From positions 1 through 32,977 of the IMG/VR virus record IMGVR_UViG_3300022744_000074: a DNA stretch of 32,977 bases. One strand, given 5' to 3'. This document shows, piece after piece, positions 1-32,977 of the stretch (the stretch's first letter is position 1; the number at the start of each line of letters is the position of its first letter). The position numbers and the translations under genes are program-made. The DNA is from a virus. Under the pieces are notes generated by a model. That model was not told the origin of the DNA. It did no database searches and saw only the letters and a list, made by a program, of their open reading frames with translations.

Positions 1-30
1 GTTGTACAGGGCGAACGTCTGACGGGTCAT
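1..30 (-). CDS. ninB: NinB recombination protein, N-terminal 10 codons (cut by window edge)
   Basis: An ATG at 30-28 overlaps the TGA of the HNH gene (29-27) as ATGA, so translation is coupled to that gene. Ten codons, MTRQTFALYN, are visible before position 1. NinB proteins commonly begin with a short M-x-x-TF-x-L-x-N strand like this. The C-terminal part of a NinB protein sits at the other end of the window on the same strand (32801-32977), and the two pieces are in the same reading frame if the ends are joined. Lambda NinB (Orf) assists strand exchange and loads recombinases onto SSB-coated DNA. Identification rests mainly on the C-terminal piece; ten residues alone would not suffice. Confidence 0.6.
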   Translation of the reverse strand, partial: MTRQTFALYN

Positions 31-281
31 ACCAGTGCCTCGATGGTCTTTGCCAGCGCGTCCAGCTCGTCCATGCGCATCACTCGCCACATCGCCCGGC
101 CGCCGTGCAGCCCGTTGTGCGGGTCGCGGTGGCACGAGGCGCACAGCGGGATGCAGAGCGCCTGCACATGCTGCCGGATGTGATGCGCTTCGCTCGGCCC
201 ATCAGTGCCGCACACAGAGCACGGCATGGCCTTGATCCGGGCGAGGTGCTCGCGCTCGCGGGCGGTCAGGCGGTTGTTCAT
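27..281 (-). CDS. HNH-like zinc nuclease, Ref/DUF968-like
   Basis: This 84-aa protein has a CSVCG pair at residues 21-25, an AHHIR motif, and CASCHRDPH with NGLHG after it. This is the C-x2-C / HH / C-x2-CH layout of compact phage HNH nucleases of the Ref or DUF968 kind, which act with recombinases. It starts at 281 with an ATGA overlap to the Gp157 gene and ends with an ATGA overlap to ninB, so it sits inside a recombination operon. The small size is normal for the family. Nuclease activity is inferred from the motif; a purely structural zinc finger cannot be excluded. Confidence 0.75.
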   Translation of the reverse strand: MNNRLTAREREHLARIKAMPCSVCGTDGPSEAHHIRQHVQALCIPLCASCHRDPHNGLHGGRAMWRVMRMDELDALAKTIEALV

Positions 282-772
282 CGGATTTGCAGAGCACGGC
301 TGGTGACGATACGCGCGCCCGGCACTTCACGGCCTGACTTGATCGCATCGCGAATCGCGGCCTTGTCCGGCTCAGGCGCCGGCGCAGGCTTGACGCGCAT
401 CAGATCGTCAGGGATCTGCGTCGTGTCCTCGATCTGCACGGAGCTTGTCTTGCGCCAGCTGATCCGCACGCCCGGCCCTTCTACCTTCTCGATCCCGGCC
501 ATATCGAGCGAGCGCTCCAGGTAGTCGCGCAGCCGGTCTGCCTGGGCGCGGATCGCCTTGGCCCTTTCGGCCGCATCCTTCGCCCACCGCTCTACCGCTG
601 CTGCATCAGCATCGAGCGAGCGGGCCACGTGCGCGACCGACAGCGCCTTGTGCTCAAGATCTCCCAACATGCCCTCGAGCGTGTCGGCCATCGTCTGATC
701 GTCCAAGCCAAGCTCTGCCAGCGTCTGAGCTGCGGCGCGGTGCTCTGCCGCGAGTAGTGCGAGCGTCGTCAT
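278..772 (-). CDS. Siphovirus Gp157-family protein
   Basis: This 164-aa protein is alpha-helical and charged in its first two thirds (LLAAEHRAAAQTLAELG, then a long heptad-like stretch to about residue 110). A short beta-type tail follows, containing GPGVRISWRKTSSVQIED and IPDDLMRVKP. That order (coiled helix, then V-x-I-W-R-K-T-x-S-V-x-I, then IP--L) is characteristic of the Gp157 family, found next to single-strand annealing proteins in many phages and linked to phage resistance or recombination. The start at 772 is chosen because its ATG overlaps the ERF stop as ATGA; an upstream in-frame ATG at 793 lies inside ERF and is less likely. Confidence 0.85.
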   Translation of the reverse strand: MTTLALLAAEHRAAAQTLAELGLDDQTMADTLEGMLGDLEHKALSVAHVARSLDADAAAVERWAKDAAERAKAIRAQADRLRDYLERSLDMAGIEKVEGPGVRISWRKTSSVQIEDTTQIPDDLMRVKPAPAPEPDKAAIRDAIKSGREVPGARIVTSRALQIR

Positions 773-1347
773 TGATCGCCTCCAGTCGGCCACGCCGCTT
801 GCAGCGCATCCTGATCCGTTTTTGCCAGCAGCGACCAGATGGCGTCAAGATCCTGATGCGAGGCCAGAAACCCGGCCGCTCCCGCCGCGTCACCGGACTT
901 GATGCCTGCGCTGATGCGCTGCGCGATGGCCTTGGGGCTGGTATCGGCACGCTTTGCAGGCGCTTGCGGTGCTGATGCCGCATTGCCGTCGTCATCCTCG
1001 GCGGCGATGCCGCACGCGGCAAGCAGCGAGTAGCGCCGCGCATACGTCAATGCCGAGCCGTACCCCTGCGGGTCTTGCTTGCTGGCCGGGACGTGCAGCT
1101 TGCCGCAGCGCAGAGATTGGCCGGATTCGTGCAAAAACACGGTTTCGACCGTGACGCCTGTCGAGTCCTCGAAAGTCTCTTGATACAGCGCGATCCCGGC
1201 CGCCAGGCATGCGTCGTCAACCGCATCAAGGCATGCCTCAAGATTCGCGTACTTGCTCTTGAAAGCCGGATTTGTCTTGGCTTTGAGCACCGGCCCGAAG
1301 GCCTTTTTTGCGGCGATGAATGCCGGGGCGATCTTGTCGAGACTCAT
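769..1347 (-). CDS. erf: ERF-family single-strand annealing recombinase
   Basis: This 192-aa protein carries the ERF core: KIAPAFIAAKKAFGPVLKAKTNPAFKSKYANLE near the N-terminus, then GIALYQE, ETVFLHESGQSL, and the signature QGYGSALTYARRYSLLAACGIAAEDDDGN at about residues 96-124. ERF proteins form rings on ssDNA and anneal complementary strands, allowing phage recombination and genome circularisation. A C-terminal helical tail follows a proline/alanine linker. The start at 1347 is preceded by a strong GAGGTGG ribosome site; the upstream in-frame ATG at 1383 lacks one. It leads a Gp157-HNH-NinB-SSB series, the usual partners of such recombinases. Confidence 0.93.
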   Translation of the reverse strand: MSLDKIAPAFIAAKKAFGPVLKAKTNPAFKSKYANLEACLDAVDDACLAAGIALYQETFEDSTGVTVETVFLHESGQSLRCGKLHVPASKQDPQGYGSALTYARRYSLLAACGIAAEDDDGNAASAPQAPAKRADTSPKAIAQRISAGIKSGDAAGAAGFLASHQDLDAIWSLLAKTDQDALQAAWPTGGDQ

Positions 1348-1354
1348 ATCCACC

Positions 1355-1477
1355 TCAGAACGGCGCCGGGCCGTATTCGCCAAACATCCGCGCGAACTCG
1401 CGCAGCGCCAGCGCGTGCGACCGCAGCCGCGCCGCTCGTTGCAGCCGCTGTGCGGCCGTCTTGCCCGTCTTGATCAT
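1355..1477 (-). CDS. Basic 40-aa protein upstream of ERF, unknown
   Basis: This short reading frame (MIKTGKTAAQRLQRAARLRSH...) ends 7 bases before the ERF start. Its ATG at 1477 is preceded by AGGAG at good spacing. The product is basic in the first half (K/R-rich, probably one amphipathic helix) and ends in REFARMFGEYGPAPF. No family is recognised. A longer frame starting at 1615 is possible but has no ribosome site. The position inside the tightly packed leftward operon and the strong ribosome site support it as a real small gene. Confidence 0.6.
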   Translation of the reverse strand: MIKTGKTAAQRLQRAARLRSHALALREFARMFGEYGPAPF

Positions 1478-1584
1478 CTCTGCTCCTGTACTGTCAATTG
1501 CGGCCCGTCTCGTGGGCCAGTCGCTGCAGGCGCATTTGTCACGGTGCAGAGCCGTTTCACTCGCCGGGGATGCTCCGGCACCAT
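1474..1584 (-). CDS. Candidate 36-aa micro-ORF, ATGA-coupled
   Basis: On the minus strand an ATG at 1584 opens a 36-codon frame (MVPEHPRRVKRLCTVTNAP...), whose TGA overlaps the ATG of the 40-aa gene as ATGA. That overlap is the standard junction throughout this genome, which is the main argument for it. Nothing about function is recognisable; it is basic with one cysteine. The ribosome site is weak. It occupies an otherwise empty 150-base gap in the operon. It could also be a chance frame. Confidence 0.4.
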   Translation of the reverse strand: MVPEHPRRVKRLCTVTNAPAATGPRDGPQLTVQEQR

Positions 1585-1628
1585 CCCATGACCCGATGCG
1601 CGTGCCGGTTGTCATGGATGGCACGGGG

Positions 1629-1946
1629 TTAGTTCCGGGCCAGGGCGTAGGCGCAGGCGGTGGCGACCGGGACGGCCAGCCACCAGGCTGCCTCGGCCAG
1701 TGCGGCGCGGATGCGCAGCCAGCGCGCGGCGCGCTGCACATCTGCAGAGTGATAGACCTCGGCCGCGCTGCGCTCAGGCTCGATCTCAGTCTCAGCCCAC
1801 AGCGGCGCCGGTCGCGTGCGGCGGCGGCCCTGATGATCCAGGCCGACCGGCGAGAGCTGCTGCCTGGCCTTGATGCGCGCGGCTTCCAGCTCGGCGCGGA
1901 TGGTCGACTCGGCGCCGGCCATGCGATGCATTTCAGTGGCGCGCAT
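1629..1946 (-). CDS. Unknown 105-aa protein with C-terminal membrane segment
   Basis: The frame starts one base after the stop of the preceding gene (TGA-C-ATG). Residues 1-80 are charged and helical (MRATEMHRMAGAESTIRAEL, then KARQQLSP). The C-terminus, ALAEAAWWLAVPVATACAYALA, is a single hydrophobic segment followed by RN. The layout suggests a tail-anchored inner-membrane protein with a cytoplasmic helical head. No family is recognised. Being second in the leftward operon suggests early expression, perhaps a host-takeover or membrane function, but this is inference. Confidence 0.65.
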   Translation of the reverse strand: MRATEMHRMAGAESTIRAELEAARIKARQQLSPVGLDHQGRRRTRPAPLWAETEIEPERSAAEVYHSADVQRAARWLRIRAALAEAAWWLAVPVATACAYALARN

Positions 1947-1947
1947 G

Positions 1948-2277
1948 TCAGCCTTTTGCGTCGATTGCATCGAAGTACGTCGGGATCGGCATGCCGCCGA
2001 GGTCGCCGAACTCGGCGGCGTCGTCCGACTCGGCGGCGCGCTTCCGCTCGATGTCGGCCAGCACCAACTCATCGAGCCACTGCGGCAGGCGCTCGGCGTA
2101 GCCGCAGGACTCGATCAGGTCGCTGATGTCCTGGCCGCGCACGTAGACGGCCCATTCGTATCCGTCCTCGTCTCCGAGGTCGTTGTAGGCCACCACATAG
2201 CCGAACGCCTTGAAGTGGCTCCAGCCGGCCGGAATGGCCGGCGTTGTTGCCCTTTCGGGCCGTAGGTCGATCGTCAT
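1948..2277 (-). CDS. Acidic 109-aa protein, first gene of leftward operon, unknown
   Basis: The product is acidic with a folded-looking core (GWSHFKAFGYVVAYNDLGDEDGYEWAVYVRGQDISDLIESCGYAERLPQWLDEL) and an acidic tail. Two ATGs are in tandem at 2280 and 2277. GGAG sits two bases from the first and five from the second, so 2277 is preferred. It is the first gene after the divergent control region. It does not look like a CI or Cro repressor (no HTH seen), so the usual lambda position for a repressor is taken by an unrelated protein. Function unknown. Confidence 0.7.
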   Translation of the reverse strand: MTIDLRPERATTPAIPAGWSHFKAFGYVVAYNDLGDEDGYEWAVYVRGQDISDLIESCGYAERLPQWLDELVLADIERKRAAESDDAAEFGDLGGMPIPTYFDAIDAKG

Positions 2278-2316
2278 CATCTCTCCATCTGTGCATCCCG
2301 GCTTGCTGCCGTGTCG

Positions 2317-2347
2317 ATACTGTGTCACATCATGCACGGCATGTCAA
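2317..2347 (-). promoter_or_regulatory. Leftward early promoter
   Basis: On the minus strand a perfect TTGACA lies at 2347-2342. The -10 is weak: CAGTAT at 19-bp spacing or CACAGT at 17. A copy of the GTGTCACAT repeat (2322-2337) lies between the two boxes, so a bound regulator would block it. Transcription would lead into the gene starting at 2277. Confidence 0.55.
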
Positions 2348-2407
2348 CAGCCGATCGTGTCACATGATGCACTAACCGAGCTTGCGCATCAGTGTCACAT
2401 GCGATAC
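2322..2407. repeat. Three operator-like direct repeats, 35-bp period
   Basis: GTGTCACAT occurs at 2322-2330, 2357-2365 and 2392-2400, each exactly 35 bp after the last. The first two extend to 15 of 16 matching bases (GTGTCACATSATGCAC). The left copy overlaps the leftward promoter and the right copy overlaps the -10 of the rightward promoter. This is the arrangement expected of a shared operator between two divergent promoters. The likely ligand is the HTH protein at 2417 (inference). Confidence 0.75.
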
Positions 2408-2410
2408 AGT
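2382..2410 (+). promoter_or_regulatory. Rightward promoter, probably giving a leaderless mRNA
   Basis: TTGCGC (2382-2387) and TACAGT (2405-2410) are separated by 17 bp. Seven bases after the -10 is 2417, the A of the first gene's ATG, and no good ribosome site precedes it. Transcription would therefore begin at or next to the start codon, as for lambda cI from PRM. Confidence 0.55.
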
Positions 2411-2416
2411 CAAGGC

Positions 2417-2617
2417 ATGACGACAAAACCGCCGAGCGCAGCGGATCTGCGCGCAAAGATGGCTGGCATGACGGCTGGCGAAATGCGATGGCTGGCCGAC
2501 AAGTCAGGAGTGCCGTTTGATACGGTGCGCCGGCTGCGGTACAGCGACAACCCCAACCCGAGGCTGGACACGCTTGAGCGCATCTGGCCGCACATCGCAA
2601 GAAGGAAGACGCCATGA
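2417..2617 (+). CDS. Small HTH DNA-binding protein (Cro/CI-like)
   Basis: This 66-aa protein contains a helix-turn-helix at about residues 22-50: MTAGEMRWLADKSGVPFDTV, then RRLRYSDNPNPRLDTLERIW. The pattern matches the XRE/Cro fold (L-A-x-x-S-G-V-x-x-x-T-V-x-x-x--G/S-x-N-P-x-x-x-T-L-x-x-I). It lies directly beside the three operator repeats, so autoregulation and control of the divergent promoter are the simplest model. It lacks any cleavage or oligomerisation domain, so it is Cro-sized rather than CI-sized. The ATG has no clear ribosome site and coincides with the predicted transcription start. Confidence 0.8.
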   Translation: MTTKPPSAADLRAKMAGMTAGEMRWLADKSGVPFDTVRRLRYSDNPNPRLDTLERIWPHIARRKTP

Positions 2618-2826
2618 AGCAGTGCATCCGATGCGGCCGATCAGGCCACCAGTCGAGCACCTGCCAGCAGCCGAACCCGCTGCATTTTGACGGCACCGAG
2701 CCACCGGCACCGGACGTCAAGCGCGGCTGCAATACGTGCGAGCACATTTCCGTGCATGCAACACATGAGCCGTGCGCGACGTGCCGGCGGACGATGGGCT
2801 ACAGCCAGTGGGAGCCGATGCCATGA
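2614..2826 (+). CDS. Small zinc-knuckle / zinc-ribbon protein
   Basis: Residues 4-17, CIRCGRSGHQSSTC, fit the CCHC zinc-knuckle spacing C-x2-C-x4-H-x4-C exactly. A second cysteine/histidine cluster (CNTCEHISVHATHEPCATC) follows at about residues 39-57. The knuckle is a nucleic-acid-binding motif rare in bacteria but seen in phage proteins. The gene overlaps its neighbours by ATGA at both ends. The second cluster resembles the N-terminus of the protein at 3755 (CNDCIH...EPCASC), so the two genes share a module. Nucleic-acid binding is inferred. Confidence 0.7.
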   Translation: MKQCIRCGRSGHQSSTCQQPNPLHFDGTEPPAPDVKRGCNTCEHISVHATHEPCATCRRTMGYSQWEPMP

Positions 2827-2948
2827 CACGCATCATCGTAGTGCTTGGCCTGCTCGTCGGGTTCCTCGGAACTCACGCGCTTCTCAACCTGACCCGGCCG
2901 GCAACGCTGGTCATCGACAAGTGCAGCAAACCGAGGGTGACGACATGA
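2823..2948 (+). CDS. 41-aa single-pass membrane peptide
   Basis: ATGA overlaps on both sides place this 41-codon frame in the train. It begins MTRIIVVLGLLVGFLGTHAL, one hydrophobic segment right after a basic residue, followed by NLTRPATLVIDKCSKP and a basic tail. It would be a small inner-membrane protein with about 20 residues outside the membrane and one cysteine. No family is recognised. Neighbouring genes encode soluble zinc-binding proteins. Confidence 0.65.
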   Translation: MTRIIVVLGLLVGFLGTHALLNLTRPATLVIDKCSKPRVTT

Positions 2949-3178
2949 ACAACCCGCTGCGACACGCGGGCACAAGCGTTCCCGGGCACGCTCCGACCGG
3001 CATCCAGACCTTTCGCGGCACATCGCCGCTAACCGGCGCCGGCGCAACGATGAGCTGTTTCAAGTGCGGCAAGCACCGGCCGCAAAGCACCGGCCGGAAA
3101 ATCCGCTGCTGGGGCAAGCTGCATTGGTGCTGTGACGATTGCGCCGGTCTGCAGCCGGCAGAAGGGAAGACGAAATGA
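2945..3178 (+). CDS. Cysteine-rich 77-aa protein, putative zinc ribbon
   Basis: The N-terminal 35 residues are Gly/Pro/Thr-rich and probably unstructured. The second half has CFKCGKHRPQSTGRKIRCWG, then KLHWCCDDC: two C-x2-C type pairs about 25 residues apart, a treble-clef or ribbon-like zinc site. The start is the ATG overlapping the previous stop (ATGA); an internal ATG (MSCFKCG) exists but has no better ribosome site. Unknown function; ordinary for phage early regions. Confidence 0.65.
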   Translation: MNNPLRHAGTSVPGHAPTGIQTFRGTSPLTGAGATMSCFKCGKHRPQSTGRKIRCWGKLHWCCDDCAGLQPAEGKTK

Positions 3179-3411
3179 CCGATTACAACCGCCTAGACGC
3201 GGCGATACTGGCCGCGCTTTCGCCCACGAACCCGATCTCGTTCAGCGCGCTCTCTGCCAAGCGTGCCGTCCTCACGGAAGCCAAGGCGCTGACCCCGGAT
3301 GAGAGTTTCCGCGCGGTCGAGCGCCGACTGCAGGCGCTGCGCAAGGCGGGCAAAATCAAACTCGCGCCGAAACGCGCCGGCTGGCTGCTCGCCGAAGGAG
3401 ACCCGAAATGA
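3175..3411 (+). CDS. 78-aa winged-helix-like protein
   Basis: The sequence runs MTDYNRLDAAILAALSPTNP, then SFSALSAKRAVLTEAKAL, then FRAVERRLQALRKAGKIKLA, ending PKRAGWLLAEGD. Helix, helix, recognition-type helix and a beta wing (GKIKLAPKRAGWLL) suggest a small winged-helix DNA-binding protein. This resembles the way many phage proteins sense DNA through R-L-Q-x-L-x-x-x-G-x-I. It is ATGA-coupled on both sides. It could regulate this operon, but no direct evidence exists in the sequence. Confidence 0.65.
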   Translation: MTDYNRLDAAILAALSPTNPISFSALSAKRAVLTEAKALTPDESFRAVERRLQALRKAGKIKLAPKRAGWLLAEGDPK

Positions 3412-3758
3412 CCGACATCATCAACAGCCTCGCGCACCGCGCCGAGGTCGAGCAGGCGCAGCAGATCCGCGCCGAGCTGTGTGAGTCGCGCGGCCTGGAG
3501 CCGGTGTGCTGCGGCATGCCGGCGACGTGCGACAGCTGCACCAAGCCGTCCAGCGGCGGGCATGTGCAGCGCATGGCCGAGCTGATCGCCGAGCGTGACC
3601 AGCTGCAAACCCGAGTGGCCGTGCTCGAACAGCAGCTGCGTCGCGTGCTGCCGGTGCTTGACTACTACGGCGCCGGCCAGCGTGACACGGGCTACGCGCA
3701 CGCCCAGATCACCCAGATTGGCGGCCTGCTGCGCACCAAGGAAGGCGGTGCGGTATGA
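3408..3758 (+). CDS. 116-aa protein with Cys cluster and coiled coil
   Basis: Residues 1-30 are helical. A cysteine cluster follows (LCESRGLEPVCCGMPATCDSC), then a coiled coil (MAELIAERDQLQTRVAVLEQ to about residue 83) with heptad leucines, then a C-terminal segment ending RTKEGGAV. Genes with an HTH or Cys segment plus an E-R-D-Q-L coiled coil are common in the early regions of phages of GC-rich hosts and have no assigned role. ATGA overlaps connect it to both neighbours. Confidence 0.65.
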   Translation: MTDIINSLAHRAEVEQAQQIRAELCESRGLEPVCCGMPATCDSCTKPSSGGHVQRMAELIAERDQLQTRVAVLEQQLRRVLPVLDYYGAGQRDTGYAHAQITQIGGLLRTKEGGAV

Positions 3759-4117
3759 GCACCAGACCCTGCAACGACTGCATCCACGCCGATGCACCCA
3801 GCGGCGCAGAGCCGTGCGCCAGCTGTCGCGAGGACACCAGCCGGGAGGGGGGGCGCAACATGAGCAACCGAAATTTCAGCAGCTGCCAGCAGCGCCCGAG
3901 CGCGCAGACCGGCCCCAAGGCTCAGCATTGCCGCGCCGGCCTGCCGAGCCAAGACGCCCCGACATCGCGGCCGTGCCTGCGTCGCGCGCAGTGCGCGCTG
4001 CATCAGCGCTACCTAGCGGATCTGGATTTGCCCGATGGGCTGCTGCCTGGTGTGCGTGTGCTGATCCATCCCTGGGTGGAGGGCTGCGCGTGCCACTACT
4101 TCACGCCGTCCGTCTGA
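3755..4117 (+). CDS. Cysteine-rich 120-aa protein, last gene of train
   Basis: The N-terminus CNDCIHADAPSGAEPCASC repeats the module found in the protein at 2614. After residue 35 a second part begins MSNRNFSSCQQR and carries further cysteines (HCRAG, CLRRAQC) and CACHYF. A G-run (GGGAGGGGGGG) just before the internal ATG at 3860 could act as a ribosome site, so an 85-aa product from 3860 is possible, or the gene may be a fusion of two short ones. Function unknown. It ends 20 bases before the terminator. Confidence 0.6.
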   Translation: MSTRPCNDCIHADAPSGAEPCASCREDTSREGGRNMSNRNFSSCQQRPSAQTGPKAQHCRAGLPSQDAPTSRPCLRRAQCALHQRYLADLDLPDGLLPGVRVLIHPWVEGCACHYFTPSV

Positions 4118-4136
4118 CGCCGAGACGCATCAACCA

Positions 4137-4160
4137 AGCCCGCAGCGCGCGGGCTTTTTT
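4137..4160 (+). terminator. Rho-independent terminator of the first rightward operon
   Basis: AGCCCGC (4137-4143) pairs perfectly with GCGGGCT (4149-4155) around a 5-nt loop and is followed by six T. It separates the small-gene train from the next promoter at 4173. Confidence 0.9.
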
Positions 4161-4172
4161 GCGCTCTACCTG

Positions 4173-4200
4173 TTGACATGTATCACCTCAGTGATACACT
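4173..4200 (+). promoter_or_regulatory. Promoter with lambda-type palindromic operator
   Basis: Perfect -35 TTGACA (4173-4178), 16-bp spacer and -10 TACACT (4195-4200). Between and over the boxes lies TATCAC-CTCA-GTGATA (4181-4196), a perfect 6-bp palindrome resembling lambda-family operator half-sites (TATCACC). The block GTGATACACTGCAG (4191-4204) recurs at 30247-30260. It would drive the gene at 4249 and the downstream replication genes; a repressor bound here would cover the core promoter. Confidence 0.75.
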
Positions 4201-4248
4201 GCAGTCATGGGTTGAGCACGAGGCAAGACCCGCAACAGGAGAGACACC

Positions 4249-4551
4249 ATGAGCAACATCAGCATCACCAAGGCACTGAAGATTGCCGCCGACCAGCATT
4301 CCCCGCTGTGGCGCTTCGGCCGCCAATGGAAGTTCACCTACAAGATCAACGAGCGCAACTGGAGCGAGAGCATGCCGGCCGACTTCTTCACTGCGCGCCG
4401 CCGCCTGGCGCGCAGCATCGCAGGCGCAGCGCTGGCTGCCCTCGGCCGCAACGACGATTGGCGCGCCGATGCGTGGCTGGAGGATGCAGCCGGCACAGCG
4501 CGCGACATGGTGACGGCCTACCTCGCCAAGTACCCGACCCCCCGCGGCTGA
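4249..4551 (+). CDS. Unknown 100-aa early protein
   Basis: First gene after the regulated promoter, with AGGAGAG eight bases before the ATG. The protein starts MSNISITKALKIAADQHSPL and contains an aromatic basic core (WRFGRQWKFTYKINERNW), then FTARRRLARSIAGAALAALG and a helical end. It looks like a small folded alpha/beta protein. No family is recognised. The place directly behind an operator suggests immediate-early expression, a position often used for anti-host or anti-defence proteins (inference only). Confidence 0.75.
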   Translation: MSNISITKALKIAADQHSPLWRFGRQWKFTYKINERNWSESMPADFFTARRRLARSIAGAALAALGRNDDWRADAWLEDAAGTARDMVTAYLAKYPTPRG

Positions 4552-4565
4552 AACACACCACCACC

Positions 4566-4760
4566 ATGAACACCGCCAAGACCGAAGCCATCGCCAACAC
4601 AGACGCGCACACCAACAACGCCGGCCTGCCGACCTACAGCGAGCTGCTGGCCTTCGTGCAGAAGGCCCGCACCGCAGCCGGCCTGATGGCATCCAGCAGC
4701 TCCGCCATGCCTGAGTTCGGCAGGGATGCCGCCGCCCTGCTGGCGCGCATCTCCGGCTGA
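4566..4760 (+). CDS. Unknown 64-aa helical protein
   Basis: The frame begins 14 bases after the preceding stop. The product has a polar Thr/Asn/Ala start (MNTAKTEAIANTDAHTNNAG) and an amphipathic helical second half (YSELLAFVQKARTAAGLM, DAAALLARISG). There is no convincing ribosome site; translation may rely on reinitiation from the upstream gene. Codon use matches the neighbours. Function unknown. Confidence 0.6.
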   Translation: MNTAKTEAIANTDAHTNNAGLPTYSELLAFVQKARTAAGLMASSSSAMPEFGRDAAALLARISG

Positions 4761-4768
4761 CCACACCC

Positions 4769-4784
4769 CAGCCCTCGCGGGCTG
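4769..4784 (+). other. Intergenic RNA hairpin without U-run
   Basis: CAGCCC (4769-4774) pairs with GGGCTG (4779-4784) around a TCGC tetraloop just after the stop at 4760. There is no T-run, so it is more likely an mRNA stability or processing hairpin, or a leaky terminator, than a strong terminator. Confidence 0.5.
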
Positions 4785-4841
4785 GCTGCTCAGTGCGGCG
4801 CGAGCCGCTGCACCGATCAGCCAACACCACCGGAGAGCACC

Positions 4842-5096
4842 ATGACCACGATCACCTTCACCAGCACCGAGCGCGATGACTCGGCAGTGCGCGTCACAGA
4901 CGGCACCGAGTCCGTTTGGACGACGAGCGTCGAAATTCAGGCGGTTGCCGACGCCTACCTGCGCGGCTACGACGCCAACGGCGGCGGCGACGAGCTGGTT
5001 GAGTTCGAGATCCGCGCCGCCGACACCGACGAGCTGCTGGCACGCTGCTCCGGCTTCGCGAACGGTACGGCCTTCTACGTCGAGCAGTTCGCCTGA
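4842..5096 (+). CDS. Acidic 84-aa protein, unknown
   Basis: GGAGAG precedes the ATG at good spacing. The protein (MTTITFTSTERDDSAVRVTD... ending FYVEQFA) is acidic and mostly beta-strand with one central helix (VEIQAVADAYLRGYDANGGG, then ELVEFEIRAADTDELLARCS). The size and charge are compatible with a DNA-mimic or inhibitor, but that is speculation; no family is recognised. It lies just upstream of the methyltransferase and ends 9 bases before one copy of the duplicated hairpin. Confidence 0.7.
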   Translation: MTTITFTSTERDDSAVRVTDGTESVWTTSVEIQAVADAYLRGYDANGGGDELVEFEIRAADTDELLARCSGFANGTAFYVEQFA

Positions 5097-5105
5097 CCCA
5101 CTCAA

Positions 5106-5126
5106 CCTGCACCGCGCGCCGGTGCA
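5106..5126. repeat. Duplicated hairpin, copy 1 (upstream of methyltransferase)
   Basis: A 21-nt sequence identical to 6088-6108. It contains TGCACCG and CGGTGCA, a perfect 7-bp stem around CGCGC. In both copies the 21-mer begins 9 bases after the T-G-A of the preceding stop. The two copies bracket the methyltransferase gene. Confidence 0.9.
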
Positions 5127-5163
5127 GCCGAGTGGGCCAGCCGGCCTGGATCTGGAGACCTTG

Positions 5164-6078
5164 ATGATTGCAGTCGACCTCTTCGCTGGTGCCGGTGGCT
5201 TCAGCACTGGCGCGCGCCTTGCTGGCGTGCATGTCGCGTGGGCAGCCAACCACTGGCCGGTCGCCGTCGAGTGGCACTCGGCCAACCACCCCGAGACCGC
5301 CCACGCCTGCCAGGATCTGCAGCAGGCCGACTTCCGCGACGCCCCGTCGCATGACCTCCTGCTGGCCTCACCGGCCTGCCAGGGCCACAGCCGCGCCCGC
5401 GGCTCGGACAAGCCGCATCACGACGCGCTGCGCGCGACCGCATGGGCTGTCGTCACGTGCGCCGAAGTCCACCGACCCGGCGTGGTGCTGGTCGAGAACG
5501 TGGCCGAGTTCACGGAATGGCTGCTGTACTCCGCGTGGTGCTCCGCCATGCATGCGCTCGGCTACGCGCTGCAGCCGATGGTGATCGACGCGGCCAGCCA
5601 TGGCGTGCCGCAGCACCGCCGCCGCCTGTTCATAGCCTGCACCCGCTCGAAGCATCCGATCGAGCTGCAGCTGCCCAATCGGCCGCACACGCCGGCCGCC
5701 GCCGTGATCGACTTCGCCGCCGGCAAGTGGAGCCAGATCGACAAGCCAGGCCGCAGCGCGGCCACCCTGGCGCGGATCGAGTCGGGCCGGCGCCGCCACG
5801 GCGGCCGATTCGTCGCACCGTACTACGGCAGCGGCTCAGGCGAGACTGGCCGCAGCCTTGACCGGCCGCTCGGCACCATCACGACCCGCGACCGCTGGGC
5901 CGTGATCGACGGCGACCAGATGCGGATGCTGTCCGCCGACGAGTGCCGCGCCGCCATGGGATTCCCGGCCGACTACCGCCTGCCAGCCCAGCACAAGGCC
6001 GCAGTCCACCTGCTGGGCAATGCGGTTTGCCCGCCGGTGGCGGCCGACATCATCACCGCGATCCTCCAGGCCGCCTGA
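5164..6078 (+). CDS. DNA cytosine-C5 methyltransferase
   Basis: A 304-aa single-domain enzyme that transfers methyl from AdoMet to cytosine C5 in DNA. Motif I DLFAGAGG is at residues 5-12. Motif IV is SPACQGHS with catalytic Cys72, where the usual P-P-C-Q is P-A-C-Q. Motif VI is ENV (111-113), motif VIII QHRRRLF (150-156), motif IX RPLGTITTRDR (about 234-244) and motif X GNAV (285-288). The target-recognition region between VIII and IX is short. The ATG follows GGAG by six bases. There is no partner endonuclease, so a self-protection (anti-restriction) role is likely. It is enclosed by two identical hairpins, suggesting movement as a cassette. Confidence 0.95.
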   Translation: MIAVDLFAGAGGFSTGARLAGVHVAWAANHWPVAVEWHSANHPETAHACQDLQQADFRDAPSHDLLLASPACQGHSRARGSDKPHHDALRATAWAVVTCAEVHRPGVVLVENVAEFTEWLLYSAWCSAMHALGYALQPMVIDAASHGVPQHRRRLFIACTRSKHPIELQLPNRPHTPAAAVIDFAAGKWSQIDKPGRSAATLARIESGRRRHGGRFVAPYYGSGSGETGRSLDRPLGTITTRDRWAVIDGDQMRMLSADECRAAMGFPADYRLPAQHKAAVHLLGNAVCPPVAADIITAILQAA

Positions 6079-6087
6079 CCCGCCCTC

Positions 6088-6108
6088 CCTGCACCGCGCG
6101 CCGGTGCA
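6088..6108. repeat. Duplicated hairpin, copy 2 (downstream of methyltransferase)
   Basis: Identical over 21 nt to 5106-5126, with the same 7-bp stem and CGCGC loop and the same distance from the preceding stop codon. No T-run follows. It may be a processing hairpin or a recombination boundary. Confidence 0.9.
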
Positions 6109-6129
6109 ACAACAATCGATGAGAATCAC

Positions 6130-6285
6130 ATGATCAATGCACACAGAGGCCCAACCCCGGCCATGTCCCACGCGCTGGCGCTCGTCGCCGGCGGCATGTC
6201 TCAGCGCAAAGCCGCGCGCGAGGCCGGCGTATCGCTGGCCGGTCTGGTCAAGGCGCTCAAGCGCGAGCGCGCGACGACAAACTGA
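6130..6285 (+). CDS. 51-aa putative HTH protein
   Basis: This short frame lies in the gap between the methyltransferase and the Rha leader. The second half, GGMSQRKAAREAGVSLAGLV followed by KALKRER, reads as a helix-turn-helix of the homeodomain/resolvase type (S-x-R-x-A-A-x-x-A-G-V-S-x-x-x-L-x-K). The ribosome site is weak (GAGAA), so translation efficiency is uncertain. Such small HTH proteins are common near phage antirepressors. Target unknown. Confidence 0.6.
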   Translation: MINAHRGPTPAMSHALALVAGGMSQRKAAREAGVSLAGLVKALKRERATTN

Positions 6286-6320
6286 GGCACAATGACAACG
6301 CGGCGCAACGCCGCAGCACG

Positions 6321-6399
6321 GCCTAGGGTAGCTCCCGAAAAGGCGGACTCTTCCCCCGCTCTGGCCCAGTGCTCCATCAGGGGAGGTGCTGGAAGGCAC
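6321..6399 (+). ncRNA. Structured leader upstream of the antirepressor, C4-like candidate
   Basis: Two consecutive folds precede the Rha gene. The first is GCCT (6321-6324) with AGGC (6341-6344), enclosing GGG-TAGCT-CCC (6326-6336). The second is CTTCCCC (6350-6356) with GGGGAGG (6380-6386), whose 3' strand lies just before the ribosome site GGAAGG. Phages P1 and P7 use the C4 antisense RNA upstream of their antirepressor gene, and C4-like RNAs occur before antirepressors in many prophages; position and shape fit. Assignment to C4 is inference and has not been checked against the family model. Confidence 0.45.
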
Positions 6400-7083
6400 A
6401 TGCAAGACATCATCAAGACCGGTGCCGAGCGCACCATGAATAGCCGCGAGCTGGCCGAGATTTCCGGCAAGCGGCACGACAACGTGATGCAGGTGTGCCG
6501 CGACATGCGAGCATCCGGGGTGTGTCCTGAGATTCAGGATACCCCCTACACCCACCCTCAAAACGGCCAGACCTACATCGAGTGCGTGCTGAACGAGCGC
6601 GATAGCTATGTCGTGATGGCTCGCCTGTCGCCCGAGTTCACCGGCCGGCTGGTCGACCGCTGGCAGCAGCTGGAGCGCGCCGCGGCGCCAGCAATCCCTC
6701 AGACCTACGCCGCCGCCCTTCGCCTTGCCGCCGAGCAGGCCGAGCAGATCGAGCAGCAGGCCGCCGCGCTGGCGCTGGCTGCGCCGAAGGTCGAGTTCGT
6801 GGCGCGCTACGTCGATGCAACAGGGACGATGGGGTTCCGTGAAGTCTGCAAGCTGCTCGGTGCCAAGGAACCGGCATTCCGAGCATTCCTGTCGGCCTCA
6901 GAGATCCTCTACAAGCTCGGCGGCGCCTGGGTGCCGTACTCGCAGCACATCGATGCAGGCCGTTTCGTCGTCAAGACCGGCAGCGCGGACAACGGACACG
7001 CATTCAGCTCGGCCCGGTTCACGGCTAAGGGTGTCGAGTGGGTGTCCGAGTTGTGGCGCGCGGCGAAAGGCGGTGCGGCATGA
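6400..7083 (+). CDS. Rha-family regulatory protein with antirepressor (KilAC-like) C-terminus
   Basis: This 227-aa protein has two parts. Residues 10-90 carry the Rha pattern (MNSRELAEISGKRHDNVMQV, TYIECVLNERDSYVVMARLS, FTGRLVDRWQQLE). After a coiled linker rich in Ala/Glu/Gln (about 95-130), residues 131-225 match the phage antirepressor ANT/KilAC domain (FVARYVDATGTMGFREVCKL, LSASEILYKLGGAWVPYSQH, FTAKGVEWVSELW). Antirepressors disable repressors or modulate host regulators. The start at 6400 follows GGAAGG; upstream in-frame codons lie in the structured leader. It is ATGA-coupled to the O-like gene. No CI-type repressor target is seen in the window. Confidence 0.88.
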   Translation: MQDIIKTGAERTMNSRELAEISGKRHDNVMQVCRDMRASGVCPEIQDTPYTHPQNGQTYIECVLNERDSYVVMARLSPEFTGRLVDRWQQLERAAAPAIPQTYAAALRLAAEQAEQIEQQAAALALAAPKVEFVARYVDATGTMGFREVCKLLGAKEPAFRAFLSASEILYKLGGAWVPYSQHIDAGRFVVKTGSADNGHAFSSARFTAKGVEWVSELWRAAKGGAA

Positions 7084-7841
7084 GCTTCCAAGCGATGACC
7101 TGGGCCGTCGAGCGGCCATGCAGAAACGCCGGGCAGAAGCTGGTGCTGCTCATGCTGGCGAACCACACCAACGGGCATACCGGCCAGTGCAACCCATCGC
7201 ATCGCGTGCTGGCCGAAGAGTGCTGCATGGGCGTGTCGACGCTTAAGAACCACCTTCAGGCGCTGGCCGAGGATTACTTCATCGAAATCATCCGGCGCCA
7301 GAACGAGGGCGTCGACCTGCCGAACCAGTACCGTCTGATGCTTCCATCCCCAGGTCAAAAACTGGCTGACGGCGGCCAGAATCTGGCTGGGGCGCGGTCA
7401 GATTCTGGCCGGGGGGAGGGGCCAGAATCTGGCTACAAACCAGGAACTATTTCTAACCAGGAATTGAATCTGGAAGAGAACCATGCGCGCAAGCGCGCCG
7501 CGTCGCCTGCGGCTCCTGATGATGTCTCGCCTCAGGTCTGGGCTGACTGGTTGGCGCTGAGGAAGGTCAAGAAGGCAGCCGTGACGGCGACAGCCGTCGA
7601 AGGCATCAAGCGCGAGGCGCAGAAGGCCGGGCTGACGCTACAGGCCGCACTGGAGGCATGCTGTGCGAACGGATGGCAGGGCTTCAAGGCCGAGTGGCTG
7701 CATCAGCGCCAGCAGGCCGCCGCCCGGCTGCAGTCGCTGCCGCAGACCCGCGAAGAGCACGACAGCCGCACGCGGGCGATTGCCGCTCAGGTCAAGCAGC
7801 GCCTTGGCATCAGGTTTGAAGACGACGTGATTGAAGGGTGA
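7080..7841 (+). CDS. O-like replication initiator with HTH domain
   Basis: This 253-aa protein starts MSFQAMTWAVERP and continues with a winged-helix domain (about residues 15-80: GQKLVLLMLANHTNGHTGQC, NPSHRVLAEECCMGVSTLKN, HLQALAEDYFIEIIRRQNEG). This is the DNA-binding domain layout of lambda O-type initiators. A low-complexity linker (about 92-130) is encoded by the iteron region, and a helical C-terminus follows. It would bind its own iterons and recruit the next gene product and host DnaB. ATGA overlap with the Rha gene. Confidence 0.8.
   Translation: MSFQAMTWAVERPCRNAGQKLVLLMLANHTNGHTGQCNPSHRVLAEECCMGVSTLKNHLQALAEDYFIEIIRRQNEGVDLPNQYRLMLPSPGQKLADGGQNLAGARSDSGRGEGPESGYKPGTISNQELNLEENHARKRAASPAAPDDVSPQVWADWLALRKVKKAAVTATAVEGIKREAQKAGLTLQAALEACCANGWQGFKAEWLHQRQQAAARLQSLPQTREEHDSRTRAIAAQVKQRLGIRFEDDVIEG
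7353..7475. other. Candidate replication origin: four iterons and AT-rich stretch inside the initiator gene
   Basis: Four near-identical 16-bp boxes of the form GGYCAGAWTCTGGCYG begin at 7353 (weakest), 7374, 7396 and 7420, spaced 21-24 bp apart (two helical turns). The core CCAGAATCTGG is almost palindromic. Immediately after, 7435-7475 is AT-rich in a GC-rich genome and holds AACCAGGAA twice (7438-7446, 7455-7463). Iterons followed by an AT-rich unwinding region inside the O gene is the organisation of lambda ori. Confidence 0.8.
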
Positions 7842-7844
7842 TCT

Positions 7845-8618
7845 ATGAAGGCAACCGAAGTTGATGAGTTCGTGGCGATGCTGACCGAGGTGCAGCAGCT
7901 CTACGGCAAGGCGCCCACGGCGCAGCAGTGCGAGATGTGGACTCGGATCATGGCTCGGCATCCGCTGGATGCGATCCGCGCCGCGTTCGATGCCCACGCC
8001 AGCGACACGACGCGCGGCCGGTTCGCCCCGCTGCCCGCCGACATCCTGGCCCAGATCGAAGCCGCCGCCCACGCGGACGGCCGACCTGGTGCCGAGGAGG
8101 CCTGGGCGCTGGCGCTGCGCGCCGCTGACGAGCGCAGCACGGTCGTTTGGACGGCAGAGGCTGCGCAGGCGTGGGGGATTGCGCAGCCGGTGATGCAGGT
8201 CGGCGACGAGGTGGGGGCACGCATGGCGTTCCGCGAGGCCTACGCCCGACTCATCGCAGAGGCCCGTGCCAAGCGCGAGCCGGTGCGCTGGTCGGCCAGC
8301 CTGGGCCACGATCAGGCGCAGCAGGACGATGCACTGCGCATCGCGGTCGAGGCTGGCAAGCTGCCAGCTGTCTACCTGCCGGCGCCGCGCGGCCCCGTAG
8401 CGGGTCTGCTAGAGCTGTCACAGCAGCGCGGATGCCCGGAGCATGTCCGGCAGCGCCTGGAGGCGATCCGCGCCCAGATCGTCGGTGCGCGGCCGGGGGA
8501 GTTCGACGGGGCCGATTGGCATCACAAGCGGCGCACGATCGACCTCAAGGCTGCGGCTCAGGCGGCGGTTGATGCAGCGATGCGCAAGCATGGAGGCGAG
8601 CATGGCGACGAGCAGTGA
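7845..8618 (+). CDS. P-like protein, putative helicase loader
   Basis: This 257-aa, mainly helical protein starts three bases after the O-like gene. Residues 1-70 (VDEFVAMLTEVQQLYGKAPT, MWTRIMARHPLDAIRAAFDA, FAPLPADILAQIEA) match the N-terminal fold typical of phage replication proteins encoded directly behind O. That fold reads Y-x-K-x-P-T, then W, then A-x-x-H, then G-x-F-x-P-x-P-A-D-I. By position and this N-terminus it should bridge the initiator and host DnaB. No ATPase motif is present, so it is not a DnaC-type or helicase protein. The function is inferred mostly from context. Confidence 0.6.
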   Translation: MKATEVDEFVAMLTEVQQLYGKAPTAQQCEMWTRIMARHPLDAIRAAFDAHASDTTRGRFAPLPADILAQIEAAAHADGRPGAEEAWALALRAADERSTVVWTAEAAQAWGIAQPVMQVGDEVGARMAFREAYARLIAEARAKREPVRWSASLGHDQAQQDDALRIAVEAGKLPAVYLPAPRGPVAGLLELSQQRGCPEHVRQRLEAIRAQIVGARPGEFDGADWHHKRRTIDLKAAAQAAVDAAMRKHGGEHGDEQ

Positions 8619-8811
8619 CGCAGCGGTGCCGCTGTCAAGGCGGCCGGCGACGGACTGGCGCAACCCGACGCAGCGCGAGTTGAGCCAAGAGCGCAACCCC
8701 GGCCGGTCGTGGGCATGGCGCCTGCGCGGCCGGGAAATGGGCGGGGACGCCCTGAACCCGGTGCAGCGCCGGCTATGGCGCGAGGCCCTGGAAAACGAGG
8801 TGCAAGCATGA
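8602..8811 (+). CDS. Unknown 69-aa protein
   Basis: Starts 17 bases inside the P-like gene, with GGAGGCGAG directly upstream. The product, MATSSDAAVPLSRRPATDWR continuing RELSQERNPGRSWAWRLRGR, is basic and tryptophan-containing and ends LWREALENEVQA. No domain is recognised. Overlaps on both sides support coupling to the replication genes. It could be a small accessory factor in replication or DNA metabolism; the sequence says no more. Confidence 0.6.
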   Translation: MATSSDAAVPLSRRPATDWRNPTQRELSQERNPGRSWAWRLRGREMGGDALNPVQRRLWREALENEVQA

Positions 8812-9413
8812 GCCGCCGCCACGTCTACAACCCCGGCGCGCCGCGCACCGGGCCGGGCGTCTACACGCTGGACGACGTCAAAGATCGCTGCAAGGTTGAC
8901 GACCTGACCAGCTGCTGGATCTGGGGCATGAGTTCGGCCGATGGCGAAAACCCGCGCGTCCATGTGCCAAAAAACGTCATCATCGGATTTGAGCAGGGCG
9001 GCGTTTTGTCGGCTGCACGTGTTACGTGGCTGATGTCAAACAAACGCGGGCTGCCGGTCGATTTTGTCATATGGCGGAAATGCGACACGCCTGGATGCAT
9101 CAACCCGGCGCATCGTATCGCTGGGTCACGGGCGCAAATGGGAATGTGGCACGGCGAGCAAGGGATTTGGCGTGGCGATCCGCTGCGCTCTGCGATCAAC
9201 CGCAAAAACACGCTATCCCAGGCGCTGACGCCGGAGGCTGTGCGGTTCGCGGAAGGGTTGATCGCAGAGGGCCGATCATCTGCCGAGATTGCCGCTGAAA
9301 TGCGTGTGCATGTCTCAACAATCAACCGCATCCGCAACGGGCAGCACATGCATCAGCGCGCAATCATCGGGTCGTCGGTGTTTTCGATGGCGGCAACAAG
9401 GGGCGCTCGATGA
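8808..9413 (+). CDS. HNH endonuclease-like protein with C-terminal HTH
   Basis: In this 201-aa protein, residues about 25-115 hold an HNH-type layout: SCWIWG, RVHVPKN, then CDTPGCINPAHRIAGSRAQM, the C-x4-C-I-N-P-x-H-x-x-x-G-x-x-x-x-x-M end seen in phage free-standing HNH homing nucleases. The C-terminus (TPEAVRFAEGLIAEGRSSAE, IAAEMRVHVSTINRIRNGQ) is a helix-turn-helix that would give DNA specificity. Base composition is less GC-rich than its neighbours, hinting at later acquisition, yet it is ATGA-coupled on both sides. Whether it is an active homing nuclease is unproven. Confidence 0.75.
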   Translation: MSRRHVYNPGAPRTGPGVYTLDDVKDRCKVDDLTSCWIWGMSSADGENPRVHVPKNVIIGFEQGGVLSAARVTWLMSNKRGLPVDFVIWRKCDTPGCINPAHRIAGSRAQMGMWHGEQGIWRGDPLRSAINRKNTLSQALTPEAVRFAEGLIAEGRSSAEIAAEMRVHVSTINRIRNGQHMHQRAIIGSSVFSMAATRGAR

Positions 9414-9616
9414 ACGGCGACGTATGGCGCACGCAGTCCGGTCTGGTCGTGACAGAGATTGGCCGGCGCTGGATCGGCAGGAGTGAGATCGTGACAGTGC
9501 TGTCAACCGATCCGGCCGGCTCGCCGTGGGAGGCGCAGCGCACGCATCACATCCCGGCATCGGATCTAGCGCCGGAGCCGGCCCGGTATGAGGGTGCGCG
9601 GGGAGGGCGCGGCTGA
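9410..9616 (+). CDS. Unknown 68-aa protein
   Basis: ATGA-coupled to the HNH gene and TGATG-coupled to the resolvase. The sequence MNGDVWRTQSGLVVTEIGRR continues with IVTVLSTDPAGSPWEAQRTHH and reads like a small beta-barrel (SH3-like or KOW-type) fold: alternating V/I strands with tight turns. No specific family is recognised. Confidence 0.6.
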   Translation: MNGDVWRTQSGLVVTEIGRRWIGRSEIVTVLSTDPAGSPWEAQRTHHIPASDLAPEPARYEGARGGRG

Positions 9617-10053
9617 TGGCCGTGGTAATCGGCATCGACCCAGGCACGCACACGGGCGTAGCCGTCTACCGCGACGGCCAGCTGATCCGATGTGAGGCGA
9701 TGGGCGCACATGATGTGTTTGACTTGGTGCGCCAGCTAGCTGCATCTGAGACGGTCATGGTGGTCTATGAGGACGCGCGCATGATCGGTGGCATCGGCGG
9801 CGCGCGGGCTGGCAGCAAAGAGACGGCGGCGCGCGCCCAGGGGGCCGGCAGCGTCAAACGCGACTCGGCGCTATGGCAAGAGCTGCTGGAAAAGCTGGGC
9901 TGCTCATATCACCGCATCAGCCCGCGCGCCAAGGGCGGAAAGCTAACGCGGGACGAATTCAGGGTGCGGGCGAAATGGGATGCCCCGACAAATCAGCACG
10001 GCAGGGACGCCGCAATGATTGCATGGTCATATCGCAATTGGCGGAATTCGTGA
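9616..10053 (+). CDS. RuvC-like Holliday-junction resolvase
   Basis: A 145-aa RNase H-fold nuclease. The first strand carries IGIDPGTHTGVAV with Asp8, the second acidic residue is Glu52 in VVYED, and the C-terminal helix has HGRDAAMIAW with His128 and Asp131. These are the metal-binding positions of RuvC-type resolvases. Length matches phage resolvases, which debranch recombined or replicating DNA before packaging. It overlaps the upstream gene by one base (TGATG). Its stop codon lies inside the extended -10 of the RNA promoter that follows. Confidence 0.85.
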   Translation: MAVVIGIDPGTHTGVAVYRDGQLIRCEAMGAHDVFDLVRQLAASETVMVVYEDARMIGGIGGARAGSKETAARAQGAGSVKRDSALWQELLEKLGCSYHRISPRAKGGKLTRDEFRVRAKWDAPTNQHGRDAAMIAWSYRNWRNS

Positions 10054-10059
10054 TATGAT
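10051..10059 (+). promoter_or_regulatory. Extended -10 promoter of the structured RNA
   Basis: TGATATGAT gives TGn plus TATGAT (5 of 6 to consensus), an extended -10 that needs little or no -35. The expected transcription start is about 10066, 16 bases before the first hairpin of the non-coding RNA. The TG element overlaps the resolvase stop codon. Confidence 0.6.
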
Positions 10060-10065
10060 GGCTGC

Positions 10066-10490
10066 AAGAAATAGATAAACTGCCCAGGCGCACCGGGCTG
10101 ACACTCGGGAAAGACCGGGGTCATCAGATCGGCCGGCAAGCTTCGCCCGCTAGGAACCAAGCGCATGCGGGAAGGCTATACCTTGGACGCCGGCCGATCT
10201 GATGGCTAACACTCCCTTGAGCTGGTCACGCGGCAGACGGGGTTAGGCACTGTCGGCGCACCACGAAGCGTGGCAAGCGTGCGTCCTCGGTGCTGGTGTC
10301 ATCACGACTCGCCCACGATACGGGCGACCATCATCACAGCCGAATGCGGAGATCTGATCCGCTGGGGTTCGACTCCCCGCCGTCCGTAGCGGGCGGCACG
10401 AGAAACGGGAGATTCGGTGGTGTGAAGTCCGTCCGGCGTGTGCCGGGGCCGAAATGCCGGGATCAGATCCGGCCGGCTGTGATGACGGTG
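10066..10490 (+). ncRNA. Large multi-helix non-coding RNA, unassigned
   Basis: No credible gene occupies this stretch, yet it folds as a fully nested set of strong helices. There is a hairpin 10082-10085/10095-10098. P1 pairs 10119-10137 with 10189-10207 (16 perfect plus 3 further pairs). Inside P1, 10146-10150/10167-10171 form a hairpin and CCAAG (10157-10161) can pair with CTTGG (10182-10186) as a pseudoknot. P2 pairs 10246-10252/10288-10294 around hairpin 10261-10273. P3 is 10309-10314/10322-10327. P4 pairs 10331-10341/10475-10485 (11 perfect) and continues as 10351-10360/10460-10469 (10 perfect). Inside P4, GGGG-TTCGACT-CCCC (10364-10378) is a tRNA-like T-arm abutting an 8-bp hairpin (10379-10397), and a further hairpin lies at 10433-10446. 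The size and style recall ornate phage RNAs such as GOLLD or ROOL; the class is not established. Confidence 0.8.
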
Positions 10491-10575
10491 TGAATGCGCA
10501 GGCTGATGCGCTCGCAACGGGCGCCGCTTGAAAAGGCGATCATGTCGGCAGTTAGGGCGCGTGACTGGAAACAAA

Positions 10576-11142
10576 ATGACCGTTGCAGTATTGTTTGCCA
10601 GAGCCGACAGCCATTACAAGGCACTGCCTGGGACTGACGTTTACGACATTGAGCGCGATGCTCGCACGTATGACGGCCCGCACCCTGTCGTGGCACACCC
10701 GCCGTGCAGGGCCTGGGCGACGCTGCGCCACCATGCAAAGCCGCGACCTGACGAACGGAACCTCAGCCGCCTTGCCGTTGCCCTGGTGAGAGAGTTCGGC
10801 GGTGTGCTGGAGCACCCACACCGCACCACGCTGTGGGATGCGCAGAAACTACCGCAAGTAGGTGAGCGCGACGCATACGGCGGGTTCACGCTCGTTGTCG
10901 ACCAGAACTGGTGGGGCCATCGAGCGCAGAAGCGGACGCGGCTGTATGTAGTCGGCTGTGAGCTTGCCGAAGTCCCCACGATACCGCTGCGCCTGGGTGA
11001 AGCGACGCACACCGTTGGGCTGTGGAGCGGCAGGGATAAGGCGACGTGCCGGCCGAGCATTGCAAAGCACGAATACGAGAGCACGCCGCCAGAGCTGGCG
11101 GCCTGGCTAGTTGAACTGGCGGCAAAGTGCAAAGCGCCATAA
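10576..11142 (+). CDS. Cytosine-methyltransferase-like protein lacking a normal AdoMet motif
   Basis: In this 188-aa protein, VAHPPCRAWATLRHHAKPRP resembles motif IV (P-P-C), GGVLEHP takes the place of the ENV motif, and AQKRTRLYVVG resembles the R-x-R-L-F-x-V-G of motif VIII. The N-terminus VAVLFARADSHYK sits where motif I (D-L-F-A-G-x-G-G) belongs but lacks the glycine-rich loop. It may be a divergent base-modifying enzyme or a catalytically altered relative; similar proteins occur in phages of GC-rich hosts without assigned activity. The ATG at 10576 is used; the ribosome site is weak (GGAAACAAA). It directly follows the non-coding RNA. Confidence 0.65.
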   Translation: MTVAVLFARADSHYKALPGTDVYDIERDARTYDGPHPVVAHPPCRAWATLRHHAKPRPDERNLSRLAVALVREFGGVLEHPHRTTLWDAQKLPQVGERDAYGGFTLVVDQNWWGHRAQKRTRLYVVGCELAEVPTIPLRLGEATHTVGLWSGRDKATCRPSIAKHEYESTPPELAAWLVELAAKCKAP

Positions 11143-11169
11143 CTGCAAAGTTAGTGCTGAAGGACGGAA

Positions 11170-11484
11170 ATGAACCAAGCCGAGACGATGCACGAAAAGC
11201 GGGCGCGACTGCGCGCCGAGCTGGATGTGGTCGACGCAGCGCTGGAAGCGGAGGCTGAGGCGGCGAAGGCCGAAGCGCTTGAAGCCGTGCGCGAACTGAT
11301 GTTGGCGCATGGCATCACGCTGGACGACATCGACAGCAAGCCGGCGAAGCGCGAGCTCAAGACAGCCGAGAGGCGCCGGACCGGAACATACGTGCACCCG
11401 GATGGGCGAACGCACGTCGAGAAGCCGGGGCGTGGTCGTCGGCCGGGATGGCTGGATGATGATGGCGTAGTGACGGTGGCGTGA
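11170..11484 (+). CDS. H-NS-family nucleoid protein
   Basis: A 104-aa protein with the two-part H-NS layout. An N-terminal coiled-coil oligomerisation region (about 1-60: RARLRAELDVVDAALEAEAE, AAKAEALEAVRELMLAHGI) is followed by a C-terminal DNA-binding end GTYVHPDGRTHVEKPGRGRR-PGWL. The R-G-R-R-P-x-W-L loop is the AT-hook-like minor-groove contact of H-NS and MvaT-type proteins. Ribosome site AAGGACGG lies six bases upstream. Phage-encoded H-NS relatives can interfere with or supplement host xenogeneic silencing. It stands alone at the entry to the late region. Confidence 0.85.
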   Translation: MNQAETMHEKRARLRAELDVVDAALEAEAEAAKAEALEAVRELMLAHGITLDDIDSKPAKRELKTAERRRTGTYVHPDGRTHVEKPGRGRRPGWLDDDGVVTVA

Positions 11485-11524
11485 CGGCGGCGTGATGGCT
11501 CTCAAGCCGCCACGCAGGAGAACG

Positions 11525-12310
11525 ATGATGAAGTTCAGATTCGAGGCCAATGGACTGGAAGCGGTGACCGAGGCCCTGAAGTCGATGAGCACGCGGCGTG
11601 TCAGCGCGGCGATCGCGACGGCGCTGACCCGGACGGCCGTCGAGGTCAAGTCCGCCGTGACACAGGAACTGGATCGCTCTCTGGATCGGCCGACCCCGTA
11701 CACGATGCGGTCTCTGTACATGCGGCCTGCGCGGGCCGATCGGCTTGATGCTGAGGTGTGGATCAAGGATGACCGGGCCGGCAGCGGAACGCCGGCCACG
11801 CGCTACCTGCTGCCGCAGGTCGATGGCGGGGTACGGCGCATCAAGCGCTTCGAGCTGGCTCTGCAGGCGTCCGGGGCCATGCCGCGCGGCTGGCAGGCGG
11901 TGCCTGGTGCCGGCGCCCATCTGGATGCCTACGGCAACATCAGCCGCGGCCAGCTGGCGCAGATCATCAGCCAGGTCGGCACCGAGCTGACGGCCGGCCA
12001 CAACCGAACGATGAGCACCGATCCGCGCAGGCGGATCAGCGCGCAGCGGCGGGCGGGTGGTCGCTTCTTCGCGGTCAGGCCGGGGCAGCGCCTGCCGCCG
12101 GGGATCTACCAGCGCGAGTTCGCGGGTCGCAACATCACCCCGGTGCTGATCTTCGTGCGCTCGACGGCGTATCAGCCGCGGGTCGACTTCTACGGCGTGG
12201 CCCAGCGGGTGGCGGCCGAGCGGCTGCCAGCGCAGGTCGATCGCGCTCTGGGCGAGCAGTTCGCGCGCATGGGTCAGTCCGGTGCGCAGCAGTCGTTCGG
12301 GGGATTCTGA
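11525..12310 (+). CDS. Minor tail / tail-completion protein, lambda gpZ-like
   Basis: In this 261-aa protein the N-terminus, FEANGLEAVTEALKSMSTRR followed by SAAIATALTRTAVEVKSAVTQELDR, matches the helix of gpZ-type tail completion proteins, with A-x-A-x-A-L-x-R-T-A-x-x-x-x-x-x-x-x-x-x-E. A beta-rich region with basic patches follows (LYMRPARADRLDAEVWIKDD, TPVLIFVRSTAYQPRVDF). Tandem ATGs lie at 11525 and 11528 after AGGAG; either may be used. The position is odd: lambda Z lies between FII and U, here it precedes the terminase. The assignment is moderate. Confidence 0.6.
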   Translation: MMKFRFEANGLEAVTEALKSMSTRRVSAAIATALTRTAVEVKSAVTQELDRSLDRPTPYTMRSLYMRPARADRLDAEVWIKDDRAGSGTPATRYLLPQVDGGVRRIKRFELALQASGAMPRGWQAVPGAGAHLDAYGNISRGQLAQIISQVGTELTAGHNRTMSTDPRRRISAQRRAGGRFFAVRPGQRLPPGIYQREFAGRNITPVLIFVRSTAYQPRVDFYGVAQRVAAERLPAQVDRALGEQFARMGQSGAQQSFGGF

Positions 12311-12446
12311 TGGGCCGTCCCTCCCCCCGGGTTGGGTCCTCCCCAGCCTCCGCCAGCGCGGGTAATTCGGACCCCGTTCTCGCGCTAGTGAGTGCCCCAG
12401 CAATTACCCCATCTGGCACCCCATGCTGTATGGGTGGAGGTACCCC
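12311..12446. other. Candidate cos/packaging-start region
   Basis: This is the longest gene-free stretch of the late region and lies directly upstream of the small terminase gene, where lambda-type cos sites lie. It contains GGGTAATT (12360-12367) with AATTACCC (12402-12409), a perfect 8-bp inverted repeat, AGCGCG (12355-12360) with CGCGCT (12381-12386), and three CCCCAT motifs (12407-12412, 12418-12423, 12443-12448). These could be terminase-binding sites. The actual cut position cannot be read from sequence. Confidence 0.4.
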
Positions 12447-12944
12447 ATGGCTGTGACCCTGATCACCCAAGCCGAGTACGCCCGCCGCCGCGGCGTCGAT
12501 CCGACGACCGTGCGCGACGCCATCCGCGCCGGCCGCATCACGCTGATCGACGGCAAGGTTGACCCTGCTGTGGCCGACATCCAGTGGCAGCGAAACACCC
12601 GGGTACGTGTGGGCAGCGGCCAGCGCAGCGCCGAGCCGCCGCCGGCCGCCGACGACCCCTTCGCCGCGCCGCGCCTGGAGACCTACGAGGAAGCCCGCCG
12701 CCGCCGCGAGATGGCCGAGGCGCAGAAGGCCGAGCTGCAGCTGGCCGAGCTGCAGGGCGACCTGATCCGCACCGCCGACGTCCGCGCCGCCCACGCCAAG
12801 CGCGTGGCCGGCCTGCGCGAGGCCCTGCTGCAGATCCCAGCCCGCCTGGCCGCCGTCGTGGCAGCCGAGGCCGACCAGGGCCGATGCCACGACATCCTGC
12901 AGGCCGAGCTGCACCAGGTGCTCGGCCAGATCACCAGGGAATGA
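12447..12944 (+). CDS. Terminase small subunit, Nu1-like
   Basis: In this 165-aa protein, residues 1-50 form a winged-helix DNA-binding domain (LITQAEYARRRGVDPTTVRD, AIRAGRITLIDGKVDPAVAD), the usual start of Nu1-type small terminases that recognise cos. The rest is a long helix (TYEEARRRREMAEAQKAELQ, LAELQGDLIRTADVRAAHAK) ending in a domain for binding the large subunit. The ATG at 12447 follows GGAGG by six bases; an upstream in-frame ATG at 12423 is less good. It lies directly before GpA-type terminase, as in lambda. Confidence 0.88.
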   Translation: MAVTLITQAEYARRRGVDPTTVRDAIRAGRITLIDGKVDPAVADIQWQRNTRVRVGSGQRSAEPPPAADDPFAAPRLETYEEARRRREMAEAQKAELQLAELQGDLIRTADVRAAHAKRVAGLREALLQIPARLAAVVAAEADQGRCHDILQAELHQVLGQITRE

Positions 12945-12946
12945 CG

Positions 12947-13159
12947 ATGAACGCGACGTGTGCGAACTGCAGGTTCTGGGATGTCGACAACGCTGATCCG
13001 ATCACTGACAGCCCGGAGCAGCTGAACGCGGCATGCCGCAGGTTCCCCCCTGTGTACGTCTCCGGTGACATCAACGAGACCGAAGGTTTCCAGCAGCCGT
13101 ACACCTGGGAGGGGCGCTGGTGCGGCGAATGGAAACCCCGCCTGGAGCCCGTCGCCTGA
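12947..13159 (+). CDS. 70-aa Cys4 zinc-binding protein between terminase genes
   Basis: The sequence MNATCANCRFWDVDNADPIT, then AACRRFPPVY, and at the end EGRWCGEWKPRLEPVA has four cysteine positions in the C-x2-C-x-F-W ... C-x-R-F-P-P ... W-C-G-E pattern. This pattern is a small metal-binding protein family common in phage and bacterial genomes. It starts two bases after the small terminase stop and shares one base with the large terminase start (TGATG). The role is unknown; insertion of a zinc protein between the terminase subunits is uncommon. Confidence 0.75.
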   Translation: MNATCANCRFWDVDNADPITDSPEQLNAACRRFPPVYVSGDINETEGFQQPYTWEGRWCGEWKPRLEPVA

Positions 13160-15234
13160 TGGGCGCCCGCGACCTCCTCACCGCCGACGCCGACGCCCTG
13201 CTCGCGTCCATCTGGCGCGAGTTCCTGGCGCCGCCGCAGCGCCTGACGGTCACCGAGTGGGCCGAGCGCCACCGCATCCTGTCGGGCAAGGACAGCGCCG
13301 AGCCCGGCCCCTACCGCGCGCACCGCACGCCCTACGCCCGCGAGCCGATGGACTGCCTGTCCGCGCACAGCCAGGTCGAGGAGGTGGTGCTCATGTGGGG
13401 CGCGCAGACCTCCAAGACCACCATCGGCTCCAACTGGCTCGGCTACCTGGCCGACACCAACCCCGGCCCGGTCATGATCGTGCAGCCGACCATCGACATG
13501 GCTAAGCGCTACAGCCGCCAGCGCCTGTCGCCCATGATCGAAGAGAGCCCGGCCCTTCGCCGCAAGGTGCGCGAAAACCGCAGCCGCGACGACGCCAACA
13601 CCACGCTGCTCAAAGAGTTCCCCGGCGGATTCATGGCCGTCGCGGGCGCCAACAGCGCGGCCGGCCTGCGCTCCATGCCCGTGCGCGACCTGTTCCTGGA
13701 CGAGATCGACGGCTACCCGCTCGACGTCGACGGCGAGGGCGACCCATGCCAGCTGGCCGAGGCCCGGCAGACCACGTTCGCGCGCCGCAAGCGCCTGAAG
13801 ACCAGCACGCCCACCACCAAGGACGTCAGCCGCATCGAGGCGGCCTACCTCGCCAGCGACCGCTGCAGCTACCACGTGCCTTGTCCGCACTGCGGTGAAC
13901 TGCAGCCGCTGGAGTGGGGCGCCGCGGCCAGCCACGGCATCAAGTGGGACCGTGACGCCGATGGCGCGCCGCTGGCCGCGTCGGTGCGCTACGTCTGCCG
14001 TGCCAACGGCTGCGAGATCCTCGAACACCACAAGCCCGCCATGCTCGCCGCGGGCGCCTGGGTCGCCGCCAACCCCGCCGCATCGGGCCGCGTGCGTGGC
14101 TTCGCGCTGTCGTCCCTCTACAGCCCGCTCGGTTGGCTGAGCTGGGCCGAGATCGTGGCCGAGTGGCACCGCGCCCAGGTCGCAGCCAGGGCCGGCGACG
14201 TCTCGCTGCTGCGCGTGTTCGTCAATACTCGGCTGGCCGAGACCTTCGAGGAGCAGGGCGACCGCGCCGACCAGCATGCACTGCGCAAGCGCGCTGCCGA
14301 CATCCCGCTCGGCGTGGTGCACTGGGGTCTGTTCGTCTGCACCCTGGGCGTCGACGTGCAGGGAGACCGCCTCGAGGCCTACCTTTGGGCCTGGGGCCGT
14401 GGCCTGGAGCGGCAGCTGGTCGACCGAGCCGCCTTCCACGGCGACCCGGCGCTGCCCGAGAGCGAGGCTGGCAGCCCCTGGGCCGCGCTCACCGCCTACC
14501 GTCGAGCGCCCGTGCACCACGCCAGCGGGCGCCCGGTGCCGATCGTCGCCACCATGGTCGACACCGGCGGCCACCACACCCACGCGGTCTACGGCTACGT
14601 GCGCGACCACCAGCACGCCCGCGTGATGGGCGTCAAGGGCAGCAGCCAGGCCGGCCGCGCGATCCTGGGCAAGCCCACCGACCAGGACGTCAACTGGCGC
14701 GGCGTCAAGCTCAAGCGCGGCGTGAAGCTGTGGCCCATCGGCACCGACACCGCCAAGGCCGAAATCTACGGCCGGCTGCGCCTGGGCGAGCCCGGCCCCG
14801 GCTTCGTGCACCTGTCCAAGCACCTACCCGGCGAGGTCTTCGAGCAGCTCACTGCCGAGCGCCTGGCCACCCGCTACGTCAAGGGCCACGCCCGCATGGA
14901 GTGGATCAAGCCCGCCGGCAAGCGCAACGAGGCGCTCGACTGCGCCGTCTACGCCCTGGCCGCCGCGCACTGGGCCGGCCTGGACCGCCTGCGCGACGGC
15001 GAGTGGCAGCGCCTCGAGGCCGCCGTGCAGCCGGTCAGCGGGCAGACGGTCGACCTGTTCGAGGCCGCGCCCGCGCCGGTGCCGCAACTTGAAAGCGCGG
15101 CTGATGAGTCGCCCGCGGCCGCGCCCACCGCCGCACCGCCGGCCGCGCCAGAACCCGCTGCCCCGGCCCCGCCGCCCCGCCCGATCTACCTGAACCGCCC
15201 CGCCCGCAACCAAGGACCTCGCCGCACATGGTGA
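13159..15234 (+). CDS. Terminase large subunit, GpA family
   Basis: A 691-aa DNA-packaging motor and nuclease of the lambda GpA type. The N-terminal ATPase has the atypical Walker A GAQTSKTT at residues 81-88 and Walker B LFLDE at 178-182, followed by the coupling motif region KTSTPTT. A zinc site is formed by CPHC (242-245) and YVCRANGC. The C-terminal nuclease half runs to about residue 640 (TLGVDVQGDRLEAYLWAWGR; later NEALDCAVYALAAAHW). It ends in a proline/alanine-rich tail. The start at 13159 overlaps the previous stop (TGATG); GGAG lies upstream. An in-frame ATG at 13120 is inside the previous gene. Confidence 0.97.
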   Translation: MGARDLLTADADALLASIWREFLAPPQRLTVTEWAERHRILSGKDSAEPGPYRAHRTPYAREPMDCLSAHSQVEEVVLMWGAQTSKTTIGSNWLGYLADTNPGPVMIVQPTIDMAKRYSRQRLSPMIEESPALRRKVRENRSRDDANTTLLKEFPGGFMAVAGANSAAGLRSMPVRDLFLDEIDGYPLDVDGEGDPCQLAEARQTTFARRKRLKTSTPTTKDVSRIEAAYLASDRCSYHVPCPHCGELQPLEWGAAASHGIKWDRDADGAPLAASVRYVCRANGCEILEHHKPAMLAAGAWVAANPAASGRVRGFALSSLYSPLGWLSWAEIVAEWHRAQVAARAGDVSLLRVFVNTRLAETFEEQGDRADQHALRKRAADIPLGVVHWGLFVCTLGVDVQGDRLEAYLWAWGRGLERQLVDRAAFHGDPALPESEAGSPWAALTAYRRAPVHHASGRPVPIVATMVDTGGHHTHAVYGYVRDHQHARVMGVKGSSQAGRAILGKPTDQDVNWRGVKLKRGVKLWPIGTDTAKAEIYGRLRLGEPGPGFVHLSKHLPGEVFEQLTAERLATRYVKGHARMEWIKPAGKRNEALDCAVYALAAAHWAGLDRLRDGEWQRLEAAVQPVSGQTVDLFEAAPAPVPQLESAADESPAAAPTAAPPAAPEPAAPAPPPRPIYLNRPARNQGPRRTW

Positions 15235-15566
15235 CCAATACCGCTGCCGCCGCCCAGGCCGCCACCGATCCCGCCACCGCGCTGGCCGCCGTGCCGCACA
15301 CCGACGACGTGGTCGAGTACACCCTGCGCTGCGTGCTCGCCCTGGCGCCCGGCCTGCAGGCCGCGGTGGTCGAGGCGGCCGACCGCCAGGTGCGCGGCTT
15401 GTTCGGCCGCACCAACCCCTACATCGCCTGCCGCGCCGGCGAGGGCCGCAGCGCCCGCAACCAGCAGATCCGCCGCGACCACCAGGCCGGCGAGCGCGTG
15501 CCGCTGCTCATGCGCCGCTACGGCCTGAGCGACCCGCAGATCCGGCGCATCCTGCGGGGCGACTGA
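15228..15566 (+). CDS. Mor-like regulator or DNA-binding protein
   Basis: In this 112-aa protein the N-terminal half is Ala/Thr-rich. The second half, GRTNPYIACRAGEGRSARNQ followed by QIRRDHQAGERVPLLMRRYG, then LSDPQIRRIL, matches the C-terminal HTH of the Mor/C activator family (R-x-x-R-N-x-x-I-R-x-x-x-x-x-G-x-x-x-x-x-L-x-x-x-Y-G-L-S-x-x-x-I-x-x-I). In Mu such proteins activate middle or late promoters. It overlaps the large terminase by 7 bases and its stop lies in the first copy of a duplicated 30-nt element. A packaging role at this position is also possible. Confidence 0.65.
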   Translation: MVTNTAAAAQAATDPATALAAVPHTDDVVEYTLRCVLALAPGLQAAVVEAADRQVRGLFGRTNPYIACRAGEGRSARNQQIRRDHQAGERVPLLMRRYGLSDPQIRRILRGD

Positions 15567-15592
15567 TCATCGCGCCCCTGCCGGATGATCAG
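15563..15592. repeat. Duplicated 30-nt hairpin element, copy 1
   Basis: Identical over 30 nt to 17697-17726. It contains TGATCATC and GATGATCA, a perfect 8-bp inverted repeat separated by 12 nt. Here it includes the stop codon of the Mor-like gene. Together the two copies bracket the connector and portal genes. Confidence 0.95.
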
Positions 15593-15615
15593 GGGCCGCG
15601 GGTTTACTCGGCAGG

Positions 15616-16170
15616 GTGAGCGCACCCATTCCCACCCTCGATCCGGCCCGCATCGTCGCGGGCGACACCGCCAAGTGGCTGCGCTCGCTGCCGGACTACC
15701 CGGCCTCGGCGGGCTGGTCATTGGTCTACACGCTGGTCAACGCGGCGCAGCGCGTCACCTTCAGCAGCAGCGCCTCGGGCGACGACCACCTCGTCACCGT
15801 GTCGGCCGCCACCACCGCGGCGTGGGTGGCCGGCGACTACACCTGGCGCGCCCAGGCCACCAAGGCCGGCGAGGTCTACACCGTCGGCGGTGGCCAGGTC
15901 ACGATCGAGCCCGCCTTTGGCGCCGCCGTCGACGCCCGCAGCACCGCCCGCCAGTCGCTCGATGCGGTCGAGGCCATGCTGCAGGGCCGTGCCGCCAGCG
16001 GCGTGGCCGAGTACCAGATCGCCGGCCGGCAGCTGCGCCACATCCCCATCCCTGAGCTGCTGCAGCTGCGCGACCGGCTGCGCGCCGACGTCGCCGCCGA
16101 GGCCGCCGCCCAGGCCATCGCCGCCGGCCTCGCGCCGCGTGGCCGCATCGCCGTGAGGTTCAGCCGATGA
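15616..16170 (+). CDS. Head-tail joining protein with gpW-like C-terminus
   Basis: A 184-aa protein started by GTG; no ATG is available in frame. Residues about 105-160 (AVDARSTARQSLDAVEAMLQ, GVAEYQIAGRQLRHIPIPEL, LQLRDRLRADVAAEAAA) match the small helix-beta-helix of lambda gpW (A-x-x-A-L-x-x-L-x-x-G-x-x ... Y-x-I-x-G-R-x-L). The N-terminal 100 residues form a separate beta-sandwich-like domain (WSLVYTLVNAAQRVTFSS, HLVTVSAATTAAWVAGDYTW) not present in lambda gpW. The position between terminase and portal equals that of W. It is ATGA-coupled to the portal. Confidence 0.75.
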   Translation: MSAPIPTLDPARIVAGDTAKWLRSLPDYPASAGWSLVYTLVNAAQRVTFSSSASGDDHLVTVSAATTAAWVAGDYTWRAQATKAGEVYTVGGGQVTIEPAFGAAVDARSTARQSLDAVEAMLQGRAASGVAEYQIAGRQLRHIPIPELLQLRDRLRADVAAEAAAQAIAAGLAPRGRIAVRFSR

Positions 16171-17744
16171 GCCAACAGCCGCAAGCCCCGCAGCGCCTGC
16201 CCTTCCTGCGCCGCGTGTTGGCCGCCGCCTCGGCGCTGATGGGCCGCGCTGCGCCGGCCGGGCGCACGCAGCTGCGCCGCTTCGAGGGCGCCCGCATCGA
16301 CCGCCTGACGGCCGACTGGTTTTCCACCCAGGCCAGCATTAACGAGGAGCTACGCAGCGACCTTGACGGCCTGCGCGCGCGCGGCCGGCAGCTGGTCAAC
16401 AACAACGACTATGCGCGCAAGTTCCGTGGCATGGTCGAGAACAACATCGTCGGCCCGCAGGGCGTCACCCTGCAGGTGCGCGTCGAGGACCGCCCCGGCG
16501 TGCCCGACCGCATAGCCAATGACGCCATCGAGACGGCCTGGTCCGAGTGGTCGGCCGCCTGCGACGTCACCGGCCGCTTCAGCCTGCGCGACCTGTGCGA
16601 GCAGCTCGTCGGCAGCCTGCCCAGCGACGGCGAGTTCCTGGTGCGGATGGTCATCGGCCCCGACGCCGGCAACCGCTTCGGCTTCGCGCTGCAGGTGATC
16701 GACGTCGACCGCATCGACACCACGTTCAACGGCGTGTTCGGCGGCAACACCGTGATCATGGGCGTCGAGGTCAACGCCTACCGGCGCCCGGTGGCCGTGC
16801 ACCTGTTCATCGCCCACCCCAACGACGGCTCCCGCACCAGCCGCCAGCGCGTGCGCGTGCCGGCCGACGAGCTGCTGCACCGCTTCCGCGTCGAGCGCGC
16901 CGAGCAGGTCCGCGGCATCCCCTGGATCGCGCCCGGCATGCTGACCCTGCACCACCTGGGCGGCTTCATGCTGTCCGCGCTGCTGGCCGCCGAGCACGGC
17001 GCCAACCACTACGGTTTCTTCACGACGCCCGACGGCGCCGCGCCGCCGGCCATGGTCACCGAGGGCGGCGCCGCCGGCGCCGACGCCATCAGCGTCAGCC
17101 AGCCCGGCATCTATGACACCCTGCCCACCGGAACCACCTTCCAGGCGCACGAAAGCAAGTACCCGAACGAGGTCTTCGGCCCCTTCGCCAAGACCTGCCT
17201 GCAGCGCATCGCCACCGGCTGGCGCGTGGCCTACCACTCCCTGGCCAACGACCTCGAGGGCGTGAGCTTCTCCAGCATCCGCAGCGGCACCCTCGAAGAG
17301 CGCGACCGCTGGTCGGCCGATCAGCAGTGGTTCATCGGCGCCTTCCTCGAGCCGGTCTACCAGGCCTGGCTGCGCGTCGCCCTGCTGCAGGGCGCCATCA
17401 CCATGCCCAACGGCTCGGCCCTGCCGGTCAGCAAGCTCGCCAAGTTCGCCCGCCACGAGTGGCAGCCGCGCCGCTGGGAGTGGGTCGACCCGCGCGCCGA
17501 CATGGAGGCCAAGGTGCTCGCGGTCAAAGCCGGCCTGATGGCCCCGCAAGACCTGAGTGCCGCCATGGGCTACGACTTCGAGGACGTGGTCAAGGCCATC
17601 AGCGCCGCCAACAAGCTTGCCGCCGAGTACAGCGTGCAGCTCACCGCCTACGACGCCAACCCAGGCGCCGCGCCCGCCACCGGCTCCCGCGCCGACCTGA
17701 TCATCGCGCCCCTGCCGGATGATCAGCCTCACGGGCGACAGTGA
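16167..17744 (+). CDS. Portal protein, lambda gpB-like
   Basis: A 525-aa portal of the lambda/Mu-type family. Landmarks are the early LRSDLDGLRARGRQLVNNND, then YARKFRGMVENNIVGPQGVT, the wing and stem region (VIDVDRIDTTFNGVFGGNTV, MGVEVNAYRRPVAVHLF), and the clip-associated LRIATGWRVAYHSLANDL-type segment (here CLQRIATGWRVAYHSLANDL) followed by EGVSFSSIRSGTLEERDRW. It forms the dodecameric DNA channel at one capsid vertex. The last codons (LIIAPLPDDQ) are encoded by the second copy of the 30-nt element, so the repeat has been taken into the reading frame. Confidence 0.95.
   Translation: MSQQPQAPQRLPFLRRVLAAASALMGRAAPAGRTQLRRFEGARIDRLTADWFSTQASINEELRSDLDGLRARGRQLVNNNDYARKFRGMVENNIVGPQGVTLQVRVEDRPGVPDRIANDAIETAWSEWSAACDVTGRFSLRDLCEQLVGSLPSDGEFLVRMVIGPDAGNRFGFALQVIDVDRIDTTFNGVFGGNTVIMGVEVNAYRRPVAVHLFIAHPNDGSRTSRQRVRVPADELLHRFRVERAEQVRGIPWIAPGMLTLHHLGGFMLSALLAAEHGANHYGFFTTPDGAAPPAMVTEGGAAGADAISVSQPGIYDTLPTGTTFQAHESKYPNEVFGPFAKTCLQRIATGWRVAYHSLANDLEGVSFSSIRSGTLEERDRWSADQQWFIGAFLEPVYQAWLRVALLQGAITMPNGSALPVSKLAKFARHEWQPRRWEWVDPRADMEAKVLAVKAGLMAPQDLSAAMGYDFEDVVKAISAANKLAAEYSVQLTAYDANPGAAPATGSRADLIIAPLPDDQPHGRQ
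17697..17726. repeat. Duplicated 30-nt hairpin element, copy 2 (inside portal 3' end)
   Basis: Identical to 15563-15592, with the same 8-bp inverted repeat. Here it is translated as the C-terminus of the portal and lies 23 bases upstream of the protease-capsid start. Confidence 0.95.
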
Positions 17745-17748
17745 GCCC

Positions 17749-19710
17749 ATGAGTGACCTGACCGCCGTACCTGCTGCCCTGCAGCCGCACACCAAGCAGG
17801 CCCGCGGCTTCGTCGTCGATCGCGCGGCGATCGATGAGCCGGCCCGAACCGCGCGCCTGGCCTTTGCCAGCGAGGCCCCCTACGAGCGCTACTGGGGCAT
17901 CGAGATTCTCGACTGCACCGCCCCGGCCATGCGCCAGGGCCGGCTGCGCTCGGGCGCGAACCTCTTGTGCGACCACGACACGCGCGATGTCGTGGGCGTC
18001 GTTGAATCTGTCGAGATCGGTGCGGACCGGGTGGCCCGCGCCGTCGTGCGCTTTGGCAAGAGCGCGCGTGCAGAGGAAGTGTGGCGCGACGTGGTTGACG
18101 GCATCCGCCGCAACGTGAGCGTCGGCTACATGATCCACAAGGCGCAACTGGTCGAGACCGTTGATGGGCTGGATACCTATCGCGTGACCGATTGGGAGCC
18201 ATTCGAAGTCAGCCTGGTCTCTGTGCCGGCTGATGCCAGTGTTGGTGTGGGCCGCAGTGCCGCACCGGCAAGCCCTGAGCAGCGGGGCGTGGTGGTCCAG
18301 ACCACCGTGTGGGTCGATCCCGAATCCGATGAGCCCGCCGAAGAGCCTGCGGGCGCTGCGGCCAGCGAATCAGCTGGTTCCGAGACCCTTGCCCTGCAGG
18401 CCATGGCCGACAAGTCGGCCTCGAAGGCCTCCCCAACCCAGACCTCGAAAGAGCACACCATGCCCGACGTTCAAGTCGTTGCCGAGCGCAACCACGCCGC
18501 CGAGATCACCAAGATCGCGGCCACCATCCCCAACGGCGCCGAGCTAGCCATGCGCAGCATCCAGGCCGGCCACACCGTCGAGCAGTTCCAGCAGGAAGCC
18601 CTGCGTGCGCTGTCGACCAAGCCGCTGCCGACCGCCGACATCGGCCTGACGGCCAAGGAAGCCCGCAGCTACTCGGTGGTCCGCGCCCTCAACGCACTGG
18701 CTAACCCGACCGACGCCGGCGCCCAGCGCGCCGCCGCCTTCGAGCGTGAGTGCTCCGACGCCGCCTCGGCCAAGATGGGCAAGGCAGCCCGCGGCCTGTT
18801 CGTGCCCTACGACATCCAGAAGCGCGACCTCGTGGTCGGCACGCCCACCGCTGGCGGCAACCTCGTGGCTACCGACCTGCTGTCGGGATCGTTCATCGAC
18901 GCGCTGCGCAATGCCATGGTCATCCAGGGCATGGGCGCCCGCATGCTGACGGGCCTGCAAGGCAACATCGCCATCCCCAAGCAGACCGGCGCCGCCACCG
19001 CCTTCTGGGTCGCTGAAAACGCGGCCCCGACCGAGTCGCAACAGACGCTCGGCCAGGTCACCATGACACCGAAGACGGTCGGCGCATTCACCGACATCGG
19101 CCGCCGCCTGCTGCTGCAGTCGTCCATCGACGTCGAGCAGATGGTCAACACCGACCTGGCCACCGTGCTGGGTCTGGCCATCCAGCAGGCCGCCATCAGC
19201 GGCAGCGGTGCCAGCAACCAACCCTCGGGCCTGCTCACCCTGATCACGCCCAGCGTGATCGGCGGCACCAACGGCGCCGCGCCGAGCTGGCAGAACATGA
19301 TCGACCTCGAAACCAACGTCGCGGTTGGCAACGCGGACATCGGCTCGCTGGGCTACCTGACCAACGTCAAGGTGCGCGGCAAGCTCAAGAGCACGCAGAA
19401 GTTCAGCGGCACCAATGGCATGCCGGTATGGGACGCTGGCGATACGCCGATCAACGGCTACCAGGTCGGTATCACCAACGCGGTGCCGAGCAACATGACC
19501 AAGGGCACTAGCTCGGGCGTCGCGTCGGCCATCATCTTCGGCAACTTCGCCGACCTGATGATCGGCATGTGGGGCGGCCTTGACCTGATGGTCGACCCGT
19601 ACACCGGCAGCACCGCCGGCACGGTGCGCGTCGTGGCCCTGCAGGACGTCGACGTCGCCGTGCGCAACGTCGAGTCGTTCGCCACGATGGTTGACGCGCT
19701 CACGGTCTGA
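17749..19710 (+). CDS. Fused prohead protease and major capsid protein (HK97 fold)
   Basis: One 653-aa reading frame holds both parts. Residues about 15-165 are a U35-type protease with His76 (NLLCDHDTRD), Ser124 (RRNVSVGY) and the conserved WEPFEVSLVSVPAD block (149-162). A linker rich in Glu, Ala and Ser (about 170-240) contains MPDVQVVAERN at 238, a possible internal start (18460). Residues about 245-340 are a helical scaffold-like delta region. From about 345 to the end is an HK97-type capsid protein (GLFVPYDIQKRDL, TPTAGGNLVATDLLSGSFID, AVRNVESFATMVDALTV). The start at 17749 is 4 bases after the portal stop. The fusion means the shell must be cut from the protease during maturation. Confidence 0.95.
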   Translation: MSDLTAVPAALQPHTKQARGFVVDRAAIDEPARTARLAFASEAPYERYWGIEILDCTAPAMRQGRLRSGANLLCDHDTRDVVGVVESVEIGADRVARAVVRFGKSARAEEVWRDVVDGIRRNVSVGYMIHKAQLVETVDGLDTYRVTDWEPFEVSLVSVPADASVGVGRSAAPASPEQRGVVVQTTVWVDPESDEPAEEPAGAAASESAGSETLALQAMADKSASKASPTQTSKEHTMPDVQVVAERNHAAEITKIAATIPNGAELAMRSIQAGHTVEQFQQEALRALSTKPLPTADIGLTAKEARSYSVVRALNALANPTDAGAQRAAAFERECSDAASAKMGKAARGLFVPYDIQKRDLVVGTPTAGGNLVATDLLSGSFIDALRNAMVIQGMGARMLTGLQGNIAIPKQTGAATAFWVAENAAPTESQQTLGQVTMTPKTVGAFTDIGRRLLLQSSIDVEQMVNTDLATVLGLAIQQAAISGSGASNQPSGLLTLITPSVIGGTNGAAPSWQNMIDLETNVAVGNADIGSLGYLTNVKVRGKLKSTQKFSGTNGMPVWDAGDTPINGYQVGITNAVPSNMTKGTSSGVASAIIFGNFADLMIGMWGGLDLMVDPYTGSTAGTVRVVALQDVDVAVRNVESFATMVDALTV

Positions 19711-19733
19711 TCGGCGGGCGAGCGGGCATAGCC

Positions 19734-20018
19734 ATGTTCCAGGATCTGTTGCTGTTCTTCAGCGCGGCCGAGTTCGCCACCCCAGCCACGCTGGATGGGG
19801 TGGCGGTCTTAGGCATCTTTGACCGGCCTTATGCCGAAGCTTCATTCGGTGCCTTTGGTGCTGCGGCTGCTTCTCAGCCGACGTACACCTTGCCCACTGA
19901 TCAGGCTGTCAGCCCGGCTGGCAAGGTGCTGGTCGTCTCAGGAATCGGCACTTTTTTGGTCGCAGAAGTTCGGCCAGACGGCACGGGCATCACCGTGCTC
20001 ATCCTGGAGCGCGCGTGA
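19734..20018 (+). CDS. Head-tail connector, lambda FII-like
   Basis: A 94-aa beta-rich protein directly downstream of the capsid gene. It begins MFQDLLLFFSAAEFATPATL, then DGVAVLGIFDRPYAEASFGA, and ends KVLVVSGIGTFLVAEVRPDG with VLILERA. The pattern F-x-x-x-A-x-x-x-G-x-x-V-x-G-I-F-D near the start and a final beta-hairpin is typical of FII-type neck proteins that join filled heads to tails. Its stop overlaps the next start by one base (TGATG). Confidence 0.75.
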   Translation: MFQDLLLFFSAAEFATPATLDGVAVLGIFDRPYAEASFGAFGAAAASQPTYTLPTDQAVSPAGKVLVVSGIGTFLVAEVRPDGTGITVLILERA

Positions 20019-20461
20019 TGCTGGCCCAGCAGAAGCTTGTCGGACTTGTAGTGGCCGCGCTGGAAGCATCCCCGGCGCTGGCTGCGGCCAAGGTCTACCG
20101 CCAACGCACACGCGCCGTGAGTACCGAGGTTGCGATGGCGCTGGTGGTCCGGCATGTGGTCAGCGAAAGCACGGCGGTGCTAAGCGGAATCAATGCGCCG
20201 CTAGACTGGGAGTCGACGCTGGCAATCGAGTGCATCGCGCGCTCGGGGGCCAATCAAACGCCCGACGAAGCTGTCGGGCCTCTCGTCCTGGCGGTGCATG
20301 CCTGTCTGACGGCTGATACCTCGCTGCACCAGGACGGCTTTGAAATGCAGCCCAAGCTGCGCATCACTCACGACCAGGACGAACTGGACGAGCGCATCGG
20401 TGCCGCCGTGATCCTGTTCACTGTGCAGTGGCGCAGCCCATACACGAGCCTATCCGCATGA
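20018..20461 (+). CDS. Tail terminator, lambda gpU-like
   Basis: A 147-aa protein beginning LAQQKLVGLVVAALEASPAL and ending ITHDQDELDERIGAAVILFT with VQWRSPYTSLSA. The middle (LDWESTLAIECIARSGANQT, AVGPLVLAVHACLTADTSLH) alternates strand and helix like gpU-type tail terminators, which cap the tail tube and set its end. GTG at 20015 directly precedes ATG at 20018; the ATG is preferred because GGAG is seven bases away. The gene order FII, U, tube, chaperone supports the call. Confidence 0.7.
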   Translation: MLAQQKLVGLVVAALEASPALAAAKVYRQRTRAVSTEVAMALVVRHVVSESTAVLSGINAPLDWESTLAIECIARSGANQTPDEAVGPLVLAVHACLTADTSLHQDGFEMQPKLRITHDQDELDERIGAAVILFTVQWRSPYTSLSA

Positions 20462-20646
20462 ACAAGACCAACCCCATCAACGAGCAGAACCCGCCCGCAG
20501 GCGGCTCCTGGATCAGGCATGCCGATGGCAGCCTGACGCCCGCCGACAAGGCTACCGCGCGCGGTGCCGGCCTGGCGTGGCCTGTCGAGACCGATCACCC
20601 CGCAGCGCCGGCCCAGGCCGGCACCAGCACTCAGGCAACGGAGTAA
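20458..20646 (+). CDS. Unknown 62-aa polar protein
   Basis: ATGA-coupled to the tail terminator gene. The protein is polar and low-complexity at both ends (MNKTNPINEQNPPAGGSWIR; ending PAQAGTSTQATE). A short G-S-W-x-R-x-x-D-G-S-L-T-P-x-D motif in the middle is often found in short phage proteins next to tail tube genes. It is probably largely unstructured. Role unknown. Confidence 0.65.
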   Translation: MNKTNPINEQNPPAGGSWIRHADGSLTPADKATARGAGLAWPVETDHPAAPAQAGTSTQATE

Positions 20647-20649
20647 CCC

Positions 20650-21618
20650 ATGGCCGGCTCAACCCAGCTTTCCACCATCGCCGCCAAGATCGAGACGACG
20701 CTCGGCACGGATGCGGTCCCGACCAACACGGCCGACGCGGTCGCGATCCGCGTCAGCAATCTGAACGTCAACATCGAAGAGAAGTTCGCCAGCCGCGACA
20801 TGGTGCTGGGTTTTTTCTCCGGCCCGGACCAGATCCCCTATGCCCGTGTCGGCACGATCAGCTTCAGCGTCGACCTGCAGGCCAGCGGCACGCTCGGCAC
20901 GGCGCCGGGCTGGGGCAAGTTGCTGCAGGGCTGCGGCTTCTCGGAGACCGTGACCGCCACCACCCGCGTCGACTACACGCCGGCCTCGTCGGCGCTCAAG
21001 GGTCTGTCCATCTACGTCTGGTTCAACAACCGGCTGGAAAAGTTCGTCGGCTGCATGGGGACGTTCAAGACCAGCATCAAGGTCGGAGAGGCGCCCACGC
21101 TCGATTTCACCTTCACCGGCTTGGTGGGCAGCACGGCGGCAGCGGCCCCGGTGGTGCCGACGCTGACGGCCTACATCCGGCCCGAGGCGGTCGGCTCGGT
21201 GGCAACGACATCGGTCAGCGTCGGTGCAGTGACCTACTCGGCCGGCGCGATCACGGGCGGCTCGCCCTACAACTTCGAGTCGGTCGACATCGACGTTGCC
21301 AACGATGTTCAGTACCTGGAGCTTGTCGCGGTGTCGAGCGTCAACATCTACAACCGGGTTCCCACGGCGAGCATCACCGGCGACTTCAGCGGCACGGCGC
21401 ACGCCGGCTTCAAGGCCGACATGCATGCCGGCACCTCGCGCGCTTTCGGCCTGGTGCACGGCTCGACCGCCGGCAAGAAGGTCGGCCTCTATGCGGCCAC
21501 CGGCATCTTCACCGGGATCGGCGATCAGGTGAACGGCAACGTCATCTATGACAAGCTCGACCTGACCCTCAAGCCGTCGTCGGCCGGCAACGACGAACTG
21601 CGCATCTTCTGCGTCTGA
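20650..21618 (+). CDS. Major tail tube protein
   Basis: A 322-aa beta-rich protein with GGAG before the ATG, located between the terminator and the chaperone pair. It starts MAGSTQLSTIAAKIETTLGT and carries several strand-rich blocks (YARVGTISFSVDLQASGTLG, LSIYVWFNNRLEKFVGCMGT, TLDFTFTGLVGS). The C-terminal part (VGLYAATGIFTGIGDQVNGN, IYDKLDLTLKPSSAGNDELR) closes the tube fold. The region around residues 150-200 could be an added surface domain. It polymerises around the tape measure. Confidence 0.85.
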   Translation: MAGSTQLSTIAAKIETTLGTDAVPTNTADAVAIRVSNLNVNIEEKFASRDMVLGFFSGPDQIPYARVGTISFSVDLQASGTLGTAPGWGKLLQGCGFSETVTATTRVDYTPASSALKGLSIYVWFNNRLEKFVGCMGTFKTSIKVGEAPTLDFTFTGLVGSTAAAAPVVPTLTAYIRPEAVGSVATTSVSVGAVTYSAGAITGGSPYNFESVDIDVANDVQYLELVAVSSVNIYNRVPTASITGDFSGTAHAGFKADMHAGTSRAFGLVHGSTAGKKVGLYAATGIFTGIGDQVNGNVIYDKLDLTLKPSSAGNDELRIFCV

Positions 21619-21620
21619 CC

Positions 21621-21968
21621 ATGTTCAAGCTCAACCCGACCCCGACGTTCCCGTTCACCGCCCAGATCACCATTCCGGGCGGCGAAGCGCAGCCGCTGGC
21701 CCTGATCGGCCGCCACAAGGGCCGTGCCGCCTTGCAGGAGTGGGTCGATCAGCCGAAGCAGCTGGCCGAGGCCGGCCGTCCGGTCATGGATGCCGAGTAT
21801 CTCGATCAGGTGCTGGCAGGTTGGCCGGAGGTCAGCACTGCCGACGGCGTCGCGGTGCCGTACAGCGTCGAGGCCCTGCAGGTGCTGCTCGACAGTTACC
21901 CGGCGGCGGCCGGAGAGATCTTTAGCGCCTACCTGCGTGCGCTGACGGAGAGCCGGGCAAAAAACTGA
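21621..21968 (+). CDS. Tail assembly chaperone, gpG-like (0-frame product)
   Basis: A 115-aa protein starting FKLNPTPTFPFTAQITIPGG, then LIGRHKGRAALQEWVDQPKQ, and ending LRALTESRAKN. This is the typical tail chaperone layout: a short beta start with a P-F/V-x-I pattern, then helices. It binds the tape measure while the tail assembles. The last codons gca-aaa-aac before the TGA form the slippery heptamer A AAA AAC, so a fraction of ribosomes continue into the next frame. Confidence 0.88.
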   Translation: MFKLNPTPTFPFTAQITIPGGEAQPLALIGRHKGRAALQEWVDQPKQLAEAGRPVMDAEYLDQVLAGWPEVSTADGVAVPYSVEALQVLLDSYPAAAGEIFSAYLRALTESRAKN

Positions 21969-22011
21969 AGGGGCTGGCCCGGTGCGTCATGTCAGGCGCA
22001 GCGGTCCAGCC
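21959..22011 (+). promoter_or_regulatory. Programmed -1 ribosomal frameshift site
   Basis: The heptamer A AAA AAC (21959-21965) is in the correct phase (gcA AAA AAC) just before the stop. After a 6-nt spacer (21966-21971), GGCTGG (21972-21977) pairs with CCAGCC (22006-22011), with TGCG (21983-21986) and CGCA (21997-22000) inside. The -1 frame is open through the ATG at 21989 to 22348, giving a 242-aa fusion. This is the G/GT arrangement of lambda. Confidence 0.92.
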
Positions 22012-22348
22012 GGACTCGGCTCTTGATGCCTACCGTGCTGAGCTTGCGGCATGGGGCATTGATGATCCGGACGCAGCCGACTTCGCTGGGGTGCACCGGG
22101 CTGATGTGCTCCCAACGGGCGACTACTGGCCCGAGCACGAGGCCCCGCTGCAGCTGTTCCTGGCGATGCGCACGCAGTGGCGCACGGCAGGGATGGCCGG
22201 GGTGCTGACTGGTCTGGATTACGCGGCGCTGCCTGTGGCCGCCGACTGCGCCGGCATCGGGCGCAAGGCCCTGCGCGAGCACTTTGGTGCTCTGCAGGCG
22301 ATGGAGGCAGAGGCCCTGCAATGGGCTGCAGAACAGGCGCGAGCATGA
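21989..22348 (+). CDS. Tail assembly chaperone extension, gpT-like (made mainly as G-T fusion)
   Basis: The -1-frame region encodes MSGAAVQPDSALDAYRAELA, then DFAGVHRADVLPTGDYWPEH, then LFLAMRTQWRTAGMAGVLTG, all helical, and ends LQWAAEQARA. The pattern W-x-x-N/H-x-x-x-x-x-x-F-x-x-x-x-T-Q-W-R ... G-x-x-x-G-L-D-Y is typical of the second chaperone part (DUF1799-like). The ATG at 21989 has no ribosome site, so expression is mostly by frameshifting from 21621. The T part would contact tube protein. ATGA overlap leads to the tape measure. Confidence 0.85.
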   Translation: MSGAAVQPDSALDAYRAELAAWGIDDPDAADFAGVHRADVLPTGDYWPEHEAPLQLFLAMRTQWRTAGMAGVLTGLDYAALPVAADCAGIGRKALREHFGALQAMEAEALQWAAEQARA

Positions 22349-25300
22349 CGTCCCAGGGGCTCAATTTCACGCTGCTGATGGATAGCAGCCAGTACCAGCG
22401 GGCACTTGAGGCCGCTGGTGCTGACACGGCCGCCTTCGCTTCCGCCGCCCGAGATCATGCGCAGCGCACATCCTCGGCGATGGGGCAGATCGGCCAGGCG
22501 GCGCAGGCGACGGCTGCCGGTGCTGGTACGGCATCACGAGCCATGACCGGCATGGGCCAGGCCGGGCAGGTCAGCGCAGCCCAGACAGCCGCCGCGATGC
22601 GGACGCTGCCGGCGCAGATGACCGACATCGTCACCCAGCTGCAGGGGGGCGCCAACCCGCTGACGATCCTGCTGCAGCAAGGCGGCCAGATCAAAGACAG
22701 CTTCGGCGGCATCGGCCCGACCTTCCGCGCCCTCGGGCCGGTGATCGTGTCGGCACTCATCAACCCGGTCACGCTGGCGGCCGGCGCTGTGGTGGGTCTG
22801 GGTGCAGCCTTCTTCGCCGGCCAATCGGAGTCGCAGGCGTTCCAGCGCTCGATCGCCACGACCGGCGGCGTTGCAGGCATGACGGCCGGGCAGATCAACA
22901 CGCTGTCGCGCTCGCTGGCGGCCAGCGGTGCCGTCACCATCGGCACGGCGCGCGACATCACGGCGGCCCTGGTCGACTCGGGCCGGCTGTCCGGCCCGGC
23001 CCTGTCGAGCACGGCGGCGGCTGCAACCTCGCTCGCGCGCATCACCGGGCAGTCGGCGGCTGAGGTCGTCAAGCAGTTCGACGGCATGACGTCTGGGGTG
23101 ACGGCCTGGGCCACCAAGGCGAACGACCGCTACAACTTCCTCACGCCGTCCATCTACGCCCAGATCCGCTCCCTGGAGTCCCAGGGGCGGACGATGGACG
23201 CCGTCCGCCTGGTGACCGACCAACTGGCGCAGACGATGGATTCGCGCATGGCGCCGTCGCTTGGGCTGATCGATCGCATGCTCAAGGCGACGAAGGAATC
23301 GTGGTCGTCCTTCTGGGACTCGGCCAAGGATGTCGGGCGCGCGGCGACAGCAGAGGAGCAGGTCGCATCGCTCACGGCCAAGCTCGGCGCTCTGCAGGCG
23401 CGCGCGCAGCAGCTCTACGGCGACAAGGGTGCACCAGCAAAGGGCCGGCTCGCTCAGGAGCTGGCCGCCACGTCGGCCAAGCTGCAGGGGCTGCAGCAGG
23501 CACAGCAGTACGCCCAGCAGGCGGCGGCGGCTGATGCCGCCAATGCCAAGGCCACGCAGCGCGCGATCGAGGATGCCAGCAGCAGCCACCAGCAGGCGCT
23601 GGCTGGCATCAGCAAGGCTGGCTCAGACCGAATCCTGGCGGACAACAGCCTGCAGCTGGCCGGCGCCTCGCGTCTCTATGACGAGGCCTATGCCCGCCAG
23701 GAGATCAGCGCGCAGCAGCACGACGCCGCGATGCAGGCCATCGAACTGGCGCGCATCGATGCACAGGCGGCGGCACTGCAGCGGCAGCGCCAGGCCGTGG
23801 CATCTGTGCAACCCGCATCACGTGATGAGGGGCTGTCGATCACGGCGCAGCTCTCCCAGATCGACACCCAGATGGTCGCGCTGCAAGAGCGCCGCGTTGC
23901 GCTGGCGGCCAAGACCGCTCAGGCGCAGGGCAAGGATCTGCGCGACTACCAGGCGCTGATCGAGAGTCTGACGGGTGCTAGCACCGGCCTGGAGGCCAGC
24001 TTCGGCCAGCAGCTGCAGGCGCTGAGTCGCGGCTACGAAGCCAGCGACCAGAGCGCCGCCTCGCTGGATCGCTACCGGCTGGCCGTCGAGGCGCTGATCG
24101 CCAGGCAGCCGTTCGCCACGAAGGCCGCCAAGGAACAAGCCGACGCGCAGGCCGCGCTGTCCAAAGCGTTCGCCGAGGGTGCCGAGCGCCTGCGCAGCTC
24201 TGCCGTCACCAGTGCTGACAGTGCCGACGCCCGCCTGCGCGCGCTGGCCGACGAGGCCGCAGCCGCCCAGATCAGCCGCGACCAGAACATCGCGCTGGCC
24301 GCCGCGGTCGAGCTGGTCGCCGTGAACCGGCTGCGCGATGCGCGCGCGCAGGCGGTGGCGCTCGGGAACAACGGCGCCGTCGAGGCGATCGATCGCGAGA
24401 TCGAAGCCCGCAGGAAGCTGGCCGAGCAGATCAATGCAGCCAGCGCAGCCGACGAGTGGAAGAAGGCGGCCGAGCGCATCCAGGGCAGCTTGACCGACGC
24501 CCTGATGCGCGCCTTCGAGAGCGGCAAGGGGTTCGCCGACGCCTTCAAGAGCACGATCGTCAATGCGTTCAAGACGATGGTGCTGGAGCCGGTCGTTCGC
24601 GCCACGTTCGCGCCGATGGTTGGCGGCATGGGGGCGATGTTCGGCGGCAGCAACGCCGCAGCGTCTACGGGTGGTGGCGGCTCATCTGGTGGCGGCCTGG
24701 GGCTGGGCAGTCTGTCGCAGCTGTCCATGCTGTCGAAGCTCTCCAGCTCGGCCGAGACGATGGCCGCGTTCGGCAAGAGCGCGTTTGCCAGCACCATGTC
24801 CGGCAGCTACAGCATCGGCCAGGGCATGACGAGCGCCTCACAGCTCTGGGAAGCCGGCCTGACCAAGCAGGCCATCGGGCAGGGCGCCGGCACGCTGGCT
24901 GCTGCTGCGGCCGGTTTTCAGGGTGGCCGCCTGGCCGGTCAGGCCATCGGCAACGGTTACTCGATCGGTGGCGGCACGGGCAACGGCGTTGTCAACGCTG
25001 GCGCGGCCATCGGCATGGCTCTCGGCGGCCCGCTGGGCGCGCTGGCGGGTGGCGCTATCGGTGGTGCCGTCAACCGAACCTTCGGCCGCAAGCAGGACGA
25101 AAGCGGCATCGTTGCGACCCTGGGTGGCGATCAGGGGTTGCAGAACGCACGGACCTACACCCACTACAAGGGCGGACTGCTGCGCAGCAGCAAGACCGAA
25201 TACGGCGCGCTGTCCGCTGACCTGCAGACCACGCTGACCACCGCGGTCAAAGCCACGCAGGATGCCACGACCAAGTACGCCGAGACGCTCGGGCTATCCG

Positions 25301-26652
25301 CCTCGTCGGTCGCTGGCTACACCCAGGACATCAAGGTCAACCTGCAGGGTCTGAGTGCAGCCGATGCGCAGGCCGCGATCACGCGCACGCTGTCTGGCTT
25401 CGCCGATGGACTGGCGACCTCTCTGGGTGCCGATCTGGCCGATCTGGCCCTGAGCGGCGAGACCAGCGGCAGCACGCTGGCGCGCCTGGCGTCCAACCTC
25501 GACAGCGTCAATGGCGTGCTCACCAACTTCGGTGACTCGCTCCTGGCGGCCAGCCTGGCGGGCGCTGATGCCGCGACCCAGCTGGTCGAGCAGATGGGCG
25601 GCGCCGCTGCCTTCGCCGACAAGACCGCCGCTTACTACGATGCCTACTACACCAGCGCCGAGCACGTCGCTGACACGACGCGCACGCTGACCGATGCCAT
25701 GGCGAAGATGGGGCTGACCCTGCCGGCCACGCGCGATGAGTGGCGCGCCCTGGTCAATGCGCAGGATCTGACCACCGAATCCGGGCGCAGCACCTACGCG
25801 GCACTGATCAGCCTGTCGGGCGCGTTCACCACCATCGCCGAAAGCTCGGATGATGCGGCTGCGGCTGTGGCCCGGGCGGCAGAGGCCGCCTCGTCGTCGC
25901 TGCTGGCCGAGGTCGATCGGCTGCGCGGCAAGCAGACCACCCAGACCGGTGGTGCAGGCGCCGCGGCCGGGTTCGCCGTTGCCACGGCTCAGGCGCGGGC
26001 CGGCGACCCCCGCGCGCTCGCCAACCTTCCCTCGCTGGCCCAGGCGGTCGAGTCGGCCGCCGAGGCGCAGGCCACCAGCGCGCTGGATCTGGCTCGCACG
26101 CGGGCCTGGCTGGCCGAGTCGCTGACCAGCACCGTGCAGGCCATCGGCGGCACTGTCCCAGCGCTGGCGGATGCCGTCGTTGCAGCCACCCCTGGCAGCT
26201 CGGCTCAGGCGGCTGAAAAGGTTGTGGGGACGGCCAGCAACGCCGACGGCCTATCCGCTGTGGCGCAGTCCATGCGCGACGCCACAGGCACGCTGGCCCA
26301 GGCGGTTGAAGCGCTCGACGGCATCGGATCGGCCGTCACGTCACTAGCGGGCGGCATCAGCACCAGCCGCCTGTCAAGCGAGCCGGCCGCCATCGCCGCT
26401 GCGGCGGCGCCGCTGGTGAACGTGCAGGTACTGCCGCAGCAGACCGCAGGGGCGGCCGGCATGGATGCGCTGATCGCCGAGATCCAGGCGCTGCGCGCCG
26501 AAGTTCGGAGCCTGCAGGACCAGCAGCGCGCCATCCAGTCCGATCAGCAGATCCAGGCCGCGACCATCGCGCGCAACACCGCGCGGGCAGCACAGCTGCT
26601 CGACCGCGCCATGCCGGCCGGTGATGCCCTGTCCGTGAGGGTGACCGCATGA
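22345..26652 (+). CDS. Tape measure protein
   Basis: A 1435-aa protein, the largest in the window; at about 1.5 Å per residue it suggests a tail of roughly 200 nm. The N-terminus, with TDIVTQLQGGANPLTILLQQ followed by GGQIKDSFGGIGPTFRALGP, is the hallmark of lambda-type tape measures. A hydrophobic segment (VIVSALINPVTLAAGAVVGL) follows, then long coiled-coil stretches (about 330-700), a TMP C-domain block (ALMRAFESGKGFADAFKSTI, VNAFKTMVLEPVVRATFAPM), a glycine-rich membrane-like segment near 890-905 (AAIGMALGGPLGALAGGAIG), and a Ser/Ala-rich helical end. No peptidase or lytic transglycosylase motif was recognised. Confidence 0.95.
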   Translation: MTSQGLNFTLLMDSSQYQRALEAAGADTAAFASAARDHAQRTSSAMGQIGQAAQATAAGAGTASRAMTGMGQAGQVSAAQTAAAMRTLPAQMTDIVTQLQGGANPLTILLQQGGQIKDSFGGIGPTFRALGPVIVSALINPVTLAAGAVVGLGAAFFAGQSESQAFQRSIATTGGVAGMTAGQINTLSRSLAASGAVTIGTARDITAALVDSGRLSGPALSSTAAAATSLARITGQSAAEVVKQFDGMTSGVTAWATKANDRYNFLTPSIYAQIRSLESQGRTMDAVRLVTDQLAQTMDSRMAPSLGLIDRMLKATKESWSSFWDSAKDVGRAATAEEQVASLTAKLGALQARAQQLYGDKGAPAKGRLAQELAATSAKLQGLQQAQQYAQQAAAADAANAKATQRAIEDASSSHQQALAGISKAGSDRILADNSLQLAGASRLYDEAYARQEISAQQHDAAMQAIELARIDAQAAALQRQRQAVASVQPASRDEGLSITAQLSQIDTQMVALQERRVALAAKTAQAQGKDLRDYQALIESLTGASTGLEASFGQQLQALSRGYEASDQSAASLDRYRLAVEALIARQPFATKAAKEQADAQAALSKAFAEGAERLRSSAVTSADSADARLRALADEAAAAQISRDQNIALAAAVELVAVNRLRDARAQAVALGNNGAVEAIDREIEARRKLAEQINAASAADEWKKAAERIQGSLTDALMRAFESGKGFADAFKSTIVNAFKTMVLEPVVRATFAPMVGGMGAMFGGSNAAASTGGGGSSGGGLGLGSLSQLSMLSKLSSSAETMAAFGKSAFASTMSGSYSIGQGMTSASQLWEAGLTKQAIGQGAGTLAAAAAGFQGGRLAGQAIGNGYSIGGGTGNGVVNAGAAIGMALGGPLGALAGGAIGGAVNRTFGRKQDESGIVATLGGDQGLQNARTYTHYKGGLLRSSKTEYGALSADLQTTLTTAVKATQDATTKYAETLGLSASSVAGYTQDIKVNLQGLSAADAQAAITRTLSGFADGLATSLGADLADLALSGETSGSTLARLASNLDSVNGVLTNFGDSLLAASLAGADAATQLVEQMGGAAAFADKTAAYYDAYYTSAEHVADTTRTLTDAMAKMGLTLPATRDEWRALVNAQDLTTESGRSTYAALISLSGAFTTIAESSDDAAAAVARAAEAASSSLLAEVDRLRGKQTTQTGGAGAAAGFAVATAQARAGDPRALANLPSLAQAVESAAEAQATSALDLARTRAWLAESLTSTVQAIGGTVPALADAVVAATPGSSAQAAEKVVGTASNADGLSAVAQSMRDATGTLAQAVEALDGIGSAVTSLAGGISTSRLSSEPAAIAAAAAPLVNVQVLPQQTAGAAGMDALIAEIQALRAEVRSLQDQQRAIQSDQQIQAATIARNTARAAQLLDRAMPAGDALSVRVTA

Positions 26653-27542
26653 TCATCATCAGCCCGATCACTATCACCGATGCGATGCTGACGAGTGCCA
26701 GCATCGCCGAGACCGACTACGCCGCCTGGTCGGCTGCGACCGCCTACACGGTCGGCCAGCGCGTGATCCGCACCACAACAGCCACGCACAGCATCTATGA
26801 GCGCCTGATCGCCGGGACGACTGCCACAGCACCAGAGAGCGACACGGTCAACTGGGTGCGCGTCGGCCCGACCAACCGATGGGCCGCGTTCGACGCCAGT
26901 GCGGGCACCATCAGCAGCGCACTGGCGTCGGTGTCATGGACGTTCTCGCCCGGCCTGGTCACCAGCCTGGCGCTGCTGGAGATGAACGCCGCGACCCTCT
27001 CTGTCGTCATGCGCGACGGGGTCGGCGGCACGATCGTCTACAGCGGCACGATGACCCTGGCGAAGTCGACCAGCAAGAGCTGGAGTGAATACTTCTTCAG
27101 CGACATCGTGCGCCGCAGCTCGGTGGTATTGGATGACCTGCCGCCCTACAGCAACGGATCGATCACCGTGACGCTGACCGGGTCAGGCACGGTCTCAGTG
27201 GGCACGGTTGCGGTCGGCAAGCAGTACGAAGTCGGTGCCACGACCTACGGCGCCTCCATCGGCATCGTTGACTACTCGGTCAAGTCGACGGACGCATTCG
27301 GCGTGACGACCATCGCCCAGCGCGGCTACGCCCGCAAGGTCACGCTCCCGATCTCCGTCCCCACCGCCGGCATTGACGAGACCGCCCGGCGCCTCGCGCT
27401 CGTGCGCGCCACGCCGTGCATCTACGTCGGCTCGCCCGACTACGACTCGACCATCGTCTATGGCCTGTACCGAGACTGGTCGATCGACATGCAGTACCCG
27501 AACTTCAGCCATTGCAGCATCACCGTCGAAGGACTGACCTGA
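26649..27542 (+). CDS. Tail-tip protein with carbohydrate-binding-like N-terminus
   Basis: In this 297-aa protein, ATGA-coupled to the tape measure, residues about 24-55 (YAAWSAATAYTVGQRVIRTT, HSIYERLIAGT) match the short chitin-binding CBM5/12-type motif A-W-x-x-x-T-A-Y-x-x-G-x-x-V. The rest is beta-rich (TLSVVMRDGVGGTIVYSGTM, SITVTLTGSGTVSVGTVAVG) and ends RDWSIDMQYPNFSHCSITVE. By position it is the distal tail or hub protein. No lambda M, L, K, I or J homologue follows, so it may take over hub functions. Confidence 0.7.
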   Translation: MIIISPITITDAMLTSASIAETDYAAWSAATAYTVGQRVIRTTTATHSIYERLIAGTTATAPESDTVNWVRVGPTNRWAAFDASAGTISSALASVSWTFSPGLVTSLALLEMNAATLSVVMRDGVGGTIVYSGTMTLAKSTSKSWSEYFFSDIVRRSSVVLDDLPPYSNGSITVTLTGSGTVSVGTVAVGKQYEVGATTYGASIGIVDYSVKSTDAFGVTTIAQRGYARKVTLPISVPTAGIDETARRLALVRATPCIYVGSPDYDSTIVYGLYRDWSIDMQYPNFSHCSITVEGLT

Positions 27543-27543
27543 C

Positions 27544-28797
27544 ATGCCCATCACCGCACTCCCGACGCCGCCGACGCGCAATGACCCGGCCACGTTCGAC
27601 ACGCGCGCCGATGCCTTCATGGCCGCGCTGCCGACGTTCGTTACCCAGGCCAACGCGCTGGAATCGAGCCTGACAGCCTCGGTGCACTTCGGCACCAGCA
27701 CCACCAGCGTATTGATCGGCCCCGGCGCCAAGAGCTTCACGGCCAGCACCGGCAAGAGCTGGGCAGTCGGCGCCTGGCTCTACATCGCCGACACCGCGAC
27801 ACCGGCGAACTACATGATCGGCAACGTGACCGCGTACACCGGCGGCACTGGTGCGCTGACGGTCAACGTGGTGCAGATCGGTGGCTCAGGCACGATCGCC
27901 AGCTGGTCGATCGGCATGACGATGCCGACCGGCTCGCTGATGGGCGGCGCAGCCGGCTCGCTGCCGTATCAGAGCGCGGCCAGCACGACAGCATTCCTGG
28001 CCGCCGGTACTGCCGGCCTTTTCCTTGTGGCTGGAGCCGGTGCTGCGCCTGCGTGGTCATCGACGCTGCCGGCCACGGCGACAGCGACGACTCCTGCGAT
28101 CGCCGACAACGACACCAGCGTGGCAACCGGCGCTTTCGTGCGGCTGGTCGGGCCGGCTCGGGCCAGCATCGTGGCGCGCTCGGCTGCGGCGACGCTGACG
28201 GCAGCCGATGCATCGACACTGCAGCTCTGCAGCGGCGCCACGGCCTACACCCTGACGCTGCCGGCCGCCTCGGCTGTACCCGCCGGCTTCCCGATCGAGT
28301 TCGTCAGCTCGGCCACCGTGCCCGTCACGATCAGCCGCGCCGGCACCGACACCATCAACGGGCTGACGGCGGCCGCGCTCACGACCATGTCGCTCGACAG
28401 TGCCGGCGAAGGTGCGACGCTGGTGAGCAACGGCAGCAACGCCTGGGTGTTCGTGAGCGAGCCTGGACGTCGCACCTATGAGTCCGCGTGGACAGCCACG
28501 CTGCCGGCAGCGAGCACGGCCACGACATTCACGCACGGCCTGGGCGCCGCGCCGAGGTACGCCCGAATCATGGCCGAGTGCGCTGCGGCAGACGGGACGT
28601 TCGCGGTCGGTGATCGCGTCATGCCGTGGACGGGGACGCTCTCCGGTTTCGCGGCGCCACCGTCATTCGTGTTCAACACGACTTCGCTGATCCTGACGAC
28701 GACCAACACCAGCTGGTACGCCGTGCCCAAGACCGGCGGCGCCGAGGTCATCTTGACCGCTGCCAGCTGGCGTTACAAGGTCTTCGGCGAGGTCTGA
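27544..28797 (+). CDS. Tail fibre / receptor-binding protein
   Basis: This 417-aa protein begins with a fibre-type attachment segment (LPTPPTRNDPATFDTRADAF, MAALPTFVTQANALESSL), the usual start of short phage fibres. It continues with Thr/Ala/Gly/Ser-rich beta repeats (residues 50-330) and ends in a compact tip (FTHGLGAAPRYARIMAECAA, NTSWYAVPKTGGAEVILTAA). Such a tip probably contacts the host surface. It starts one base after the previous stop. The gene following is a fibre assembly candidate. Confidence 0.8.
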   Translation: MPITALPTPPTRNDPATFDTRADAFMAALPTFVTQANALESSLTASVHFGTSTTSVLIGPGAKSFTASTGKSWAVGAWLYIADTATPANYMIGNVTAYTGGTGALTVNVVQIGGSGTIASWSIGMTMPTGSLMGGAAGSLPYQSAASTTAFLAAGTAGLFLVAGAGAAPAWSSTLPATATATTPAIADNDTSVATGAFVRLVGPARASIVARSAAATLTAADASTLQLCSGATAYTLTLPAASAVPAGFPIEFVSSATVPVTISRAGTDTINGLTAAALTTMSLDSAGEGATLVSNGSNAWVFVSEPGRRTYESAWTATLPAASTATTFTHGLGAAPRYARIMAECAAADGTFAVGDRVMPWTGTLSGFAAPPSFVFNTTSLILTTTNTSWYAVPKTGGAEVILTAASWRYKVFGEV

Positions 28798-29300
28798 TGG
28801 GGCAGGGCATGACACCGTACATCAGCGCATCCATCGGCTACTACGTCGCCGCCGACGACATCCCGCTCGACGCCGCTGATATTGCGGTGCCTGAGCGGCC
28901 TGATGACGACTGGACGTGGAATGCCACAGCAGGCGCCTGGCGGCTGACCATCGCGACCGTGCGCACCCGGGCGCGGGCACGCATCCTGTCGGCCTACATC
29001 GCCGCGTGCTCGGCCGACATCGCCGTGGCCGGCATCGCCTACCGTGCTGATGCCGATGGTCTGCAGGCTCTGCGCGATGCCGTCGTGACGGCGCGCGAGC
29101 TGGCCGATCTTGGTCTGCCGGCGACGGTCGATGTGCTCGATGCGACCGACACGCTCGTGACGCTGGCGCGCGCCGACATCGTCGCGGTCTGGCGTGCGCT
29201 CCAGGCCCGCACCGCGCTCAACCGCGTCCAGCTGCGCGACCGGCTCGCAGCGATCAAAGCGGCGGCGACGAAACCGGCGATCAACGCCGTCGTCTGGTGA
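28797..29300 (+). CDS. Tail-fibre assembly-like protein (DUF4376-like)
   Basis: A 167-aa protein overlapping the fibre gene by one base (TGATG). The N-terminus (MGQGMTPYISASIGYYVAAD, IPLDAADIAVPERPDDDWTW) looks like fibre-assembly proteins with P-x-x-P-x-x-x-W. The C-terminal helical region (RARARILSAYIAACSADIAV, AGIAYRADADGLQALRDAVV) has the DUF4376 pattern of two helices around A-G-I-x-Y-x-A-D-x-x-G. A second start at 28809 (MTPYIS) is possible. It probably helps fold or attach the fibre. Confidence 0.65.
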   Translation: MGQGMTPYISASIGYYVAADDIPLDAADIAVPERPDDDWTWNATAGAWRLTIATVRTRARARILSAYIAACSADIAVAGIAYRADADGLQALRDAVVTARELADLGLPATVDVLDATDTLVTLARADIVAVWRALQARTALNRVQLRDRLAAIKAAATKPAINAVVW

Positions 29301-29304
29301 TTAC

Positions 29305-29703
29305 ATGGCATCTCCACCCACCCTCGACCCGATCACGCTGCTGACAGCCGCCGCCGGCGCGGCGTTCGGCCCAGCCGTCAGCGCCGTGGCCGGCCCCTAC
29401 GCGGCGATCGGATTGTGTGCGTTCCTCGGCGCCTTGGTGGCGTTGTCGGGCCTGCAGCCGATGGGTGCGCTGCGTGTGCTGCTGACGATTGGCCGCTACA
29501 CCGCGACATCGGTGATGCTGTCCGTCGCCGTCGAAGCGGGCCTTGTCGATCTGGGGCTGCTGGCCCGCTCGGCGCACTGGTCGCTGCTGCTGGTGGCGTT
29601 CGGCCTCGCCGCCGTCGGCGATGGCTGGCTGCCGCTGGCACGCCGAGCGGTCGATGGCCTGATGGGCATGATCGAGCGCCGCGCTGGCGCCAAGGAGTCG
29701 TGA
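29305..29703 (+). CDS. Putative holin (multi-pass membrane protein)
   Basis: This 132-aa protein is hydrophobic over most of its length, with about three to four membrane segments (AAGAAFGPAVSAVAGPYAAI, CAFLGALVALSGL, VLLTIGRYTATSVMLSVAVE, SLLLVAFGLAAVGD) and a basic C-terminus (ARRAVDGLMGMIERRAGAKE). Length, charge and location after the fibre genes fit a holin or a membrane partner of lysis. No endolysin is adjacent, so the assignment is by character only. Confidence 0.6.
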   Translation: MASPPTLDPITLLTAAAGAAFGPAVSAVAGPYAAIGLCAFLGALVALSGLQPMGALRVLLTIGRYTATSVMLSVAVEAGLVDLGLLARSAHWSLLLVAFGLAAVGDGWLPLARRAVDGLMGMIERRAGAKES

Positions 29704-30050
29704 TGCAGACCGACATGCAAACGAACGTGCTGCTGGCTGCCGTCAACGGCGGGCTGTCATTTGCTGTGGTCGCGCTGGCAGTACACCGGCTCAACATCAC
29801 CACGGGGCTGACCCGCCCAGGCGTGCGCGCCCAGTTCCTGCTGCTGGCCGCCGCCGGCAGCATCTCGGCGTTGCGCTGGCTGCTGTTCGCCGGCGAGTGG
29901 CCGGGCGTGGCTGACTGCCTGATCGCCGCGGCGCTGCTGGCCTACATGGCGCTCGGCTACAGCAGGTGGCGCCAGGGGGCCCCGGCCGATACCTGCACGT
30001 GCGAGCAGCAACCGACGAGCGATCTGATGGGGTTGGACGTCGGCCGCTGA
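29703..30050 (+). CDS. Three-segment membrane protein, possible second holin/antiholin
   Basis: A 115-aa protein overlapping the previous gene by one base (TGATG). The segments NVLLAAVNGGLSFAVVALAV, AQFLLLAAAGSISALRWLLF and GVADCLIAAALLAYMALGYS are spaced as three transmembrane helices, with a Cys-containing polar tail (ADTCTCEQQPTSDLMGLDVG). Paired membrane proteins at the end of a late operon often form a holin/antiholin set. It is the last confident gene of the late operon. Confidence 0.6.
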   Translation: MQTDMQTNVLLAAVNGGLSFAVVALAVHRLNITTGLTRPGVRAQFLLLAAAGSISALRWLLFAGEWPGVADCLIAAALLAYMALGYSRWRQGAPADTCTCEQQPTSDLMGLDVGR

Positions 30051-30136
30051 GTGCTTCCGACCTGTCAAATTCCAACCAGAGATCAGGCGCTCCGGGCTGT
30101 CGTGTTCGCGCTGCCGATCTGGCGTAGGTGGCAGTA

Positions 30137-30250
30137 ATGTGGCGCTTTTGGCTATACCCGCTCTGCTGCTTCCTGGTCTGGTGCCACGACACGCAGCACC
30201 CGGCGCAAGCCGAGCTGCCTGCACGCATTTGCCATCCTCCATCTGTGTGA
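30137..30250 (+). CDS. Candidate 37-aa hydrophobic peptide
   Basis: ATG at 30137 follows AGGTGG by five bases. The frame reads MWRFWLYPLCCFLVWCHDTQ, then HPAQAELPARICHPPSV: a signal- or membrane-like start and a Pro/Cys-rich end. The layout recalls a tiny lysis or Rz1-type product, but no proper lipobox is present. The stop codon overlaps the promoter block at 30247-30260. It could be a chance frame; the ribosome site is the main support. Confidence 0.4.
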   Translation: MWRFWLYPLCCFLVWCHDTQHPAQAELPARICHPPSV

Positions 30251-30256
30251 TACACT
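30229..30256 (+). promoter_or_regulatory. Promoter before the late terminator
   Basis: TTGCCA (30229-30234, 5 of 6 to consensus), 16-bp spacer, TACACT (30251-30256). Spacing, -10 and following bases copy the promoter at 4173-4200, sharing GTGATACACTGCAG exactly (30247-30260). Only about 40 nt separate the expected start (~30263) from the terminator hairpin. Confidence 0.6.
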
Positions 30257-30262
30257 GCAGCC

Positions 30263-30322
30263 TGTCTCCTCCCTGTGCTCGCTCTTGCGAGATTCAGCCA
30301 CCCACGCGGTGGCTGTTTTTTT
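30263..30322 (+). ncRNA. Candidate ~60-nt small RNA
   Basis: Between the promoter and the terminator is a pyrimidine-rich single-stranded start (containing CTCCTCCC, complementary to ribosome-binding sites). A hairpin CTCGC-TCTT-GCGAG (30278-30291) and the terminator hairpin follow. Promoter, seed-like region and terminator in 60 nt is the usual build of a trans-acting small RNA. Existence and targets are inferred. Confidence 0.5.
30295..30322 (+). terminator. Rho-independent terminator of the late operon
   Basis: CAGCCACC (30295-30302) pairs perfectly with GGTGGCTG (30308-30315) around CACGC and is followed by seven T. It closes the rightward late operon before the convergent SSB operon. 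Confidence 0.92.
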
Positions 30323-30544
30323 GAGGGCGCCACGGCCGCGTAATGCCGCCGCAGATGATCTGCCGCCCTCGCGATTTGATGATGGGGGCCGCGATGCGAG
30401 GCGGACGCGGTGTGTTCTTTCTGGCAACGTCCTTGTGTGTCAAGGGTTGATCCCATCCCCCGGTCCAACCCGGGATGGCCCATCGCGGCAGAGCACGGCG
30501 TGCGCTGTCGTCATGGGCCGGGGCCGCAGCCCCAGTGTGATCGA
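30323..30544. other. Gene-free stretch between convergent operons
   Basis: No gene with a ribosome site is seen. GGGGC-CGCA-GCCCC (30520-30533) is a 5-bp hairpin just after the SSB stop (in its direction of transcription) but has no U-run, so it is at best a weak leftward terminator. Nothing else is supported. Confidence 0.5.
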
Positions 30545-31009
30545 TCAGAACGGGACGTCGCCCTCCATTTCGTTGAAGCCGGTTGCCTGGCGATGCGCCG
30601 GCGCAGCAGCACGCGGACGCGGCGCAGGAGCCGGAGCGTGGCGCGGTGCGGCGCTTGGCGCTTGGTCAGCATCGTCACGGCCGCCGAGCAGCTGCATCTC
30701 CTGGGCGATGATCTCGGTGGCGTACTGATCCTTGCCGTCCTGGCCCTGCCACTTGCGCGTTTTCAGGCGGCCTTCGACGTAGACCGGGCGGCCCTTCTTC
30801 AAATACTCGCCTGCGATCTCGGCCAGGCGGTCATAGAAGACGACGCGGTGCCACTCGGTTTCCTCCTGCCGCTCTCCGGTGCTCTTGTCCTTCCAGTTGC
30901 GCGTGGTCGCGATCGAGACATTGCAGATCGCCGCGCCGCTCTGGGTGTAGCGCACTTCGGGGTCGCGGCCGAGGTTGCCAATGAGGATGACTTTGTTGAT
31001 GGATGCCAT
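30545..31009 (-). CDS. ssb: Single-stranded DNA-binding protein
   Basis: A 154-aa protein with the bacterial SSB OB-fold at residues 1-112: [20 protein letters not shown], then [40 protein letters not shown] and [21 protein letters not shown] Pro/Ala-rich linker and the acidic tip EMEGDVPF, which recruits partner proteins, follow. It coats ssDNA during replication and recombination and would cooperate with ERF and NinB in the same leftward operon. There is no strong ribosome site before the ATG (AGCTAAATC). Confidence 0.97.
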
Positions 31010-31026
31010 GATTTAGCTGGGTTGAT

Positions 31027-31533
31027 TTAGCCGCGGCGCAATGTGCCGTGCTCGCAGTCAATGCGTGTGATCTTGTCGTCGCGCCGCATCAGCGCTTGCC
31101 TGATCTTGCGCTCTGCCGCATCGATGGCCTGCCGATACTGCCCGCGCGTCGTCTGCTGCATGATTTCACGCCACGTGTCGGCGATGCTTTGCAGCAGCTT
31201 GATTTCGTCGGTGTGCAAGGCCATGACGCCATACTGACGACGATCGGTGATCGTGACGCACAGGTCTTGCGCGGACAAGTGCCATTCGCGCCAGACTGGC
31301 ATAATTTTTTTGCCCATCTGGCCGAATGCCTCGATCAGATTGAGCGCATCAAACAGCGCCTGCCAGTGCTCGCGCTTGGCAGTTGCGGCCTTGATAGCTG
31401 ACACTGCCGCATCGACACCAGATGAATTTGCCTCAATCTCGGCGAGCGTCAGATATGCGGCGGCATCGGCAGCAATCTGGACGGGGTGCAGGCTGACGGG
31501 GCGTGGTTTGTATTTCTTGCGCGGCGTACTCAT
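31027..31533 (-). CDS. Unknown 168-aa basic helical protein
   Basis: Starts by ATGA overlap with the 48-aa gene; the longer frame upstream is inside that gene. Sequence landmarks are MSTPRKKYKPRPVSLHPVQI (basic start), a helical middle (SAIKAATAKREHWQALFDAL, NLIEAFGQMGKKIMPVWREW), and a C-terminal helical block (HTDEIKLLQSIADTWREIMQ, AIDAAERKIRQALMRRDDKI). Proteins with this basic start and K-R-x-x-W-x-x-L-x-x-x-L are frequent next to SSB in phages of GC-rich hosts; no role is assigned. Confidence 0.7.
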   Translation of the reverse strand: MSTPRKKYKPRPVSLHPVQIAADAAAYLTLAEIEANSSGVDAAVSAIKAATAKREHWQALFDALNLIEAFGQMGKKIMPVWREWHLSAQDLCVTITDRRQYGVMALHTDEIKLLQSIADTWREIMQQTTRGQYRQAIDAAERKIRQALMRRDDKITRIDCEHGTLRRG

Positions 31534-31676
31534 GATTTTCCCTGGAGCCTCAGCTGCTGCTCTAGCTCGGCAATGCGGCGCTGCGCCTCGCCCAGTTCGC
31601 GCCACGCCAGCTCGCGGTCAGCCGTGGCGATGTCGAGTTCGTGCAGTGCGGCCGCGATGTAGTAGTGTCGGCTCAT
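31530..31676 (-). CDS. 48-aa coiled-coil protein
   Basis: The product is MSRHYYIAAALHELDIATAD, then RELAWRELGEAQRRIAELEQ and QLRLQGKS. A continuous amphipathic helix with heptad leucines suggests a small dimer-forming coiled coil. The ATG overlaps the previous stop as ATGA, and the stop overlaps the next start the same way. Function unknown. Confidence 0.6.
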   Translation of the reverse strand: MSRHYYIAAALHELDIATADRELAWRELGEAQRRIAELEQQLRLQGKS

Positions 31677-31879
31677 ACTGACCCGCCTTCCTGGCCGATC
31701 CAGCGCAGCGCATCGTATTTGCCTGTAAATACGCCCCATGCCAGCACGCATCGACGCCAGAAAGATGCCGCCGACATGGGGCGCGCGGCAACCCATCGGC
31801 CATCCGGCAATCCTGCCGTCAGCCACTGCTCGGGATGGTTTCGCAGGCTATCTGCGATGATTAAGCTGGGGGCTCTCAT
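31673..31879 (-). CDS. Unknown 68-aa conserved phage protein
   Basis: The sequence MRAPSLIIADSLRNHPEQWL, TAGLPDGRWVAARPMSAASF and WRRCVLAWGVFTGKYDALRW is a recognisable small phage protein type (D-S-L-R-x-H-P-E-x-W ... G-L-P-D-G-R-W-V-A-A-R-P ... A-W-x-V-F-T-G-x-x-D-A-L-x-W) found in the early regions of Burkholderia- and Pseudomonas-type phages without assigned function. ATGA overlap at both ends. Aromatic content suggests a compact fold. Confidence 0.7.
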   Translation of the reverse strand: MRAPSLIIADSLRNHPEQWLTAGLPDGRWVAARPMSAASFWRRCVLAWGVFTGKYDALRWIGQEGGSV

Positions 31880-32136
31880 GCTGCACCGCCTTTCTGCTCG
31901 CGCGCATCCAGCATTGCGTCGGCCAGCGCGTAAGCAGAAGCCGCCCAAATGCGGAAAAGTTCCTCTGCCGTCTTTCTGTCGTCCCAACTCCGGCCAATCA
32001 GCCCCTTTAGGGCGGCAGCAGCGAAGTAGTCGCGCAGGGTCATGCCGTCGCAACAAGGACCGTGGCCTTCCCGCGCCTTCTCTTGGCCCAGCGGCACCGG
32101 CACCGCCGGGCCGCCGTTGTTGATCGCTGCGCTCAT
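31876..32136 (-). CDS. Unknown 86-aa conserved phage protein
   Basis: The sequence MSAAINNGGPAVPVPLGQEK, then CCDGMTLRDYFAAAALKGLI and GRSWDDRKTAEELFRIWAAS matches a widespread small phage protein type with N-G-G-P-A-x-P ... G-M-T-L-R-D-Y-F-A-A-x-A-L-x-G-L. Such proteins occur in the early regions of many lambda-like phages and their role is unknown. The start at 32136 has the ATGA overlap to the upstream gene. Confidence 0.75.
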   Translation of the reverse strand: MSAAINNGGPAVPVPLGQEKAREGHGPCCDGMTLRDYFAAAALKGLIGRSWDDRKTAEELFRIWAASAYALADAMLDAREQKGGAA

Positions 32137-32804
32137 GCTGCACCGCCTTCCCGGCTGGCTGCCTCGATTGCGGCGCGCATTCGGGTGCGGAACTTGTAGC
32201 CAGCATCTGCAGGTGGTGCGACACCCTCGAACCAAGCGGCAACGGCGCGGTCAAGCTGCCCATCCGTCAGCGTCAGCGGCACCCGCGCTGCGGCGGGCTG
32301 GTCGATCAGTGAGCCCTCGACGTGCATCAGCCGGTGCCGCTCGGCAGGCGTGATCCAGCGCACGGCGGCATCCCACAGCACTGCGCTTCGGTCACCGTCC
32401 CTCACCAGCACATAGCCCGCAACCTCGTAGCCGGACGCCGCCAGGTCGGCGGCCTTGCGCTTCGCCACGCTCGACATGCGGTCGGCCGGCTGCGCCGCGG
32501 CGCGCTGCTCGGCCGCCAGCTGCGCCGCCGATTCGCCGGCTTGCGCGTCGTCGCGGTCTGCGATCGCGCGGCGCACCAGCGCGACCAGCTCGGCCTGGCT
32601 GGCGCCGGTGATGCCGAACAGGCCGGCTATCTGCCGCAGGCAGGACTGCTGGTGCTCCAGCAGGTCGGCCACATCGGTCAGGATGCCGAGGTCGGCCGCG
32701 GTGCCGTGGATGCCGTAGACTGGCCCGGCTGGCGTGGTGCGGTAGACCAGGATCGCGCGGCGGCGCATGTTGCGCAGCTGCTCGGCGATGTCGATGGGGT
32801 TCAT
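32133..32804 (-). CDS. Unknown 223-aa phage protein
   Basis: AGGAGA six bases before the ATG (32804) marks the start, which also overlaps the ninB stop as ATGA. The N-terminal half is helical (IDIAEQLRNMRRRAILVYRT, ILTDVADLLEHQQSCLRQIA). The second half holds strand-rich KAADLAASGYEVAGYVLVRD and WDAAVRWITPAERHRLM, followed by the helical end (LDRAVAAWFEGVAPPADAGY, KFRTRMRAAIEAA). No specific family is recognised; the C-terminal F-R-x-R-M-R-A-A-I-E-A-A tail is common in phage proteins of unknown role. Confidence 0.7.
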   Translation of the reverse strand: MNPIDIAEQLRNMRRRAILVYRTTPAGPVYGIHGTAADLGILTDVADLLEHQQSCLRQIAGLFGITGASQAELVALVRRAIADRDDAQAGESAAQLAAEQRAAAQPADRMSSVAKRKAADLAASGYEVAGYVLVRDGDRSAVLWDAAVRWITPAERHRLMHVEGSLIDQPAAARVPLTLTDGQLDRAVAAWFEGVAPPADAGYKFRTRMRAAIEAASREGGAA

Positions 32805-32977
32805 TCGGTTTCTCCTGCGATTGATGCCGGCGACCAGCGCACATCATGCGTGGCGCCGGTGTAGTGGATGAGGTCGATCAGCTCTGTCATCTCGGCTTTC
32901 GTCATCGTGCTAGTGGGCTGGCCCAGCACCACGAAGCTCTGACCGTCCAGCCCAGGCACAGCGCGCTGCTTCTTCAG
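32801..32977 (-). CDS. ninB: NinB recombination protein, C-terminal 58 codons (cut by window edge)
   Basis: The frame is open from the window end to a TGA at 32803-32801 that overlaps the next start (ATGA). The residues LKKQRAVPGLDGQSFVVLGQ, then PTSTMTKAEMTELIDLIHYT and GATHDVRWSP correspond closely to the C-terminal block of lambda NinB (A-L-K-x-Q-x-V-V-P-x-L-x-G-x-G-F-V-V-x-G-Q-S-T-S-x-M-x-x-x-E-F-x-E-L-x-E-L-I). The matching N-terminus is at 30-1. NinB helps load recombinase on SSB-coated ssDNA. About 75 residues of the middle are absent from the window. Confidence 0.85.
   Translation of the reverse strand: MKKQRAVPGLDGQSFVVLGQPTSTMTKAEMTELIDLIHYTGATHDVRWSPASIAGETE

Follow-up and report, generated by a model that had tools for sequence, protein, structure and literature searches.

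Analysis of the window, the whole 32,977-base IMG/VR virus record, indicates that a folded RNA core at 10332-10490 (+ strand) very probably belongs to a widespread family of phage RNAs that is absent from Rfam 15, a judgement drawn from sequence comparison. The family has a common frame, namely a closing helix (P1), AAU, a hairpin (P2), a variable insert, a second hairpin (P7) and the returning strand of the closing helix (P1'). Structured phage RNAs near tRNAs are already known, and it is the P1-AAU-P2-insert-P7-P1' family itself that is the newly described variant. We know of no published description of it, and a search of the open-access literature (subscription papers lying outside the search) found no description of the signature sequence, of such an ornate phage RNA or of such a late-leader RNA. 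The family sits unannotated in the classical laboratory phages D3, HK620 and HK633, and joins GOLLD and ROOL as an RNA candidate in phage tRNA islands, which are poorly understood. The whole account favored here, to which we would give a probability of roughly 0.55, is of a folded family RNA carrying a domain that would mimic the tRNA elbow and serve as decoy or tether.

Membership of a Wider Phage RNA Family

A 22-base P2 signature (GTGAATGCGCAGGCTGATGCGC), found just 3' of the window core, is present in 193 annotated phage records. Twenty of these loci were read and nearly all show the frame described above, with the mainstream letters being GCGCA-GGCUGA-UGCGC for P2 and GCCGG-AGAUCAGCA-CCGGC for P7; the P7 end of Marin could not be placed. 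The main test of membership was a covariance model, R3, which was built from 13 annotated phages only and included no member of the window's group. This model matches the window at 10333-10483 with 41.1 bits (E 1.5e-8). It also finds the nearest relative of the window, L002 (43.2 bits), two copies in L111 (40.3 and 48.5 bits) and the held-out annotated phages L138, L139, L141, and L135, with nothing else in 340 kb at E < 1 except L017, which is a member by sequence.

Hosts of the family include Pseudomonas phage D3, HK620, HK633 and phages of Klebsiella, Aeromonas, Erwinia, Hafnia, Burkholderia, and Salmonella. As it is carried by many phages in culture and by prophages of E. coli, the RNA is not the curiosity of one phage. 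Of 5,426 complete E. coli genomes, 156 have a match to an HK620-type leader, and no annotated feature lies beneath the eight E. coli matches listed. Sampling of bacterial genomes with R3 gave one clear member among 369 Gammaproteobacteria and no convincing member among 289 Alphaproteobacteria, where two weak matches (L145, L146) are without P7 and are probably due to chance.

A search of Rfam 15 gave nothing above threshold in the interval that holds the core, and neither GOLLD nor ROOL matched at E ≤ 10, in agreement with the original suggestion that the RNA, not assignable to either of these by eye, may be of a new class. Only weak tRNA-like matches were seen, resting on GGGGUUCGACUCCCC, with a tRNA-Sec match of 20 bits that rests on the T-arm. 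Among nine family loci no Rfam family other than tRNA was matched; L128 has one sub-threshold sRNA-like match elsewhere in the locus. Readings as a Group I intron, RNase P or hammerhead had no Rfam support and were dropped. By blastn, the whole 527-nt interval had no match in phages and the core had none in plasmids. The core was also not found by DNA search among protein-based neighbors of the downstream gene, though one of these, L017, is a divergent member. Pattern matches in L023 and L024 (coding), L032-L034, L038-L041, and L112 were set aside as chance or as true tRNA/tmRNA.

The Intergenic Interval and Its Neighbors

The core is located in ~520 bases between a resolvase-like gene (9616-10053, PHROG 1770) and a gene of PHROG 12600 (10528-11142), to which no function is assigned. 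Homologs of the latter begin to align close to the ATG at 10576, near which the gene is likely to start. Its earlier description as methyltransferase-like is weak, as one phage relative carries the annotation 'putative DNA methylase' but there is no Pfam or NCBIfam match. Relatives of this gene occur in filamentous and microvirus records and also in tailed phages. That the interval holds no credible gene was confirmed, with no family match found for its open reading frames and with indels of 2 and 3 bases between the window and L002, which exclude a conserved reading frame.

The five helices named in the original prediction pair perfectly (P1 19/19, P2 7/7, P3 6/6, P4a 11/11, and P4b 10/10), and the + strand of 10054-10560 has a folding energy of -242.8 kcal/mol, where its shuffles average -213.3 (z -4.9, with 0 of 100 shuffles as good). 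The original reading of the interval as a structured, phage-borne non-coding RNA is supported. The minus strand of the interval also folds below its shuffles (z -3.55), so thermodynamics alone cannot pick the strand. The longest perfect inverted repeat (16) was reached by 13 of 400 shuffles and is mildly unusual on its own, and the statement that chance would not give such pairings was therefore too strong for single helices.

The proposal of a ~425-nt unit had to be reduced to 10332-10490. L002, to which a resolvase relative with 87% protein identity led, matches 10320-10511 with 93% identity, while the sequence between 10078 and ~10305 is replaced by an unrelated, also folded sequence; the 3' module is thus the unit of conservation. 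The variable 5' domain (10078-10305, + strand) contains the 19-bp P1 (10119-10207) and the P2 of the original prediction, and the 19-bp P1 and whole 5' part are absent from L002. Within it, 10123-10137 (AUCAGAUCGGCCGGC, the 5' strand of that P1) nearly repeats the P7 region at 10462-10477 (AUCAGAUCCGGCCGGC), and by this near-repeat the 5' domain could compete with the core for pairing. An own promoter had also been suggested. The candidate extended -10 element (TGATATGAT, 10051-10059, + strand) is present in the window and conserved in L002. It shares bases with the stop codon of the resolvase gene, however, and no sigma-70 hexamer pair was returned by a promoter scan, so that a private promoter upstream of the RNA is unproven.

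Architecture of the Conserved Core

All elements of the core are on the + strand. The closing helix P1 pairs 10332-10342 (CAUCACAGCCG) with 10474-10484, and different yet complementary letters are found in L111, L035, L017, CSP3, phi2, and others. It includes the P4a of the original prediction, and this half of the proposed two-part arm is hence the closing helix of the family. In place of the other half (P4b, 10 bp), comparison favors two separate hairpins, P2 and P7, with complementary loops, although P4b is thermodynamically favored in the window sequence alone.

Hairpin P2 (10346-10362, GCGGA-GAUCUGA-UCCGC) follows AAU, and its counterparts are GCGCA-GGCUGA-UGCGC in the mainstream, GCGCA/UGCGC in L111 and CUGC/GCAG in L017. 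Hairpin P7 (10456-10473, GCCGG-GAUCAGAU-CCGGC) likewise varies, with GCUGG/CCAGC in Meifeng and GCAGG/CCUGC in L035. The P2 loop strand AUCUGA (10352-10357) is complementary to UCAGAU in the P7 loop (10463-10468), a proposed kissing pair, and this complementarity is kept in relatives with other letters: GCUGA x UCAGC in the mainstream, GCGA x UCGC in L111, and GCCAA x UUGGC in L017, a compact 100-nt member with a 10-bp P1 that was found as a relative of the downstream gene. One loop-loop pair is G-U in L133, L129, and L139, as RNA would give, and in L035-37 the kissing pair is not clean, being only 4 bp in a shifted register. The aligned sequences demonstrate a predicted fold that is conserved and complementary loops that change together. 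These loops would act as a kissing pair or as a switch; in the window the family fold reaches -69.7 and a nested alternative merging P2 and P7 reaches -84.8, and the latter being 15 kcal/mol more stable makes a switch possible instead of a kissing pair.

Between P2 and P7 lies the insert of the window's subgroup, consisting of a T-arm, a capped 7-bp stem that follows it without a gap, the strand ACGAGAAACGG and a helix with a GGUGnGA internal loop. The T-arm (10363-10379) has a 5-bp stem and the loop UUCGACU and is present in the window, L002, L111, and L035-37, among which its stem shows the exchanges U-G/G-C and G-C/U-A. The capped stem (10380-10396, CCGUCCG-UAG-CGGGCGG) has 7 bp in all homologs, filling a gap of 22-23 nt in each. 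The strand ACGAGAAACGG (10398-10408) is a proposed analog of the D-loop, for which we infer a docking role; it is identical in L002 and L035-37 and its counterpart in L111 is ACGAGAAAAGG. Helix P5 (10413-10417/10449-10453), with a 14-nt internal loop (GGUGnGA), has compensatory changes at four of five pairs, and hairpin P6 (10432-10437/10442-10447), within the P5 element (10413-10453), at three of six. A partial second copy of the P2 signature (GTGTGAATGCGCAGGCTGATGCGC, 10489-10511), which is an exact family signature, lies at the end of the core; by reading, no P7 was found downstream of it.

Closest Relatives of the Window Core

Pattern scans of IMG/VR brought in L035, L036, L037, and L111. 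The first three are AT-rich phages, of which L037 encodes a clamp loader as well as tRNAs. L111 carries the RNA twice in full (86-246, and 3315-3466 in L122) in ~850 nt without a credible gene. In the alignment of the window, L002, L111, and L035-37, 94% of cells are paired and 24 of 44 pairs have changes on both sides; when partner columns were slid as a control, pairing fell to 36-49% and double-changed pairs to 2-8.

A second model, R1, built from the window and L002 only, scores L035 and L037 at 44.7 bits (E 1e-9), a value that is inflated for L035, which was found via the T-arm motif and had been seen before the structure was drawn. The best unrelated match of R1 is 16.8 bits, and the reverse strand of the window core scores 24.1 bits. 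As R3 did not list L035 and L036 at E ≤ 0.01, the place of these two in the wider family rests on R1 and R2. In L035 and L036 the closing helix has 7 bp with G-CCA after it and so resembles a tRNA end, which is not the case in the window. The RNAs of these two phages are almost identical, and most of their differences fall within the capped 7-bp stem.

Genomic Context and tRNA Neighborhood

Family members are mostly intergenic, many of them within late leaders or tRNA arrays and often between the antiterminator gene Q and holin. Such a position, from Q (with pR'/qut) to holin, is occupied in HK620, HK633, and Kp6; the HK620 copy lies between pR'/qut and the terminator tQ, and that of phiEt88 after an antitermination gene. 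Others are far from Q and holin: EPP-1 has the RNA before rdgC and BUCT_49532 next to an HNH gene, and the copies of the large phages Bullseye and Jeremy are likewise distant. Members adjoin tRNAs in D3, CF23a, ST4, Bas80, STGO, Meifeng, Gungnir39, Kp6, YMC16, phiEt88, and L002, with the RNA usually 7-340 nt upstream of the tRNA. In L002 a tRNA-Tyr gene is found 31 nt downstream of the core, and after it a hairpin with a T run, resembling a terminator, was seen by reading. No tRNA was found in the window, where ARAGORN also gave no tmRNA, and several family members have no tRNA nearby; adjacency is thus frequent and not defining.

The RNA and the nearby tRNA are on the same strand in all 11 tRNA-linked loci inspected (L002, L126, L128, L130-L133, L138, L139, L141, and L142), even in L131 and L133, where neighboring genes are on the opposite strand. 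This agreement favors a role at the RNA level. In Pseudomonas phage Jeremy (L129, 1085-1182), a tRNA-like fold with an extended acceptor stem lies straight before the family RNA.

Comparison with tRNA-like and Other Phage RNAs

The insert of the window has the geometry of the top half of a tRNA, with a 5-bp T-stem and a 7-bp stem that a tri-loop caps. In bacterial Y RNA the tRNA mimic is circularly permuted (PMC11472068), and YrlA binds PNPase together with the Ro60 orthologue (PMC8394870). Both YrlA (RF02553, compared through L102) and the window insert (10363-10396) have a T-arm, then a capped 7-bp acceptor-like stem and a D-region strand. However, the window RNA has an extra P2/P7 frame and does not match the RF02553 model, no complementary 3' strand that would give a D-stem beside ACGAGAAACGG was found by reading, and no Ro60 (TROVE) gene was found in the window record, L002 or L035-37, records that may be incomplete. 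Membership of the Ro60/Y RNA system was therefore ruled out, although the window RNA may, by analogy, work like a Y RNA and serve elbow-reading proteins as a decoy or tether. If true, a permuted elbow that does without Ro60 would widen the known range of tRNA mimicry. The comparison sequence from Sinosporangium album (L102, 1451-1600) is a YrlA-like RNA of 46.9 bits, below the Rfam cut-off, and a second one lies 0.3 kb away.

In tmRNA the D-analog has no stem. Standard and permuted tmRNA have in common with the window RNA the T-arm and this stemless D-analog, but the window copy has no tag frame and no CCA acceptor end. Because the T-arm insert occurs in the window's subgroup only, with T-arms in the CSP3 and Marin inserts seen only by eye, it cannot account for what the family as a whole does. 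A genome scan for the T-arm with CGAGAAACGG yielded 54 loci, most of which were read as tRNAs in which the motif arose by chance; no homologous arrangement of T-arm and capped stem was recognized among these loci with the same flanking motifs.

Proposed Role and Alternative Explanations

The RNA would be part of a phage late or tRNA-array transcript, from which it would be freed by tRNA processing or a terminator. Both co-transcription with tRNAs and the display of an exchangeable domain are what we infer: P1, P2, and P7 would form a rigid frame presenting the domain between P2 and P7. In the window, this domain would imitate the tRNA elbow, with the T-arm stacked on the capped 7-bp stem and ACGAGAAACGG docked on the T-loop. 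As the acceptor-like end is closed, the RNA could not be charged, and it would most likely bind a tRNA-recognizing host or phage protein as decoy or tether. A tRNA-mimic function for the window RNA is put forward tentatively. It is with similar reserve that the unnamed family is suggested to consist of one kissing-loop frame with interchangeable domains, acting in trans late in infection on the machinery that handles tRNAs or on defences based on tRNA.

A rather unlikely alternative is a cis-acting leader that controls processing, stability or late antitermination of a tRNA or lysis-gene transcript and does nothing in trans; the complementary loops would then, just as doubtfully, switch the RNA from its hairpin form to a nested helix and back. 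Lambda 6S, or late-leader RNA, is a leader between pR' and holin, and the HK620 and HK633 copies occupy this late leader, a likeness of position. The location from Q to holin and before tQ in HK620, HK633, and others, the usual distance upstream of a tRNA and the strong stability of the nested fold agree with such a leader, but the many members situated elsewhere, as in EPP-1, BUCT_49532, Bullseye, and Jeremy, do not, and the gene after the window copy is the PHROG 12600 gene of no assigned function.

It is improbable that the core is one domain of a larger self-assembling ornate RNA whose P2 and P7 loops kiss between molecules. GOLLD and ROOL are likewise phage-encoded and tRNA-adjoining with loop-loop contacts, GOLLD also having a variable 5' and a conserved 3' part as seen in the window and L002, and the two copies of L111 would fit such an assembly; however, no Rfam covariance model matches, the family core is ~100-215 nt, and L017 is a compact form. 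Least of all do we expect an element acting at the DNA level, such as a small mobile element, an origin or a packaging site, whose dyad symmetry resembles RNA structure. The many genomic positions, the paired copies in L111 and the partial second copy in the window would suit it, but the strand of the tRNA is kept throughout the tRNA-linked loci, G-U wobble occurs in P1 and in the loop pair, and the single-stranded ACGAGAAACGG is conserved.

Elsewhere in the window, an int-alpA RNA (RF02996, 42 bits) was found at 6316-6383, just upstream of Rha/KilAC antirepressor domains. As it sits within the longest open reading frame, the antirepressor gene probably starts later than 6292.
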